From contig NZ_CP030032.1 of assembly GCF_003258315.1 (NCBI RefSeq), forward strand, positions 4,757,501-4,821,500: a stretch of DNA of 64,000 nucleotides, in the 5' to 3' direction. Made by a program: the position numbers and the translations under genes. This DNA is from Bradymonas sediminis. GTDB lineage: Bacteria > Myxococcota_A > Bradymonadia > Bradymonadales > Bradymonadaceae. The notes beneath the pieces were generated by a model, which saw nothing but the letters and a program-made list of their open reading frames with translations, ran no database searches and was not told the origin of the DNA. Positions 1 through 64,000 of this stretch are shown one piece after another (the first letter of the stretch is position 1; each line of letters starts with the position of its first letter).

Positions 1-308
1 GGCCCCGGCGCGCCACGTTGCCCATGGGGAGCGGCGGAAGCGGTGCGCCGAAGATCGGCCCCGAAGATATCGTCGATGGTTTTAATAGCCCGGAATTTGC
101 CGAGCTACGCGCCCGCGCCTCCGGCGGGCATTCACAGACCAAATTGTCGCGCGACGAAGTCCTTGAGGAGTTCGGCCGACAACTTCAATCCGAGCCGCCC
201 GCGAAAAAAGAGGCGGTCTCGACCTTGCTACGGGTGCTCATCGGGGTGTTGCTCGTCTTATTTGTTGGCCTGCTGCTGGCGCTGGCCTGGAGCCTTCTGG
301 GCAAATAA
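1..308 (+). CDS. Partial small membrane protein, 5' end outside window
   Basis: The frame is open from base 3, so the gene probably begins before the window; TTG at 18 and ATG at 24 are the only in-window candidate starts. About 96 residues are visible. The first 65 are hydrophilic and charged, and the last 25 form one strongly hydrophobic helix (LIGVLLVLFVGLLLALAW) ending in LLGK, so this would be a C-terminally anchored inner-membrane protein facing the cytoplasm. No family is recognised. The gene is convergent with the MBL hydrolase that follows. Confidence 0.55.
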   Translation, partial: PRRATLPMGSGGSGAPKIGPEDIVDGFNSPEFAELRARASGGHSQTKLSRDEVLEEFGRQLQSEPPAKKEAVSTLLRVLIGVLLVLFVGLLLALAWSLLGK

Positions 309-325
309 GGGCGCCGGGCGCTTGC

Positions 326-1006
326 TCACCACCCTCCACGCAAAAACGGGTTGAGCTTCTTTTCGCGGCCGATGCTCGTCTCGGGGCCGTGTCCTGACAG
401 CACGCGGGTGTCGTCGGGGAGTTGCTTCATGCGCTCGAGCGATTTGCGCATCGCGTTGGGATCGCTGCCGGGAAGATCGACGCGGCCCATGCTGCCTGCG
501 AAGAGCACGTCACCGCTGAGCACCAGCGCGTGCTCGGCGAAATAGAAGGCCACGCTGCCCGGGCTATGCCCCGGCACAAAGATCACCTCACACTCCAATT
601 CGCCGACTTTGATGCGCTGCCCGTCGCTTAGTTCGTGCTCATAGTCCGGCAGCGGCTCGACCTGAATGCCAAAGCGCATGCCCTGCTGGGGCGCGACTTG
701 CCACATGAATTGGTCGGCGGGGTGCAGGTAGATCGGGGCCTGGGTGGCGCGCTTGACCTCGGGGATCGCCGCGACGTGGTCGATATGGGCGTGGGTCTGC
801 AAGATGCTCTCGATCGTAAGTTCGTGCTTCTCGGCGAGCTTGAGCAACCGGGCGGCGTTGCCCCCGGCGTCGACGATCGCGCCGCGGCGGGTTTTGGTGC
901 AACCGATCACGTAGACGTTGGTCTGCAGCGGTCCGACGACAAGCGACTCGACGATCATGTTCGAGGCGCCCTGGGGATTGTCTGTGCTCTCAGTATTTGT
1001 GCTCAT
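326..1006 (-). CDS. MBL-fold metallo-hydrolase (glyoxalase II-like)
   Basis: A 226-residue metallo-beta-lactamase-fold hydrolase of the small glyoxalase-II/YcbL type, likely a cytosolic thioester or ester hydrolase with two metals. The metal-binding motif THAHIDH lies at residues 71-77, followed by PGHSPGS, LSGDVLF (bridging Asp) and LSGHGPET (last His). Substrate cannot be told from sequence. The start at 1006 is chosen over the longer frame to 1075 because AGAGAGG stands just upstream of this ATG and the extension has no family look. A later ATG (MIVESL) is also possible. It is a single gene, convergent with the preceding small membrane protein. Confidence 0.88.
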   Translation of the reverse strand: MSTNTESTDNPQGASNMIVESLVVGPLQTNVYVIGCTKTRRGAIVDAGGNAARLLKLAEKHELTIESILQTHAHIDHVAAIPEVKRATQAPIYLHPADQFMWQVAPQQGMRFGIQVEPLPDYEHELSDGQRIKVGELECEVIFVPGHSPGSVAFYFAEHALVLSGDVLFAGSMGRVDLPGSDPNAMRKSLERMKQLPDDTRVLSGHGPETSIGREKKLNPFLRGGW

Positions 1007-1328
1007 AAAAACCTCTCTAGGACGATTAAACTCGGGATCACATCGTCTTCTTAGCCAATTCGACGCAGCGCGCATAGCCCTAAATCCAGGCGGGTAGCGC
1101 CGATCGGGCCGACTGAATCCTTGACTGTTAGGGGGCGAATGTTAGTCTTAGGGCTGGTCGGTGCCTAAACTTGTTAGGGATCTTCCGACGCACCCGCTCC
1201 GATGACCATCGTGCGAAATCAATGGTGAACTTTTGTAGTTGATGAGGACTCGAAGGTCGCCAGTTATTGACTCGCCCCAAGCATTTCCCTTGCTGATTTA
1301 TGGTTCGTCGCGATAAGTGGGGCCGCGA
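1007..1328. other. Intergenic region between divergent genes
   Basis: This 320-bp stretch separates the divergent MBL and lipoprotein genes and must hold both promoters. I see no RNA gene. The hexamer TTAGGG occurs at 1128, 1148 and 1174 and inverted at 1078, but spacing is irregular and I attach no function to it. Confidence 0.4.
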
Positions 1329-2351
1329 ATGTATAACACTGGATTCAGAATGGCGTTTTTGCAGCGAAAAATACGAACGCAAGGCGCGGCGCGCGCGGGG
1401 TTGATCTTGCTGGCGGCGACATGGCTGGCGGCCTGCTCGACCGAGGAACCGTTGCCGCAGGTGGAGGTCGACAATCCTCCGGTCGCCGAAGAAACCCGCG
1501 CGGGCACCTTGCTCGCCGAGTACGCCTCGCCGCGCGCGGCGGGCGTGAGCGGTGTGCGGGTTCACGCGCAATTTTTGGACGTTTATGGGATCCATTACGC
1601 CCGCGCGCTCGAAGCACTCGAGGTGTGGAGCCCCGACTATGAGCTCGACCTGGATGCCTGCAGCATGCACTCCGCACGGGCGGTGGAGTCGGGGCGAAAT
1701 GGCCAGATTCGATTGGAATTGCTGGACGTCGGCCCGATCACGGTGCACGGGCCTGATGCGTCGATTCGCCTCGAAGCCCGGCGCCTGCCGGATCTTCTGA
1801 GCGCCTTCTCCGGTGTTATCTATGGCACCGAGCAGGGGCTCGGCACCGAGCCGCTTCGCGTGGGCTATCACTCCGGCGCGCGCTATGATTTCAGCGCCCC
1901 GGGTCAGACGGAGAGCGCCGGATTCTCGGTGGCGATGCGCGCCCCCGAGCCGATTCACATCACACGCGTTGGCGCGTACGACGCGGCCAATGGCCCGCGG
2001 GTTGGCGTGAGCTTCGGCGAAGATCTCAATATCCAGTGGCGCTCCTCTATGGAGTCAACTGGCGCGCAGCTCGACGAGGCGCAAGCCCTGGCGTCTTCGG
2101 GCGAAGACGTATTTTTGCGCATCTCGGCAGGGTTCGGCCCCGATCGCCCACGCCTGAGCTGTCGCGTTGAGGATGACGGGACGTTCACGCTGCCGGCCGC
2201 GCTGATCGAGCAGCTCGTCGATGATTCAAACGAATTGCAATTGTCGCTGCGCCGCGTCAACGCCAAGAATATCGAGATCGACGGCCTCGACTCCGCCGAG
2301 TTCGTCTTCTCGGCGGTCGATGAGCTCACCCTCGTCGACACCCAGCCTTAA
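1329..2351 (+). CDS. Hypothetical lipoprotein
   Basis: About 340 residues. The N-terminus has a basic region (RKIRTQGAAR), a hydrophobic stretch and a lipobox LAAC with Cys36 if the ATG at 1329 is used, so it should be a lipid-anchored envelope protein. The rest is soluble, rich in beta-prone segments, with no motif I recognise. The ATG at 1329 is chosen because TAAGTGGGG lies six bases upstream; GTG 1317 and ATG 1350 are alternatives and all keep the signal peptide. It stands alone, with proS 138 bp downstream behind its own promoter-like palindrome. Confidence 0.7.
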   Translation: MYNTGFRMAFLQRKIRTQGAARAGLILLAATWLAACSTEEPLPQVEVDNPPVAEETRAGTLLAEYASPRAAGVSGVRVHAQFLDVYGIHYARALEALEVWSPDYELDLDACSMHSARAVESGRNGQIRLELLDVGPITVHGPDASIRLEARRLPDLLSAFSGVIYGTEQGLGTEPLRVGYHSGARYDFSAPGQTESAGFSVAMRAPEPIHITRVGAYDAANGPRVGVSFGEDLNIQWRSSMESTGAQLDEAQALASSGEDVFLRISAGFGPDRPRLSCRVEDDGTFTLPAALIEQLVDDSNELQLSLRRVNAKNIEIDGLDSAEFVFSAVDELTLVDTQP

Positions 2352-2404
2352 TCCGAGAAATCTCCTCGGTCTAAACTGTCATTTCTAACTTTTTACTCGT
2401 CTTC

Positions 2405-2447
2405 GGTTCACCGATCGCGCGATATCGTATAATAGGATATCGCGCGA
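2405..2447 (+). promoter_or_regulatory. Promoter-like site of proS with 12-bp inverted repeat flanking TATAAT
   Basis: TCGCGCGATATC at 2415-2426 is repeated perfectly inverted as GATATCGCGCGA at 2436-2447. The nine bases between the arms contain a consensus -10 hexamer TATAAT (2428-2433). No strong -35 is seen; GGTTCA at 2405 is 17 bases upstream. The geometry suggests an operator that hides the -10 box, or a cruciform/RNA hairpin near the start of the proS transcript. The proS start codon is 43 bp downstream. Confidence 0.6.
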
Positions 2448-2489
2448 CGCAGAATTCGAACGATTTTTTCAATATTTAAGGACGTCCCA

Positions 2490-4250
2490 ATGCGTTTATC
2501 AAATTTGTTCATGCCGACCCGTAAAGAAGACCCGGCCGATGCCGAGGTCGTGAGTCACAAACTTCTGGTGCGCGGCGCGTATATTCGCATGGTCACGCGC
2601 GGGATCTACGATTTCCTGCCGCTCGGGTGGAAGTCGGTCCGAAAGATTGAGGCGATCATCCGCGAAGAGATGGATCGCGCGGGCGCCCAAGAGGTGCGTT
2701 TGCCCGCGGTTCAGCCCGCTGAATTGTGGGAAGAGTCCGGCCGTTGGCAAGAATACGGCCCGGAGCTGCTGCGCTTTAAGGACCGCAAAGGGTCGGAGTA
2801 TTGCCTCGGGCCGACCCACGAAGAGGTCATGACCAACCTGATCCGCAATGACGTCGGCAGTTACAAAGACTTGCCGCTGAATCTGTATCAGATTCAGACC
2901 AAATTCCGCGACGAAACCCGTCCCCGCTTCGGCCTGATGCGCGGGCGTGAATTCATCATGAAGGACGCCTATTCCTTCGATATCGATGAAGAGAGCGCGA
3001 AGGTAAGCTATCAGCAGATGTATGACGCCTATCAGCGTATCTTTGACCGCCTGGGCTTTGAGTACGCCGCGGTTGAAGCCGATAGCGGTAATATCGGCGG
3101 GTCGCTCTCGCACGAGTTCCAGGTGCTGGCGGAGACCGGCGAGGACGAGATCGTGCGCTGCGTTGAGTGTGACTACGCCGCCAACGTCGAGAAGGCCGAG
3201 ACGCGCCCCACCGAGGTGAGCGAAGCCACCGGCGAGCAGCTTGAGATGGCCACCGTGGATACGCCCGGGGCGAAGACGATCGAAGAGATCAGCGCGTTCC
3301 TCGATGTTCCCGCGTCCAATTGCGTCAAGACGCTCCTCTTCCACGTGGCCGACCAGACGGTCGCGGTGCTGGTGCGCGGCGATCATGTCGTCAACGAGAT
3401 CAAGCTGACCGCGTTCCTGCGCGAGCAGCTCAAGGTCGACGCGGCAGCCAAAGAGAATAAAGAAGACGCCAAGCCCTTCGAGCTGAATATGGCCTCCGAC
3501 GCCCAGGTGAAGGCCGCCACCGGCGCGCCCGTGGGCTTCGCCGGCCCCGTGGGGCTTGAGATTCCGGTGTTCGCCGACCTCGAGGTCCAGGCGCTGTCGA
3601 ATTTTGTCGTGGGCGCGAACGCGGCCGACAAGCACCACACCAACGTCAATCACGGGCGCGACTTCGAGGTCACCGCCTTCGCCGATCTTCGCCTCGCCCA
3701 GGCCGGCGACCTCTGCGCGCGTTGCGGCGGCACCTTCGAGAGCCATCGCGGCATCGAGGTGGGTCACGTCTTCTATCTTGGCACCAAATACTCCGACGCC
3801 ATGGGCGCCGGCGTGCAGGACCAGAATGGAAAGATGCAATCGCTTAAGATGGGTTGTTACGGCATCGGCGTGACTCGAATCCTGGCCGCTGTGGTCGAGC
3901 AGAACCACGATAAGAACGGCATCATCTGGCCGATGGCGATCGCGCCCTACCAGGTGATCGTCCTGCCGCTGCAGATGAAGAACGAAGAGGTGATCGAGGC
4001 CGGCGAGAAGATCTACGCCGAGCTTCAGGATGCGGGGATTGACGTGTTGCTCGACGATCGCAAGGCCGGCGCCGGTTCGAAATTCAAGGACGCCGACCTG
4101 GTCGGTATCCCGGTGCGCATCGCGATTGGCTCGCGTGGCCTCAAAGAGGGCATGGTTGAGGTGAAAGTGCGTAGCGCTGCCGAGAATGAGGATATCCCGC
4201 TGGCCGACGCCGTTGAGTATATTAAGACGCTGGTCGCCCAGCAGAGCTAA
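2490..4250 (+). CDS. proS: Prolyl-tRNA synthetase
   Basis: A 586-residue class II aminoacyl-tRNA synthetase that charges tRNA-Pro in the cytosol. It has the long bacterial (ProS type 1) layout: class II catalytic core with motif 2 (TKFRDETRPRFGL, then GREFIMKDAYSFD), an inserted YbaK-like editing domain around residues 230-390 that clears Ala-tRNA-Pro, motif 3 (GCYGIGVTR) and an anticodon-binding domain at the C-terminus. Length fits the family. AAGGACG precedes the ATG at the right distance. It appears monocistronic, with a palindromic promoter-like site upstream and a GC-rich hairpin downstream. Confidence 0.97.
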   Translation: MRLSNLFMPTRKEDPADAEVVSHKLLVRGAYIRMVTRGIYDFLPLGWKSVRKIEAIIREEMDRAGAQEVRLPAVQPAELWEESGRWQEYGPELLRFKDRKGSEYCLGPTHEEVMTNLIRNDVGSYKDLPLNLYQIQTKFRDETRPRFGLMRGREFIMKDAYSFDIDEESAKVSYQQMYDAYQRIFDRLGFEYAAVEADSGNIGGSLSHEFQVLAETGEDEIVRCVECDYAANVEKAETRPTEVSEATGEQLEMATVDTPGAKTIEEISAFLDVPASNCVKTLLFHVADQTVAVLVRGDHVVNEIKLTAFLREQLKVDAAAKENKEDAKPFELNMASDAQVKAATGAPVGFAGPVGLEIPVFADLEVQALSNFVVGANAADKHHTNVNHGRDFEVTAFADLRLAQAGDLCARCGGTFESHRGIEVGHVFYLGTKYSDAMGAGVQDQNGKMQSLKMGCYGIGVTRILAAVVEQNHDKNGIIWPMAIAPYQVIVLPLQMKNEEVIEAGEKIYAELQDAGIDVLLDDRKAGAGSKFKDADLVGIPVRIAIGSRGLKEGMVEVKVRSAAENEDIPLADAVEYIKTLVAQQS

Positions 4251-4270
4251 AAAAGTTGTCCGCCCACCAT

Positions 4271-4296
4271 CCGCCGGCGCCGCGAGGCGCCGGCGG
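4271..4296 (+). terminator. GC-rich hairpin after proS
   Basis: A perfect 11-bp stem (CCGCCGGCGCC with GGCGCCGGCGG) closes a GCGA loop 20 bases after the proS stop. The run after it is T-rich but broken. It also argues against a GTG start at 4296 for the next gene. Confidence 0.6.
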
Positions 4297-4343
4297 TGTC
4301 ACGCCTGCCCGATTTTAGTTTCAAAACCCTGGTCCGAGACCTC

Positions 4344-5075
4344 ATGTATATTTACGGCATTCATCCCGTCGAAGAGCTCCTGCTTACCGTGCCCGAAAAG
4401 GTCCTCAAAATCTTTTGTGAAGACCCCAGCGCCACTAAATTCGCCGAGATCCGCAAGATCGCCGAATCGCACGGCATGAAATTCGTCCACGCGGACGCTG
4501 ACGAGCTCGATCACATCGCCGAGGACGGCAACCATCAGGGCGTCGTGGTCCACACGACGCCTTTTGAGTACGATTCACTCGACAATATCCTGCGGATGAA
4601 CGCCAACGAGAGCCGCGCCTGCGTGATGGTGCTCGACCAGATTCAGGATCCTCAGAACCTCGGCGCGATCATCCGCAGCGCGGTCGCCCTGGGCGTCACG
4701 GGGATCATCATACCCAAGCGCCGCGCGGCGAGCGTGACGCCGGCTGTGGTGCGCGCCTCGGCCGGTCAGGCGCTTAAGGTGCGCGTGGCGATCGTCACCA
4801 ATATCGCCCAGACCCTGGAGAAGCTGAAGAAAGAGGGTTGGTGGACCGTGGGCGCCGCCGCAGGTGAGCAGAGCACCGATCTCTGGAAGATCGACTTCGA
4901 TATGAAGGCCGCGCTGGTGATGGGCAGTGAGCATCAGGGGCTGCGGCGCCTCGTCGCGGAGAAGTGCGACTTCCAGGTGCGCATCCCGATGGCCAGTGGC
5001 GTCGATAGCTTAAACGTCGCATCTGCTGCCTCGATCATGCTATACGAAGTACGCCGACAATGGGCCGCGCGCTAA
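4344..5075 (+). CDS. rlmB: 23S rRNA 2'-O-methyltransferase, TrmH/SpoU family (RlmB type)
   Basis: A 243-residue SpoU-family enzyme expected to transfer methyl from SAM to the ribose of a 23S rRNA guanosine. An N-terminal substrate-binding domain (YGIHPVEELL onwards) is followed by the knotted SPOUT domain with motif 1 (DQIQDPQNLGAIIRSA), motif 2 (ALVMGSEHQGLRR) and motif 3 (IPMASGVDSLNVASA). The ATG at 4344 fits the family N-terminus; the longer GTG start at 4296 would fall on the preceding hairpin. RlmB is the likeliest subfamily; TrmH or another SpoU member is not excluded. Confidence 0.88.
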   Translation: MYIYGIHPVEELLLTVPEKVLKIFCEDPSATKFAEIRKIAESHGMKFVHADADELDHIAEDGNHQGVVVHTTPFEYDSLDNILRMNANESRACVMVLDQIQDPQNLGAIIRSAVALGVTGIIIPKRRAASVTPAVVRASAGQALKVRVAIVTNIAQTLEKLKKEGWWTVGAAAGEQSTDLWKIDFDMKAALVMGSEHQGLRRLVAEKCDFQVRIPMASGVDSLNVASAASIMLYEVRRQWAAR

Positions 5076-5098
5076 GCGAAGATCCGCGCCGCTTCATG

Positions 5099-5135
5099 CG
5101 GAGGGGCCTCAGATAACGCGCAAACGGCCCCTCCG
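5099..5135 (+). terminator. Hairpin after rlmB
   Basis: CGGAGGGGCC (5099-5108) pairs perfectly with GGCCCCTCCG (5126-5135) across a 17-base loop, 24 bases after the rlmB stop. An AT-rich stretch without a T-run follows, so termination strength is uncertain. Confidence 0.5.
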
Positions 5136-5177
5136 AAAATTAATTGAAATTTTTACTAAACAAAATGCAAAAACATC

Positions 5178-5206
5178 TTGACACACCACCGGACCATCAG
5201 TATTAG
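5178..5206 (+). promoter_or_regulatory. Sigma70-type promoter of the tRNA operon
   Basis: A perfect -35 TTGACA (5178-5183) is separated by 17 bases from TATTAG (5201-5206). The 40 bases upstream are A/T-rich, like an UP element of a stable-RNA promoter. The first tRNA begins 69 bases downstream of the -10. Confidence 0.75.
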
Positions 5207-5274
5207 TCTGCGTCCGCTGGCGGTGCCGGGCGTCCGAATAAAACGCTCGAGCAAAAGAGCGGAGACGCTCCAAC

Positions 5275-5347
5275 GCTGGCGTAGCTCAACTGGCAGAGCA
5301 GCTGCTTTGTAAGCAGCAGGTCGTGGGTTCGAATCCCACCGCCAGCT
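5275..5347 (+). tRNA. tRNA-Thr (anticodon TGT)
   Basis: Cloverleaf of 73 bases: acceptor GCTGGCG with CGCCAGC, D-arm with GTAGCTCAACTGGCAGAGC, anticodon stem GCTGC/GCAGC with loop TTTGTAA (TGT, reads ACA), T-loop TTCGAAT. CCA is not encoded. First of four tRNAs transcribed together. Confidence 0.96.
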
Positions 5348-5383
5348 TCATCTGTGAAGGTGCGGATGAGATACAATTTGAGA

Positions 5384-5465
5384 GGTGGGGTTCCCGAGCG
5401 GCCAAAGGGACCAGACTGTAAATCTGGCGGCTTCGCCTTCGAAGGTTCGAATCCTTCCCCCACCA
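5384..5465 (+). tRNA. tRNA-Tyr (anticodon GTA)
   Basis: An 82-base class II tRNA with long variable arm: acceptor GGTGGGG with CCCCACC, anticodon stem CCAGA/TCTGG with loop CTGTAAA (GTA), T-arm GAAGG TTCGAAT CCTTC, discriminator A. CCA is not encoded. Confidence 0.96.
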
Positions 5466-5537
5466 CTAAACGAAAGCAGCTCCTGGCAGAGAAATCTGCG
5501 GGGAGTCTTTCAAGCAAAGATTGCTTCGGCAATCTGT

Positions 5538-5610
5538 GCGGGAGTAGCTCAATTGGTAGAGCATCAGCCTTCCAAGCTGAATGTCGCGGGTTCGAGCCCC
5601 GTCTCCCGCT
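5538..5610 (+). tRNA. tRNA-Gly (anticodon TCC)
   Basis: A 73-base cloverleaf with acceptor GCGGGAG/CTCCCGC, anticodon stem TCAGC/GCTGA and loop CTTCCAA (TCC, reads GGA), T-loop TTCGAGC, discriminator T. CCA is not encoded. Confidence 0.96.
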
Positions 5611-5767
5611 TACGGCCTGTTTCACTGAAATAGGACGTACGCACGAAGCACCTACAAAGTTGTTTCAAAAAGCCTCAAAATGCCTCTTGATTTCTTATAA
5701 AAGGCAGGTTAATAGAGGCGGCGAGAATGAAGCATCCTGGAGTTTCCGCTGTGCAAGCAGCGTTTGT

Positions 5768-5840
<73 letters not shown>

Positions 5841-5891
5841 CTTTGATGTTTTACTCTCAGCCCATCTCGCCCACAGCGGGCGGGGTGGGAC

Positions 5892-5922
5892 TGAGCGACT
5901 CTGTAGAGTCGCTCATTTTTTT
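5892..5922 (+). terminator. Rho-independent terminator of the tRNA operon
   Basis: An 11-bp inverted repeat beginning TGAGCGACTCT with a tiny loop, followed by seven T (5916-5922). It separates the four tRNAs from tuf, so tuf needs read-through or its own promoter. Confidence 0.88.
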
Positions 5923-5929
5923 AATGAAA

Positions 5930-5958
5930 TTGAAATCAGGCGTTCGAGTGCGCTTTAG
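5930..5958 (+). promoter_or_regulatory. Candidate tuf promoter
   Basis: TTGAAA (5930-5935), 17 bases, then CTTTAG (5953-5958), just after the tRNA terminator and 80 bases before the tuf start. The -35 is good, the -10 poor, so this is only a candidate. Confidence 0.35.
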
Positions 5959-6037
5959 CCAGATTACGGCACGCGACCGAATGACCGAACATCAACAAAT
6001 CAAGTCGTAGTGACACCGCTCTTTAAGGAGTCGAAAG

Positions 6038-7234
6038 ATGGCCAAAGAAAAGTTCGAAAGAAATAAACCGCATCTCAATATCGGCACGATCGGTCACGTC
6101 GACCACGGCAAAACCACGCTGACCGCGGCCATTACCCGCGTCATGAGTGACATCAACGGCTCCAACTCGAGCGTTGACTTCGACAAAATCGACAAGGCTC
6201 CCGAAGAGCGCGAGCGTGGTATCACCATCTCGACCTCGCACGTTGAGTACGAGACGGCCAACCGTCACTACGCTCACGTCGACTGCCCGGGCCATGCTGA
6301 CTACGTCAAAAACATGATCACCGGTGCTGCGCAGATGGACGGCGCGATCCTGGTCGTCTCCGCCGCTGACGGCCCGATGCCGCAGACCCGCGAGCATATC
6401 CTTCTTGCTCACCAGGTCGGCGTCCCCGCCATCGTCGTCTTCTTGAACAAAGCCGACATGGTCGACGACGAAGAGCTCATCGAGCTGGTCGACATGGAAG
6501 TTCGCGAACTTCTCGACAAATACGACTACCCGGGCGACGACACCCCGATCATCCCGGGTTCGGCTCTCCTCGCCCTCAACGGCGAAGACAGCCCGCTCGG
6601 CGCCGAAGCCATCGTCAAATTGATGGACGCCGTCGACGAGTATATCGAAGAGCCGGAGCGTGAGACGGACAAGCCGTTCCTTATGCCCATCGAGGACGTC
6701 TTCTCGATCTCGGGTCGTGGTACGGTCGTCACCGGTCGCATCGAGACCGGTATTGTGAAGGTCGGCGAAGAAGTCGAGATCGTTGGTCTCACCGAAAAGC
6801 CCACCAAGACCACCGTCACCGGTGTCGAGATGTTCCGCAAATTGCTCGACTCGGGTCGTGCAGGCGAGAACGTTGGCTGCCTGATTCGTGGCATCAAGAA
6901 AGAAGACGTCGAGCGCGGCCAGGTTCTGGCTAAGCCCGGCTCGATCACCCCGCACACCAAGTTCGAGGGTGAGGTCTATATCCTCAAGAAAGAAGAGGGT
7001 GGTCGTCACACGCCGTTCTTCGACGGATATCGCCCGCAGTTCTACTTCCGCACAACGGATATCACGGGTACCGTGCATCTTCCGGAAGGATCCGAGATGG
7101 TTATGCCTGGCGACCGCGTCACGGTTACCGGCGAACTGATTAACCCCATCGCCATGAGCGAAGGTCTTCGCTTCGCTATCCGCGAAGGTGGACGTACGGT
7201 CGGCGCCGGTGTTGTCACCAAGATCATCGAGTAA
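6038..7234 (+). CDS. tuf: Elongation factor Tu
   Basis: A 398-residue GTPase that delivers aminoacyl-tRNA to the ribosome. All G motifs are visible: G1 GHVDHGKT, switch I with RGITIS, G3 DCPGHADY, G4 NKAD, G5 GSALLAL, then the two beta-barrel domains ending in VVTKIIE. AAGGAG lies upstream of the ATG. The switch I segment reads [13 protein letters not shown] where most bacterial EF-Tu have GITINTAH, a small oddity. It sits in the ancient tRNA-tuf-secE-nusG arrangement, with terminators on both sides. Confidence 0.98.
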
Positions 7235-7246
7235 GAAATAAATACA

Positions 7247-7303
7247 CCGCGCCGCGAGTTGATACTCCAAAGGGGGCGTCTCTCGCGGCGCGGCGTATTT
7301 TTT
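7247..7303 (+). terminator. Rho-independent terminator of tuf, abutting tRNA-Trp
   Basis: CCGCGCCGCGAG (7247-7258) pairs perfectly with CTCGCGGCGCGG (7282-7293) across a 23-base loop; the T-run ends at 7303, directly before the first base of tRNA-Trp at 7304. Confidence 0.85.
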
Positions 7304-7376
7304 AGGCCACTGGCTCAATTGGTAGAGCTCCGGATTCCAAATCCGGCGGTTGGGGGTTCGAGTCCCTCGTGGCCTG
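7304..7376 (+). tRNA. tRNA-Trp (anticodon CCA)
   Basis: A 73-base cloverleaf with acceptor AGGCCAC/GTGGCCT, anticodon stem CCGGA/TCCGG with loop TTCCAAA (CCA), T-loop TTCGAGT and discriminator G. CCA 3' end is not encoded. It lies between tuf and secE, as in many bacteria. Confidence 0.96.
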
Positions 7377-7451
7377 TTGCAAACAAACCGCCTGTGGTGG
7401 TTTGCCGCATCGTGTCGGGCACCCGCCCTTTTCACAGATCGATTGAGGATC

Positions 7452-7844
7452 ATGGACGTTTCCCGTTACGTAAATCTGGTCTATTTTGGCATTGCCATAC
7501 TCGCCTTCACCATCTTCGATAAGTCATTAATTTGGCTCTGGGAGAGTGTTGACGCGTTGCGCCAGGTTTCGATCGTGGGCGACGCCATCACCTTATCCAC
7601 ATTGATCGCGATCGGCTTGACCGTCGCGTTGGTGCTCTATCTGTACAAACGCGTAGATATCCGTCGCTACTTCAGCGAGGTTATCATCGAGCTACAAAAG
7701 GTAACCTGGCCGAACTGGTCGCAGACCAAGCGCTCCACGGTTATCACGATCGTCTTCACCGTAGTCTTGAGCGTGTTTTTGTGGGGTTCCGATCAATTGT
7801 GGAGCAAACTCACCACGTGGCTTCTCACCAACCCTGGCGTGTAA
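7452..7844 (+). CDS. secE: Preprotein translocase subunit SecE
   Basis: A 130-residue inner-membrane protein that clamps SecY in the SecYEG channel. Three hydrophobic helices are seen (near residues 8-25, 42-62 and 100-120), which is the long E. coli-like form; the conserved amphipathic stretch YFSEVIIELQKVTWPNW precedes the last helix. The ATG at 7452 with GAGGAT upstream is chosen; the longer open frame would run into tRNA-Trp. nusG starts three bases after the stop, so the two are co-transcribed. Confidence 0.95.
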   Translation: MDVSRYVNLVYFGIAILAFTIFDKSLIWLWESVDALRQVSIVGDAITLSTLIAIGLTVALVLYLYKRVDIRRYFSEVIIELQKVTWPNWSQTKRSTVITIVFTVVLSVFLWGSDQLWSKLTTWLLTNPGV

Positions 7845-7847
7845 CCC

Positions 7848-8405
7848 ATGGCGAACGAAGAAGAGAAGCGCAAAGAATGGTTTATCGTCCAGACGTTCTC
7901 GAACTACGAGAACAAAGCCAAATTGGCTCTGGAGCTTCGCATCGAGGCGTCTGAGCGCGCCGATGATTTCGAAGAGATCTACATCCCGACCGAGACTGTG
8001 GTCGAGATGAAGAACGGTAAACGACGCGAGCGCACCGAAAAATTCTATAAAGGCTACATCTTTGTTAAGATGTTCCTCGACGACGAGACCTGGCATATCG
8101 TGAAAGATACGCCCAAGGTTGTCGGCTTTGTTGGTGGCACCCAGCGCCGCCCGATGCCCGTCTCCGAGAAAGAAGTCAAAGGTATTGAGGAGAAGATCGA
8201 AGAGGGTACCCTGCGCTCCGAGACCGCCTACAGCTTCAGCCAAGGCGACAAGGTCCGGATCACCGAGGGCAACTTCGCAGACTTCACCGGCACGATCGAA
8301 GAGGTCAACGAAGAGAAGGAGAAGCTCAAAGTCTTCGTCGAAATCTTCGGGCGTCCGACCTCCGTGGAGTTCGACTTCGACCAGGTCGAAGAGACAGACG
8401 AGTAA
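7848..8405 (+). CDS. nusG: Transcription termination/antitermination factor NusG
   Basis: A 185-residue RNA polymerase-associated factor linking transcription to Rho and the ribosome. The N-terminal NGN domain (WFIVQTFSNYENKAKLAL to FVGGTQRRPMPVS) is followed by an acidic linker and a KOW domain (GDKVRITEGNFADFTGTIEEV). Length is typical. Start is the first ATG after secE. A strong terminator follows, so secE-nusG form their own unit apart from rplK. Confidence 0.96.
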   Translation: MANEEEKRKEWFIVQTFSNYENKAKLALELRIEASERADDFEEIYIPTETVVEMKNGKRRERTEKFYKGYIFVKMFLDDETWHIVKDTPKVVGFVGGTQRRPMPVSEKEVKGIEEKIEEGTLRSETAYSFSQGDKVRITEGNFADFTGTIEEVNEEKEKLKVFVEIFGRPTSVEFDFDQVEETDE

Positions 8406-8435
8406 ACATCGGCTGATAGCCTCGAGTATTAAAGG

Positions 8436-8467
8436 AGCGCCGAATCGAAAGATTCGGCGCTTTTTTT
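8436..8467 (+). terminator. Rho-independent terminator of secE-nusG
   Basis: AGCGCCGAATC, loop GAAA, GATTCGGCGCT, then seven T. A perfect 11-bp stem 30 bases after the nusG stop. Confidence 0.93.
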
Positions 8468-8554
8468 ATTCGTAGCGACGTCAGGCGTAACAATTTCCAA
8501 GAAACCCTCATCACTGCGTTTGCGTTTTTAGGCGCCATGATGTACTAGCCCCAC

Positions 8555-8576
8555 TCCCGACTTGTTTGAGTCGGGA
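8555..8576 (+). promoter_or_regulatory. Stem-loop in the rplK leader
   Basis: TCCCGACT (8555-8562) pairs with AGTCGGGA (8569-8576), loop TGTTTG, followed by a T-rich stretch. It lies about 90 bases before rplK in a 196-bp gap. It may be an attenuator or leader structure of the rplKA operon; function is a guess. Confidence 0.4.
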
Positions 8577-8663
8577 TTTAATTTTGCGAAGCGCGCAGGA
8601 GTCGACACCCTTGCGACGTATACTGCGCCGCTCGTACCTACGAGTCTGAAACGAGGTGAAAAG

Positions 8664-9089
8664 ATGGCTAAGAAGAAAGTAACAGTGATCAAGCTGCAGT
8701 GTCCTGCTGGCAAGGCGAATCCGTCGCCGCCCGTCGGCCCCGCGCTCGGTCAGCACGGCGTCAATATCATGGAATTCTGCAAGGCGTTCAACGCGCGTAC
8801 GCAGGATCAGCCTGGTATGATCATCCCGGTCGAGATCACGGTCTACGCTGACCGTTCCTTCGACTTCATCACCAAAACTCCGCCGGCCCCCATCCTGATT
8901 CTCAAAGAGTTGGGCATCCAGAAAGGAAGCGGCATTCCGAACCGTAAGAAAGTCGGAACGCTGACCTGGGAACAGGTCAAAAAGATCGCTGCGATCAAAC
9001 TTCCCGATCTGTCCACCGATGATATTGAGGCCGCTGCACGCACCGTCGAAGGTACGTGTCAGTCGATGGGCGTCAGAGTCAAACATTAA
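8664..9089 (+). CDS. rplK: 50S ribosomal protein L11
   Basis: A 141-residue protein of the GTPase-associated centre that binds 23S rRNA helices 43-44. Hallmarks are [20 protein letters not shown] at the start and [11 protein letters not shown] at the end. The ATG at 8664 has GAGGTGA upstream; the longer frame lacks family support. It is followed 28 bp later by rplA, the usual L11-L1 operon in which L1 would be the autorepressor. Confidence 0.97.
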
Positions 9090-9117
9090 TCCCGTTTTTT
9101 GACGGAGGAGTTTATCC

Positions 9118-9822
9118 ATGGCACGCCACGGAAAAAAATATAACGACGCTGCAAAGCAGGTCGACCCGCTTAAATTGTACGGGCTTGACGAAGCGATCGC
9201 GTCGGTCAAAGAGCTGAGCTCGACCAAATTCGACGCGTCGATTGACGCCGCGATCAACCTCAACGTCAACCCGCGCCACGCAGACCAGATGGTCCGCGGC
9301 TCCTTGCTGCTTCCGCACGGTCGCGGCAAGCAGACCACGGTTGTGGTCTTCGCCAAGGGCGAGCACGCAGCGGCGGCTGAGGCAGCCGGAGCTGACTTCG
9401 TCGGCGCCGACAACATCATTCAGCGCATCACCGCTGATAACTGGACCGACTTCGACGTCGCCGTTGCGACGCCGGACATGATGGGCCAGGTCGGACGTAT
9501 CGGTCCGATCCTCGGACCGCGTGGGTTGATGCCCAACCCGAAGAGCGGCACGGTTACCTTTGACGTCGCCAAGATCGTCAAAGAGCTCAAAGCAGGTCGT
9601 GTGGAGTTCCGCGTCGACAAGGCCGGTATCATCCACCTCTCCTTCGCGCGCGTCAGCTTCGACGAGCAGAAGATCAAAGAGAACCTGGAAGAGGTAATCA
9701 GCACGCTTGCGCGTCTGAAGCCCGCCAGCTCCAAAGCGCCGTACTTCCGCAAGATCAGCATCAGCTCGACGATGGGCCCCGGCTTCAAGCTGGACACCAA
9801 CTTCGCTCGCGAAATGCTTTAA
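9118..9822 (+). CDS. rplA: 50S ribosomal protein L1
   Basis: A 234-residue protein of the L1 stalk. The two-domain L1 fold is clear: [16 protein letters not shown], then the signature [17 protein letters not shown] and [28 protein letters not shown] precedes the ATG. Known in other bacteria to repress its own operon by binding the leader mRNA; no obvious L1-site mimic was identified by eye here. Confidence 0.97.
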
Positions 9823-10165
9823 TAGGTAGGGGTTGGGCGTTTTTGGCGAAACTTCGCCAAAGACGCTTGACCTCGACCTCGAAGTGCCCTAGTAAGGCCG
9901 GGTCGAGTGGGACTCCCGCTTGACCCGGCATCGCCTGGCCGGAGAATCACCGGGCGAAAAGAAGATACCAGCCGCGTCGAAGAAGCAGGGGCCAACGAGT
10001 TCGCTCGAAGGCTTAATAAGATAACCCCGCGGAGACGTTAACAACATAGATTTACCGTCTTAGCTGCGCACCGTGCGCTTAAAACGGTTTCGTGTTCGTT
10101 GACCTCCTCCGTTGATTCGGCTGGGGGTTTTTTAATGGACTCACCTTCATGTTTAGGAGTTGCCC
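9823..10165 (+). promoter_or_regulatory. rplJL leader (ribosomal protein L10 leader-like region)
   Basis: A 343-bp non-coding gap between rplA and rplJ with several paired segments, for example GCGTTTTTGGCGAAACTTCG with its inverted partner and GGCCGGGTCGAG / CTTGACCCGGC near 9896-9929. In most bacteria the rplJ mRNA leader binds the L10-(L12)4 complex for autogenous control, and position, size and structure fit this. The exact L10-binding kink-turn was not proven by eye. A T-run (10127-10133) lies close to the rplJ start. Confidence 0.6.
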
Positions 10166-10690
10166 GTGAGACGCGCACAAAAAGAAGATGTTGTTGCAAA
10201 ACTGCGCGACGAATTCGGTCAAGCCAAATCGATCATTCTCACCAGCCACGCTGGGATCAAAGTGAATGAGGTTAACGAGCTGCGCAGCCAGTTTCGCGCA
10301 GAAGGCGTAACCTATTCCGTGGTCAAGAATACTCTCGCTAAACGTGCTCTGGAAGGCACCGACATGGAAGTCCTCGCGGACTCCTTCTCCGGTACCACCG
10401 CCATCGCATATAGCTATGAGGACGCCGTATCGCCCGCGAAGATCGCGAGCAAATACGCCGAGAAGAATGATAAATTCGTCCTGAAGGGCGGATACCTCGA
10501 CGGCACTGTGCTGGACGCCGATGGGGTCGATCAACTGGCGAAAATGCCCACCAAAGATGAGCTTCGCGCGACGCTTCTGCGCACGTTCATTGCCGGGCCG
10601 ACCAATTTCGTTCGCCTTCTCAATGCAGTACCGACCCAGATGTTGCACTTGCTCAATGCGCGCAAGAAAGACATCGACGAAGCCGCTTAA
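10166..10690 (+). CDS. rplJ: 50S ribosomal protein L10
   Basis: A 174-residue stalk base protein that anchors L7/L12 dimers. N-terminal rRNA-binding domain includes VNELRSQFRAEGVTYSVVKN and TLAKRALEGT; the C-terminal helix (FVRLLNAVPTQMLHLLNARK) binds L12. GTG at 10166 is preferred because AGGAG at 10155-10159 is six bases upstream, whereas TTG at 10160 touches the Shine-Dalgarno. The gene is followed by rplL after 81 bp. Confidence 0.95.
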   Translation: MRRAQKEDVVAKLRDEFGQAKSIILTSHAGIKVNEVNELRSQFRAEGVTYSVVKNTLAKRALEGTDMEVLADSFSGTTAIAYSYEDAVSPAKIASKYAEKNDKFVLKGGYLDGTVLDADGVDQLAKMPTKDELRATLLRTFIAGPTNFVRLLNAVPTQMLHLLNARKKDIDEAA

Positions 10691-10771
10691 TTCGCGGTTT
10701 TGGATCGTTTCGAAATTTTCAAAAAACATGCCCCAAACTGATATCGGGGCGATATCCTTAGGAGTCTAAAA

Positions 10772-11152
10772 ATGGCTGACGTTACAAAAGAGCAGGTCGT
10801 TGAGTTTTTGAGCAACTTGAGCGTCATGGAGATCAGTGACCTGGTCACCGAGCTCGAGGACAAATGGGGCGTCGAGGCTTCGGCTGCTGTCGCTATCGCT
10901 GCTGGCCCGGCCGCTGGCCCGGCTGCTGCTGCTGAAGAGCAGACCGAATTCGACGTCATGCTCACCAGCTTTGGCGCCAAGAAAATCCAGGTCATCAAAG
11001 CGGTTCGCGAGATCACCGGTCTCGGCCTCAAAGACGCTAAAGACCTCGTTGAAGGCGCCCCGGCTGCCATCAAAGAAGGCGTCGACAAAGACGAAGCTGA
11101 GAAGATGAAAGAGTCGCTTGAAGCTGCTGGTGCTTCGGTTGAACTCAAGTAA
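10772..11152 (+). CDS. rplL: 50S ribosomal protein L7/L12
   Basis: A 126-residue stalk protein that recruits translation GTPases. N-terminal dimerisation domain ([17 protein letters not shown]), an alanine-rich hinge ([15 protein letters not shown]) and the C-terminal factor-binding domain ([28 protein letters not shown]) are all present. AGGAG precedes the ATG. Unlike most bacteria, rpoB does not follow; a double terminator and a convergent gene do. Confidence 0.97.
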
Positions 11153-11165
11153 GTTCGCTTCATTG

Positions 11166-11255
11166 GCGCCGGGTTTCTCGAAACCCGGCGCTCATGGGCA
11201 CGCTTCGAGAAAGGCGGCCTCGGGATTTATCCCGGGCCGCCTTTCTCTTTTCTTG
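11166..11255 (+). terminator. Double hairpin terminator after rplL
   Basis: The first hairpin (GCGCCGGGTTT, loop CTCG, 11166-11191) has an 11-bp stem. The second has a 13-bp stem GAGAAAGGCGGCC (11207-11219) with its partner at 11235-11247 and a T-rich tail. It probably stops rplL transcription and, from the other side, the anti-sigma gene. Confidence 0.85.
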
Positions 11256-11340
11256 GGCTCAAGTTTCGGGTTGGATAGGGGGGCGCGAGGCTCGATACGG
11301 AGGCGAGCCGTCCATTGCGCGGTAGTGCGCGAGGGGCGCG

Positions 11341-12756
11341 TTATTCGACGGCGTCGATCGAGGCGGGGCGCGGCTCGGAGGAGTCCATCTTTGACTTCGA
11401 CGCGGGCGCCGCGCGCTCGCGGGCGCGTCGCATCGGGCGGCTGTTGAGTTGGGTGTCCAGGCGCGCGATCTCGGCGGCGATCGCGCTGGATTTATAACCC
11501 GAATAGCGCTGACGCAGTTGCTCGTAGGTGTCGAGGGCGCCGCTGGGGTCGCCGCTGGCTTCCTGGGCGCGCGCTTTAAACTCCATGGCCCGCGCCTTGT
11601 CCTGGGCTGAGGCGTTTGGCTCCCCCAGGAATGCATCCACGCGGGTGGTCGTCTCGCCGTAATTTCCGCTGGTGAAGCTTTCGGCGATCGCGTCGATCTC
11701 CGAGGGTTCGGGCGCGTCTTTTTTGCTCTCGGCGGCCATCGGTGGTGCGTCAGAGTCGGCCGCGCCCAGGGACGCAGCGCCGCCGGCGCTCGCGCTGTCG
11801 GTTTCGAGCATGGCGATCTCTTCGGCATCCTCGGCTGACTTCTCGGAGGTGCTGGCCCGCGCCGCCATATTGTCGGCAAAGATATCGATCACCTGTTCGG
11901 AGCCGCCGCGTTTGGCCGGGGCGCTGGGGGCAGACGTTGCCCTCGGCGTCGGGGCCGGTTTCGCGGCGCCGCGGGACGCGGACTTCGTAGGCTTCGCCTT
12001 TTTGTCGGCGCTCTCACTCTTGCGCTCCGCCGGAAGGGCGTCGGCCGCACGGCCGCGATAGCTCGGCGCGGCCAAGCCCTTCGGTGAGGGTTCCTGCTCG
12101 TACTCGGTATTGAGCGCGAGTTCGCTCTCACCGCGGCCAAATCCCTCGGGCGTCCCCTGCTCGTCCGAAGCTTCTTCTTTCTCGGCGAGTTCTGCCATCG
12201 CCGGGGCGCCTGCTTCGGGCGCCGGGGGCGTCGCGGCCTGCGGTGGGCCGTCAAACGTGACCTCAGAGACGACCGCCGAACTTGCCTGCTCGAATCGCTC
12301 GTCGGGGGTCGGGCGGGTCATGACAAACGCCACCCCGGCCACCAGCAATACCGTCGCCGCCAGCGCCACCTGGCGGGCTGTGTCGATGGGCATACGCGCC
12401 CAGAATGGCTTCGCGCCGCCCGAGGCGTGCGGGTGCTCGGACTCCGGGACGCGTGGCTTGCGCGCCGCCGCCGCTCCGGCGCGTGAGTGCGGAGACGCCG
12501 CAGCCGGCGCCGAGTGGTGGGCGCGCGCCGCGTCCATGATCGATGCGTGGACCGTGGCCGGGACCTCTTCGACGAGGTCTTCGGCGCGGATCAGCCCAAG
12601 CATCGCGTCGAGGTCTTCGAGCTCTTTCGCGCGGTCGGCCGACAATCCCGCTGCGTCGAGCAGCGCACGGCGCTCCGCCTCGTCGAGCTCACCCAATTCA
12701 TCTGGGTAGAGTCGCTCGAGGAGCCCCGGTTCTAATTGTGGCTTATCGACAGCCAT
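11341..12756 (-). CDS. Putative membrane anti-sigma factor with TPR-like C-terminus
   Basis: A 471-residue protein encoded just after an ECF sigma factor, so by position its likely regulator. The N-terminal 85 residues are helical and acidic, as in sigma-binding domains, but have no HxxxCxxC zinc motif. One membrane helix (VALAATVLLVAGVAFVM) lies near residue 130, followed by a long Ala/Pro/Glu-rich periplasmic linker and a helical repeat segment (AIAESFTSGNYGETTTRVDA, then KARAQEASGDPSGALDTY) resembling TPR. AAGGA precedes the ATG. It overlaps the small gene upstream by 14 bp, suggesting coupled translation. Stimulus unknown. Confidence 0.7.
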   Translation of the reverse strand: MAVDKPQLEPGLLERLYPDELGELDEAERRALLDAAGLSADRAKELEDLDAMLGLIRAEDLVEEVPATVHASIMDAARAHHSAPAAASPHSRAGAAAARKPRVPESEHPHASGGAKPFWARMPIDTARQVALAATVLLVAGVAFVMTRPTPDERFEQASSAVVSEVTFDGPPQAATPPAPEAGAPAMAELAEKEEASDEQGTPEGFGRGESELALNTEYEQEPSPKGLAAPSYRGRAADALPAERKSESADKKAKPTKSASRGAAKPAPTPRATSAPSAPAKRGGSEQVIDIFADNMAARASTSEKSAEDAEEIAMLETDSASAGGAASLGAADSDAPPMAAESKKDAPEPSEIDAIAESFTSGNYGETTTRVDAFLGEPNASAQDKARAMEFKARAQEASGDPSGALDTYEQLRQRYSGYKSSAIAAEIARLDTQLNSRPMRRARERAAPASKSKMDSSEPRPASIDAVE

Positions 12757-12928
12757 GGTCCATTTCCTTTGCGGCGTAGCGCTGCTGCGAAATAAGGTCT
12801 TCGAATTGCTCCACGCTCATTGCGGGTGCAGGTGCGTCAGGTCCTCGGTAGCTTAAACGTAACAATCGAGCGTTGGATCTAATTCGTCGAATAAATCGGC
12901 GGTGTACTTCAGTCCGAGAGGGCAACAT
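12743..12928 (-). CDS. Small basic protein between sigma and anti-sigma genes
   Basis: A 61-residue ORF whose start overlaps the 3' end of the sigma gene by 20 bp and whose end overlaps the anti-sigma start by 14 bp. A very strong Shine-Dalgarno (AGGAGG, six bases before ATG 12928) supports translation. The N-terminal half is highly basic (HRRFIRRIRSNARLLRLSYR), the second half is acidic and helical with MSVEQFEDLISQQRYAAKEM. No family is recognised. It may be a link in the sigma switch or simply couple translation. Confidence 0.65.
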   Translation of the reverse strand: MLPSRTEVHRRFIRRIRSNARLLRLSYRGPDAPAPAMSVEQFEDLISQQRYAAKEMDHGCR

Positions 12929-13604
12929 TTCGCTCCTCCTCTTGGTCAAAACTATGGTCGAGATAATCGGCGAGGTGCCCGCGGAGGGCCTCCAGCGCGT
13001 AGCGCATCCGGCTTTTCGCGGTGGGCACTTTGCAGCCGACCGCCTCGGCGATCTCCTGGAATTTAAGCCCCGAGAACTCGCGCAGGACGAAGACCTCGCG
13101 CTGATCTTCGGGGAGGGTTTCCAGGGCTGCCATTAGCTTTTCGCGAAACGCCTGGCGCTCGTACTCGACGCCCGAGGCGGTCGCGCGTGGGTCGGCCAAG
13201 CGCTCGACCAGGGCGGGGGCGTCGGCGTCTTTGCCGGCGGGTTGATCCAGCGAGGTCTCGTCGACGCGGTTTCGCTTGCGGGCCTTATCGACGCATAGAT
13301 TGCGCGCGATCGTATAGACCCAGGTGGTGAATTTTGCCGAGGGTTCGTAGCGGTCGGAGGCCTTGATGACCTTGAAAAAGACCTCCTGGAGGATCTCCTC
13401 GGCGAGCTCGCGGCGCCCGCAACTGCGCAGAATATAAAAGTAAAGGGCGCGCTCATGGCGGCCCACTAACTCTTCGAACGCCGCGACGTCGCCCCCGGCG
13501 TAGTCCAGCATCAATTGCTCGTCGCTGCGCTCTTTAGGCGTGCCAGCGTCCCCACCGCTCTTCGTGGCTTTGCGCAGTAGTTTTTTGGCGATCGCCAGGA
13601 GCAT
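12909..13604 (-). CDS. ECF RNA polymerase sigma factor
   Basis: A 231-residue sigma70-family factor of ECF layout. Region 2 runs through ALYFYILRSCGRRELAEEIL and FTTWVYTIARNLCVDKARKR; region 4 is LPEDQREVFVLREFSGLKFQ followed by a helix-turn-helix EIAEAVGCKVPTAKSRMRYA. An extra acidic linker joins them. It would direct polymerase to a small regulon including perhaps its own operon. The HEAT-like lipoprotein gene lies 59 bp upstream on the same strand and the small gene and the anti-sigma overlap downstream, so four genes may be co-transcribed. Confidence 0.92.
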   Translation of the reverse strand: MLLAIAKKLLRKATKSGGDAGTPKERSDEQLMLDYAGGDVAAFEELVGRHERALYFYILRSCGRRELAEEILQEVFFKVIKASDRYEPSAKFTTWVYTIARNLCVDKARKRNRVDETSLDQPAGKDADAPALVERLADPRATASGVEYERQAFREKLMAALETLPEDQREVFVLREFSGLKFQEIAEAVGCKVPTAKSRMRYALEALRGHLADYLDHSFDQEEERNVALSD

Positions 13605-13624
13605 CGGTGTGGATCTCGGGGGCG

Positions 13625-13652
13625 GGCCGGCGCCCTGGGGTGGGCGCCGGCC
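13625..13652 (-). terminator. GC hairpin between lipoprotein and sigma genes
   Basis: An 11-bp perfect stem (GGCCGGCGCCC with its partner, loop of six) 11 bases after the lipoprotein stop on the minus strand. No T-run follows, so it may only attenuate or stabilise. Confidence 0.45.
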
Positions 13653-13663
13653 GCGTCAGGTGA

Positions 13664-14953
13664 TTATTTGGACAGGTTCGCCGCGACCTCGGAGGCGATG
13701 GCGCCCACGGTGGTGGCTTCGCCCCAGCCCGGGACTTGCTGGCGATCAGATTTAAGGGCGTCGACGTCCGCGGCCAAGTCGGTGCTCTTAAAGACCTCGG
13801 CGCATTTTAGGCCCAGGACGCGCGCTGGCCAGCGCGCGCTCTCGAGGCCTTTTTTGAGCTCATCGCTGACATCGGTGGTGCCGGCCTTGGCCATCTTCGC
13901 CTTATAGAGCCCGCAATAGCCGGTGGCTTCTTTTTTGAAGCCCTCGGAGTCCTGTCCAGGGTAGGTGTCCATCTCGACCGGCAGGGCGGTGCTCACGAAG
14001 GTGAAAGCGGGCTTGCCGAGGACCTCGCTGATGCGGTCGGCGGCGACCCAGCGGATCTGGCCGCCGCGCTTGCCGATGAGGTCGCTGAAGAACGGCGCGG
14101 CGCGGCGGTCTTGGACGCGAACCAGCGCGTCCATCGCGGCGTCGATCGTTCCGCCCGAGGATTCCGGGTCGTTGATCATCTTCTTGAAGAGCGGGGCGAG
14201 CTCCGCGCGGTTGGTCGCCATCACCGCGCCGTTGAGCGAGGGGGTGAGCTTCGGGTAGTCGGCGTTGGCGCGCTCCAGCAGGATCAACGCGGCCTTTTCC
14301 TGGGTGGCGTCGTCGCCGCCGCGGGCGATCATATCAGCCGGGCGATGCGGCTCGATCGCGACCTTCAACCAGTCCAGGAGTCCTTTATTCCCGGCCTCGC
14401 CGGCGTATTCCGCGATCTGGTTGAGCTTCACGTTGCCGAGCTGGTTGCGAAGTTGCCAATCCGCCGACATCCACTCGGCGAGGATCTTCTGGAGCTTCTC
14501 TTTCTCTGCGCCTTCGGCGAAGGGGATCAGGAAGAACGCGGCGTCTTTTGCCACCACCGACTCAGACGCGCCGACCTTCACCGCGCCCTTTTCCTCGTCG
14601 GCCTCGCTGATCTTCGGGTAGTCGTTGGCCGCCCACATCTTCTCGACGGTCGGCACGACGGCGGCGACCATTTCGGCGCGAAGCTTCGTGTCGGCGACGC
14701 CCTCAAGGGTCGGCTTAAGCTGGTTGACCTGGCCTTCTTCGATGAGAATCTCGACGGCGCGAATACGCACGTCGCGCGGTTCCTCATCACTCTGGGCCCA
14801 CTCCTGCATCTTTTGCATGCCGCCTTTGGCGGTACGCCACTGCTCCAGGTCGCCGGGCTTGCGCTCGCAGCCGAGGCTCGCGACCAGCAAAAACACGAGC
14901 AATACCGATAACAATCCGCGCTGACGTCCGATACGAAACATCGAGGTCTTCAT
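13664..14953 (-). CDS. HEAT-repeat-like lipoprotein
   Basis: A 429-residue protein with a lipoprotein signal (basic start, hydrophobic stretch LLSVLLVFLLVASLGC, Cys29). The mature part is a series of helical repeats with spaced motifs such as RDVRIRAVEILIEEG and LRAEMVAAVVPTVEKMW, resembling HEAT/ARM solenoids, and would act as a protein-binding scaffold in the periplasm. Position 59 bp upstream of an ECF sigma gene on the same strand suggests a sensor or target role, which is inference. A later ATG at 14941 would also give a good signal peptide. Confidence 0.72.
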   Translation of the reverse strand: MKTSMFRIGRQRGLLSVLLVFLLVASLGCERKPGDLEQWRTAKGGMQKMQEWAQSDEEPRDVRIRAVEILIEEGQVNQLKPTLEGVADTKLRAEMVAAVVPTVEKMWAANDYPKISEADEEKGAVKVGASESVVAKDAAFFLIPFAEGAEKEKLQKILAEWMSADWQLRNQLGNVKLNQIAEYAGEAGNKGLLDWLKVAIEPHRPADMIARGGDDATQEKAALILLERANADYPKLTPSLNGAVMATNRAELAPLFKKMINDPESSGGTIDAAMDALVRVQDRRAAPFFSDLIGKRGGQIRWVAADRISEVLGKPAFTFVSTALPVEMDTYPGQDSEGFKKEATGYCGLYKAKMAKAGTTDVSDELKKGLESARWPARVLGLKCAEVFKSTDLAADVDALKSDRQQVPGWGEATTVGAIASEVAANLSK

Positions 14954-15041
14954 AAATTAAGCCATTCTTAAGAAAAGTAGGAAGTTCTTACCGGGGCATC
15001 ATAAGGTGTGAGGTTGCCTGTGCGCAATCCCCTTGCGCGAT

Positions 15042-15905
15042 TCAGACGCGAAACCGCCCCGCTTCTTGGTGGGCGTGTCCCAATTCGGCCAGATGAATGA
15101 GGTGGGCGAGCAGGCTGCGCGCGGCGAGGGGCCACACGGTGACCGGGAGTTCTTCGTAGACCTCCGGGACCAGGTCCGCCGGGGTGACCGACTCATAATT
15201 GGCGGTCGGCCCGCCGGTGAGGCTGGTGAGCACGGCGAGGACCTCGGCTTCGCGGGTCTGGCGGTGATTGAGATAATAGGTCAGCAGCGGCTCGGGCGCT
15301 TCGATTGGCGAGCCGTGGGCGGGCAAAAGGGTGCGGGCCTTGAGCGCGCGCGCGCGCTCAAGGCTCTCCAGATAATCGCCCATATGGCCGTCGGGCGGGT
15401 TGATGACGATGGTGCCCTCGGAGGCGACCAGGTCGCCCACCAGCAGGGAGTTGCTGCGCGGGTGGTGCAGGCAAAGATGGCCCGACGCGTGCCCCGGCGT
15501 GTGCAGGCATCGCAGCGAATCCGCGCCGAGTTCGATGTGCTCCTCGTCTTCGAGGAAGCGCTGAACATCGATGCGCGGGAGCTGCTCCGAGGTGATGCGG
15601 TGCGCCCAGACGGGCACGCCGAATTGTGCGCGGAGCGCCTCGACGCCGCCGATATGATCGCGGTGTTGATGGGTCAAGACGATGGCGACGAAGTTGCGCC
15701 CCGCGGCGACCGACGCCTCGACCACCTGGCGCAGGCGCTCCTGCTCATGCGCGTCTTTGCTGCCGGGGTCGATGACCACAAAATCGGCGTCCCCCACGAT
15801 ATAGCAATGGGTGTGAGTGGCCGGGGGGAGCGTGTCGGTTTTGAGCAAGACGGTGCGGATGCCCGGGACGATGTCGGCGGGGTGCGGCGGGTTTTCAGAC
15901 GTCAT
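15042..15905 (-). CDS. MBL-fold metallo-hydrolase (LACTB2-like)
   Basis: A 287-residue metallo-beta-lactamase-fold protein. The metal motif is THQHRDH near residue 100, with further ligands in CLHTPGHASGH, LLVGDLV and LLPAHGSPI. A C-terminal helical tail with YYLNHRQTREAEVL resembles the winged-helix end of LACTB2-like proteins, which include nucleases and thioesterases; which one applies here cannot be decided. No clear Shine-Dalgarno precedes the ATG. The ROK kinase gene lies 54 bp upstream on the same strand. Confidence 0.87.
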   Translation of the reverse strand: MTSENPPHPADIVPGIRTVLLKTDTLPPATHTHCYIVGDADFVVIDPGSKDAHEQERLRQVVEASVAAGRNFVAIVLTHQHRDHIGGVEALRAQFGVPVWAHRITSEQLPRIDVQRFLEDEEHIELGADSLRCLHTPGHASGHLCLHHPRSNSLLVGDLVASEGTIVINPPDGHMGDYLESLERARALKARTLLPAHGSPIEAPEPLLTYYLNHRQTREAEVLAVLTSLTGGPTANYESVTPADLVPEVYEELPVTVWPLAARSLLAHLIHLAELGHAHQEAGRFRV

Positions 15906-15959
15906 GGAGGGACCACTTATAACTTGAATGCGTATAAATTTCGGGAGGGCGCTTTTAGC

Positions 15960-16925
15960 TCAGCGCCCGAACTCGGCGGCGAGTCGCGCGGCGCCCAGGA
16001 CGCCGGCGTCGTCGCCGAGCTCTGGAGAGCGAATCTCGAGGTCGTCGCGCGCGGTTTCTAGCACCAGCGCCGGGATCTTGCCGAGCAGGCGCGCGCGGAA
16101 GTCTGCGAGATTATCGAGCACGCCGCCGCCAAGCAAGAGCACCGAGGGGTTGAGCAGGGTGCAGGCGTTGGCGATGACCACCGCGAGGTAATCCGTGGCG
16201 ATTTGCCAGGACTTGTCGAAGTGGGGCTCGCCGGAGGCCGCGAGCTGGTCGGCGGCCTCCAGGTCGGCCAGCGGGCCGTCGCCCTCGCGCAGCACGTCTT
16301 CGAGGCAGTTATATGTTGCGATCTCAACGGCGCGTTGCTCCAGGTGAAGCCCGCCGGCGTAGGCTTCGACGCACCCGCGCTCGCCGCAGCCGCAGAGTAG
16401 CCCGCCCGGGCTGACCTTGGAGTGGCCGATCTCGCCGGCGTTTCCGCCCGCGCCGAAGAAGAGCCTGCCGTCGGTGAGGATGGCCCCGCCGACGCCGGTG
16501 CCCACGTAGACCGCCAGCACATTTTTGGCGTCGCGCACCGCGCCCGCGCTATGCTCGCCCCACAAGATGGCGTTGAGATCGTTGACCATGCGGGTCTTCG
16601 GCGCGCCGAGGTCACCTTGCAGGGCTTCGCGCAGCATCGCGCCGAAGGGGACATTTCGCCAGCCGAGGTTCGGGGCGTTGAGCACGGTTTGGCCGCTGCG
16701 GTCGAGCTGGGCCGCGATGCCCACGCCCACGCTGGCCAGGGTGCCAGGCGCGATGCCCGCCTCTTTGCAGGCGCTCAGCAGCATCTCACACATGGTCTCG
16801 ACTACCGCCTCGGGCGCCGCGCCGCGCGTGAGCCGGCGTTGCTCGGCGATCGGGCGCCAATCTTTTCCATATAATCGCACGCGGGCGTTGGTCCCGCCGA
16901 TATCAAAGCCGGCAAATCCTTTCAT
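15960..16925 (-). CDS. ROK-family sugar kinase (glucokinase-like)
   Basis: A 321-residue ATP-dependent sugar kinase. The phosphate loop DIGGTNARVRL is at residues 8-18, the catalytic Asp is in MVNDLNAILWGE, and the ROK zinc signature is complete: GEIGHSKV then CGCGERGCVEAYAG. Ends with a second nucleotide motif (VLLLGGGVLDN). Glucose is the commonest substrate for this group; N-acetylhexosamines are an alternative. Cytosolic. No sugar transporter sits next to it. Confidence 0.9.
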   Translation of the reverse strand: MKGFAGFDIGGTNARVRLYGKDWRPIAEQRRLTRGAAPEAVVETMCEMLLSACKEAGIAPGTLASVGVGIAAQLDRSGQTVLNAPNLGWRNVPFGAMLREALQGDLGAPKTRMVNDLNAILWGEHSAGAVRDAKNVLAVYVGTGVGGAILTDGRLFFGAGGNAGEIGHSKVSPGGLLCGCGERGCVEAYAGGLHLEQRAVEIATYNCLEDVLREGDGPLADLEAADQLAASGEPHFDKSWQIATDYLAVVIANACTLLNPSVLLLGGGVLDNLADFRARLLGKIPALVLETARDDLEIRSPELGDDAGVLGAARLAAEFGR

Positions 16926-17029
16926 AGCGTTCTCACCCGGTCGTTATTTGCGTGATATTCGCTCAGAATAAATGGGTCTCTTTGAATATGCGTGCATCCC
17001 ATCGACTTGCAATCACCGCCCGAAGATCG

Positions 17030-17068
17030 AAGAAGCCGCTCCAGCGCATGGCGTCGGAGCGGCTTCTT
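17030..17068 (-). terminator. Inverted repeat after the barrel gene
   Basis: A 13-bp stem beginning AAGAAGCCGCTCC with its perfect partner 17056-17068, loop of 13, 24 bases after the stop of the minus-strand barrel gene. T-rich on the plus-strand side only. Confidence 0.5.
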
Positions 17069-17091
17069 TGAAGAACGGTTTGAGCCGCGAA

Positions 17092-17829
17092 TTACAATTC
17101 GTAGCGAACACCCGTCATGAAAAAGAGCTGCCAATTATAGGCCACCTGATACGCGCCGGGGTCGCTGGTCGAGGCGAAATCGGGGAAGCGCTCGCGGGTG
17201 GTCTCGCCGACCGCGGGGTCCCAGGCGACGCGGACCTCCAGGGGGACGCTCATCTTCGAGTTGAGCTCGAAATCATAGCCGAGCGCCGCCGTCAGGCCCA
17301 GGTGGAAGGCAGGGGTGGTCTCCAGCGGCTCGGCCGCCTGGTCCGAATTCTCGATGACCACCGTCGCGCCGCTCTGCAGCCCCAGCATCGGCACCAAGCC
17401 CACGCCCAGGCGGAAGCCGCCGCGGCGCTGGGCGTTCTTCATATGCACCAGGACCGGCACATGGACGATGTGTGAGGTCAGGGTCACCGTGCGTTTGCGC
17501 TCGCCCAGGCTCTCGAAGCCCTCGCCGCTGTGGTAGCTATAGAGCAGGCCGGCCTCTAATTCGAAGCGCGCGCCTTTGACCTCGGCGAGTTCGTAGAGGG
17601 CGGTGACGCCGCCGGTGAATCCGAAGCCCGAGAACGCGCTGCCGCTGAGCAGCGTGGGCTCGCCGCGGGCGTCGTCGGGTTGTCCCAGCACGCTCCAATT
17701 GCCGCCTATTTTGGCGGCGATGGCCAGGTCGCCCGCATCATCGGCGGCTTCGGCCGACGCCGAAAGCCCCGCGAGTAGAGTCGCCGCGACGAGCGCGGCG
17801 CTGAATTGTCCGAATATGAACTTCTTCAT
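17092..17829 (-). CDS. Outer-membrane beta-barrel protein
   Basis: A 245-residue protein with a clear signal peptide (KKFIFGQFSAALVAATLLAG, cleavage after ASAEA). The mature part alternates hydrophobic and polar residues, with Gly/Tyr-rich strands such as GLLYSYHSG and LGLTAALGYDFEL, and ends in an aromatic-rich strand VAYNWQLFFMTGVRYEL typical of outer-membrane barrels recognised by BamA. GGGAG precedes the ATG. Function unknown; a PorT-like eight- or ten-strand barrel is the best guess. Confidence 0.75.
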   Translation of the reverse strand: MKKFIFGQFSAALVAATLLAGLSASAEAADDAGDLAIAAKIGGNWSVLGQPDDARGEPTLLSGSAFSGFGFTGGVTALYELAEVKGARFELEAGLLYSYHSGEGFESLGERKRTVTLTSHIVHVPVLVHMKNAQRRGGFRLGVGLVPMLGLQSGATVVIENSDQAAEPLETTPAFHLGLTAALGYDFELNSKMSVPLEVRVAWDPAVGETTRERFPDFASTSDPGAYQVAYNWQLFFMTGVRYEL

Positions 17830-17880
17830 CCCAAACTCCCAGATGATACGGGCAGCCTGACCGGCCTGGTTGACGCGGGC

Positions 17881-18447
17881 TTAGACGCGTTTGACCTCGG
17901 CGCGCTCGATGACCACGTCCTCAAGCGGACGGTCGCCGGCGTTGGTGCGGACCGCGCCGATCTTCTCAAGCACGTCGAGTCCAGCGACGACTTTTCCGAA
18001 GACGGCGTGGCGACCGTCGAGGTGGGGCGTCGGGCCGAGCGTGATGAAGAATTGGCTGCCGTTGGTGTTCGGGCCGGCGTTGGCCATCGACAGGGTGCCC
18101 GCGCTGGTGTGGCGCAGGTCGGGGTGGAACTCGTCGGCGAAGCGGTAGCCGGGGCCGCCGCGACCGGTGCCGGTCGGGTCGCCGCCCTGGATCATGAAGC
18201 CGTCGATGATGCGGTGGAAGATAAGCCCGTCATAATACGGCTCGTGGGAGGTCTCGCCGGTCTCCGGGTCGGTGTAGGCGCGCTTGCCGGTGGCGAGGCC
18301 CACGAAGTTTGCGACCGTCTTGGGGGCTTCTTCTTCGAACATCAGGATGTCCAGCGCGCCCAGGTTGGTGTGCAGGATCACGTGAAGAGCGCCTTCGCCT
18401 GCGACGTAGTCGGCCGGAACTTCATTAAAATCTTTGATTCCACTCAT
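17881..18447 (-). CDS. Cyclophilin-type peptidyl-prolyl cis-trans isomerase
   Basis: A 188-residue cyclophilin that catalyses proline isomerisation. The catalytic block [20 protein letters not shown] holds the essential Arg and Phe/Met/Gln, followed by [40 protein letters not shown] and FGKV. There is no signal peptide, so it acts in the cytosol. AAAGGGA precedes the start. The barrel gene 17092 follows 51 bp downstream on the same strand. Confidence 0.95.
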
Positions 18448-18547
18448 TATTTATCCCTTTCATGATGATGCGCCCTCGCCTTGAGGGCAGTATTTGAAAA
18501 CAAAAAAGCACAGGCATCACAATTTGTGTGCACCGTGGCTACCACGT

Positions 18548-19348
18548 TTATAGCAAGAAATCATAGTCGTAAACCACGCCGGTGAAGATGCCGAAATGCG
18601 CCATATTCTCGCCGTTGGAGGTGAAGGTATGCCCGGTGCTGCCGCCGCTCTCGACCTTGACGCGCGCGTCGAAGCTGTCGTCCCAGCCCAGGTTATACCC
18701 GGCGCGCAGCTCGACCGGCACGCGCACCACGCCCAGGTCGATCTCGACGCCGGTCGTCAACTGCAACATCATATAGCTGGCGGTGCTGACGCGGTTTCGC
18801 TCGCTGAACAGCGGCCCGTATTGGTCGATGGTCGGGTCGTTCGAGTTCTCGCGCTCGGTGCGGTACTCCAGCGAGCTGCTCTGCTGGAAGACGAACTCCA
18901 GGCCCAGCCCCAAAAACGGCTTGAGCCCCGCCGAGGGAGCCACCGCTTTGAGCAGCACCGGCACGTGCAAGGCGCTGACCTGATGCTCCATCGTCACCCG
19001 CCCGCGCGGGATGCTATTGACCGATTTATCCTGCCAGCCGGTCAGGTTATCGCCCATATAATAGACGCCCGATTCGAGCCCAAGCACCCCCAGAATGCGC
19101 GCCTCCAGCGACAGGCCGACCCCCGGTCCGATGCCGAAGCCCGGGTAAAACCCGGAGTCGTCGGTGGGCTGGGCGTATTGGATCTGCTGGCGGTTGCTGA
19201 GCTTGGGCACCTCGCTGGTGGCGGTGCCGGCCACCCCGCCCTTGATGCCCACCAGCAGGTCCACTGGCATCTGCGCGGCCGCCGAGCCCATCACCCCAAA
19301 GCTCACCAACAAGAACGCCGAAGCGCACAATAAAGAACGGTAATTCAC
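18548..19348 (-). CDS. Outer-membrane beta-barrel protein
   Basis: A 266-residue protein starting with GTG at 19348, GGAG seven bases upstream. Signal peptide (LLCASAFLLVSFGVMGSAAA, cleaved near AQ) and a C-terminal aromatic strand (FGIFTGVVYDYDFLL) point to an outer-membrane barrel. Internal strands include GPGVGLSLEARILGVLGLES and LKPFLGLGLEFVF. It resembles the barrel at 17092-17829 in layout (same helper proline/valine-rich 'ALHVPVLLKA' segment beside 'IVHVPVLVHM' there), so the two look like paralogues flanking the cyclophilin gene. Confidence 0.75.
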   Translation of the reverse strand: MNYRSLLCASAFLLVSFGVMGSAAAQMPVDLLVGIKGGVAGTATSEVPKLSNRQQIQYAQPTDDSGFYPGFGIGPGVGLSLEARILGVLGLESGVYYMGDNLTGWQDKSVNSIPRGRVTMEHQVSALHVPVLLKAVAPSAGLKPFLGLGLEFVFQQSSSLEYRTERENSNDPTIDQYGPLFSERNRVSTASYMMLQLTTGVEIDLGVVRVPVELRAGYNLGWDDSFDARVKVESGGSTGHTFTSNGENMAHFGIFTGVVYDYDFLL

Positions 19349-19581
19349 GTCGAGTCTCCACTACTTATCAATTTATTCGTCAGCCAGCGCGCGAAGTTGC
19401 GCCAAAAACACTGTGTCAAAACCACTTTTTTGAAGCATGGGCTTCATACCCGATCGCAGGGGGCTTGCGCAAATCGGAAAGGAGTTATTAGTGTGCTGCG
19501 CATCACCATTATTGTTTTGTCCCGTCGGACGTCTCTCGGTCGAGAAGCGCGCGATGAGGCCCACATCCCCGAGTGTGAAAG

Positions 19582-21159
19582 ATGCGTATATCGACAAAAG
19601 CTGTGCTCCTTGGCGCCCTGGCCGCTCTATCGCTGACGGTGGGCTGCACCTCAGACCTCACCACGGGGAATCAGACGTGGCAGGATAGCGGTCGCAGCGA
19701 CGCCCGCGCCGAAGATGTGCTGGGCGACGCGGCTGTCGAGGATGCCGCAGGCGAAGACGCCCTCGGCGAGGATGGGCTGGGCGAAGACGCGGCACAGGAT
19801 GCGGCGGGCGAAGATGTCGCCCCGGAGCCGCAGGTCGGCCCGCTGACTTTTAAGCTGCGAAACCGAACCGCGCGCACCTTTTATACCTACCCCGCCCCCG
19901 CCGGCACCCCGTGCCATCCCAGCCGAGGGTGGCTCGTCCTGGAGGTCAACGGGGAGCGTATCGGGTTGGAGAATGATTGCGCGCAATGCGAGTGCGGCGA
20001 CTCCGCCTGCGAGCCTTGCGCGGATTCGTGCGCCTCGGACGCCGGGGACGCCGCCGGGCTGGCCGCCGGGGCGGAGCGCAAATATGTCTGGGATAAGCGC
20101 GCCTGGACGCCCAACACCGCCGACGCCTGCATGGAGCGCGAGCTGGCGGTGGGCGACGAGGTGGTCGCCAAATTTTGCTGGGGGCACGAGCGCGGCGGCG
20201 CGGACTCCGCCAATATCACCGACCATCAATGCGAGTCGAAGTCGATCGTCGTGAGCGAGGACGCGCAGACGCTCGAGTTCGGCGTCGACCAGGGCCAGCT
20301 CGACTGGGAGACCGGCGATATCTTCAAGAGCGATAATGATTGGCTGGAGGTGCGCGTGGGGGATATGCCGCTGGTCATCAGCGCCCCGCACGGCGGGCGC
20401 ATTCAGCCGCCGTCGGTGAGCACCCGCACCTGCGGCAGCAGCCCGGTCACCACCGCCGACACCAATAGCGGCGACCTGGCCATCGAGTTTTATCGACGCT
20501 TAAAGAGCGAATACGGCGTGCGCCCGAACCTGGTGGTCGCCCACGTCAAGCGCGCCGCGGTGGACCTCAACCGCGACATCGACCTGGGGGCCTGCGGGAA
20601 CGCGGCCATGGAGGATGTCTGGCGCCAATATCACGCGTATATCGAGACCGCGCTGGCGCGCACCATCGACGAGTTTGGCTACGCCATCTATATCGATCTG
20701 CACGGCCACGGGCACACCAAGCAGCGCCTCGAGCTGGGCTACGGGCTGTCGAAAGCGTCGATCAAGACGGTGCACGAAACCCCGTCCGAAGCCGCGCGCC
20801 TGGGGCGGCGCTCATCGCTGCGAAACCTGATGTCGATGTCGACGCTGGACTTTCGCGACGAACTCTTCGGCGCCGACGCCTTTGGCACGCGCATCCACGC
20901 CGCCGGCATCCCCGCGGTCCCCAGCCGCCAGGACCCGGTTCCCCTGGAGGGCGACAAATATTTTAGCGGCGGCTTCAACACGCGCCGCTACACCGCGACC
21001 GAGTATTCGCGGGTCTTTGGCTGGCAGATCGAGACCCATAAAAACGCCCGCTGGGGCGGCTCAGACGGCGGCGAGGCCGGCCGAAAAGCGTTCGCGCGGG
21101 CGTTCGCGGACGTGATTACGGCGTATATCGCGCATATTGAGTCGAATATGGAGGATTGA
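19582..21159 (+). CDS. Secreted N-formylglutamate amidohydrolase-like lipoprotein
   Basis: A 525-residue lipoprotein (lipobox TVGC, Cys22) with an acidic Gly-Glu-Asp-Ala linker of repeated GEDA-like units (about residues 45-80), a cysteine-rich stretch (CAQCECGDSACEPCADSC) and a catalytic domain after residue 255. That domain has VISAPHGGR, RAAVDLNRDIDLG and YIDLHGHGH, the metal-site motifs of the N-formylglutamate amidohydrolase family (zinc hydrolases of the carboxypeptidase-like fold). Family members usually act in cytosolic histidine degradation; an exported lipid-anchored form suggests cutting of an outside amide or peptide, which is inference. Confidence 0.82.
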   Translation: MRISTKAVLLGALAALSLTVGCTSDLTTGNQTWQDSGRSDARAEDVLGDAAVEDAAGEDALGEDGLGEDAAQDAAGEDVAPEPQVGPLTFKLRNRTARTFYTYPAPAGTPCHPSRGWLVLEVNGERIGLENDCAQCECGDSACEPCADSCASDAGDAAGLAAGAERKYVWDKRAWTPNTADACMERELAVGDEVVAKFCWGHERGGADSANITDHQCESKSIVVSEDAQTLEFGVDQGQLDWETGDIFKSDNDWLEVRVGDMPLVISAPHGGRIQPPSVSTRTCGSSPVTTADTNSGDLAIEFYRRLKSEYGVRPNLVVAHVKRAAVDLNRDIDLGACGNAAMEDVWRQYHAYIETALARTIDEFGYAIYIDLHGHGHTKQRLELGYGLSKASIKTVHETPSEAARLGRRSSLRNLMSMSTLDFRDELFGADAFGTRIHAAGIPAVPSRQDPVPLEGDKYFSGGFNTRRYTATEYSRVFGWQIETHKNARWGGSDGGEAGRKAFARAFADVITAYIAHIESNMED

Positions 21160-21172
21160 TGAAACCCGGCGT

Positions 21173-21793
21173 TTATGCCTTTTTCCCCACCATCAAAAAC
21201 ACCGAGAACGCGCGCATTTGGCCGGTTTGGCCGACCTCGCGCTTGACCTCAAACGCGTCGGAGAACGCGATATCCGTGAACCCGGCCGCCTCGGCCAATT
21301 TGCGAAGCTCGGGGCGCGCGAACCCACGGTGCACATGGTGGGCGTCGTGCCCGTGAAACGACCCGTCTTCCTGGTCCAGGTCGGCGATGCACAGATAGCC
21401 GCCGGGGTTTAAGAGCGCGCTGAATTGCCCGAGGATTTGCTCGGTGTCGGGGATATGGTGCAGCGTCATCGCGCTATAGATCAGGTCAAAGCGCGCATCG
21501 GGCAGCGGTTGGGTGGCCAGGTCGAGGTTCAGCGCGGTCATGGCGTCGACGCCGGCCGCGGCGATCTTCTCGCGCAGCACCTCGAGCATCCCCTCCGAGG
21601 TGTCCGCCAGCACGATCGCCCCGACGTCTTCGCGCAGCTCAAAGCTTAGCTGCCCGGTCCCGCAGCCGTATTCAAACGCCGCCATCTCCTGGGTCAGCGG
21701 CACCGTCGCGCGGATCGCCTTTGCGATCTCGGCGGCGCGTTGTTGTTTCTGCGGGGTGTCCCAGTCGCGGGCTTTCTGGTCGAATTCAGACAT
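21173..21793 (-). CDS. Class I SAM-dependent methyltransferase
   Basis: A 206-residue methyltransferase of the UbiE/type-11 group. Motif I AFEYGCGTGQLSF binds SAM; IVLADTSEGMLEV (motif II with acidic residue), ALNLDLATQPLPDARFDLIY and SAMTLHHIPD follow. AAAGGAT precedes the ATG. The substrate is unknown; the gene stands alone and is convergent with the amidohydrolase-like lipoprotein 14 bp away. Confidence 0.9.
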   Translation of the reverse strand: MSEFDQKARDWDTPQKQQRAAEIAKAIRATVPLTQEMAAFEYGCGTGQLSFELREDVGAIVLADTSEGMLEVLREKIAAAGVDAMTALNLDLATQPLPDARFDLIYSAMTLHHIPDTEQILGQFSALLNPGGYLCIADLDQEDGSFHGHDAHHVHRGFARPELRKLAEAAGFTDIAFSDAFEVKREVGQTGQMRAFSVFLMVGKKA

Positions 21794-22069
21794 TTTATAT
21801 CCTTTGGGTAGAAGTCGTTCCGGGGCGAGTAATGATTGCTCCCGGGGTGGTGCGACTATGTTGCCTATTTGATGCGGGGGTGGCCAGAGGGTTTCGTGTG
21901 GGGGGGACTATCGCATGCGTCTCGATGGCCAACACCAATGCTTGATTTTGGTCGAGCCGCCGCCTATTTGGTTGATTAATATTTGACGCCTTGACGTTGT
22001 CAGCTGCGTGCTCATTGGCGCATAGGTGGCGACGTCTCAAACAGATAATCGCGGCGAGCAGCGCATAGC

Positions 22070-23497
22070 ATGTATCAAAAGTCATTGGCGCTGGTTTTTC
22101 TGTGGGTCCTATACGGCTCTGTTGGCTTTCTGAGCTATGGGTATGACGACGAGTTCTTTAATATGAACTTGGTCGAGGCGGCTGACGGAGCCCTGCAATT
22201 AGCCGCGCTGGTTAATCGGGTCGATGTCCATCCGCCGGGCTCCTACCTGCTAAATTGGCTCGTTCTTAAACTCACGGGTGATTGGTCATTTGTACGGCTT
22301 GTTGGCGCGATAATGACCGCCTCGTCGCTGTGGCTTGTCTGGAAGGAAATCGCGCGGTCGAGGCCGGCTTTTTTTGCCTTTGTCGCGATCGGGCTGAACC
22401 CAACGCTTCTTTTATGGGGGACGGGGCTGCGTTGGTACGCCTATGCGGTGACGATCATCAACCTGATGATCTATCTGCTATTAAGACCCTGTGAGCGTCA
22501 GCGAATATTCTGGGGATTTTTCTTTTTTCTGTCCGTAGCGCTCGTCTATATCGGCTATATTGGACTGATCATTGTCCCCGTTTTATTTCTGATTGCGCTG
22601 ACTGCTCGTAGGCAAAAATGGCGGGATGAATGGGTGACGATTGCATGGACGGGGGCCGCGGCTGCGGCGCTTGTTTTGCCGCAAATCATCGTGTTCTTCC
22701 GAGTGCATCTTCAAAATAGCAGCGCGCAATTTGGCGGGTATCTCAGGTCGATATTTGGCCTTGGGTTTCATCTTTTTGCGGGACAGGGATCCTATCCGCT
22801 GACCATTGCGGGCGGCGCGCTGATCTTCGGCAACGCGATCCTCCTGGTCGTGTCGATGGCGGATATTCGAGCAACACTAAAGGCACCAAGCGCCCAACTC
22901 TTGCTGGTTGGTTCTGTCAGTTTATTGCTCACGCGTTTAACCACAAAATACCGAAATCTCGTAACCCTGTCTTCGGCGCAGGGCGCCTGGCAAAGCGGCG
23001 CTTATAGCCGCATCCAAACGCGTTGGTTGCGAGTGACTACCTTTGTGCTCATTTCGCTGGGAAATCTCTGGGGAGTCGTGAATGTCGCGAGCCATCAGAA
23101 TACGAGCAAGGGCACCTGGAATATGCCCTACGATGAAATCTTGGCGACCATTCGTCAGCGCGCCGAGCACTGCAACGCCGCGACCCTGATTACGTCGGAT
23201 CCCGGCATCGCATATTATGGCGAGGCACTTGTCCCGACGCTTATTTACCTGCATCGCGACGCCCATTGGAAGTCCAATGCCGAAGCCGCAGAGGGCTGCA
23301 TCATTGCCATTCGCACATTCCGTGGCTCAATGAGTCGTCAAAAAGCCCAGGCGTATTCGGATTTTCTGCTCAGCCAAAAAGCGCGCACCACCGAGGTCAT
23401 TGATATTGGGTTTGATAAAAATGCATCGTTCAAGCGCCGCTTTGAGCGGGATATTCCGGAGTATTATGCTTATATTCATGTGATTGAGCCGAGGTGA
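22070..23497 (+). CDS. GT-C fold (GT39/ArnT-like) membrane glycosyltransferase
   Basis: A 475-residue protein with about nine to eleven hydrophobic helices. After the first helix comes YGYDDEFF, and a later loop has DVHPPGSYLL, which match the acidic and HPP motifs of dolichyl/undecaprenyl-phosphate sugar transferases (GT39/GT83). A soluble domain of about 120 residues forms the C-terminus. It would move a sugar from a lipid-phosphate carrier to a protein, lipid A or glycan at the periplasmic side. It opens the polysaccharide locus; no Shine-Dalgarno is obvious. Confidence 0.75.
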   Translation: MYQKSLALVFLWVLYGSVGFLSYGYDDEFFNMNLVEAADGALQLAALVNRVDVHPPGSYLLNWLVLKLTGDWSFVRLVGAIMTASSLWLVWKEIARSRPAFFAFVAIGLNPTLLLWGTGLRWYAYAVTIINLMIYLLLRPCERQRIFWGFFFFLSVALVYIGYIGLIIVPVLFLIALTARRQKWRDEWVTIAWTGAAAAALVLPQIIVFFRVHLQNSSAQFGGYLRSIFGLGFHLFAGQGSYPLTIAGGALIFGNAILLVVSMADIRATLKAPSAQLLLVGSVSLLLTRLTTKYRNLVTLSSAQGAWQSGAYSRIQTRWLRVTTFVLISLGNLWGVVNVASHQNTSKGTWNMPYDEILATIRQRAEHCNAATLITSDPGIAYYGEALVPTLIYLHRDAHWKSNAEAAEGCIIAIRTFRGSMSRQKAQAYSDFLLSQKARTTEVIDIGFDKNASFKRRFERDIPEYYAYIHVIEPR

Positions 23498-23649
23498 TGT
23501 TTCGTAGGTAGAAGGTTATAAGCCACGCCAAGCGCGCAAATGTCCATAAATTCAAATTATCGAATTGCGCCGCCCCACAAGGCGTTGAATCGCTACGATC
23601 GACGAGTCGGCGCGGGGGTGAATGATTGCGGAACCGTGGTTGACGAATC

Positions 23650-23688
23650 ACTTCCGAGTTGCGTAGGTTCGCGGTCTTGACGACCTCC
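23650..23688 (+). repeat. Imperfect direct repeat, second copy at 24094-24132
   Basis: Both copies share CCGA, TTGC, TAGGTT, TCTTGA, GA blocks in the same order (CCGAGTTGCGTAGGTTCGCG against CCGATTTGCATAGGTTTCGC), roughly three quarters identical over 39 bases. One precedes the wecB remnant by about 50 bases, the other precedes gmd by about 120. It could be a repeated leader element of polysaccharide genes or the trace of a duplication. Confidence 0.5.
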
Positions 23689-23714
23689 TCCAAAAATAGC
23701 AGTGGGAAGCAGCA

Positions 23715-23825
23715 GTGACGTCTTCATCAGTAGCAAAAATGCATATTTTGACGGTCTTTGGCACCCGCCCCGAGGCCATTAAGATGGCGCCGGTGGTGCG
23801 CGAGTTGGCGGCGCGAATAGGATAA
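23715..23825 (+). pseudogene. wecB: 5' remnant of UDP-GlcNAc 2-epimerase
   Basis: From ATG 23739 the frame reads MHILTVFGTRPEAIKMAPVV then RELAARIG and a TAA stop at 23823-23825. TVFGTRPEAIKMAPVVREL is the highly conserved N-terminal signature of the WecB/MnaA epimerase that makes UDP-ManNAc. About 350 further residues are missing, and no continuation is found in any frame up to gmd. An in-frame GTG at 23715 is the alternative start. This is a truncated gene left by deletion or replacement in the polysaccharide locus. Confidence 0.88.
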
Positions 23826-24249
23826 GAACTGGCCAACATCCTCTAAGAGCGTTCATAACGCTACTTTCGGCGGACGCCCCAATACGGCACAAATTTTGCG
23901 CAAATTTGGAGCAAAGATGTCATATTGGATATGGCGTTCGGGCGATTTTCATGCGCCAAACTCATAGGCATGTGTTTCTGACGCAATGTATTGCGGTTTT
24001 ACGGGCTAATTGGACGATTTCATCTCGTCATGGCGTATGACTGCTTTCGGGTATGACACGCCGAGTCTCCCGAGCGCGGGCGAATTGACTCGCACCCCCG
24101 ATTTGCATAGGTTTCGCATCTTGATGATCCCTTAAAGTATTGCGGGAAAGATGTTGGTTAATGATTTAACAGGTCTCCATCCGCAACTCATCTAAAATAA
24201 CTACGAATTCCCAAACCATCTCATTGTGGCCTTATCGCCGTAACAGAAA

Positions 24250-25344
24250 ATGACAAAAACAACAAAAAAAGCACTCATCACCGGGATTACCGGACAAGAC
24301 GGCTCCTACCTCGCCGAACTTCTGCTCGAAAAGGGCTACGAAGTTCACGGGATCGTGCGCCGCTCCAGCTCCTTTAATACCCAGCGCCTCGAGCATATTT
24401 ACCAGGATCCGCATACCCGCGATCAGCGGCTCTTTTTGCATTATGGCGACCTCTCGGATGCCTCGAATCTCTCGCGGCTTATGGAGACCATTGAGCCCGA
24501 CGAGATCTATAACCTCGGCGCCCAGAGCCACGTGCAGGTATCCTTTGAGGTGCCTGATTATACGGCTCAAGTCAGCGGCCTCGGCACGTTGCGCCTGCTC
24601 GACGCCATCAAAGAAACCGGCATCGACACCAAATTTTACCAGGCCTCGACCAGCGAGCTTTACGGGCTTGTGCAGGAAGTCCCTCAGTCTGAGACCACAC
24701 CGTTCTACCCGCGCTCGCCGTATGCCGTGGCGAAATTATACGCCTATTGGATCACGGTGAATTATCGCGAAGCCTATGGCATTCACGCCTCGAACGGCAC
24801 CCTCTTTAACCATGAAAGCCCGCGGCGCGGCAAAACCTTTGTGACCCGCAAGATCACCCGCGCGGTCGCGCGAATTAAGCACGGGCTGCAAGAGCGTCTC
24901 TATCTCGGAAACCTCGACGCCAAGCGCGACTGGGGCTACGCGCCCGAATATGTCATGGGCATGTGGATGATGATGCAGCAGGACAAGCCCGACGATTATG
25001 TGCTCGCCACCGGTGAGACCACGACCGTGCGCGACTTCGCGCAGTGGGCGTTTGAGCGCGCCGATATGCCGATCCGCTGGGAAGGCGAGGGCGTCGACGA
25101 AAAGGGATACCACGCTGAGACGGGCAAGCTGCTCGTCGAGGTAGACCCCGCGTATTTTCGCCCCACCGAGGTCGACCTGCTGCTGGGCGACCCCTCCAAG
25201 GCAAAGAAGGCATTTGGCTGGGAGGCAAAAACCCCGGTCCAGGAACTCTGCAATATCATGGTCGACCACGACCTGGGCATGGTCGAGCGGCTCGTGACGC
25301 TGCGCGAAGCCGGCTACGATGTGATCGAGCAAGGCGTCGACTAA
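24250..25344 (+). CDS. gmd: GDP-mannose 4,6-dehydratase
   Basis: A 364-residue NAD(P)-dependent SDR enzyme that turns GDP-mannose into GDP-4-keto-6-deoxymannose, the first step to GDP-L-fucose. Seen are the dinucleotide motif [14 protein letters not shown], the [13 protein letters not shown] segment, catalytic [10 protein letters not shown] (Tyr and Lys), and [20 protein letters not shown], all typical of Gmd. Length is normal. fcl follows after 125 bp with two small hairpins between. Confidence 0.97.
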
Positions 25345-25366
25345 ATATCATCTCTCTTCAAGGAGC

Positions 25367-25401
25367 GCGGGTGTCCCCACCCGCATCGCGCGTAGCGCGA
25401 T
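25367..25401 (+). terminator. Tandem hairpins between gmd and fcl
   Basis: GCGGGTG/CACCCGC (25367-25384) and ATCGCGC/GCGCGAT (25385-25401) are two adjacent perfect 7-bp hairpins in the gap. No T-run follows, so read-through to fcl is likely; they may tune the ratio of the two mRNAs. Confidence 0.4.
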
Positions 25402-25469
25402 ACCCCATAGATTGAAGCGTAGAGAGCGCCCGGGCCGGAGAGCCACAACCACCACAAAAGCTCATAAAA

Positions 25470-26441
25470 ATGACCACCCAAACAAAAACATACCGCCGCA
25501 TGACCCCAGACGCACGCGTCTACGTCGCCGGCCACCGCGGCCTCGTCGGCTCGGCGCTCGTGCGTCGACTCGAGCGCGCCGGCTATAAAAATATCATCAC
25601 CCGAACCAGCAGCGAACTGGACCTGACCCGCCAGGCCGACGTCGAAGCATTCTTCGCCGCCGAAGACCCCGAGTTCGTCCTACTCGCTGCCGCAAAGGTC
25701 GGCGGAATCCTGGCCAATGACACCTATCGCGGCGAGTTCATTCGTGACAACTTGCTGATCCAGACCAACGTCATCGACGCCGCCCGCCGCCACGGCGTAC
25801 AGCGCCTTTTATTCCTGGGCTCAAGCTGCATCTACCCGCGCGACTGCCCCCAGCCGATGCGCGAGGACTCCCTACTCACCGGCCCGCTGGAGTCGACCAA
25901 CGAGGCCTACGCCATCGCAAAGATCGCGGGCCTGAAGATGTGCGAGGCGTTCAACTCCCAATACGGGACGAAATACCTCAGCGTCATGCCCACCAATCTC
26001 TACGGCCCGAACGACAATTTTGACCTCGAGACAAGCCACGTCCTCCCCGCGTTCATCCGTAAATTCCACGAAGCCAAACTCCGCCAGGAGCAGACCGGCG
26101 AGCCGGCCGAAGTTGTTATTTGGGGCACCGGCACGCCGAAGCGTGAGTTTTTGTATGTCGACGACCTGGCCGACGCCTGCGTCTTCTTGCTCGAGCAAAC
26201 CGATCACGTTGAACTCACGAATATCGGCGTCGGTCACGATATCTCGATCGCTGAGTTGGCGGCGCTGGTCGCCGATGTTGTCGGATTTGAGGGAACGCTT
26301 TCGAAGGATGCCACGAAGCCTGATGGGACGCCGCGGAAGCTGATGGACGTGTCGCAGCTCAATGCGTTGGGTTGGGAGGCGAAGGTCGGTCTTCGTGAGG
26401 GGATTGAGTTGGCGTATGCGTGGTTCCAGAAATCCAGTTGA
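25470..26441 (+). CDS. fcl: GDP-L-fucose synthase
   Basis: A 323-residue SDR epimerase/reductase that converts the Gmd product to GDP-L-fucose. Motifs: [19 protein letters not shown] for [16 protein letters not shown] with the catalytic Ser, [11 protein letters not shown] with Tyr/Lys, [15 protein letters not shown]. The start at 25470 gives a short N-terminal extension before RVYVAG; an ATG at 25500 ([11 protein letters not shown]) fits the family length slightly better. The flippase gene overlaps its 3' end. Confidence 0.96.
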
Positions 26442-27858
26442 TAAATTGAAATCCCCAATAGAGTCAAAGAAAACGTCAATTTATTCGCGCTCGCCCGCCT
26501 GGGTGAGGTATCTTGGCGCGCCTTTTGTTCGTATTCTCGAACGTAGCAAAGTGCTTCAGAAAATCGTTGCCAACACTGGCTGGTTGATTATGGAGAAAGG
26601 CGTCTCCATGATTGTCGGCTTTTTCGTGGCAGTGTGGGTTATTCGGTATCTCGGGCCCGAGTTATTTGGAAAATTCAGCTATGCGATGAGTATGGTTGGG
26701 TTATTCGGTGCAATCGCAACGCTTGGTTTAGATAATATTGTCATTCGTAATATCGTGCGTGGAGATGCGGACGAAGGCGAATTACTCGCGACAACTGGTG
26801 TTTTGAAATTTTTTGGGGGCATCGCTGCGACCGGACTCGCGATCGGTTCCGTACTTTTACTCGGACAGGATCGAGAAACAACCTTATTGGTTGCGATTTT
26901 CGGTGGAAGCATAATTCTTGCGGGCCTCGGCGTCCCGGATCTTTGGTTTCAAGCAAAAATCCGTTCAAAATATTCGGTAGGCGTCCGCCTCGGAACATTG
27001 CTATTTACCAATATCTGCAAAGTAGCGTTGATTCTGGCGGGTGCATCCATATTCGCGTTTGCTCTTGTCTATCCTATTGGTGCGTTATTCAGCGGCGTTT
27101 GTTTTGTCGCGCTCTTGAAAATAAGGACATCAAAGTCGTTTCGACTACGGCCGCGTATGGCGCTTGTTGGCGAATTGCTTCGAGATTCATGGCCTCTGAT
27201 TATTTCAGGCTTATCTATCGCGCTTTATATGAAAAGCGATCAGATTATGCTTGGTGAAATGTTGGATGTTCGCGAAGTTGGGCTGTATGCAACCGCCGTA
27301 AAGCTCTCCGAAATGTGGTATTTCTTTCCAATGGTTATCGCGGGGTCGGTCTTTCCGGCGATTATTCAAGCGAAAGAAGGTGCGTCTGTTGAAACGTATC
27401 ACCGTCGTATGCAGGCATTTTATGACATTATGGTGGTGATATCATTGGCGATTGTAGTGCCGATGACTTTTCTGGCTGGTCTGATTGTCTCGGTGATGTT
27501 TGGGGTGGAATATGAAGGGGCTGGGGCGATTCTTCGTATCCATATCTGGGCGTTTGTCTTTGTGGCACTTGGAGTATCTCGAGGGAAATGGCTTATTGCA
27601 GAGAATATGACGCGCTTTGCGATGGTGGCGACGCTTATTGGAGCCGTTATAAATATTGGGTTAAATTTAGTATTAATACCCGCGATGGGTGGGGTTGGTG
27701 CAGCCTGGGCGACGCTTATCGCCTATATGATATCTGCGTACTTCTCATCATTGCTGATCCCGGAAACCCGTATCGCATTTAAGCAAATGACATATAGCTT
27801 GTTTTTGCCATTTAGAATTCGAGAGTTAAAGTATGCGATTAAGTCGTTTAAGAAGTAA
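26416..27858 (+). CDS. wzx: Polysaccharide flippase, Wzx family
   Basis: About 480 residues with some twelve membrane helices; belongs to the MOP exporter superfamily. [20 protein letters not shown] is the typical beginning of the family and [20 protein letters not shown] lies in the second half. It flips lipid-linked repeat units to the periplasm. ATG 26416 overlaps fcl by 26 bp; the open frame begins at 26362 and ATG 26591 would be too far inside. The DNA turns AT-richer here than in gmd-fcl, hinting at a separate origin. Confidence 0.9.
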
Positions 27859-28555
27859 ATTTGCACGAACCCCAATTGGCCAGAAAACAATACGGGCTCG
27901 ACGTCATCTTTACGAGATTTTAGGCAACCCAAAATATTCCAGACCTGCCCTTAACGAGTTGGACAGAAAGCTGGAACACTATCTCCCCTATCATAATTGC
28001 GTTTTTATCGAAGTGGGTGGCAATAACGGTTATACTCAGAGCAACACGTACTATTTTGAACGGTTTAAGGGATGGCAAGGCATTCTGGTCGAACCGATTC
28101 CCGAACTCTATGCCAAATGCCGAAAGGAGCGTAAAAAATCCGAGGTATTCTCGTATGCACTTGTCTCAAAGGATTATGACGCGCCCACTGTCACAATGAC
28201 GTTCTCAAATCTAATGTCGTTAGTGGATGGTGCCAGGAAGTCGCCCGAGGCAGACAAATCTCATATCGAGCGCGGTGCCGAAATTCAAAATATTTCAACT
28301 TATAAAGTTGAAGTCCCTGCGCGAACCCTGTCCGAAGTTATTGACGAAACAAATTTCACCGCTATCGATCTGCTTTCGCTTGATGTTGAGGGATACGAAC
28401 TCCAGGTTCTTAAAGGATTGGATTTTTCTCGACACGCTCCAAAATACATGCTCATTGAAGCTACATTTAGAGATGAGATTGAGGACTATATTTTGGATCG
28501 ATATGAATGTGTTGAGTTGCTGTCTCATCATGATGTGTTGTATCGAAGGAGGTGA
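27833..28555 (+). CDS. FkbM-family methyltransferase
   Basis: A 240-residue SAM-dependent methyltransferase of the FkbM family. FIEVGGNNGYTQSNTYYFE is motif I, GILVEPIPELYAKCR the ribose-binding part, then DLLSLDVEGYELQVLKGLDF and MLIEAT, all typical. In surface glycan loci these O-methylate sugars. The start overlaps wzx by 26 bp, so translation is coupled. AT-rich composition like its neighbours. Confidence 0.92.
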   Translation: MRLSRLRSKFARTPIGQKTIRARRHLYEILGNPKYSRPALNELDRKLEHYLPYHNCVFIEVGGNNGYTQSNTYYFERFKGWQGILVEPIPELYAKCRKERKKSEVFSYALVSKDYDAPTVTMTFSNLMSLVDGARKSPEADKSHIERGAEIQNISTYKVEVPARTLSEVIDETNFTAIDLLSLDVEGYELQVLKGLDFSRHAPKYMLIEATFRDEIEDYILDRYECVELLSHHDVLYRRR

Positions 28556-28696
28556 GTTGTGTTGTTTGCAACGTGGTTGCTATTGAATGTTTGTGTTTGG
28601 TTTTTTGTTGGTGTTGACCTCTTGGATGTCGCTAAAACGTTAGACGCAAGAGACTTAAGTAAGTAACTTACACCTTAAAGTGATTCTTTCGCAATT

Positions 28697-29620
28697 ATGT
28701 CTGCAGCTATATTGTTTATTGTATTTAATCGCCCTGACGTCACAAGGAAGACCTTTGAACGTATTTCTCAAGTGCAGCCTAAACGTTTGTATATTGCGGC
28801 GGATGGCCCAAGGTTGAACTGTCCAGAAGACCGCCAGTCTGTTAGGGAGGTGCAGCAGATTGTGACAAATATTGATTGGCCGTGTGAGGTTCAGACACTT
28901 TTCCGAGACGAAAACCTCGGCTGTGGGCCTGCGGTCAAACAAGCCATTGATTGGTTTTTTACGTATGAAGAGCAAGGAATTATACTTGAGGATGATTGTT
29001 GTCCTGTTATCAGTTTCTTTAAGTACTGTGATGAATTGCTGGATAAATATTCAAACGATACGCGAATTGGCATGATCGCGGGCACGAATCATCTATCTTA
29101 TACGCCTATAGGAGGGTCATCCTACTTATTCTCAAAAAACAAAGCTTGCTGGGGATGGGCAACTTGGAGGCGCGCATGGGAGAATATGGATTTCGCCATG
29201 AATTGGAGAAAGGACTCGTTAACTGCCAAAAATGTATTCAAAAACATGGGGGTATCGAATAGGTACGAATTGCATTGGAATCAGGCCCTGAAAGCGATTG
29301 ATAACAATCAAGTAAATGCGTGGGATTGGCAGTGGTACTTTTCGCTGTCAAAACAAAACCAATTGTGCATCTTTCCTGCGACGAATCTTATTGAGAACAT
29401 CGGTTTCGGTGAAAATGCAACTCATACAAAAGGTGTAGCTAAAAAAAGATACCTTGAAACCAAAGAGCTTAGGTTTCCACTAAGCCACCCATCAGTCATT
29501 TGTCCCGATTTTCGATATGATATGAAGTTCGAGCAGACCAAGATGAGTTCGCGTAGACGTATTTGTTTACAAAAGACAAAAGCTCTTTTGAAGTTCATTG
29601 TTGACTTTATTAGTGATTAA
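28697..29620 (+). CDS. Glycosyltransferase, GT2-like
   Basis: A 307-residue predicted GT-A glycosyltransferase. The opening ILFIVFNRPDVTRKTFERI and IAADGPR, then LFRDENLGCGPAVKQAIDWF and the metal-binding GIILEDDCCPV, are the marks of the GT2-like group found in O-antigen loci (often labelled hemolytic-protein HlpA-like). The WGWATWRRAWENMD block is also typical. The DNA is clearly AT-rich compared with the rest of the window, and the gene is set apart by 141 and 201 bp gaps, so it was probably acquired alone. Confidence 0.85.
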   Translation: MSAAILFIVFNRPDVTRKTFERISQVQPKRLYIAADGPRLNCPEDRQSVREVQQIVTNIDWPCEVQTLFRDENLGCGPAVKQAIDWFFTYEEQGIILEDDCCPVISFFKYCDELLDKYSNDTRIGMIAGTNHLSYTPIGGSSYLFSKNKACWGWATWRRAWENMDFAMNWRKDSLTAKNVFKNMGVSNRYELHWNQALKAIDNNQVNAWDWQWYFSLSKQNQLCIFPATNLIENIGFGENATHTKGVAKKRYLETKELRFPLSHPSVICPDFRYDMKFEQTKMSSRRRICLQKTKALLKFIVDFISD

Positions 29621-29646
29621 CGAAGGTGTTCCCCATAAAGGCAGTT

Positions 29647-29767
29647 GTAAGCGTTAAGGGGGTGTTGAAAATTGGAGCCAGGTCATCTTGACCTAATAGA
29701 AAGAAAGGCTTTTCCCAGACCTAGAAGGTCTGACTCCGATGTTAGACAACTCCACGGAACGCTTACA
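29647..29767 (+). mobile_element. 121-bp MITE with IS66-like ends and 8-bp target duplication
   Basis: The element starts GTAAGCGTT and ends AACGCTTAC, a perfect 9-bp terminal inverted repeat (10 bp with the next base), and it is flanked by AGGCAGTT on the left (29639-29646) and AGGCAATT on the right (29768-29775), identical at seven of eight positions. IS66-family elements have GTAAGCG-type ends and make 8-bp duplications. Subterminal parts also pair imperfectly (TTGGAGCCAGGTC against GGTCTGACTCCGA). It has no coding capacity, so it would move only with a transposase supplied elsewhere. Confidence 0.8.
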
Positions 29768-29821
29768 GGCAATTCGCTAGTTAGCCGTTTGAGCTTTTTA
29801 TAGAAATAAGCTGAGGTTATT

Positions 29822-30469
29822 GTGACCCAAAAGTCAATTAAAACTTTGCGAGGAAAATATACTTTTGAACCTATAAAGTTATCCCGAGGTCAGGGTGCGA
29901 TGAATATGGCACAATGCAAAGAAAATCTTTTTGTGCTCGCAGATATTCTCGACGCTCAGAGTATTCGCTACGGGATTATTTATGGGACATTGCTCGGCGC
30001 GATTCGCGACAATGGGTTTATCCCATGGGATGAAGATGTCGACCTATTTGTGCTCGATGAAGATCGGCAACTCTTTTTGTCGTTGCTATTTGAAATGCGG
30101 CAAGAGGACTTAGAAGTGGTGAGATATACAGGTGATTTGCTCTCGTTAATGAGAGGGTCGGACTATATCGACATTTATTTTATGCGTCGTAAGCTTTTTG
30201 GGGATCGAGTTTGTGGGGCTGATAGATTAAGGGCTCGATTTTTTGAAACGCGTGAAACAATTCAATTCCTGGGCCGTTCGTTTCCAACAGTTGCTGAGCC
30301 AGAAGCCTTTTTAGATTATGCATATGGAAAAGACTGGAAAACGCCAATAAAGCATAAGCATGCAGAAGTAGTTCCGGTTTATAATCGCTGTAAGTCTTTG
30401 ATTCGCGTGGCTCAAATAAAAGCAACAGAGCGTCTCAAAAACGTGGCAAAAACATTTATTGGCCGATAA
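29822..30469 (+). CDS. LicD/fukutin-family phosphotransferase
   Basis: A 215-residue LicD-type nucleotidyltransferase-fold protein. The family core YGTLLGAIRDNGFIPWDEDV carries the conserved Asp residues for metal binding, with SDYIDIYFMR as the third acidic motif. LicD proteins move phosphocholine, and eukaryotic relatives (fukutin) move ribitol-phosphate, from CDP-carriers to glycans. Here a TagD-like cytidylyltransferase gene follows 24 bp downstream, so a CDP-glycerol-like donor is likely. GTG start at 29822 with GAGG upstream. Confidence 0.87.
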   Translation: MTQKSIKTLRGKYTFEPIKLSRGQGAMNMAQCKENLFVLADILDAQSIRYGIIYGTLLGAIRDNGFIPWDEDVDLFVLDEDRQLFLSLLFEMRQEDLEVVRYTGDLLSLMRGSDYIDIYFMRRKLFGDRVCGADRLRARFFETRETIQFLGRSFPTVAEPEAFLDYAYGKDWKTPIKHKHAEVVPVYNRCKSLIRVAQIKATERLKNVAKTFIGR

Positions 30470-30493
30470 ATCGTAGAGAATAGGGATGAATCA

Positions 30494-30994
30494 ATGAAAA
30501 CAGTCATTACATACGGCACCTTTGACCTGTTACATCACGGGCATGTCCGCATATTAAAGCGTCTTCGTAATATGGGAGATCGGCTTATCGTCGGGCTATC
30601 GACCGATGAATTTAACCGCGAAAAGGGAAAAAAGACTATTTTACCCTACGACGCTCGCAAAGAGGTTTTGGAGGCCGTCCGCTACGTCGATGGGGTGTTC
30701 CCCGAAATTTCATGGGATCAAAAACGCGACGATATCATCCGAGTGAGGGCCGCGATCTTAGGCATGGGCCATGATTGGGCTGGCAAGTTTGATGAGCTAG
30801 AAGAGATCGTTGAGGTGCGTTATATTCCCAGAACCGAGAGTGTATCGACGACCGAGATTAAGCAGGCCGCGGCAAGATATAATGCGGAACAGATCATGAT
30901 ATTGCGCAATTATCTCAATGAAGCGGTAGAGATTGCCCAAAAGCTCACTCAAACAAATGAGGTTACGGCGATAGATCTCAAGCAAAGCTCCTGA
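30494..30994 (+). CDS. tagD: Glycerol-3-phosphate cytidylyltransferase-like (TagD family)
   Basis: A 166-residue nucleotidyltransferase that would make CDP-glycerol from CTP and glycerol-3-phosphate. VITYGTFDLLHHGHVRIL contains the HxGH motif; GLSTDEFN, MGHDWAGKFD and YIPRTESVSTTEIK (the RTxxxSTT motif) closely follow Gram-positive TagD. It is about 35 residues longer at the C-terminus than TagD. A related CDP-alcohol (ethanolamine, ribitol) cannot be excluded. It works with the LicD-like gene just upstream. The decayed IS3 element lies after it. Confidence 0.88.
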   Translation: MKTVITYGTFDLLHHGHVRILKRLRNMGDRLIVGLSTDEFNREKGKKTILPYDARKEVLEAVRYVDGVFPEISWDQKRDDIIRVRAAILGMGHDWAGKFDELEEIVEVRYIPRTESVSTTEIKQAAARYNAEQIMILRNYLNEAVEIAQKLTQTNEVTAIDLKQSS

Positions 30995-31119
30995 GTTGAC
31001 GTTGCCCGGTTTTAATGGATATTTATTATACGCTGTATTGGGTATTTCAAACTTGAGGTTGCTTCAGTTTTCCGGACACATCGAAGAGTATAATCACAGA
31101 AACTCAACGAGGTGTTCAA

Positions 31120-31402
31120 ATGAAGCGGTATCCAAAGGAATTTAAGCAAGAGGCGGTTCGCCTGTCGTATCTCGACGACCGCACTTGCGTGCAGGTTGCA
31201 GACGAGCTCGGGAGCAACGTCAGAAACCTATATTAATAGTGTAATGCAGCCAAAAAGAACGGCGAAGACGCCTTCCCTGGCAAGGGAAAACAAACGCCGG
31301 AGCAGGCTCGAATCACGGAGTTCGAGAAGGAACGTAGACGCCTTCGCCAAGGGCGAGTCATCTTAAAAAATATGAGTATTTTCGCCGACAGGGAGCCCGC
31401 GT
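31120..31402 (+). pseudogene. IS3-family orfA remnant (helix-turn-helix protein)
   Basis: The 38-codon N-terminal part with the helix-turn-helix (VQVADELGSNVRNLY) ends in a double stop at the place where RW or similar should follow. Downstream the frame continues with the coiled-coil-forming tail (EFEKERRRLRQGRVILKNMS) to a TGA. Two stops make it non-functional. Confidence 0.82.
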
Positions 31403-32261
31403 GAGGTACGAGGTCATCGAGTTTCACCGCAACGAGCTCTCGATCAAGCTTATGTGCGAGGTATTGGGCGTATTCACCAGCGGTTATTACGACTGGCGAA
31501 AACACCCTTTGAGCAAGCGGCAGCAGGAAAATGAAAAGCTGCTTCAAAAAATTTAGAACATCTATGCGCAAAGTCGCAGAACTTATGGAAGCCCGAGAAT
31601 CCACCATATTTTAAAGAGAGAGGGCCGTGTCGTTGGCAGACACCGCGTGGCGCGTTTGATGCGTGAAAATAGCATTCAAGCCGTCCAAAAGGGGCGAAGC
31701 AAGCGTACGACCGACTCCAATCATTCGTTTCCGTTGGCCGATAACTTCCTTGCCCGAGACTTTCGTGCAACTTGGCCCAATCAAGTCTGGCTGACAGGTA
31801 TTACCTATATACACACGAATTGGGGTTGGCTGTACCTGTCGGCCATTCTGGACGTTTATAGCCGCAAAATCGATGGCTGGGTGATGGATGACACAATGGA
31901 TCGCATATTGTGCATGAATGCGCTTAAAGTGGCCGTGCTTAAGTGGAAGTTTTAGGACGGCCTATTGCATCATTCGGATCGAGGCAGCCAATATGCCAGC
32001 GGTGATTATCAAAAGTTGCTCGCGGCCAATGGCATGACCTGTTCGATGAGCCGCAAAGGTAACTATTGGGATGACGCACCGGTGAAGAGGGTCTTTGGCG
32101 CCGTAAAGATTAAATCGCTTCATCATAGAATCTTAGCGACCCCGGATGAAGCGCGCCGAGAGATTTTCAAATATATTGATGTCTTTGATAATAGGCAGCG
32201 CAAACGCCTAGCGCTCGACTTTAGCAATCCGGTCGAGTTCGAAATGGCCGATATGGCCTAA
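31401..32261 (+). pseudogene. IS3-family orfB (integrase core) remnant
   Basis: The rve-type integrase core is recognisable: IKLMCEVLGVFTSGYYDWRK at the start, NQVWLTGITYIHTNWGWLYL, SAILDVYSRKI, HHSDRGSQYAS, MSRKGNYWDDAP and DVFDNRQRKRLAL. Two TAG stops and loss of two catalytic acidic residues show decay. Confidence 0.85.
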
Positions 32262-32500
32262 GTCGGGTATTTATAGTCAGCGCAAACTCATCAAGTTTTA
32301 GTCGAGGCATCAATCAAAGTAATTCCGCTTCTAGATAGAATTTGCAGACAATGCGGCTACGCTCTGAGTCCATTAGAATACCCCAGCTTTCCGACATTCC
32401 GCAGATTCACCTAATCAACCACTGCTCGAGAAAACCATCGCTGGTGGTTATTCCGGCTATGATGCTCTACTAAAACGAATACTCACCTTATGTGCGAGCT

Positions 32501-33691
32501 ATGAAAGTACTGATTTACGAGACCGGATATGCGGGACATCACCTCGAATACGTGAATTCGCTGGTTAAAGGTTTAAACAGATGTGGTGTTGAGCCGTTAT
32601 TGGTGACGAGTTCCGAGGCGGTCAGTTCCGCGGAGTTTCGCTTTAGGCTCTCCGATGAGTCCCTCCACTTCCGTCTTGATGATTCGATGTCAACGACGAC
32701 AGTGGTCTCTCCAGTGCGGACCGCGATCAAAAAACTATGGCACCTTTTGGGCGGCATCTCCCGACACCAGCCGGCTCATGTTTATATTCCCTATATAGAT
32801 GGCTTAATTTACCTCATCGGTGGGCTTGGTGACTTGGCAAAGGGCGTGATTCCGGAAGGGACCCAGATAGAAGGTATCCTGTTTAACGCGAACTTCGCCT
32901 GGACCCAAACCCCGAAGGCCGCGGACCAATTGCGCCTTTATTTGATCGAAGAGGCACTTCGTTCTGGCTTAATTACACGACTGCATTTGCTCGATGAGTT
33001 TGTCGCCGAATTTATTCGGGAGCGGGTGGCGCCCTCGCTCTCCCATCGGATTTCGATCTTGCACGATCCGGCACCGAGTGCGCAACCGCTAGTTACTTCT
33101 CATCAGGCGCGTCAAAAGCTCGGGCTCCCCCAAGACGGCGCGCTTGTTTTGGTTACAGGGGTGTTGACGGCGCGCAAAGGTGTAACGCAAATTCTCCAGG
33201 CGATGTCTCAAATTAATAACCCCCGATTAAAACTCGTGCTTGCCGGGAAGCCCGATTCAGAAATTTGCGCGCTCTTGCAAACGCCACAAGCCAACCGACT
33301 GCGCGAGCGAGGCCGTCTGATTGAGCGGCTAAGGTTCGTGGAAGGTGCTGAGTTTCCGCTCTATTTCAGTGCGTCAGATCTCGTGTCTGCATGCTATTCG
33401 GATCATCTCGGGTCTAGCGGAATCGTGCTAAACGCGGCGCGTGCACGGCGGCCGCTTATTGGAACAAATCAAGGTTGGATTGGCAAAACGATCGAGAAAT
33501 ATGGGCTCGGTATCACGTGTGAAGTGAGTGACCTCGACTCGATCAAACGCGCGCTCAATTACATGTGCGCGGAATCTTTTGCGTTTCCAAGCTCAAGTCG
33601 CCGCGGCGAATTTCTCAGTAAACATCGACTCGAACACTTTGAGGATGATTTAACTCGCGGTGCGCGAGAACGATCATTTGCGTTGAAATAA
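32501..33691 (+). CDS. Glycosyltransferase, GT4/GT1-like (GT-B fold)
   Basis: About 396 residues. The N-terminal Rossmann half starts KVLIYETGYAGHHLEYVNSL; the C-terminal half has LVLVTGVLTARKGVTQIL, LKLVLAGKPD and a nucleotide-sugar site around YFSASDLVSACYSDHLGSSG. ATG 32501 is chosen; GTG 32492 in frame is possible. It follows the IS3 remnant after a 240-bp gap with no recognisable feature. Sugar specificity is unknown. Confidence 0.82.
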   Translation: MKVLIYETGYAGHHLEYVNSLVKGLNRCGVEPLLVTSSEAVSSAEFRFRLSDESLHFRLDDSMSTTTVVSPVRTAIKKLWHLLGGISRHQPAHVYIPYIDGLIYLIGGLGDLAKGVIPEGTQIEGILFNANFAWTQTPKAADQLRLYLIEEALRSGLITRLHLLDEFVAEFIRERVAPSLSHRISILHDPAPSAQPLVTSHQARQKLGLPQDGALVLVTGVLTARKGVTQILQAMSQINNPRLKLVLAGKPDSEICALLQTPQANRLRERGRLIERLRFVEGAEFPLYFSASDLVSACYSDHLGSSGIVLNAARARRPLIGTNQGWIGKTIEKYGLGITCEVSDLDSIKRALNYMCAESFAFPSSSRRGEFLSKHRLEHFEDDLTRGARERSFALK

Positions 33692-33760
33692 CGGGTATTA
33701 AAGTGTCTTATCGTGTGCAAAATATCTCAAAATAACCCTCCTCTTTAAGGCTTTCACTCC

Positions 33761-35119
33761 GTGCAGACAAGCGTCGCTATCTCAAGTTCAACCAGCCGTG
33801 TCATCCGCTGGGAACGTCTAATCCTTTTATTATATGCGATGACAATTCCGATTCCTACGATGGTGGCGATTCCTCCTTCCATACGACTGGCGGTGTATAA
33901 CTATCGCCCCTATTTCATTGTTGTGGTGATTACCGGTTTCTTTTTGTTTAACCGCTTTTTTGAACATCAGCGCACGAATATATGGTATGACAGTATAAAG
34001 CTTCGGAATATCCGTATACTTAGCGCCTTCTTTCCAGTGTATTTTGTCATTGTTTCGATGCTGAAGGGGAAGTTTAATGTCCCTGTAATGGGCCTCTATA
34101 TAATCTGGACGCTATGTTCATTTTGGCTCGCCCCATTGTTAATGCAATCGATCGCGGATGTGCGGAAGTTCCTCGTTGGATTTTTAGTTGTAAACGGCTT
34201 CCTTTTAATTATAACGATTACTTATACGATGCTAATAAATCCGTCGCTCCTAAGCCCAACGCATCAAGGGCGGCTATCTTTTGGGTTGGAAAACCCTAAT
34301 ATTTTCGCTCAGGTTGTGCAAGCTGTTTTTATGTCACTTGTGGGTATTCGAATTCTCGCGCCTGAGCGAAGCAAATGGAGGAGCGTCTCGGGTTATATAT
34401 TGCTGGCAGCTTGTATTCTTGGCGCATTTGCTTTTGCTTGGTTTGCGCGCTCACGAAATGTTCTGCTCTTTATGCTTGTCGCGGGGGTTTCGTATTCTGT
34501 TCTTGTCCTGAAAGGTCGTCGGAAGTATTTGACTCTTATGGCGGCGAATACGGTCATGGTCGTGTGTGCATTGTTTGTGTTTAATTTAGCCGGAGTTGAA
34601 GAGAGTAATAAAGTTTCAAGTGGCCGCCTGGCCTATTGGGGCAGCCTCGTAGAGGCGCTTTGGGATGGTCCGTATCCCATTGCTGCGATTTTTGTAGGTC
34701 CCGCTTCGCCCATAAGTGTTGACCAGGCGCCAAATCGTTATGATGCATTGGCCGCTGAAAAGAAGTTCAATAAGATGCATGTAGATAATTTTTACTTGGA
34801 GCAGGTGCTTGAGTCAGGTTTGATCGGCCTGCTTCTATTTTTGCTTCCTTATATCGTTATGATTGCGCGCAGCCGCTATGACCTTACATCAAGAAGCAGC
34901 GAAGGTCGTTTTCTATGTTGGGCGATCAGTCTATGGATCGCGCTCGCCTATCAGAGCTTTTTCATTCCGACGGCGCCGACTTTTAATAATCCCATCGGCT
35001 TCTTTTTCGTCATCTTTGGAATTGTCCCCGTCTCAATTATCCGGCAGAAACGGAGTGATCCTACCGCGCGACCCGGAGCGAAAGCCGTAAGTATTTCGGT
35101 CCTCGGTGGGAGGCATTAA
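33761..35119 (+). CDS. wzy: O-antigen polymerase/ligase-like membrane protein (Wzy)
   Basis: A 452-residue protein with about eleven membrane helices and a large periplasmic loop of some 90 residues (from SSGRLAYWGSLVEALWDG to HVDNFYLEQVLESG). That layout, with the polar loop before the last helices, is the Wzy_C/O-antigen ligase pattern, and HVDNFYLEQVLESGLIGLLL is a typical piece. It would polymerise the repeat units flipped by Wzx. WaaL-type ligation is the alternative. It lies between two glycosyltransferase genes. Confidence 0.82.
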   Translation: MQTSVAISSSTSRVIRWERLILLLYAMTIPIPTMVAIPPSIRLAVYNYRPYFIVVVITGFFLFNRFFEHQRTNIWYDSIKLRNIRILSAFFPVYFVIVSMLKGKFNVPVMGLYIIWTLCSFWLAPLLMQSIADVRKFLVGFLVVNGFLLIITITYTMLINPSLLSPTHQGRLSFGLENPNIFAQVVQAVFMSLVGIRILAPERSKWRSVSGYILLAACILGAFAFAWFARSRNVLLFMLVAGVSYSVLVLKGRRKYLTLMAANTVMVVCALFVFNLAGVEESNKVSSGRLAYWGSLVEALWDGPYPIAAIFVGPASPISVDQAPNRYDALAAEKKFNKMHVDNFYLEQVLESGLIGLLLFLLPYIVMIARSRYDLTSRSSEGRFLCWAISLWIALAYQSFFIPTAPTFNNPIGFFFVIFGIVPVSIIRQKRSDPTARPGAKAVSISVLGGRH

Positions 35120-35191
35120 GGGGTTAAAGCTTGCTAAATAAGTGACGAGTGCTTAGCCGCACTGAATTGTTTTGAGGCCTACCTACTGCTT

Positions 35192-36307
35192 ATGAAAAAT
35201 TTATTATTGATCGCTTCATATCCACCTCCTATTGCGGGCCAGTCTATCGCGACACGTATGCTGGTGGATTATCTAAAAACGCAGAGTGCCACGTTCGAGT
35301 TGGTTGACCTGAGTAAGAAGTTTAATTTGGGAAGTCCCCTATTGGGTGTGATTTGTCGCGCAGGACGGGTCGCTGGATTACCGATGGAGGCATGGAGTCG
35401 TACCCGGAAGTGGAAAAAGGACGCGGCCGTTCTTTTCTATTTGCAATTGGGCCAAAGCCCCCAGGCGATGCTGCGGGATTTGCCATTGCTTGAGTTCGCG
35501 CATCGAAAAAAATGGCCTATAGTACTTCATGTCCACGGAGGCAGTTTTCGTGTCGCCTATGATAGGGCGCCCGGTTTGTTGCGTATCTTGGTCAAGAGAG
35601 CGCTAAATCGTGCCGACAAAATTATTGTTCTGTCGGAATCTCTCAAGGTTATGTTCGACGGACTAGTTGATGACAATAAACTCGCCGTCGTGGCGAACGG
35701 GGCGGAGCAATCGTTGGTCAAATATGCGCGCAAATTAAAACCAAAGCCCGAGAGCGCTGAAGGGATGCGGGTGCTCTTTGTAAGCAACCTCATTAAGTCC
35801 AAGGGTTATCAAACCGTTTTAGAGGCGGCCCTTCTTGCCCAACAACAAAAGCTCCCTTTACACTTCGTGCTCGCGGGTCATATCACCGAAACCACAACCG
35901 TTCATCCCGATGTGTTTATTGAGCAGCATAACCTCAAGAATGTTGAGTTTTTGGGACCCGTTCACGGGCAGGAGAAATTAGGACTCTTCGAAAATGCGGA
36001 TATATTTGTGCTGCCAATTTCATTCGAGACGGAGGGGCAACCCATTAGTATTATTGAGGCAATGCACTTCGGTCTTCCGGTCATCACGACGCGAAAGGGC
36101 GGTATCCCCGACATCGTTAAGGACCGGGAAAACGGGCTCATAATCGATCCCAAATCGCCAATTCAGCTTGTTGATGCGCTCAAGGATATGCTGGTGAATA
36201 AGGAACTGCGCCGTGCGATCTCGCTGCATAATTCGCGTGAAGCTCAGGAGTTATATACCGCAGAGGTTCATGGGAAGACGATGTGCGATCTCTTTGAGAG
36301 TATTTAA
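35192..36307 (+). CDS. Glycosyltransferase family 4
   Basis: A 371-residue GT-B enzyme. LLLIASYPPPIAGQSIATRM opens the acceptor domain; VLFVSNLIKSKGYQTVLEA, FVLAGHI and the donor-binding EX7E-type block FVLPISFETEGQPISIIEAM with GLPVITTRKGGIPDIV mark GT4. It transfers a sugar to the growing lipid-linked unit at the cytoplasmic membrane face. Confidence 0.93.
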   Translation: MKNLLLIASYPPPIAGQSIATRMLVDYLKTQSATFELVDLSKKFNLGSPLLGVICRAGRVAGLPMEAWSRTRKWKKDAAVLFYLQLGQSPQAMLRDLPLLEFAHRKKWPIVLHVHGGSFRVAYDRAPGLLRILVKRALNRADKIIVLSESLKVMFDGLVDDNKLAVVANGAEQSLVKYARKLKPKPESAEGMRVLFVSNLIKSKGYQTVLEAALLAQQQKLPLHFVLAGHITETTTVHPDVFIEQHNLKNVEFLGPVHGQEKLGLFENADIFVLPISFETEGQPISIIEAMHFGLPVITTRKGGIPDIVKDRENGLIIDPKSPIQLVDALKDMLVNKELRRAISLHNSREAQELYTAEVHGKTMCDLFESI

Positions 36308-36343
36308 TTCGAGCGTCCACAAATTGGCACACGAACCGATTGT

Positions 36344-37531
36344 ATGAAAATAAGCGAACTTAAAGAGAGGGAGGATTTCGCCGAAATTACGGCTCGGACT
36401 CTGGCGCGCGGCTGGAGTAGACAGTTTGGGCGTCCCATCACAGTTTCAACGACGCCCATTCCGGGCGCTCAACAGTGGCTGCTGCATTCACTCTTGGGGG
36501 CGGTCTATACGCGTGATTCAGCGCCGAGTTTGCGTAAATTTGTGGCCGATCATTTTCGCTGTACGGCGAGGCCTCTGCGCATCGTCCCGCAATATATTGT
36601 GGGAACATTACTTACGCGACGGGCCGTATTGAATCGGCTCGGGCAGCCGTTTTTGTGGGTGACGCCTGCGATTGACAACTCCGCGACGCTCTTGGTGGCG
36701 CCGGGAAACCAACGCATTAGGGTCTTTGATTTTGAGTCGGGCCTGACGCGCGCCTTCTTAAAGGAAGGCTTCGATAACCGGTCCATGATGCGCGAAATTG
36801 CTGTGCGCACAAAGGCAAATGGCAGCTGTTTTACGCAGCTTCAGTCTTGGGATGAAAATGGAAAATGGCTCGAAGAGCCTATTCTTGAAGGGATACCGCT
36901 TACGCGCTGCCTGCCCTGGGTTAATAGCGCAGGTTATTTGCATGCGGCGCTGAGATCGCTCGACGTATGGCTCAATGAGACGTCTGAGGAGGTGGCGGCA
37001 GCGCAATATATCGAGCAGCTACAGCGCGAACTCCTCGAACGTCTTCATGGCCTTATCGCTCGTTATCCCGATGAACCATTGTTAGCTCGCTTGGGCCCAT
37101 TAATCGCGCAAATGAGTTGCCAAGCGTCCAAGCTTGAGACAATACAAATAGCGCATTCTCATGGTGACCTGCAGGGCGGAAATATTTGGGTTGACCACGC
37201 TCAATCCCGGACGCTTTTGATCGATTGGGAGTATAGCGCGCGTCGATTCCGCTACTATGACTTTCTCTTGATGGGGCTCGCCGCCAGACCTATAAAAAGC
37301 TTCGGTGAGCACTCCCGAGAGTTTGTTCGAGGCGGGCAACTTCGCGAGGGGCTACATCATTATTTGCCCGCCCAGGGGCAAGCCTGGCGAAAGGGGGCGC
37401 TCGCGCTTTTTTTGCTCGAAGAGTTCAATTGGGTGCTCGATGATCAGGAGCAAGGAGACTATAGCGCGCTATCTGCGAATTTTAGGGTTCTGGCACAGAT
37501 ATTCGCGGAGACGATTGAATTGCTCAGCTAA
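36344..37531 (+). CDS. Aminoglycoside-phosphotransferase/choline-kinase-fold protein
   Basis: A 395-residue protein whose C-terminal half holds the kinase catalytic loop HSHGDLQGGNIWVDHAQS (HGDxxxxN) and LLIDWEYSARRFRYYDFLL (the DxE metal site). This is the APH/choline-kinase fold. In this locus, beside LicD-like and TagD-like genes, it might phosphorylate a small alcohol or a sugar, as LicA does choline; that is inference. The N-terminal 150 residues (RGWSRQFGRPITVSTTPIPG) are unfamiliar. It is 37 bp after a glycosyltransferase gene. Confidence 0.75.
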   Translation: MKISELKEREDFAEITARTLARGWSRQFGRPITVSTTPIPGAQQWLLHSLLGAVYTRDSAPSLRKFVADHFRCTARPLRIVPQYIVGTLLTRRAVLNRLGQPFLWVTPAIDNSATLLVAPGNQRIRVFDFESGLTRAFLKEGFDNRSMMREIAVRTKANGSCFTQLQSWDENGKWLEEPILEGIPLTRCLPWVNSAGYLHAALRSLDVWLNETSEEVAAAQYIEQLQRELLERLHGLIARYPDEPLLARLGPLIAQMSCQASKLETIQIAHSHGDLQGGNIWVDHAQSRTLLIDWEYSARRFRYYDFLLMGLAARPIKSFGEHSREFVRGGQLREGLHHYLPAQGQAWRKGALALFLLEEFNWVLDDQEQGDYSALSANFRVLAQIFAETIELLS

Positions 37532-37556
37532 TTTTCGCGGCGTCGAGTTTAGTTAC

Positions 37557-38693
37557 TTATTGGGGTACCCCTGGACTGAGCAGGTCTGAAATAAGCGCTT
37601 CAAACCGAGGGCGTGCGGCCGCGACGTCGTATTGCTGAGCGGCTTCACACGCTTTAACTCCCAGGTCTTTGAGATGGGTGTCTTTAGAGAGGAATTGTTG
37701 CAAAGATTCAGTGAGTTGTTCGCTATTGCCTGGGTCGTTTAAGTGTAGCCAATCGAACGATTTGCCAATATCTTCGGCGCTACCCATCGCATGGGTGGTG
37801 ATGACTGGCATACCTGCGGCGAGTGCTTCGGGAACAACCATTCCCCAACCATCATATCGAGAGGGTGCGATGAAGACATCATGGCTTTTCATAATGCCAG
37901 GCATCCGCTCCAACTCCTGAAACCCGAGGTCAGTGATATTTGTTATAATATCAGGATAATTTGCGATGCGCTCGCCCATTTCGCCTTTGCCGCATAGTGT
38001 TAAGCTCCACGTCGCCGGATCAACTCCACGCTCATCGAGCTGTGAGAACGCGTCCAAGAGCACGTCGAAACCCTTTCGATAACTATAGCGCCCGGCGAAA
38101 AGGAAGCGAACCTTTCCGTTGGGCATATATGGTAGTTCACCACGCGAGAAGCGGCTTAATTTACTATAATAAGGAAAGTTATGAGCTGGAAGGCCGGTCA
38201 TTTCTTCAAATTGATGTTGGGCTTTAACGCCGATTCCCCAATGTTGAGCGGCAAATTTCTGAGCGGGCCAGTAGGCCGCTTTGCGCATTTTGTTGCGAAA
38301 TAGTTCGGGCGTGAGTTGTGTGACCTCGAAATGCTTGACGCCCATGGGTTCGCACCAAAACACCCAGGGGATTTTAGCGAGTGTCGCCAGATACATGGCA
38401 ACTTGATAAGACCAACCGGCGTATTGTCCGACGATGAGCACATCGGGGCGTGCCCTTATGAAATCTGTCACAAGCGTTGGGTTTAGATAATAGACGGACT
38501 TCTCAAAAGCGACGGGCAGCATCCGATGTGGGTGGGCCGGTTCGGGGAGCTTCGTCCAATGGCGACCCGGCGTCATGGAGCGTAGATAAAATACCTCGAT
38601 GTCATAAGCGTTGGAGTCGGCCAATTCGTCGAAAAGGTCTACTTGATGATAGGTAGGTATATTTGTGAGGACAACAATTTTAGGATGTGACAT
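37557..38693 (-). CDS. Glycosyltransferase family 4
   Basis: A 378-residue GT-B enzyme on the minus strand. IVVLTNIPTYHQVDLFDEL begins the first domain; RFLFAGRYSYRKGFDVLLDA and HDVFIAPSRYDGWGMVVPEA with GMPVITTHAMG form the donor site. It is convergent with the kinase-fold gene and divergent from the NMP-kinase-like gene, with a 92-bp promoter gap. Confidence 0.93.
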   Translation of the reverse strand: MSHPKIVVLTNIPTYHQVDLFDELADSNAYDIEVFYLRSMTPGRHWTKLPEPAHPHRMLPVAFEKSVYYLNPTLVTDFIRARPDVLIVGQYAGWSYQVAMYLATLAKIPWVFWCEPMGVKHFEVTQLTPELFRNKMRKAAYWPAQKFAAQHWGIGVKAQHQFEEMTGLPAHNFPYYSKLSRFSRGELPYMPNGKVRFLFAGRYSYRKGFDVLLDAFSQLDERGVDPATWSLTLCGKGEMGERIANYPDIITNITDLGFQELERMPGIMKSHDVFIAPSRYDGWGMVVPEALAAGMPVITTHAMGSAEDIGKSFDWLHLNDPGNSEQLTESLQQFLSKDTHLKDLGVKACEAAQQYDVAAARPRFEALISDLLSPGVPQ

Positions 38694-38785
38694 AGCGGTA
38701 TCAATGGCAGTTTAGGATAAAGTAGTTGGAGTCATACACCCAGAAATCTACTTGTTATTTCGCGTCTAAAAGTCGAGTTCAAAAT

Positions 38786-39430
38786 ATGCTTATATCAATT
38801 TCGGGGATCGATTGCTCAGGCAAATCGACTCAAATCGAATTGTTAACCGAGGCCCTGGTTAAGCTGGGCAAAAAACCTTTCGTGTTTTGGTTTCGTCCGG
38901 GTTATTCTTATGAACTGAACACCCTAAAAACAATGGCACGTAAGATCGTACCCTCCGCGCTTCCGGCCGCCGAGGAGAAAGAGAGGCGAAATGATGCTTT
39001 TTCTAAACCGGGAGTCAACACGGCCTGGTTAACCGCAGCGGTTGTCGATATGGCGTTTCAATATGGGGCGAAATTGCGTGCTTTAGAACGAGCGGGTTAT
39101 TTCGTAATTTGTGACCGCTATATCCACGATTCGATGCTCGATTTAAAACTTCGTTTTAGTGCGCTTAATACGGTGGACTCACCGTGGTCGCGCCTTATTT
39201 ATCGCGTCAGCCCGACCCCCGACGCGCGCTTTCTATTTACATTGCCCTACGACGAGATGCTCCGGCGTATGGAGCAAAAACAAGAACCCTTTCCGGACCC
39301 ATTGGAGATACGTGAGCAGCGTTTTCACGCATATCAGCGATTGGCAAAAACGGAGGGGTTTGATGTTGTCGACGCGGGTCAAAGCGTAGAGCAAATACAT
39401 CGAGACATATGTCAACGGCTTAAGCTGTAG
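38786..39430 (+). CDS. Thymidylate-kinase-like NMP kinase
   Basis: A 214-residue P-loop kinase. Walker A ISGIDCSGKSTQIELL, the DRY-like motif VICDRYIHDSM and a lid region (EQKQEPFPDPLEIREQRFHA) fit dTMP-kinase-like enzymes. It is probably not the housekeeping Tmk, as it lies in a polysaccharide locus and the DR(Y/H) context and lid differ; a role in sugar or nucleotide phosphorylation is possible. ATG 38786 is preferred to 38726 because the P-loop should lie at the very N-terminus. Confidence 0.8.
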   Translation: MLISISGIDCSGKSTQIELLTEALVKLGKKPFVFWFRPGYSYELNTLKTMARKIVPSALPAAEEKERRNDAFSKPGVNTAWLTAAVVDMAFQYGAKLRALERAGYFVICDRYIHDSMLDLKLRFSALNTVDSPWSRLIYRVSPTPDARFLFTLPYDEMLRRMEQKQEPFPDPLEIREQRFHAYQRLAKTEGFDVVDAGQSVEQIHRDICQRLKL

Positions 39431-39465
39431 GCGTTATAAGTATATTAAAGGCGGCTATGATGACG

Positions 39466-40146
39466 TTAAATGAGATCGCTTAGCATACTAAGTGTGAGAT
39501 CGACCGGCGTGATGTTGGGCTGGGCCTCATGCAACCCACCCTGCCTTCGCACCCGCACCGTTCTCCATCCAAGCTGAGTTGGCGCGATAAAATCTTTGTG
39601 CGGGTTATCCGCCAAATAAACGCATTCAGCGCCAGAGAATCCAGTGAGCTTTTCGATCTCTTCAAACGCACGCGCGTGAGGTTTGTCGAACTCCGGACCC
39701 CATTGCTGGGCGTAAACGATCGGGTTGAGCGTCTCTTCCAATTCCAAGGCGCGAACCTTTGCCTTTTGGCAGACGAGCGGGCCTCCGGTAAGGGCGGCGA
39801 GCTGGAAGTTCGCGGGGTGTGCGGCGAGTTGGTTGAGGCGGTCTGCGGCGTCGGGCAGGAGCTCTATTTGGGGCTCGTGGCTGCGATAGATTTGGACCAT
39901 CTTTTTAATCATATCGAGGTCATAGTTGATATCGAGTGCGTCCAAGGCCTCGTTGAAAATTGTCTGGCGGGTGCCCGCTTCAAATATTTGCCAGGCAACT
40001 TCGCTAAACCCACCGATGCGGAGTTCACGGTCGACCCACTCTCCGACCACTTCAAAACCACTTTTAGCGTAGTCGCGCTCAAGGTAGAGCGTGTCGTCGA
40101 TATCAAAGACGATGCATTTTATGCCTTCTAAAATAGGGTGTGTCAT
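39466..40146 (-). CDS. HAD-superfamily hydrolase
   Basis: A 226-residue HAD phosphatase. Motif I is VFDIDDTLYLERDY (nucleophile Asp and acid Asp), motif II LAALTGGP, and motifs III/IV QQWGPEFDKPHARAFEEI and YLADNPHKDFIAP. The cap is helical (C1). Its ATG overlaps the stop of the ATP-grasp gene (ATGA), so the two are translated together and probably act in one step. The longer open frame upstream lies inside the ATP-grasp gene. Confidence 0.9.
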   Translation of the reverse strand: MTHPILEGIKCIVFDIDDTLYLERDYAKSGFEVVGEWVDRELRIGGFSEVAWQIFEAGTRQTIFNEALDALDINYDLDMIKKMVQIYRSHEPQIELLPDAADRLNQLAAHPANFQLAALTGGPLVCQKAKVRALELEETLNPIVYAQQWGPEFDKPHARAFEEIEKLTGFSGAECVYLADNPHKDFIAPTQLGWRTVRVRRQGGLHEAQPNITPVDLTLSMLSDLI

Positions 40147-41127
40147 AGTCCGGCCTCGTCGGCGTTGAGGAAGACTGCGTCGTCGAAGCGAAGCATGACG
40201 AGTCGGTCTTTCCATTGGTCGGCATTCGCGGAGCTTTCGTGCCCGAGGACTTCTTCGACAATCCATTGGGGATAATGCGCCCCTGCCTGCCAGGCCAGCG
40301 GGAAGCCGCCGCCAAAGCGGGGGTTTATCTCAATGATATTTAGCTCGTCTGTAGCGGCGTCGTGAAATATCTGGACATTAAGGGCGCCGAAAGCATCGGG
40401 AAGCGCGTCGCCGACCGCCATGGCCAGTTTTTCGATGGCCGCATTGCGCACGGTCATGCCTTTGCTGACCTCGCCGGAGCGCACTTCGAGGCGCTTGCGC
40501 GGGACGGCACAGCGGCATTTTCCCTGGCGGTCGACGTAGAAGCTGACGGTATATTCCTCGCCGGTGGCGACCGATTGAACAATATTATTCGGCCCGGCGA
40601 AGGCGCGTAATTCCTCGGGGGTGTTGACGATTCCAAAGCCGATGGAGCGGCTGCCGTCGGCGGGTTTGGTTGCCACGGGGAATGTCCAATCCTGCGGGTT
40701 GGCGAGCACATCTTCGAGTTCGGCTTGGCGCGGGGTGGGGAAACCATTGTCGCTTAGCCAGCGATGCGTCGCGCGTTTGTTTGATGCGATCTCAATGGTT
40801 TTGGGGCCAGAAATCGCGACTGTTACACCGGCAGCTTCGAAGCGGTCGAGATTCGCTGCGTAGACCGCGAGCGCCGGGTCAATGGTCGGGATGATGAGTT
40901 TGATATCGTTCTGAGCGCAAATATCCAACACGCGATCGACGAAGCCCGGATCGGTGCACCGGGGCGCTAAAAAGCCATGGTCGGCGATATGAAAAGCCGG
41001 CGCTGCGCGGGACATCTCGAGCGCATAAACCTTTCCGTCGAGCGATAGATCGCTCAGGGTTTGTTTGAGGATTTTGAGCAGCGAGACACGACGTCCCGCA
41101 GCGGAAAGGAGAATATTAAAAGTATCG

Positions 41128-41135
<8 letters not shown>
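40143..41135 (-). CDS. ATP-grasp ligase
   Basis: A 330-residue ATP-grasp enzyme that would couple ATP hydrolysis to an amide or ester bond. The pre-ATP-grasp Rossmann part begins ILLSAAGRRVSLLKILKQTL; ATP binding is seen in FPVATKPADGSRSIGFGIV and the metal site in LNIIEINPRFGGGFPLAWQA. It resembles the CarB-like group found in capsule loci. It overlaps the fusion gene upstream by 8 bp and the HAD gene downstream by 4 bp, so three genes are tightly coupled. Product unknown. Confidence 0.88.
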
Positions 41136-42933
<1,798 letters not shown>

Positions 42934-42935
42934 AA

Positions 42936-44114
42936 TTAATTCGAGTCGTAGCGCGTTAGAAGGTCAGCCACGCGCGAGGCGCCGCGCCGCAGGTTCTGAG
43001 GCAGTTCTTGGAGCGTCAGATGATCTTTGTCTGTGTCGAAAACCGAAGCTGTAAAGCCGGCTGCGTCATCATATAAGAGGGTGTGGAAACCTATCATTTC
43101 AGCGCGGTTGAACTTCTTCTCGTTGGGCTCAAAGATATCTGCTTTTTGCAACCAGCGGGCGATAAGCTCTCGCTTCCATCTCGGCGGCTGTAGTTCGCGA
43201 AGGACCCAATCTGGGATATCGGTGCCCAATAGAGCTTTTGAGAGAGCAAGGGAGAAGTAGACCGCGGTAATCACTTCGATGCGCTTGACCCAGGCGACAA
43301 ATTTCTCCCAGTCAGGGTCGGCGTAGGCTACGATTCGGTCGACGTCGGTATGTAAACGCAAGCCGGGCGCGCGTACATAGGTGTGCTTTGCGGTGTGCAA
43401 TGAGACTTGGAGGAGGTTGGCGGTTGGTTCCAAAAGCAGGACGTTTGAGTCCTCAATGGTCACCGCATCTGCAATGAGATCGTCTCCCGAGGGCTCCTGT
43501 TCGGCGCGAATCCACCGGCCCGCGACGGGGCGCCATTGCAATTCGAACCAAACGGTTTCGCCGTCGACTTCTTTGCGGTATTCGGTGCCGCCGCCTTCGA
43601 ATGCTGCCTGTAGTTCGGCAGGTTCAACAGTCGAGCGAGTCTCAAGCACAAAGCCCATTTCGAGTAAAAGCGCGTGCGCCTCTAAAAACGGTTTCCGCGG
43701 GATGAGGACATCAAGGTCACCCATAGGGCAGGCTGCGGGATCGGGATAGATGCCGCGTGCGATGCCCGCGTTTTTAAGTCCCACAAGTGGGATATCGGCT
43801 TCCGCAAATTTGTTAGCAACACGATCCAATGTGTCCATTAAGATCGTCATTCGACGGTGGGACGCATCGTAGATCTCTTGCCATAAGTCGCGACCCGCCA
43901 GGTCGTCACAGGCGGGGTGGTCGAGGATCGCCTTTGCGATGATCGGGCCGATTTCGTTTCGCTTTGCGAACTCAATAACTTTCTCAGGAGACGTGGCGCG
44001 CAGCGTTTGTACTGAGCGCTCGTTCAATGGAGTTTGGGCGGCCATCGCGTTGAGCGCTAGTGCGCGAAGTGGATCCTGGCGGTATTGATCGGCTAATTTA
44101 GTTAGTAATTTCAT
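42936..44114 (-). CDS. Nucleotidyltransferase-fold protein (NTP_transf_5 type)
   Basis: A 392-residue protein whose centre holds the signature LVGLKNAGIARGIYPDPAAC then MGDLDVLIPR, i.e. the GxD-x-D catalytic pattern of the uncharacterised nucleotidyltransferase family PF14907. The rest is helical. Such proteins recur in capsule and exosortase-linked glycan loci; their substrate is unknown. It stands two bases upstream of the fusion gene on the same strand, heading a four-gene coupled unit (44114 down to 39466). Confidence 0.8.
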   Translation of the reverse strand: MKLLTKLADQYRQDPLRALALNAMAAQTPLNERSVQTLRATSPEKVIEFAKRNEIGPIIAKAILDHPACDDLAGRDLWQEIYDASHRRMTILMDTLDRVANKFAEADIPLVGLKNAGIARGIYPDPAACPMGDLDVLIPRKPFLEAHALLLEMGFVLETRSTVEPAELQAAFEGGGTEYRKEVDGETVWFELQWRPVAGRWIRAEQEPSGDDLIADAVTIEDSNVLLLEPTANLLQVSLHTAKHTYVRAPGLRLHTDVDRIVAYADPDWEKFVAWVKRIEVITAVYFSLALSKALLGTDIPDWVLRELQPPRWKRELIARWLQKADIFEPNEKKFNRAEMIGFHTLLYDDAAGFTASVFDTDKDHLTLQELPQNLRRGASRVADLLTRYDSN

Positions 44115-44266
44115 AGAACTTCATTTATTTCGTCAGTGCTGGAGCGTTGTTTGTTTATTCGACCAGCGAACTCGACATTGTCTTAGGTGATTCATAGGAT
44201 GCATACGAAGACTTAGTCCGTAGTATGCCTTGTCATTTCGCAACCTCTATTCAACTTGGAATTACG

Positions 44267-45415
44267 ATGCAAAAACACCCCAAAATCTACCTCTCCCCAC
44301 CCCACCTCGGCGAGCTTGAGCGGGGGTTCGTGGAGTCGGCGTTTGAGACGAATTGGATAGCACCTCTGGGGCCGAACGTCGATGGGTTTGAGCGGGAGTT
44401 TTGTGAGGAGGTCGGGGCGAAGCATGCGTTGGCCCTGTCGTCGGGGACGGCGGCGCTGCATCTGGCGTTGATTGAGGCCGGGGTGGGGCGCGGCGACGAG
44501 GTTTTTGTGTCGACGCTGACGTTTGCGGCGAGCGTGAACGCGATTGTTTATACGGGCGCGACGCCGGTGTTGGTGGATAGTGAGCGGGAGAGTTGGAACC
44601 TCGACGCCGGGCTGTTGCGCGAGGCGCTGGAGGCGCGGGCGAAGGTCGGGAAGCTGCCGAAGGCGGTGATGGTGGTGCATCTGTACGGGCAATGCGCGGA
44701 TTTGGACGCGATCGTTGAGGCGTGTGCGCAGTTTGAGGTGGCGCTGATCGAGGACGCGGCGGAGGCGCTCGGGGCGTCTTATACCGGGGCGGACGGGGTG
44801 GCGCGGACGCCCGGGACGTTTGGGCAGAGCGGGGTCTACTCGTTTAATGGCAATAAGATCATCACGACGTCGGGGGGCGGGATGTTGGTGTCGGACGATG
44901 AGGCGTTGATCGCGCATGCGCGTAAATTATCGACCCAGGCGCGCGACGCCGCGCCACACTACCAGCACTCGGAGATCGGCTACAACTACCGCCTCAGCAA
45001 CGTACTCGCCGGGATCGGGCGGGGGCAGATTCGGGTGCTCAAGGATCGCGTAGCGGCGCGGCGAGCGATCTTTGGGCGCTATGTGGAGGCGCTTGGCGGG
45101 CTTGATGGGTTGGAGTTTCAGCCCGAGGCGGCGTGGGGGACGCATAACCGGTGGTTGACGGTTTTGACCATCGATGAGGCGGCGTTTGGGGCCACGCGCG
45201 AGGATGTGCGCCTGGCGATGGAGGCGGCCAATATCGAGGCGCGGCCGGTGTGGAAGCCGATGCATCAGCAGCCGATCTTCGCGGAGTGCGAGGTGATCGG
45301 TGGGGCGGTGTCGGAGGATCTATTTGAGCGCGGGCTGTGCTTGCCGTCGGGGTCGAGTATGACAGCCGAGGAGCAGGCGCGGGTGATTGAGGTGGTGTTG
45401 GGGTGTGCGGGGTGA
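44267..45415 (+). CDS. DegT/DnrJ/EryC1 sugar aminotransferase (PglE-like)
   Basis: A 382-residue PLP enzyme that puts an amino group on a keto-sugar nucleotide. Seen are ALSSGTAALHLALIEAGVG, VDLYGQ-like VHLYGQCADLDAIVEA, EDAAEALGASYTG and the Schiff-base lysine in SFNGNKIITTSGGGM. PSGSSM at the end matches PglE/LegC types. ATG 44267 is used; the longer frame from 44225 lacks family support. Its product is a plausible substrate of the initiating transferase. The dehydratase that should feed it is not in the window. Confidence 0.94.
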   Translation: MQKHPKIYLSPPHLGELERGFVESAFETNWIAPLGPNVDGFEREFCEEVGAKHALALSSGTAALHLALIEAGVGRGDEVFVSTLTFAASVNAIVYTGATPVLVDSERESWNLDAGLLREALEARAKVGKLPKAVMVVHLYGQCADLDAIVEACAQFEVALIEDAAEALGASYTGADGVARTPGTFGQSGVYSFNGNKIITTSGGGMLVSDDEALIAHARKLSTQARDAAPHYQHSEIGYNYRLSNVLAGIGRGQIRVLKDRVAARRAIFGRYVEALGGLDGLEFQPEAAWGTHNRWLTVLTIDEAAFGATREDVRLAMEAANIEARPVWKPMHQQPIFAECEVIGGAVSEDLFERGLCLPSGSSMTAEEQARVIEVVLGCAG

Positions 45416-45467
45416 GTGCTTCGGGGCGCGTTGCGAGCGCGGCGCCCCCCTTCTGTCGCTTCGCGAC

Positions 45468-45487
45468 ATCTTCCCCGGGGGGAAGAT
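45468..45487 (+). terminator. Palindrome after the aminotransferase gene
   Basis: ATCTTCCCC faces GGGGAAGAT across two bases, 53 bases after the stop; a further GATCTTCTG follows. No T-run, so terminator function is weak. Confidence 0.35.
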
Positions 45488-45572
45488 CTTCTGTTGCTTC
45501 TGCGGGGCGCTTTGGGTTGACGTGGTGCGGGGCGTTTGCGTGACGTTGCTTAAGGCTTGCGGTGCACTCAAA

Positions 45573-45869
45573 TCAGGCTTCAAGCCGATCTTTCCAATAT
45601 CCTGGCCGCTGACGCTGATGAGCCACCGCGATAATAATTAACATTTCGGGCTCAATCATATAGATCAGCGCAAAAGGAAATCGCTGCAGCAGAACTCGCC
45701 GCGTTCCGTGTGCAAATAAACTTCCGAGTTCAGGGTTTTCTGCCACTATTTTTACGGCGCTTTCAACATCGTCGATAAAGTCGTTTCCAAGTCCGCGGGC
45801 CCGAGCTTCATAAAAGTCGACCGACGCCAAAAACTCCTCGCGAGCTGGAGCGAGAAACTGAGTCTTCAT
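45573..45869 (-). CDS. RelE/ParE-family toxin
   Basis: A 98-residue protein of the RelE/ParE superfamily. FLAPAREEFLASVDFYEARA opens it, GNDFIDDVESAVKIVAENPE follows, and the C-terminal strands FPFALIYMIEPEMLIIIAVA and HQRQRPGYW are typical of the family. It would poison gyrase or cut mRNA unless bound by its antitoxin. Its ATG overlaps the stop of the antitoxin gene by 4 bp. Confidence 0.9.
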   Translation of the reverse strand: MKTQFLAPAREEFLASVDFYEARARGLGNDFIDDVESAVKIVAENPELGSLFAHGTRRVLLQRFPFALIYMIEPEMLIIIAVAHQRQRPGYWKDRLEA

Positions 45870-46093
45870 GATGACGCGCGTTCCCGCGCCTCATGCATCA
45901 CATCTTCTGCCGAAACGGACTCAACGCTCCCGTCCCGGTAGCCCTCGACGCGTTGCCGCGCCTCGTCTTTCCACGCGGCGGTAATTAAATCCTCGTCATC
46001 AAGGCTTGCGATCAACCGACGCGCGAGCTCCGCACGTTTGGTCCGCGACAACGCGAGTGCTGCCGCTTCAACGTCTTGGGGTGCTAATGACAT
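45866..46093 (-). CDS. Antitoxin of the addiction-module CHP02574 type
   Basis: A 75-residue acidic helical protein preceding the ParE-like toxin gene. The central LSRTKRAELARRLIASLDD and AWKDEARQRVEGYRDGSVES blocks match the short addiction-module antitoxin component. ATG 46093 has GGAG six bases upstream; the longer frame to 46144 has no ribosome-binding site. It should neutralise the toxin and perhaps repress the operon. Confidence 0.88.
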   Translation of the reverse strand: MSLAPQDVEAAALALSRTKRAELARRLIASLDDEDLITAAWKDEARQRVEGYRDGSVESVSAEDVMHEARERASS

Positions 46094-46249
46094 GGTGACT
46101 CCGATTTGGGGGGCGGCTTCTACGCTTTTATAATATAGCGACAACGCCGACTAATTCCCACACGAAATCGGAGCCGCGCTCCTCGCCGAAGGCGGGGATC
46201 GTGGCTTGGCGAGGGAGGTTGGTTTTGCGTGGGCTTTGCGGGAGAGTAG

Positions 46250-46634
46250 TTACGCGAACCGACCACCTTGCAGACGCGCAATTGCGCGAGGCGACCACTT
46301 TGCCGATCCGCAACGGGCCCCCGGCCGCTGGACGCGGCCAGCCCCCAGGCTTCGCCCAGGGGCTTATTTCACTGCCGATGCAACCACCTTGCAGACGCGC
46401 AATTGCGCGAACCGACCACTTCGCAGACGCGCAATTGCGCGAACCGACCACTTTGCCGATCCGCAACCTCGAAAACCGACCACCCCTAATAACTCGACCA
46501 TTTTCGCCCCCCAGGCGCAGCCTGGGGGGCAGGCGCACATGCGCCGGGGGGCCGCGCCGCGAACCGACCACTTCGCAGACGCGCAATTGCGCGAACCGAC
46601 CACTTCGCAAACGCGCAATTGCGCGAACCGGCCA
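46250..46634 (+). repeat. Array of 32-bp-period palindromic repeats
   Basis: The palindrome GCGCAATTGCGC occurs five times, at 46276, 46397, 46429, 46581 and 46613. Each copy sits in a unit of about 32 bp with GAACCGACCACTT and GCAGAC; the pairs 46397/46429 and 46581/46613 are exactly 32 bp apart. Shorter relatives (CCACTTTGCCGATCCGCAAC) stand at about 46300 and 46449. Hairpins such as GCCCCCCAGG/CCTGGGGGGC (46508-46532) lie between. The array fills the gap from the antitoxin promoter to the barrel gene stop, with no spacer pattern of CRISPR type. Confidence 0.85.
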
Positions 46635-46635
46635 C

Positions 46636-47535
46636 TCAGAAAAACAGCGAGACCGAGGCGTTGACGAAGAAATAGTCGGTGTCGCTGAGGTCCATGCGGA
46701 AGCCGGTGTCGATGCCGGCGGATTTCAGGCGCAGGCCCAGGCCGGCGGTGAGCATATTGCGCTCGTTGACCTGCAGGCGTTGGTAGCCCAGGCGCATGGG
46801 GACGACGCCACCGGCGAAATACTCGACGCCGCCCTGGAAGAAGGGGTGCACGGCGTTGGGGTCGGAGGTCAGGTCGGCGCCGCCGTCGATGGCGACGACG
46901 AAGGATTGCCCGTCGGCGATGCTCAGGCCGCCGGCGACGGTGGTCGGGGCGACGGTGGAGCAGAGGTTATCTTTTTGGCAGACGTCGAGCAGGTTGCGCC
47001 CGGCGACGCCGATCTGGATCATATCGCTGACCCGAAAGAGGGCGCCGGCGTCCAGGGTGAAGCCGTTGATGAGCTCGACGGTTTCGGCGTCGGGGACGTC
47101 TTGTTTGACGATCATATAGCGCCCGCCCACGCCGATCGAGATCTGCTCGGGGAGCGCCGGGATGGCGATGGCCAGGCGGATGTCGTGGCCGCTTAGCCCG
47201 CTGTGGTCGGCGTTGCCGAAGTGGTAGCTATAGGCGACGCCGGCGGCGACGTCGGGGTTGGTCTTGCTGTCGATGATCGAGGCGTTTAGCACCGAGCCGG
47301 TGGGGGTGTATTCGTAGACCCCTTCGGCCTGGTACATCATCCGGCTGGCGACGCCGCCGGGGTTGAAATACATCGCGGAGGTGCCCTCGGCCACGCCGGT
47401 ATACGCCTGTCCCATGCCCGAGGGGCGCACGCCGCGGCTGAATTCCTGGGCGAATGCGGTTTGAGCCACGAGCAGCCCCGCGATGAGCACGCTGAGCGAG
47501 GAGATCGATTTTAGATACTTCTGAAAATCACGCAT
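46636..47535 (-). CDS. PorV/FadL-like outer-membrane protein
   Basis: A 299-residue barrel with signal peptide (SISSLSVLIAGLLVAQTAFA, cleaved before QEFSRG). RGVRPSGMGQAYTGVAEGTS and AMYFNPGGVA are the N-terminal marks of the PorV/UPF0164/FadL-like group of long barrels, and the protein ends in a Phe (SLFF). Such proteins move hydrophobic compounds or serve type IX-like secretion; here only the barrel nature is certain. ATG 47535 gives a normal signal peptide and the longer frame does not. Its 3' end touches the repeat array. Confidence 0.82.
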   Translation of the reverse strand: MRDFQKYLKSISSLSVLIAGLLVAQTAFAQEFSRGVRPSGMGQAYTGVAEGTSAMYFNPGGVASRMMYQAEGVYEYTPTGSVLNASIIDSKTNPDVAAGVAYSYHFGNADHSGLSGHDIRLAIAIPALPEQISIGVGGRYMIVKQDVPDAETVELINGFTLDAGALFRVSDMIQIGVAGRNLLDVCQKDNLCSTVAPTTVAGGLSIADGQSFVVAIDGGADLTSDPNAVHPFFQGGVEYFAGGVVPMRLGYQRLQVNERNMLTAGLGLRLKSAGIDTGFRMDLSDTDYFFVNASVSLFF

Positions 47536-47595
47536 TCTTATTCCACTTATAAAAGACAGAGACGCCCGGCGGTTGGCCCGAGGACGGCGCAAACT

Positions 47596-48720
47596 CTATA
47601 TCGTAAAGCGCGCCGAGGTAAAGCCTCGCAAGTCTTCGGGGACGGCGCCGCCAAGGATCGCGTCGGCGACGCCCAGGGCGGTGATGGGGGTCAGCAGGAT
47701 GCCGTTTCGCCCGTGGCCACACGCCAGCCAGAGGCCGTCGACCGGGGTGGGGCCGAGCACCGGCAGGTTGTCGATGGAGACCGGGCGAAAGCCGGTCCAG
47801 ATGTCCAGAAGATCGTGGTCGTAGATGCCGGGCATGGTCTCCCAGGCGCCGCGCAACAGCTCGAAGACCCCGCCGGCGGTGGGCGAGGGGTTGAAGCCGC
47901 GCTCCTCCATGGTGCCGCCGATGAGCAGGCGGCCGTCGGATTTGGGGACCAGGTAGGCGTCGGGCGCGCGGATGACGTGGCGGCAAATCGCAGGCTCGCC
48001 CAGCGCCACCGAGAGCATCTGCCCGCGCACCGGGCGCACGCGCGGCAGGACGCCGCGCGGGATGCCCTTGATGGAGCGGGTCCAGGCGCCGGCGGCGATC
48101 AGGAGGTTATCGCACACGACGCGGTCGCCCGCCGCGGTGCGCAGCGCGCGGACTTTGTCGCCCTGGCAGTCCACCGATTCGATGGCGCAATTTTCGATTA
48201 ACTGCCCGCCGGCGCGCTTAAAAGCCTGCGCCATCGCCTGGGTGAGCCGCAGCGGGTCGACCTGGTGGTCGGAGGCGATATACAGCGCGGATTGCAGGTT
48301 CGGGTCGAGGCCGGGCTCGAGCTCGCGGGCCTGCTGGGCGTCGAGCTTCTCGGCGCCTAAGCCGCATTTGACGCGGTAGTCGTGGGTGTGCTCCAGGGCG
48401 ATCGCGTCGTCGGCGTCCAGCCCGATCAGCAGGGTGCCCTCGTCGCGGTAGTCGACGCTGATGCCGGCGTCTTGCTCGAGCTCGGCGACGAAGTCCGGGT
48501 AGAGGGCGAGGCTTTTGAGCCCGAGGTGCAAGAGGGCGTCTTCTTCGAAGGCGACCTCGGAGGAGGGGGCGAGCATGCCGGCGGCGGCGCGGCTTGCGCC
48601 CTGGCCGGCGGCGTCGCGCTCAAAGATCGTGACCTTGATGCCGCTCTTGGCCAGCCGCCAGCCGATGCTAAGGCCGGCCACGCCGGCGCCGATGATGGCG
48701 AATTCGGTGGATTGAATCAT
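47596..48720 (-). CDS. thiO: Glycine oxidase ThiO-like FAD-dependent oxidoreductase
   Basis: A 374-residue DAO-family flavoenzyme. The FAD motif FAIIGAGVAGLSIGWRLAKS is at the N-terminus, GASRAAAGMLAPSSE is the ThiO signature, with RGQMLSV and the C-terminal WTGFRPVSIDNLPVLGP and CGHGRNGILLTP. ThiO oxidises glycine to dehydroglycine for the thiazole of thiamine. No other thiamine gene lies in the window, so a different amino-acid oxidase role is possible. The barrel gene follows 60 bp downstream. Confidence 0.9.
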   Translation of the reverse strand: MIQSTEFAIIGAGVAGLSIGWRLAKSGIKVTIFERDAAGQGASRAAAGMLAPSSEVAFEEDALLHLGLKSLALYPDFVAELEQDAGISVDYRDEGTLLIGLDADDAIALEHTHDYRVKCGLGAEKLDAQQARELEPGLDPNLQSALYIASDHQVDPLRLTQAMAQAFKRAGGQLIENCAIESVDCQGDKVRALRTAAGDRVVCDNLLIAAGAWTRSIKGIPRGVLPRVRPVRGQMLSVALGEPAICRHVIRAPDAYLVPKSDGRLLIGGTMEERGFNPSPTAGGVFELLRGAWETMPGIYDHDLLDIWTGFRPVSIDNLPVLGPTPVDGLWLACGHGRNGILLTPITALGVADAILGGAVPEDLRGFTSARFTI

Positions 48721-48751
48721 GGGTGTGAATATCGTCTTTTATCGCGCTCGC

Positions 48752-49381
48752 TTAGAGCGCCTGGAAGGGCATAAGGAACCAGGTCAACAGCCCCGGCCAG
48801 CCGTTCGATGCTTCGGTATAGGCGAGGATCGCGCCGGCGAGGATCGGAACGGCGAAGGGGATATGGGAGCGCGGGTCGACCTTTAAGTCCTCGCGAACCA
48901 TCGTGGTTCGGTACAATACCATGCGATAGAGGCCGCGCAAGAATCGGCCCATGCGCAGGATCATATCTTTGAGGTAGCCGTTGAAGATCGCCATGACGAT
49001 GCCCATGGCCGAGCCGGCGAAGACCGCGTAAAAGGCGATCTCGCCGAGGCCCTGCAGGCCAAGGAACGCGCCCACGCCCATCAGTAATTTGACGTCCCCG
49101 CCGCCCAACCAGCCCAGCGCCGCCAAGAAGATGCCGATGGTGAAGACAAGGACGACCGCGATGAGCCCGCTTAAGAAGCCGTCCAGCCCGCCCACGATGG
49201 TGTGGCAGGCGATGCCCACGAGCACCGAGGAGTAGCTGAGTTTGTTGGGGATGCGGCCCTTGCGGTTCTCGCTCTTGACCGAGGTGACGCCGTCCCAGAT
49301 CGCGGCGGTGAGCAGATAGGCGCCCAGCGGGACGAAGAGGACGAGCTGCACCCAGAGGTCGGATTTAACGAATTCTTCCAT
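48752..49381 (-). CDS. Prepilin peptidase, A24 family
   Basis: A 209-residue inner-membrane aspartic protease with about six helices. The two catalytic Asp are seen in AAIWDGVTSV and in GGGDVKLLMG (the GxGD motif). It lacks the N-terminal methylase domain, so it is of the short CpaA/TadV type that cleaves Flp-like prepilins. No pilin gene is near. The C-terminal part contains an insert with basic residues (RMGRFLRGLYRMVLYR). Confidence 0.88.
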   Translation of the reverse strand: MEEFVKSDLWVQLVLFVPLGAYLLTAAIWDGVTSVKSENRKGRIPNKLSYSSVLVGIACHTIVGGLDGFLSGLIAVVLVFTIGIFLAALGWLGGGDVKLLMGVGAFLGLQGLGEIAFYAVFAGSAMGIVMAIFNGYLKDMILRMGRFLRGLYRMVLYRTTMVREDLKVDPRSHIPFAVPILAGAILAYTEASNGWPGLLTWFLMPFQAL

Positions 49382-49461
49382 AACGGCGTTTGTCGATGAC
49401 TTGGAGCGGGTTTAGAGGCGCGTTGGCGCGGGGGTTTCGGCCCACGGCCGGGGTCCGCGCA

Positions 49462-50013
49462 TCAGCCTGCGTTGAGCCACCACCATAGCAGAAAGAAAGG
49501 CAGCGCGGCGATCGCAAATAGGAAGATTATCGCGACGATGCCCAGGGTGTAGCGCGCAAAGATCGCGCCGGCGGATTTCTTCGGGGCGGGGGCCGGCAGG
49601 TGGGTCGGCAGCTTGATCTGGGTGTCGCTTCGGCGCACGCGGTAGTGCTCAAGGAGCATGTCGACGTTCTTTCGATTCGCCTTAAAGGCGGCGTCGAAGA
49701 TATCGCCGAGCCCGGGCAGATAGCCGCCGACCAGGTCGACGGTCAGGTTCGACACCATGCGCACGAGCACTGGTTTGGGGATGTCCATGCGCAGCGCCTC
49801 CCAGAAGATATACACGCCGACCACCCAGCTCGCCCAGTCGCCGCCGCCGGGGATGATGCCGATCAGCGGGTCCAGGCCGACCCGCCAGCCGACGACGGGC
49901 ACGCGGAATTGCTCGTCCATCAGGTGGGCCAGGCGGTCCAGGCGGGTCAGTGATTTCTGCAGGGTGTCGCGCTCGGCGGTGCTCACCAGGGCGCCGGTGT
50001 CGGGGGATTTCAT
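49462..50013 (-). CDS. DUF4112 membrane protein
   Basis: A 183-residue protein with the DUF4112 core LDRLAHLMDEQFRVPVVGWR, GLDPLIGIIPGGGDWASWVV and LVGGYLPGLGDIFDAAFKAN, and one or two hydrophobic segments at the C-terminus (LGIVAIIFLFAIAALPFFL). Function of the family is unknown. It stands 80 bp upstream of the prepilin peptidase on the same strand, so the two may be co-transcribed. Confidence 0.85.
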   Translation of the reverse strand: MKSPDTGALVSTAERDTLQKSLTRLDRLAHLMDEQFRVPVVGWRVGLDPLIGIIPGGGDWASWVVGVYIFWEALRMDIPKPVLVRMVSNLTVDLVGGYLPGLGDIFDAAFKANRKNVDMLLEHYRVRRSDTQIKLPTHLPAPAPKKSAGAIFARYTLGIVAIIFLFAIAALPFFLLWWWLNAG

Positions 50014-50633
50014 ATCAGAAACCTCGTCCTAAACGCGGCGCCTGCTTCGCGGGGGGCGCGCAGCCTGATGGCCCCGAGATCGGAGAAGAAGTCGTATCGG
50101 GTGGGGATGCTGCTTTGGTCGGACGCCAGGTCGCACAATGTCTGGAGTAGTATGGCAGGGGTGCTGCTTTGAACTTCGGCGGGGCACCGGGCGACGAGTC
50201 GCTGCCGGCTGAAAGTCTGACAAGCCGATCGATCTGCGCCAGCTTAAAATAAGCCCGCGCACCGAAAGGAGTTGGGATAAGGCACAAACGATTCTTCCCC
50301 GATCTCGGGGCTACCAGTGTAGCGGGGGCGGCCTGATGTTTTACTGCTGGGTTCCGCATCAATCGGCGCCTCTGCGTTCGAAAGGTCAGGGGTCTAAGAC
50401 GAAAAGAGGAGCTAAAATTCCCCAGAATTCACGGTGTCGCAAGTTATGGACGGCGCAATGTAGGATATTTCGGCAGAGCGGTCAAAGTTGTGCGGCGGGT
50501 TGCGCGGGAGCAGGTCGCCAAGAAATAACCAGACCCGGCTCCTGGGAGCCGGGTCTGGTTATGGGTCGATATAACAATAATCGACAGCCGGATTTCATCC
50601 ATCAATATCAGCGAATACTCGCGCAACGTGCGA
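50014..50633. other. Gap of 620 bp without a gene
   Basis: Short open frames here have no family look, biased composition or good start sites. It contains the likely promoter of the DUF4112 gene and the hairpin terminator of the small gene at 50634. AAAGGAGTTGGG near 50269 looks like a ribosome-binding site but no start codon and frame follow. Confidence 0.5.
50527..50560 (-). terminator. Terminator of the 57-aa gene
   Basis: A perfect 14-bp stem (AACCAGACCCGGCT with its partner at 50547-50560), six-base loop, followed on the minus strand by ATTTCTT. It lies 74 bases after the stop of the small gene. Confidence 0.78.
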
Positions 50634-50807
50634 TCAAAATTGGATGATGGCCACGCCGCGCTCTTTTTTCTCTTCACGCTCCGTTTCTTCGAATTCGGGG
50701 CGATGGTTCGGGTAGAGGGGAATTTCAAGGCGCGGGCGCTCGCGGAGCTCCTCGCGTTTTTGGCGTTCCTTCTTGAGTTCGTCGTAAATGATATAATCCG
50801 GCAGCAT
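50634..50807 (-). CDS. 57-residue charged protein, unknown function
   Basis: A minus-strand frame from ATG 50807 to TGA 50634-50636. It starts MLPDYIIYDELKKERQKREE, continues with RPRLEIPLYPNHRPEFEETE and ends REEKKERGVAIIQF. AAAGGAAG stands seven bases before the ATG, and a strong terminator follows, so it is an independent transcription unit. Composition is extremely Glu/Lys/Arg-rich with a proline-containing centre; a helix, a proline-rich turn and a second helix are expected. No cysteine. I do not recognise a family; the look is that of a small conserved cytosolic protein. Confidence 0.75.
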   Translation of the reverse strand: MLPDYIIYDELKKERQKREELRERPRLEIPLYPNHRPEFEETEREEKKERGVAIIQF

Positions 50808-51238
50808 CGGACTTCCTTTGTCTATGGACTCAGATATTGCGATTCTTCCAGTGGAAGTACGGACGCCCTATTCTAGGATTCTCGATTTCTACAACCCTCT
50901 TTGAGGATTGGTGGGCGAGTGACCCTCGGGCAGCTTCACTATAACAACGGCTGGATTGCGTTACTAATTCAATTTTTTACTGATATTGGAAAGAAAATTA
51001 TGCTCCAGCTTCATAATTTGCTGCTTAAACGTGCGTTTTCGCTAGTGTTTTAAGGCTTTTCGGGCGTTTTTTGATAAATCGTGCTCTTTCGAAATCTTGA
51101 AGCCAGCCTAGAATTTTTTTTCAAAATACACAAATTCTTATTTAAATTTTATAAAAAAGGCCGCAACCCGGAGCGGGAAGCGGCCTTTTTCGAGTCATCG
51201 GCGACAAATGCGCGATCTTCGGGCGATCTTAGTGCGGA
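50808..51238. other. AT-rich gap of 430 bp
   Basis: Visibly AT-rich relative to both sides, with the promoter of the 57-aa gene and the terminator of the barrel gene at 51239. No ORF, RNA gene or repeat was recognised. Confidence 0.5.
51154..51190 (-). terminator. Bidirectional terminator
   Basis: AAAAAGGCCGC (51154-51164) pairs with GCGGCCTTTTT (51180-51190); the inner CCCG/CGGG extends the stem. A T-run is present in both directions. It ends the minus-strand barrel gene. Confidence 0.88.
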
Positions 51239-51871
51239 TTAGTACCAGCGAATTCCGATCGTTGCGCCGATGGTGTCAAAAGCTGCGTCCGCGTCGAAAT
51301 AGAAGTGACGGGTGTAGCCAACGTTCATGCCCAGGGCGTGGGTGCCGTTGAGGAAGAACTCGTAGCCGAGGCCGCCGCGCAGGGCCAGGCCCATCTCGTT
51401 ATAGGTCTGGGTGACCGGGCCGATGGTGGCGTCGTAGGAGGCGTAGGCCAGGCCGGCGCCGGCGTCGATATAGAGGCCGTCGATCAGGAAGAAGTTACCG
51501 TTGGCCAGGAAGTTCCAATGCTGGTGGTGGTAGTCCTGGGAGCCCTGCTCGACGTTGCGGATCCAGGTGTTGACGCCCAGGCCGAGGACGATGTTTTTAT
51601 TGACGCCGCCGCCGATGATGCCGTGCAGGCTCAGGCCGAGCTTGCGCCCGTCGCCCAGGCCGTTGGTGATGCCGTCGTCCTCATTGGCGACCGCGCCGAT
51701 GCCGCCGCCGACGCCCAGGCCGACGAAGACGCCCTTGCGGTCGGCGTAGCCGTCCAGGGCGAACGCGCTCGAGCTCATCATCAGCACGAAGCCTGCGATG
51801 AATAATGCGGCCAGCGCGCGCGGCATAAGAGATGTAGATTTCGAGCGATTCTGTTTCGTGAGGGCTGCCAT
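51239..51871 (-). CDS. Outer-membrane beta-barrel protein
   Basis: A 210-residue protein with a signal peptide (LAALFIAGFVLMMSSSAFA, cleaved before LDGYADR). The mature part is Gly-rich with alternating strands (VFVGLGVGGGIGAVA, IVLGLGVNTWIRNV, GLYIDAGAGLAYASY) and ends FDTIGATIGIRWY, a BamA-type C-terminal strand. An eight-strand OmpA/OmpW-like barrel is probable. Start could also be at MPRALAAL, 15 residues later. Confidence 0.78.
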   Translation of the reverse strand: MAALTKQNRSKSTSLMPRALAALFIAGFVLMMSSSAFALDGYADRKGVFVGLGVGGGIGAVANEDDGITNGLGDGRKLGLSLHGIIGGGVNKNIVLGLGVNTWIRNVEQGSQDYHHQHWNFLANGNFFLIDGLYIDAGAGLAYASYDATIGPVTQTYNEMGLALRGGLGYEFFLNGTHALGMNVGYTRHFYFDADAAFDTIGATIGIRWY

Positions 51872-51995
51872 GGCATATTCTCCAGAGATTGAACTAAGAC
51901 AAATTGTTTATCGAGATTAGGAGCGAATCACTTTTTCGTCGTCGTTGTGCTGAGCGACTGCGCGGCGACATCTCTTCGCGTCTGTGTAGATAGAC

Positions 51996-53438
51996 TCAGC
52001 GTATGCGCGAAAAATTCATTATATTTAGGGAATCTTCTTGAATCGTGATGGAGCGCTCATCGGTGCGACTGTCCACCGCGATATTAATGGAGTGCTCGCC
52101 CTCGGGCAGAGAGGTACGCAGGATGCGGATATCGCCGGGCAAGGACATCCAACTGCGGGTGTCCGGGGTGTCGGCGGCGCTCATGCCTGCCTGCAGGGCG
52201 AGGCCGGCGAGGGCGCCGAAGCCGCCGCCGCCGCCGGCTTGTACGGCCTGGTCGGTGACCTGGCCGGCGACCGCGCGGGTGATCATGCGCGTGATCGCGG
52301 CGGCCATCAGGTTCGGCAGAAGATGGGCGTAACCCACGGTGACCTGGGCGCTGACGTCGATATGCGTGCCCGCGGGGCGGGGCTCGCCGTCGACATAGAT
52401 GGTGACATTTCGCACCGGCGGCAGCCCCATGGTGGTGAGCATGGGGAAGTTGACCGTCGAGATCGCGCCGGAGGCGACCATCATATTGAGCTGGGTCTGG
52501 GTGTCGCTGGAGAATCTGCTGGAGTTGCTCGAATAGGCCATGGCCGCGCCGATCGGCACGCGCTGGGCCTTTCGCCAGGGCGCCAGGCCGGTCTGCACGA
52601 CCACCAGGGTGTCGCCGCGCATCCACTTTTGGCGATATTGCTCGAAGGTCATGCCGCCGTGAATCGCGACTTCTTCCATGAGCTCGGGGAGCGGCTCGGA
52701 GTCGGTGAGCGCGGCGATATCGTGGGGCTTATAGCCGGTGAGGTAGAGCAGGTCGGTGAGGCGAGCCTGGAATTCGGGGTAGCGCACGCCGAAATGCCAG
52801 GCGCGGCTGTAGAGACGCGCGGCCTCCGAATAATCGCGGGCGTGCTCAAAGGTCGCGCCGCCCAGGTAATTGCCCAGCGCCAGGATGCCGTTGAGCAGGC
52901 TGGTCTCCTCGTCATCCAAAAAGAACTTCTCCATCAGGCTAAAGCGGCGCGACTCGACCTTGGCGCCCTGGATATCGCCGATGGCCAGGTAGTTGATCAT
53001 ATTCAGGGTGTTGAGCAGCAGGCGCTCGTAGGCCGGCGGGACATAGTCCTTGGCGTCGTCGCTATAGAGATAGGTAGCCAGGTCGATCGAGTCGACGTTG
53101 GACAGGCTCACGAAGACCATATGGTCGTCGACCACCAGGATATCGCGGGCGGCCAGGTCGTATTTGCCCAGGGATTGCAGGACGGTGGCGCGCTCGAGCA
53201 GCAGCAAAATATTGTCGCCCTCGAAGCTCGACGGCAGATGCGCGGAGCTCTGAGTTTCCAGGGATTTATTGAGGATCTGTTCGGCGTATTCGGCCTGGCT
53301 GGCGGCCATCGCCTGATGGGCGTTGCGCATCGAGTCCGAATAGCTCGCGCAGCCGCTCAGCCACAGGGTAAAGGCCAGCGATATTAGCAGGAGGCCAAGT
53401 TTGGAAGATCGCGTGGGCATACACATGGCAGAAGTCAT
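51996..53438 (-). CDS. COG3014-like TPR lipoprotein
   Basis: A 480-residue lipoprotein (lipobox LSGC, Cys30). Helical repeats in the first half (AMAASQAEYAEQILNKSLET, ILLLLERATVLQSLGKYDLA, NYLGGATFEHARDYSEAARL) resemble TPR, as in COG3014. The second half has TLVVVQTGLAPWRKAQRVPI and VRNVTIYVDGEPRPAGTHID and a Gly-rich segment GGGGGFGALAGLALQAG. Such proteins are repeatedly found beside LpoB genes, as here, where lpoB lies 135 bp upstream on the same strand. Likely periplasmic face of the outer membrane; function unknown. Confidence 0.75.
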   Translation of the reverse strand: MTSAMCMPTRSSKLGLLLISLAFTLWLSGCASYSDSMRNAHQAMAASQAEYAEQILNKSLETQSSAHLPSSFEGDNILLLLERATVLQSLGKYDLAARDILVVDDHMVFVSLSNVDSIDLATYLYSDDAKDYVPPAYERLLLNTLNMINYLAIGDIQGAKVESRRFSLMEKFFLDDEETSLLNGILALGNYLGGATFEHARDYSEAARLYSRAWHFGVRYPEFQARLTDLLYLTGYKPHDIAALTDSEPLPELMEEVAIHGGMTFEQYRQKWMRGDTLVVVQTGLAPWRKAQRVPIGAAMAYSSNSSRFSSDTQTQLNMMVASGAISTVNFPMLTTMGLPPVRNVTIYVDGEPRPAGTHIDVSAQVTVGYAHLLPNLMAAAITRMITRAVAGQVTDQAVQAGGGGGFGALAGLALQAGMSAADTPDTRSWMSLPGDIRILRTSLPEGEHSINIAVDSRTDERSITIQEDSLNIMNFSRIR

Positions 53439-53519
53439 CGTTTCTGGTGGAGGAGACAGGTCTTCTCAGGATCCGGAGGTGCTGGGTTGAGCGTGATGCG
53501 CGGCGCTCGCCCGAGATAG

Positions 53520-53562
53520 AGCGCGCTCCGCGGGGTCGGCACGAGGACCCGCGGAGCGCGCT
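53520..53562 (-). terminator. Long hairpin between lpoB and the COG3014 gene
   Basis: AGCGCGCTCCGCGG (53520-53533) pairs with CCGCGGAGCGCGCT (53549-53562), extended by GTC/GAC after a bulge. No T-run. It may limit lpoB transcripts reaching the downstream gene. Confidence 0.5.
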
Positions 53563-53573
53563 ATCAGCGAGGC

Positions 53574-54197
53574 TTATTTCATCAAGCCCTTGGTCAGGGC
53601 CGCTTCGTTCTGGAATTTAATGGCGCCGGTCTCGACCTCGAGGACCTGGACGAACATGAAATACTGAACGCGTCGCTCACTGCCGACCTGCTCGGCGACG
53701 TCATAGACCTTGCCGGTGACGAAGTATTGCGCGCCCAATTGCTTGCCGTAGGCGGCCAGGCGCTGCGGGTTATAGGCGGCGGACTGCTGGCGTTTGACCT
53801 CGGCGATCAGGTCGGGCTGGTTCTCGTGGCTGACCACGTCGGCGGCCGAGTTATTGACCAGATCGGTCTCGAATTTGGAGAGCAGGGCGTCGAGCGATTT
53901 GCCGACGTGCTCGGTGGTCTCATTGCGCATCGGGAAGATCGCGACGATGGGGGCGTTGCCGCTGGCGGCCTGGCGATCCCAGTCGCCCATGAGGCGCGCG
54001 CTGAGCATCTTATCGATATTCTCTTTGTAGAGGCGATCGATATCCTTGCGGTCAAAGCGCAGGCTCATCGTGTATTCGTCGATGTCGGTCATCTCGGTGT
54101 CGCGCACGTATTGCGGCTTGGCGCAACCGATGGACAGGCCGAGCAGGCTGACGGTGGCGAGGATGAGCAGGCGGGTGGGGATGGTCGTGGCTTTCAT
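53574..54197 (-). CDS. lpoB: Penicillin-binding protein activator LpoB
   Basis: A 207-residue outer-membrane lipoprotein (lipobox SIGC, Cys25). After a linker, the globular domain has APIVAIFPMRNETTEHVGKS, LLSKFETDLVNNSAADVVSH, RLAAYGKQLGAQYFVTGKVY and VLEVETGAIKFQNEAALTKG, matching LpoB/COG3417. In E. coli LpoB reaches through the periplasm to activate PBP1b; the linker here is short. The next gene on the strand is the COG3014-like lipoprotein. Confidence 0.88.
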   Translation of the reverse strand: MKATTIPTRLLILATVSLLGLSIGCAKPQYVRDTEMTDIDEYTMSLRFDRKDIDRLYKENIDKMLSARLMGDWDRQAASGNAPIVAIFPMRNETTEHVGKSLDALLSKFETDLVNNSAADVVSHENQPDLIAEVKRQQSAAYNPQRLAAYGKQLGAQYFVTGKVYDVAEQVGSERRVQYFMFVQVLEVETGAIKFQNEAALTKGLMK

Positions 54198-54791
54198 CGT
54201 TTGGTCTCCAAGTTTGGATGGGGTCGGGGGTTAAGCAGGGGGCCCCGTTACGAAATCGGTCGTACTATTATGTCGACCACTTTAATTGATTCGTCTACTG
54301 GCAAATTCAAGTGGCAGCCCGGGCGCTTCGCTCCCTGACCTTCCACCTCAGCGCATCGAAGGTTGCCTTCCGGGTAGTTCGACGCGCCAGATTCCGAAAT
54401 GTTCAAATCAACTTTGATTCCACCATGCGCGCTGCGACGGGCGCAACGGAGTCGGCGCGTGATGGGCCATGACTCTGTGTCCGCGGCGACATTTCGTCGC
54501 GCCGCGCGCGAACCCGGTCTAGCGCCCGCCCGTCGGCATCGATCGTGGAAAATCTCGCCTAGCTTAGCCATTTAAGGGCGATCCGCAAGGTAAAGGCGGG
54601 TGATCTGCCTGTGATTTAGCCCCAAATAGACCGATTTTGCCAGACGGCGGCTTATTTATTGAATCGTGGCGAAGTTAGTGCTAGATGGTGGCCGTCTAGC
54701 TGACTAGACGATTTTTAGCGACACCTTTTGCGTTTGGCGCAAAGCGGTGTGTAAGCACGAGATATGCTCTAATTCCTTTAGGAGTTCCAAG
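54198..54791. other. Divergent promoter region with small hairpin
   Basis: A 594-bp gap between the divergent lpoB and NNTPT lipoprotein genes. CGTCTAG, loop CTGA, CTAGACG (54693-54710) followed by ATTTTT is a small terminator-like hairpin on the plus strand. No gene was recognised. Confidence 0.45.
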
Positions 54792-55844
54792 ATGAAGACG
54801 AAGAACTGGCTGGTATTGCTCGCAAGCTGTGTCGCCCTTGCTTCCGCCCCGCTGATGGGTTGTGGCGACGACGCCGACCCGAGCAATGATAACAACGTGA
54901 CGGAGAATAACACTCCGACCAACAACACGCCGACGAATAACACGCCGACGAATAACACGCCGACGAATAACACGCCGACGAACAACACGCCGACGAATAA
55001 CACGCCGACGAATAACACGCCGACGAATAACACGCCGACGAACAACACGCCGACGAACAACACGCCGACGAACAACACGCCGACGAATAACACGACCAGC
55101 TGCGTGCCGGCCGATTGGTTCACCGGTCAGGCTTTCGCTGAGGGAACGGACGCGCATAACGGCGGAAACCCGCTCGACGCCGCAAGCGTGACCCTTGATG
55201 ACGCCGGCCTCCAGGGCATCGTTGACGGTGTGGCAAACGGCACGCCCGACGAGAATAACGACTATATCGTCACCCTCGACACCCCGCTGACGATCACCGG
55301 CGCCCTGGTCATCGCCACCGGACGTACCGACAACGACAACACCCCCGACGTGATTGAGGGCAACGACTGGCTCTACCTGCAGGACGCCAACACCGTGGTC
55401 GTGCTGAACGCGGGTCCGGGTAAAACCGCATTCCCCGAGGGCGAAGCTCCGACCGAAGCCGTCAAAGTCGGCGACACGGTTAGCTTCTCGACGTCGCAAA
55501 TCAAAAGCTACGCCGGTGTTTCGCAGGCTGTGCTCGTCACCGACTTCACGATCGACAGCTCCGGGAACGACGTCCCCTTCTCAGACTACACCGGAAAAGA
55601 CATTCCGTTGGAAGACCTGGGCAAGCTGGTCCGCGTGGGCGGTGTCCTGACCGCCGATAACGGTGGTTGTGGCGGAAGCTCAATCTGCTACACGCTGACC
55701 CATGGCGACAAAGAGACGGTGTTCCGCTCGAACTCCGACTTCGTCGACGTCGGCACCTGCGTGACCTTCTTCGGTCCGCTGGGCAGCTTCGACGACGCCG
55801 CTCAGCTTAACGAAGTAAACTACGCTTGGACCTACACCAACTAA
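54792..55844 (+). CDS. Surface lipoprotein with NNTPT linker and OB-fold-like domain
   Basis: A 350-residue lipoprotein (lipobox LMGC, Cys24). Residues 39-98 are twelve perfect NNTPT repeats plus a degenerate thirteenth, a flexible spacer like the Thr/Pro-rich linkers of exported proteins. The C-terminal 245 residues have paired beta segments (NDYIVTLDTPLTITGALVIA, DWLYLQDANTVVVLN, VKVGDTVSFSTSQIKSYAGV, LGKLVRVGGVL) resembling OB-fold modules of secreted nucleases. ATG 54792 has AGGAG upstream. Binding partner unknown. Confidence 0.78.
   Translation: MKTKNWLVLLASCVALASAPLMGCGDDADPSNDNNVTENNTPTNNTPTNNTPTNNTPTNNTPTNNTPTNNTPTNNTPTNNTPTNNTPTNNTPTNNTPTNNTTSCVPADWFTGQAFAEGTDAHNGGNPLDAASVTLDDAGLQGIVDGVANGTPDENNDYIVTLDTPLTITGALVIATGRTDNDNTPDVIEGNDWLYLQDANTVVVLNAGPGKTAFPEGEAPTEAVKVGDTVSFSTSQIKSYAGVSQAVLVTDFTIDSSGNDVPFSDYTGKDIPLEDLGKLVRVGGVLTADNGGCGGSSICYTLTHGDKETVFRSNSDFVDVGTCVTFFGPLGSFDDAAQLNEVNYAWTYTN
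54906..55100 (+). repeat. 15-bp coding tandem repeat (12 full units)
   Basis: Twelve units of AAYAACACGCCGACG from 54906 to 55085 and a thirteenth changed copy to 55100. Units differ only by AAT/AAC at the first codon and two changes in the first unit. The period is a multiple of three, so gain or loss of units changes linker length without a frameshift. Confidence 0.97.
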
Positions 55845-55866
55845 GCCAAGCCTCGTTTGCTTTGCC

Positions 55867-55984
55867 GGCCCGGCGCCTAATCATGGGCGCCGGGCCCCAT
55901 AAACCGGCCTCGCCAAATCGGATTGACCCTGCTACAAGCCTCACGGCTGCGCGATTCGAGCCGATTCCGACGAGGCCGTTTTTT
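55867..55984 (+). terminator. Terminator region of the NNTPT lipoprotein gene
   Basis: GGCCCGGCGCC (55867-55877) pairs with GGCGCCGGGCC (55886-55896). A second, wide hairpin pairs CGGCCTCG (55905-55912) with CGAGGCCG (55971-55978), encloses AATCGG/CCGATT, and is followed by TTTTTT. Confidence 0.72.
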
Positions 55985-56196
55985 AAAGATGCAGCAAATT
56001 CGTAGTAAATAAGATACAAAAACAAACATTCCAAACCGCGTCTGCGACGACCGAGACGGAATACTTTCGACTTCAACTCGACTTTCGAGCCAAGAGATAG
56101 AGGGTGCGCATGCCAGGGCAGTTTTTAAAGCAGTATTTTGCCGCTATTTTACTCAGCATTCGATCCTTTCATCCCACTAAATCCAGGGGCGTATCT

Positions 56197-57138
56197 GTGA
56201 ATCAAAACCTGCTACGGGGCGGTTTGTTATGCCTTGGGATCTGCGGTGCTCCGCTCTTTTTGGGCGCCTGCGCCGACGCCGAGGGGCCGCTGAATCCCGA
56301 GGATTATTATTCGCAGGGGACGTCGACCCAGGTGCTTGAGCCGATCGGCTTTAGCGACAAAAAGTACGCCGAGCGTGGCGAGGACTCCATCGCTTTCCAG
56401 GGGGAGACATCCATTGCCGACACGCTCGCGCTTATTACTGCGACCGAATCGGAGCGCACCTGGTACGGCTTTAGTCCGCTGGACCCCTATCCCCTGGGCG
56501 GCGACCGCACCTTCGGCGACAACTGCGACCCCTTCCAGAATCCCAACTATCCCGAGCCGATCCGCAAGATCGACGAGCTCCCCACGGTGATCGAGGGTGT
56601 GGTGACGCTGCACCCGCGCTATTTCCAAAAGATTCGCGTCTGCGGTGAAGACCAGCGCTATTATGGCGCGTATTTTCTCCAGGATGACACCGGCGGAATT
56701 TTGATCCTAAAGGACTCGCGCGTCACCGACTTTACATTCGGCCAGCGCGTTCGCCTGCGGGTGCGCGGGTTGTATAAGAGTTTCGATAGCTACGCAGTGG
56801 TGACCTTCGACAATGAAGAAGTGGTCGACCCGGGCACCAAGCACGATATCTATTTTGAGGAAGCCACCGAAGCCCTGGACTTTGACGATATCGGTCAGGT
56901 TCGGCGCGTGCGCGGCACCATCTATAGTGAGCCGACCAGCACCAACTTCAACGCGATGTTTATTCGCGACGAGAACGGCGTCTCCTACGCCGCGTCGATC
57001 GACCGCGAATTGGCGCAGCGCAATATCGGCCTTAAAAATGGCGTGAGCGTTCAGCTCACCGGGCCGGTGGTCAACTCCTACGGCGATTTCGTGGTCCTGA
57101 TTTCAAGTCTGGGCCAGATTGAGCGGCTGGACGATTAA
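56197..57138 (+). CDS. Surface lipoprotein with OB-fold-like domain
   Basis: About 313 residues from GTG 56197, giving a compact lipoprotein signal (NQNLLRGGLLCLGICG, lipobox LGAC, Cys25) with AGGGG upstream; the frame opens earlier at 56104, but a 31-residue extension would spoil the signal. The mature part has two segments of the form IEGVVTLHPR-YYGAYFLQDDTGGILILKD and VRGTIYSE-AMFIRDENG, each followed by a 'FGQRVRLRVRGL'-like strand, i.e. OB-fold-like modules as in extracellular nuclease-associated proteins. It follows the other OB-like lipoprotein and precedes a barrel, all on the plus strand. Confidence 0.78.
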   Translation: MNQNLLRGGLLCLGICGAPLFLGACADAEGPLNPEDYYSQGTSTQVLEPIGFSDKKYAERGEDSIAFQGETSIADTLALITATESERTWYGFSPLDPYPLGGDRTFGDNCDPFQNPNYPEPIRKIDELPTVIEGVVTLHPRYFQKIRVCGEDQRYYGAYFLQDDTGGILILKDSRVTDFTFGQRVRLRVRGLYKSFDSYAVVTFDNEEVVDPGTKHDIYFEEATEALDFDDIGQVRRVRGTIYSEPTSTNFNAMFIRDENGVSYAASIDRELAQRNIGLKNGVSVQLTGPVVNSYGDFVVLISSLGQIERLDD

Positions 57139-57207
57139 TTTCAAACGATAGCTTTTCTCCTTCTGCATTTCATTTCGCAATTTTGGTATAGACCCGGAAG
57201 TTCAAAG

Positions 57208-58902
57208 ATGAAGTCCAAGTTCTTTGCATTGGCCGCGCTCGGCGGTGTTCTCGTTCTCCCCCAATTCGTTTTTCCTCAGGTGGCGACCGCCCAGCAATTG
57301 GGCGCCGATGATACCACTTCGCTTGAGGTCGACGGCAAACTCGTCGCACCTCCGGCCGAAGAGGCCGTCGAAGACGCCGAGGAAGAAGCGTCCCCGCTGA
57401 GCTGGGACTTTCGCGTCACCAACGAATTTCACGCCTTCGATAACCTGGACCTCTTGCCGCTCAAAGAGGACACGCCCCAGGATATTCTGGACACCGATGA
57501 CCGGCAGAACTTCGGTTATACCAGCCTCGCCGCTGGGGTCTCCTACGATGTCCGCGAGGACACCTCGTTCAACCTGGGCGCGGCCGTAAGCGGCATGTGG
57601 GGCAACGACCAGATCGGCGCGAGCACTGGCTTTGGCGGCTTCGCTTATATCTATGACCTGTCGGTGGATTGGGCCGCGTTTGCCAACGACGACTTCGCGC
57701 TGTGGACCACGATCGGGCGTCAGAGCTACTCGATCGGCGGCGCCGACAAAGACTATTTCTTCAACGACATCATCGACGGCATCACGCTCAACGCCGACTT
57801 CGGCGTGGCCGGGCGCCTTCGCCTGATGTTCGACGTGTACGGCGACTCCGGCCGCCCCGATGACGTCAACTTCCTGCGCTATATCAGCGCCAATAAGCAG
57901 ACCACGAATAACTTCCGCGGCGACACCGATATCTATCGTTTCGGCGGCGTCTACGAGCTGCTCGACATGGTCAAAGGGGTCGACCTTCGCGCCTTCGGTT
58001 ATGGCTCGGCGATCGGCGCCTTGCGCACCAGCAGCAACTCGCAGACCACCGGCGCGGATATCTCCACGCAGGGCGTTCTGGGGAACTTCGCGGACCAAGA
58101 CTACACGATGATGTTCGGCGCGCGCGCCAACTACACCTATGAGTCGGACACCCTGGTGGCCGGCGTCATGGGCGAGTACGCCCGCTCGATGGGTATCGAC
58201 CGCAAGGCGCGTCGCCTGGGTCTGTATGACGTCGACACCGACGGCAACGCGTTCGGCGTGGGCGCTCACGCCGGCGTCGACCTCGGCGGCTACGGCGTTG
58301 AGGGCCGCTTCCGCTTCTTCCGCGCCGACGGCGGAAACCACAGCAAGGCCGAAGGCCTGCCCTACAGCCACGGTTTCGTGGGCATGAAGGGCTCGCAGGT
58401 CGGCGGCATCAATATGAGCCGCTACGCTGGATGGCGCCCGAGCGCGTATGTCAGCAACTCCTCGGGCATCAGCGACAACCCGCAGGACCTGAACCGCGGC
58501 GCCGGCACCATGTCGGCCCACGGCGGGCTGGGCTTTTTGCTCGGCGAGACCATGCGCCTGGACCTGGACGGCTGGTATTTCCAGGACACCTCGGAGACCA
58601 ACTTCGACGTGACCCGCGCGCGTGAAGTCGGCCAGGACATCGCCTTCGGCTATAGCGAGGCGGAGCTCGCCGCGCAGGAGCGCTTCGGCAAATCCCTGGG
58701 CACCGAGCTCAACGCGACCCTGACGGTCAGCCCCAACGATGTGCTCAGCATCTACGCCATCGGCGGCGTGTTCATGCCCGGCGAGTTCTACGAGACCCGC
58801 ATCAACCGCACCGCCGGTACCTCGCTGGGTGCCCCGGGCGGCGACGCCGACAACCTGGAGAATTTCTGGGTTGCCAGCGCAGGCGCGACGCTCGCGTTCT
58901 AA
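57208..58902 (+). CDS. Large outer-membrane beta-barrel protein
   Basis: A 564-residue protein with signal peptide (KFFALAALGGVLVLPQFVFP, cleaved after ATA) and a short acidic stretch (EEAVEDAEEEAS). The body is rich in Gly, Asp and aromatic strands such as SLAAGVSYDVREDTSFNLGA, FGARANYTYESDTLVAGVMG and GVGAHAGVDLGGYGVEGRFR, and it ends FWVASAGATLAF. A porin-like barrel of 16 or more strands is expected. No specific family recognised. It lies 69 bp after the OB-fold lipoprotein. Confidence 0.8.
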   Translation: MKSKFFALAALGGVLVLPQFVFPQVATAQQLGADDTTSLEVDGKLVAPPAEEAVEDAEEEASPLSWDFRVTNEFHAFDNLDLLPLKEDTPQDILDTDDRQNFGYTSLAAGVSYDVREDTSFNLGAAVSGMWGNDQIGASTGFGGFAYIYDLSVDWAAFANDDFALWTTIGRQSYSIGGADKDYFFNDIIDGITLNADFGVAGRLRLMFDVYGDSGRPDDVNFLRYISANKQTTNNFRGDTDIYRFGGVYELLDMVKGVDLRAFGYGSAIGALRTSSNSQTTGADISTQGVLGNFADQDYTMMFGARANYTYESDTLVAGVMGEYARSMGIDRKARRLGLYDVDTDGNAFGVGAHAGVDLGGYGVEGRFRFFRADGGNHSKAEGLPYSHGFVGMKGSQVGGINMSRYAGWRPSAYVSNSSGISDNPQDLNRGAGTMSAHGGLGFLLGETMRLDLDGWYFQDTSETNFDVTRAREVGQDIAFGYSEAELAAQERFGKSLGTELNATLTVSPNDVLSIYAIGGVFMPGEFYETRINRTAGTSLGAPGGDADNLENFWVASAGATLAF

Positions 58903-58908
58903 TTGAGA

Positions 58909-58943
58909 GGCCGGCGCGCGGGCACCACGCCCGCGCGCCGGCC
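58909..58943 (+). terminator. GC-only hairpin after the barrel gene
   Basis: A perfect 14-bp stem (GGCCGGCGCGCGGG with its partner at 58930-58943) and a seven-base loop, six bases after the stop. No T-run, but very stable. Confidence 0.65.
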
Positions 58944-59020
58944 GCGTAGGTAGGTTTTAAGAATTATCGGTCGTTGGAGCATCCAAACGACTCAAGCGCT
59001 CACCAGGTTAACGGGCCATC

Positions 59021-59740
59021 ATGACTAAGAAGCTCAATATTGCGCTCATCGTCGCCCTCGCATCGACGCTGGGCATGGCTGCCGGCTGTGAAGACCCCGG
59101 CGACTCGGATCAAACCCCGCTGTACCGTTGGGTTCAGGACGGCGCGCCCTCCAGTGGAGAGCGCGGCGCGATGATGATCACCGAGATCAACTACGCCGGA
59201 AGCGTTCGCGACGACGGCACCCACGACGCCGATGATATTTTTATCGAACTCCAGAATAAGCACCCGCGACCGATCAATATCTCGGGCTGGCATCTGACGA
59301 TCAAGGGCGACCTGAATCGGGAATATCGCATTCCCATGATGGAAGACCCGATCATGCCCAATGACTATTTTGTCATCGCGCGCAAAGCCGACGGGGCCTT
59401 CAAGGACTCGGCCGGCGTGATTATGCCGGAGCTGGAGTTGGGCGTTCGGCGCGTGCGCGTGCAACTGCGCGACTACGATAAGCGCATGATGGAAGACGGC
59501 GGCTCGACGCTCCAGGAGGTCTTCACCGGTGGCTACGACACCGTGTCGACCCGCTCGATGGAGCGCGTGCAGTTGATCTTTGCCAACGCCGGCGGCAACG
59601 CGCGGAATTGGCATGCATACTCGAACGACCGCGGTGGTGAAGGGGTGGCTGAGGGGTGGAAGAAGTTCACCCTGATGAGCCCCGGAGAAGCCAATAGCTC
59701 GGACTACTCAGGCAGCAGCACGACAGGGAGTTTTGAATAA
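59021..59740 (+). CDS. Lamin-tail-domain (LTD) lipoprotein
   Basis: A 239-residue lipoprotein (lipobox AAGC, Cys23). After residue 50 comes an LTD: MMITEINYAGSVRDDGTHDA, IFIELQNKHPRPINISGWHL, LNREYRIPMMEDPIMPNDYF and VIARKADG, the immunoglobulin-like fold seen in many secreted bacterial nucleases and PLD-type enzymes. The stop and the ATG of the next gene overlap (TAATG), so translation is coupled to the PLD-like protein. The C-terminal tail is Ser/Gly-rich. Confidence 0.85.
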   Translation: MTKKLNIALIVALASTLGMAAGCEDPGDSDQTPLYRWVQDGAPSSGERGAMMITEINYAGSVRDDGTHDADDIFIELQNKHPRPINISGWHLTIKGDLNREYRIPMMEDPIMPNDYFVIARKADGAFKDSAGVIMPELELGVRRVRVQLRDYDKRMMEDGGSTLQEVFTGGYDTVSTRSMERVQLIFANAGGNARNWHAYSNDRGGEGVAEGWKKFTLMSPGEANSSDYSGSSTTGSFE

Positions 59741-61059
59741 TGGTTAATCTCTTTAAAATAGACACCCGAAATAAGCGCCGCGGCGCCCTGCTGAGCATGG
59801 CGGGCGCGACCGGCTTGTTGCTGACGACCCTGTGCTTTGGCGGCTTTGGCTGCGACAACAGCGAGCCCCCGAGCATCACCGAGTCGTTTAATAAGGCGCA
59901 ATTTCAGAGCGCGCCGGCTGTGCAAGACAGCAATCACCGCGCCCAATTGATCGCCGACATTCTGGCGGCCAGTGACACCGTGGATATCGCCGTGTCGCGC
60001 CTGGAAGACACCGAGGTCGCCGACGCACTGATCGCGGCGCATAAGCGCGGCGTCAACGTGCGGGTGGTGTCGGATTGGGATTCCTGGGGCGGCGGCACGA
60101 ACCCCGACGCGGGGCTGCAGTTGCTTGAAGACGCCGACGTCCTGCCGGTCTACGGCGACGGCGAACTGATCTATCTGCCCGAGCCGACGCTGGCGTCGAT
60201 CCTTGGGCGATGCCAGGAGAGCGTGGCCCAGCAGTATTATATGTGCGGCGCCGGACAATCTGGCGACCAGGGCGCGATGACCCGCCCGGGCAAATACAAC
60301 CTGATGAGCCATAACTTCGCCATCATTGACGGCATGACGGTGTGGAATTTCCCGTCGCTGGTCAACGGCGAGCAGCCCTGGGTGGGCTGGCGCATCGAGA
60401 GCTCGATCCTCGCCTACGATTTCCGCAGCGAGTTCCAGCAGATGCACGGCGGCGTCTTCGCCACCACCCTCGACGTCTATAACGGCCCGATCAAGTCCAA
60501 TACCAACAGCACCGTTGATTATTTGACCGACCAGGGGCGCATGCGCGTCCTGTTTAACCCGCAGCAACGCCTGGTCAAAGCGGTCATCGACCAGGTCTAT
60601 AAGGCCAAGTCTTCGGTCTGGTTGATGACCGATAGTATTGGGCATCCGCAGCTTCTGAAGGCGCTCGAATATAAGAAGAATAACGGTTTCGACGTGCGCG
60701 TCATGGTGCACCCGGCGCATCAGGCCGAGGGCGACTTGAAGGTCAGGCTCCAGGCGCTCGGCGCGCGCATGGCGCCGGCGGGGCTTGACCACCTGCCGAC
60801 CATGGTCGTCATCGACGAGCTTCCCGACCGAAACCGGGACCGTCGCCCGCGTCAGGTCATCTCGGTGAGCCATCCCCTGTGGAACGCGTCGCCCTACGAG
60901 GTCGAGACTTCGAGGCCCAACGATATCGTGAAGGTCTACCCGTCTGACCTCTTCGTGGACGGTAATATGTGGCACCTGTCGGAGTCCGGATCGACCGTGC
61001 ATAAGGACACCCTGCTCGACCAATATGTCGCGGCCTGGGAAGAAGTCTGGGAGCGATAA
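59740..61059 (+). CDS. Phospholipase-D-fold lipoprotein with lost catalytic motifs
   Basis: A 439-residue lipoprotein (lipobox GFGC, Cys38) of PLD layout: ALIAAHKRGVNVRVVSDWDS is the helix-strand before the active site, and a second half repeats the fold (LVKAVIDQVYKAKSSVWLMT, FDVRVMVHPAHQAEG). At the first HxKx4D site it reads SHNFAIID (residues 190-197) against HNKFFIID in the next gene, so both His and Lys are changed. The second site reads HLPTMVVID, where Pro replaces Lys. It is therefore probably a pseudo-enzyme that binds rather than cuts. It is encoded between an LTD lipoprotein and an intact PLD-LTD protein. Confidence 0.85.
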   Translation: MVNLFKIDTRNKRRGALLSMAGATGLLLTTLCFGGFGCDNSEPPSITESFNKAQFQSAPAVQDSNHRAQLIADILAASDTVDIAVSRLEDTEVADALIAAHKRGVNVRVVSDWDSWGGGTNPDAGLQLLEDADVLPVYGDGELIYLPEPTLASILGRCQESVAQQYYMCGAGQSGDQGAMTRPGKYNLMSHNFAIIDGMTVWNFPSLVNGEQPWVGWRIESSILAYDFRSEFQQMHGGVFATTLDVYNGPIKSNTNSTVDYLTDQGRMRVLFNPQQRLVKAVIDQVYKAKSSVWLMTDSIGHPQLLKALEYKKNNGFDVRVMVHPAHQAEGDLKVRLQALGARMAPAGLDHLPTMVVIDELPDRNRDRRPRQVISVSHPLWNASPYEVETSRPNDIVKVYPSDLFVDGNMWHLSESGSTVHKDTLLDQYVAAWEEVWER

Positions 61060-61129
61060 GCTCGGCGGCGGTTGGTAGGAAGCTGAGTTTCAAATGTGCA
61101 ATTCCTTAGCCTGGTTAAATGGCGATACG

Positions 61130-63058
61130 ATGAAAAAATATCTTTCGAGTCAGACGAACCACCCCGCGAAGCTGTCGCGCGCGCTGATCTGCGCCGCGGC
61201 GCTGCTCCTGGTTGGATTGGGCAGCGCGAGCTGTAATTACGACGACCCCGTGGACCGCGAGAACCTTGAGGGGACGATTCAGCCCTTCTTCAACTCGCCG
61301 GGAACCCGCGCTGGGACCGAGCAAAACCGGCTCTCCAGTGAATTCGTCGTGCAGCAATTCGACGAAGCCAAGGTCTCCCTAGACCTGTGCACTTACGGGC
61401 TGTCGAAGACCAATATCATCGAGGCCGCGGTGCGCGCGCACAAGCGCGGCGTCAAGGTTCGCGTCGTCGGCGACGCGCGCCACCTGCACTATAACGGCCC
61501 TGGTTACCGCGCGTTCGTCGAGAACCAGATCCCGATGCAGGCCGGCAACCAATTCCACATTATGCACAATAAGTTCTTCATCATTGACGGGCGTTTCGTC
61601 TTTGTGGGGACAGGAAATATCACGTCGACCGGGTTTGACCGCAATAATAATAACTGGATCTTCACCGACTCGGTCCCGCTGGCGCAGGACTTTTTGGCGG
61701 AGTTCAACCAGATGTTCGAGGGTAAATTCTCGAGCGCCAAAGAGCGGATCAATAACGGCGAGAGCTATACCGTCGGGGACACCGAGGTCGAGGTTTATTT
61801 CTCGCCCCAGGAAGACGCGATGGGTAAGATCCTCGAGGAGCTCGACAAGGTCGACACCTCGATTCACTTCCAGATCTTCGCGTTCACCAAGGACCAGGTC
61901 GGCAGCAAATTCCTCGAGAAGCACCGCCAATTCCAGCGTGAGAACGAGGAAGCCGCGGCCGCAGGACTGCTGGACCCGGATTGGAAGGAGAAATCCCCGC
62001 TCGAGTGGCCCAAGAAGGTCGTCGGCGTGCTTGACCGCAGCCAGATTCACGGCAACGGCCAATACCACGAGGGCTACCGCATGAACGCCTTCGGCATCCC
62101 GATGCGCCTGGAGGGCAACGAGAACTCGCGGCTCCCCGGTGACTATCAGGCCGGCGGTGGACGTCTGCACACCAAGACGATGATCCTGGACGCGGGCACC
62201 CCGAACGCGCGCGTTATCACCGGCAGCTTCAACTGGTCGTCGTCGGCGACGATCTCCAACGACGAGGTGCTTATGGTGCTTCGCGGCGAGCGCATCACCA
62301 ACGCCTATATGGAGGTCTATAACGAGATCTGGGGCATCAGCCGCAGCATCGACGGCGGGCTTTGCTATTATATGGACGACCCCAAACCCGCGTGCTCCAA
62401 AGAAGTGGGCCCGGGCGACGTGGTGTTCAGCGAGGTCCAGTGGGACGGTTGGAACGGGCAGCTTGATATCAGCGACCACACCGGCAACTTCCGCCGTGAT
62501 GTGAGCAACGATGAGTTTATCGAGCTATATAACCCGACCGATCGGGCCATCAACCTGTCGATGTGGACCATCACCAACGGCTACGACTTCAAGGTCGGGT
62601 TCACGCCGGGGACGGTCATCGGGCCGAAGGAATATTTCCTGCTGCTCAACCATAACTCCGCCCCCTATACCGAGGGCGACCCGCAGCGCGGAAACCAGGC
62701 GTTTTTGAACCCGGACTTCGTGCTCAATATCGCCAACGACCCGCGCTTCTTGAGCCTGAACCTTAAGAACGCCGAGATGCAGCTCGACCTGCGCGACGCC
62801 ACCGGCGAGGTCATCGACCGCGCGGGCGACGGCGGCGTGCCCTTCTACGGCGGGCGTAAGATCGTCGGCGGCAGCGGCAATAATGTGGTGGTGCATAACC
62901 TGTCGATGGAGCGCATCATCGGGGCCGACGGCACCATCGGTGACGGCACCAAGGCGAGCTCGTGGAAGGCCTGCTCGCTTCCGCAGGGCGGCGCGAACGT
63001 GGCCGAAGACTACCGCAGCTTCATGATCTCGACCCCGGGCGAGCCCAACAGCCCCTGA
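61130..63058 (+). CDS. Phospholipase-D-family (HKD) lipoprotein with C-terminal lamin-tail domain
   Basis: A 642-residue protein, lipobox SASC with Cys35. Two HKD motifs are intact: HNKFFIID (His146, Lys148, Asp153) with GTGNITSTG, and HTKTMILD (His347, Lys349, Asp354) with GSFNWSSSA. Residues 430-640 form an LTD (FIELYNPTDRAINLSMWTIT, KEYFLLLNHNS, MERIIGADGT). PLD members of this type are endonucleases or lipid phosphodiesterases; exported, lipid-anchored and LTD-linked forms suggest external DNA or membrane as target. ATG 61130 is preferred; 61094 in frame would add 12 residues. A strong terminator closes the cluster. Confidence 0.9.
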   Translation: MKKYLSSQTNHPAKLSRALICAAALLLVGLGSASCNYDDPVDRENLEGTIQPFFNSPGTRAGTEQNRLSSEFVVQQFDEAKVSLDLCTYGLSKTNIIEAAVRAHKRGVKVRVVGDARHLHYNGPGYRAFVENQIPMQAGNQFHIMHNKFFIIDGRFVFVGTGNITSTGFDRNNNNWIFTDSVPLAQDFLAEFNQMFEGKFSSAKERINNGESYTVGDTEVEVYFSPQEDAMGKILEELDKVDTSIHFQIFAFTKDQVGSKFLEKHRQFQRENEEAAAAGLLDPDWKEKSPLEWPKKVVGVLDRSQIHGNGQYHEGYRMNAFGIPMRLEGNENSRLPGDYQAGGGRLHTKTMILDAGTPNARVITGSFNWSSSATISNDEVLMVLRGERITNAYMEVYNEIWGISRSIDGGLCYYMDDPKPACSKEVGPGDVVFSEVQWDGWNGQLDISDHTGNFRRDVSNDEFIELYNPTDRAINLSMWTITNGYDFKVGFTPGTVIGPKEYFLLLNHNSAPYTEGDPQRGNQAFLNPDFVLNIANDPRFLSLNLKNAEMQLDLRDATGEVIDRAGDGGVPFYGGRKIVGGSGNNVVVHNLSMERIIGADGTIGDGTKASSWKACSLPQGGANVAEDYRSFMISTPGEPNSP

Positions 63059-63090
63059 GTTGAGGCGCCGGTTTGGGCGCTGAAGCGGAA

Positions 63091-63131
63091 AGCCCCGGGA
63101 CACCTCGAAGGAGGTGTCCCGGGGCTTTTTT
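63091..63131 (+). terminator. Rho-independent terminator of the PLD cluster
   Basis: A perfect 16-bp stem (AGCCCCGGGACACCTC with its partner at 63111-63126), loop GAAG, then six T. Confidence 0.95.
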
Positions 63132-63163
63132 GTGGCGATGGGGTTGGCCTAAGGGGGGGGACC

Positions 63164-63316
63164 CCGAGGCGGGCATATAGAGCATCACGAGGCGCGGGGG
63201 TGGAGCCCGACGCGCGCCGTTATCCCATTGTCGTCGGGGCCGCCGAGGCTCGGCCGACAATATGCAGCATCTCGCCGGTTGCCTGCCGAGGCTTAGCCGA
63301 GAATATAGAGCATCAT
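63164..63316 (+). repeat. Diverged intergenic repeats
   Basis: GCCGAGGCTCGGCCGACAAT at 63242 and GCCGAGGCTTAGCCGAGAAT at 63285 begin two copies that continue with ATA/ATG and AGCATC; a partial copy (CCGAGGC, then ATATAGAGCATCA) is at 63164. Each GCCGAGGC(T) forms a small inverted repeat. The 440-bp gap before murJ has no gene. Confidence 0.6.
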
Positions 63317-63497
63317 AATTTTCGGGGTCTACCCCCGTGCCTGGCGATGGAGCATCGACGTATTTGGGGGTGAACTCGCACCGTCGACGATGCTCGATAT
63401 GGAGCGTGGGCGGCTCGCCCGCATAAAGGCGTACGGCGCGGCGAAATACGAGCTTGTCGGCTGGGCATCGAGTCGCATTTTGGCGCGATGGCCGGCT

Positions 63498-64000
63498 TTA
63501 CGGGGCGGTCTTGCCCCGCGCAAACCGCCGGCGCAGCCGGCCCAGGATGGCGTCGAGCTCCGGCGGGTTCAGCAGGGCGACCATCAGCGCGCCGACCGCG
63601 AAGAACGCGGCGCCCATGGCGATGAGCAGGGCGATATTTTCGACGGGCAGGCGGAAGTCGAGATAGGGCGCGAGCAGGTGGCGCGCGCCCCAGGCGGCGG
63701 CGCCGCACGCCACGCCAAAGAGCGCGCCGCGCAGGATCCCCGCGGCGATCGGCTTGAGCGGCAGCGCGCCGACCCGGACGCGGTACACGCCCAGGGTCGC
63801 CAGGGCGTTGAGGGTGATGCCGATGGTGGTCGAGGCGGCCAGGCCGAGCACGCCGTAGGCGCCGTAGAGCCACCAATAAATGGGCAGCGACACCAGGACC
63901 ACCACCGTGCCGATGACCATCGGGGTGATGGTGTCCTGGCGGGCATAAAACCCGCGGGTGGCCAGGGTCTGGATGGCCCAGGCGGCCAGGCCGGCGGCGA
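63498..64000 (-). CDS. murJ: Partial MurJ/MviN lipid II flippase, C-terminal part
   Basis: The frame is open to the window edge, so the N-terminus lies outside. Visible are IQTLATRGFYARQDTITPMV (the conserved loop of MurJ), then hydrophobic helices (GLAASTTIGITLNALATLGV, LRGALFGVACGAAAWGA, IALLIAMGAAFFAVGALMVA). MurJ flips the peptidoglycan precursor lipid II across the inner membrane. A polysaccharide Wzx cannot be wholly excluded, but the QDT-TP loop favours MurJ. Confidence 0.87.
   Translation of the reverse strand, partial: AAGLAAWAIQTLATRGFYARQDTITPMVIGTVVVLVSLPIYWWLYGAYGVLGLAASTTIGITLNALATLGVYRVRVGALPLKPIAAGILRGALFGVACGAAAWGARHLLAPYLDFRLPVENIALLIAMGAAFFAVGALMVALLNPPELDAILGRLRRRFARGKTAP

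Follow-up and report, generated by a model that had tools for sequence, protein, structure and literature searches.

Organization of the array

We analysed a 64,000-nt stretch of the Bradymonas sediminis genome (hereafter the window), in which a mosaic repeat lies between a toxin-antitoxin pair and a minus-strand gene without a Pfam match (Table 1). The repeat consists of two inward-facing, homologous double-hairpin modules of ~80 nt set within tandem 32-bp units of the form GCGAACCGACCACTTTGCCGATCCGCAAC(ctc). Its left end lies ~160 bp before the ATG of the antitoxin gene, and on the right the repeat runs directly up to the TGA stop codon (46636–46638) of the minus-strand gene. Elsewhere in the window, the segment 45428–45498, just past an aminotransferase gene, matches a module weakly (16.4 bits, E 0.13), with a head and two hairpins.

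Table 1. Coordinates of the array, its parts and the adjoining genes, numbered from the first base of the window.
Feature	Position	Strand	Remarks
ParE-type toxin gene (PF05016)	45573–45869	-	outside the element
Antitoxin gene (PF09720, Unstab_antitox)	45866–46093	-	outside the element
Whole mosaic element	46254–46635	+	tandem 32-bp units and two inward-facing modules
Unit 1	46254–46285	+	32 bp, GCGAACCGACCACCTTGCAGACGCGCAATTGC
Palindrome GCGCAATTGCGC, copy 1	46276–46287	.	
Unit 2	46286–46314	+	GCGAGGCGACCACTTTGCCGATCCGCAAC, runs into module 1
Module 1 (HP1)	46297–46376	+	5' head GGGCCCCCGG, hairpins hpA and hpB; covariance model 74.6 bits
Unit 3	46375–46406	+	degenerate start, palindrome at end
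Palindrome, copy 2	46397–46408	.	
Unit 4	46407–46438	+	32 bp, palindrome present
Palindrome, copy 3	46429–46440	.	
Unit 5	46439–46470	+	exactly the family consensus, no palindrome
Partial unit or linker	46471–46492	+	AAAACCGACCACCCCTAATAACTCGACC type, ahead of module 2
Module 2 (HP2)	46493–46571	-	homologous and inverted to module 1; covariance model 72.5 bits
Unit 6	46559–46590	+	32 bp, palindrome present
Palindrome, copy 4	46581–46592	.	
Unit 7	46591–46622	+	32 bp, palindrome present
Palindrome, copy 5	46613–46624	.	
Last unit, truncated	46623–46635	+	GCGAACCGGCCAC
Gene without Pfam match	46636–47592	-	stop codon touches the array

A preliminary description of this DNA had reported five perfect palindromes, paired at exactly 32 bp, each with the same flank and with large GC hairpins in between. 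All five exact copies of GCGCAATTGCGC are indeed present, against 0.035 expected per 64 kb under a first-order base model, and no shuffle gave five, even with one mismatch tolerated; two large GC hairpins were likewise found between the units. The pairing is exact for two pairs, but the first copy stands alone, and the spacings outside the pairs are 121 and 152 bp. Only three palindromes are followed by the exact flank GAACCGACCACTT; after palindrome 1 the sequence is GAGGCGACCACTT, and after palindrome 5 it is GAACCGGCCACTC. The palindrome forms where a linker half ending in ..CGCAA directly meets the TTGCG of the next, inverted counterpart, the unit variant of the window carrying GACGCGCAATTGCGCG in place of GATCCGCAACCTCG. 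Across the whole B. sediminis genome (one contig, 5,045,683 bases) GCGCAATTGCGC occurs 11 times, the six copies outside the array being scattered, with neither the flank nor an array around them. The 13-mer GAACCGACCACTT itself was counted six times in this genome, eight times in genome G008, twice in G010 and once in G052, and is absent from the other 53 genomes.

A dispersed family of paired hairpin modules

When the array was used as a query against the genome, six other loci were recovered, at 228, 270, 1614, 3340, 4241 and 5000 kb, with E values down to 1.7e-71. All six have GC-rich hairpin modules and the 32-bp unit, made up of GCGAACCGACCACTTTGCCGATCCGCAAC and some three further bases; linker tandems with a period of 32–33 bp also occur at 228, 270, 1614 and 3340 kb, never with the palindrome. 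Since the unit and the hairpins recur without it, GCGCAATTGCGC is a local variant and not the shared unit of the family, and the earlier view of the palindrome as the basis of the repeat does not hold. A genome-wide count, which the same description had recommended, yields no second palindrome array but does yield six further loci with the unit and modules. That the array is merely a locus-specific tandem duplication of no wider meaning is, for these reasons, scarcely credible: the palindrome is restricted to the window locus and its copies there are near identical, as such a duplication would have it, but the six other loci and the matches in other genomes contradict this reading for the array as a whole, and it holds only for the palindrome variant.

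As judged from open reading frames and third-position GC, all seven loci are intergenic. The flanking genes are convergent, co-directional or, once, divergent, and at six of the seven loci at least one of them ends toward the element. Names read by eye from the sequence, rather than by family search, place the six other loci beside genes for a metal ATPase and a lipoprotein diacylglyceryl transferase, a tRNA-dihydrouridine synthase, a TamB-like protein, a pseudouridine synthase, a topoisomerase or gyrase subunit, and others. A toxin-antitoxin neighbour exists only at the window locus.

These surroundings bear on the proposal that the array is a set of binding sites for a dimeric protein, be it an antitoxin operator or a nucleoid or partition site. 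Perfect palindromes 32 bp apart, about three helical turns, and the conservation of GAACCGACCACTT in three genera would suit such a role. Helical phasing does hold within the two pairs (32 bp being 3.05 turns), but the 121- and 152-bp gaps correspond to ~11.5 and ~14.5 turns and leave the pairs roughly half a turn out of helical register; moreover, the palindrome array exists at the window locus only, the six sister loci have unrelated genes for neighbours, and the array starts at some distance from the antitoxin start codon. The combination that marks a type II toxin-antitoxin operator, overlap with the antitoxin promoter and restriction to such loci, was not found. Because the six other loci lack toxin-antitoxin genes and the longer gaps are half a turn off, neither an operator nor cooperative binding is supported; the array is probably not a toxin-antitoxin control site, and we regard binding by a dimeric protein in general as very improbable.

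Within the window, HP1 is homologous to the reverse complement of HP2, and the two share one order: an outer end TTGCmGrTnCGC, the C-rich head GGGCCCCCGG, hpA, hpB and an ATGGTyG tail. In an alignment of 24 modules from three genera, 13 rows of which come from one genome, 82% of cells pair and 44 double-sided changes were counted, compared with 16.8 in column shuffles, none of 500 shuffles reaching 44; versions of the structure slid along the alignment gave at most 20. When the class (57 genomes) was searched with a covariance model built from this alignment, modules were detected in four genomes, with B. sediminis contributing 13, G010 (8,047,206 bases) 60, G019 six and G008 two; the remaining 53 gave none, and no module scored above chance in twenty 20-kb control stretches of G010. 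In B. sediminis the modules form inward-facing pairs at four loci, the window included, and are arranged otherwise at the rest; G010 holds 21 inward-facing pairs vs one other close pair. Solitary modules were also found.

The search for similar arrays in relatives, another suggestion of the preliminary description, returned related modules in three other genomes, but the 33-bp linker tandem found in G008 is devoid of the palindrome. At three G008 loci (L121, L122 and L133) 33-bp tandems of AACCGACCACTTTCCAGTACGCCAAC surround a different hairpin core, CACAAATGTGTAAAT...ATTTACACATTTGTG, and at L122 the tandem is inverted on the right side of the core. A wider scan of a genome collection for one hairpin pattern gave no match, and for tandem AACCGACCACTT it returned only the G008 record, one Halorubrum and one Myxococcaceae MAG, the last two in surroundings that differ from those of the family. 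The MAG also contains a ~50-bp unit with CAACCGACCACTTCCGC in it, repeated in large inverted arrays (L145, 5430–5880). Spread by viruses was considered and rejected, the viral contigs being free of the tandem unit.

The copies in G010 have a sharp outer boundary. Across 49 aligned ends, the bases G, G/T, A/T and G precede GC[C/A]TTGC, the first G being present in 90% and the last in 84%, and exact GTAG, GGAG and GGTG are common; no such tag can be recognised in the B. sediminis copies. In ends of the GCATTGC subtype the tag is followed by a hairpin whose stem is 10 bp long (-10.9 kcal/mol, z -4.75); the hairpins of the three further end variants that were tested did not clearly outdo those of shuffles. 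At the centres of the G010 elements lie inverted boxes, TCGACCACTT and AAGTGGT, which match the AACCGACCAC linker of B. sediminis.

With strong GC hairpins supported by covariation, an array that touches a stop codon and six of seven loci with a gene ending toward the element, the family could be taken for functional RNA, that is, bidirectional terminators or mRNA 3'-end stabilisers under selection. We consider this improbable. No T-run follows the hairpins of the window, no Rfam family matched above its threshold, one locus lies between divergent genes, and the distribution is patchy, with 53 of the 57 genomes lacking the elements; a mobile element read as single-stranded DNA would be expected to show covariation just as much. 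Any role in ending or stabilising transcripts may be a side effect.

Candidate mobilising enzymes

With PF01797 (Y1 transposase) as the query, B. sediminis gave nine copies and G010 gave 26. The covariance model found no module near the 34 of these IS200/RAYT-type loci whose flanks were scanned, the scan giving one chance-level match (15.4 bits, E 0.36). Three RAYTs, at 1.51 and 2.52 Mb in B. sediminis and at 5.45 Mb in G010, have inverted repeats of their own that differ from the modules. As these three carry other repeats, both genomes do contain REP-RAYT partners, but the module family is not among them. The RAYT-type gene at 1.51 Mb (L265, C1:1510000–1514000, ORF 1353–2057, plus strand) has tandem inverted repeats on both sides (AGGAGCGCGGGCCTCCCGGCCCGC / GCGGGCGGGGACGCCCGCGCTCCT), and this locus looks like a standard REPtron of B. 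sediminis. The one at 2.52 Mb (L266, C1:2523000–2527000, ORF 1654–2319, minus strand) sits between tandem arrays of 44 bp and ~108 bp made of GGAGCCAGACC..GGTCTGGC hairpins. Fourteen RAYT-like elements of ~1.25 kb were observed in G010 (L094–L107), ~78–96% identical and with CACGGTGTCAGACACCGTG at one end, which is unusually many for a RAYT; this high-copy element was rejected as a partner of the modules, since it has its own ends.

Two further candidates were dismissed. IS21 elements came into question through the likeness of their ends to a GTGGTC-type box, and the istB copies examined in G010, G016, G003 and G005 lack such repeated units at their ends. An autonomous transposon in the 1.5–2 kb gaps between G010 modules was also considered, and the open reading frames there look like ordinary genes. 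No autonomous partner with the same ends was found near the module copies examined.

A DDE transposon could in principle have given rise to the modules as MITEs, inverted-terminal-repeat derivatives moved by cut-and-paste. The element as a whole is nearly symmetric, with matching outer ends, and one G010 element harbours a gene for an IS1380-like transposase (L140 6474–9059, G010:C1:12473–15058); a rearranged second copy of this gene nearby (L140 1499–2619) also touches module sequence. The first gene is located, however, within the hpB loop of a module pair and is bounded by inverted ends of its own that include the hairpin arms, an arrangement more like that of an insertion in the repeat than of its parent. 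It resembles in this respect the insertion of ISPpu9 copies into REPs reported for Pseudomonas putida (PMC8450116). Furthermore, modules also occur singly, and among 18 pairs no target-site duplication of 3–9 nt was detected beyond the level of shuffled flanks. The absence of such duplications disfavours the MITE reading, which we hold to be unlikely.

Genes for DUF559-type endonucleases adjoin elements at two G010 loci (L233 2623–3135 and L114 1840–2418) and one B. sediminis locus (L111 2458–2751), having been identified by eye and their relatives through sequence comparison. Both G010 loci are flanked by modules on both sides, the B. sediminis gene looks truncated, and no DUF559-type gene was seen in 400 kb of G010 control sequence. 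With three loci, too few to call, the association is a lead. It suggests a rather speculative variant in which an orphan REPIN-like family would move without a RAYT, with a different enzyme recognising the hairpins and the conserved AACCGACCACTT box, the DUF559 (Vsr-like) endonuclease being a candidate.

Relation to BIME and REPIN elements

Taken together, these data lead us to interpret the array, with a probability of roughly three in four, as one member of a dispersed, non-coding, BIME/REPIN-like repeat family of old non-autonomous elements, the linker of which was multiplied at the window locus. At its core the element is a pair of homologous ~80-nt modules inverted relative to each other, and each module has a C-rich head and two stem-loops. 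Linker blocks with AACCGACCAC(TT) lie between the modules and on either side of them, and at several loci the linker stands in tandem at a 32–33 bp period. As in BIMEs and REPINs, which are paired inverted REPs (PMC2817692, PMC3116915), the elements are extragenic, dispersed and sometimes clustered in tandem, with a linker between two inverted hairpin modules that belong to two subtypes, no detected target-site duplication and, in G010, a GTAG-like outer tag; multiple extragenic copies, stem-loops with compensatory change and close inverted module pairs are all found here. Unlike in those families, the module measures ~80–90 nt and bears two or three hairpins, compared with a REP unit of 20–40 bp, none of the RAYT-type loci scanned stands beside a module copy, the B. 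sediminis copies are few and lack a recognisable tag, occupying fewer loci (seven) than most REP families, and the linker block itself amplifies in 32–33 bp tandems. The missing transposase linkage, the larger modules and the small number of loci count against the BIME/REPIN-like reading, and because neither a cognate RAYT flanked by the same repeats nor a 20–40 bp unit was found, we describe the family as a REP variant and do not file it as a member. The statement that the array resembles neither CRISPR nor classic REP is thus right in detail, but the paired inverted hairpins and the GTAG-like end tag of G010 are REP/BIME-like.

Other known repeats offer partial parallels. CGTC-tagged REPs are paired palindromic repeats reported without a dedicated transposase (PMC3733652); they share with our family the pairing and the missing transposase, whereas the tag here is G[TG][AT]G-like and the modules are much longer. 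The TIR repeats of TIRYT elements, which flank a Y1 transposase gene (PMC3733652), are likewise long, self-complementary and found as dimers and clusters, but the modules flank none of the 34 Y1 loci scanned. MITEs are similarly short and non-coding with inverted symmetric ends; they differ in the target-site duplication, missing here, and no DDE transposase with matching ends was found near the module copies examined.

We infer that the family works like a REPIN-type non-autonomous element and that its members are probably remnants of tiny non-coding mobile elements. Copies would have spread non-autonomously, a trans-acting enzyme recognising the hairpins and the end tag as proposed for REPINs, so that B. 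sediminis would now hold old, degenerate copies only. At the window locus the short linker may then have expanded through slippage or unequal recombination. The array's effect today, if any, is probably incidental; for the gene at 46636–47592, whose stop codon the stem-loops immediately follow, they could protect or end the transcript. The suggestion of a family of mobile palindromes, also made in the preliminary description, survives in the form of a dispersed, putatively mobile inverted-module family in four genomes.

We conclude that the array belongs to a BIME/REPIN-like repeat family, new, composite and of low copy number, whose linker is expanded at the window locus; no earlier report of such repeats in Bradymonadales was found in the literature searched. 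For annotation, this removes the false lead of a regulatory palindrome array beside a toxin-antitoxin pair. For the predatory Bradymonadales it adds a composite, RAYT-less BIME-like family, and the ~60 tagged modules of G010 vs the seven degenerate loci of Bradymonas offer a genome pair in which to ask how repeats spread without a cognate tyrosine transposase, a question also left open for the CGTC REPs.
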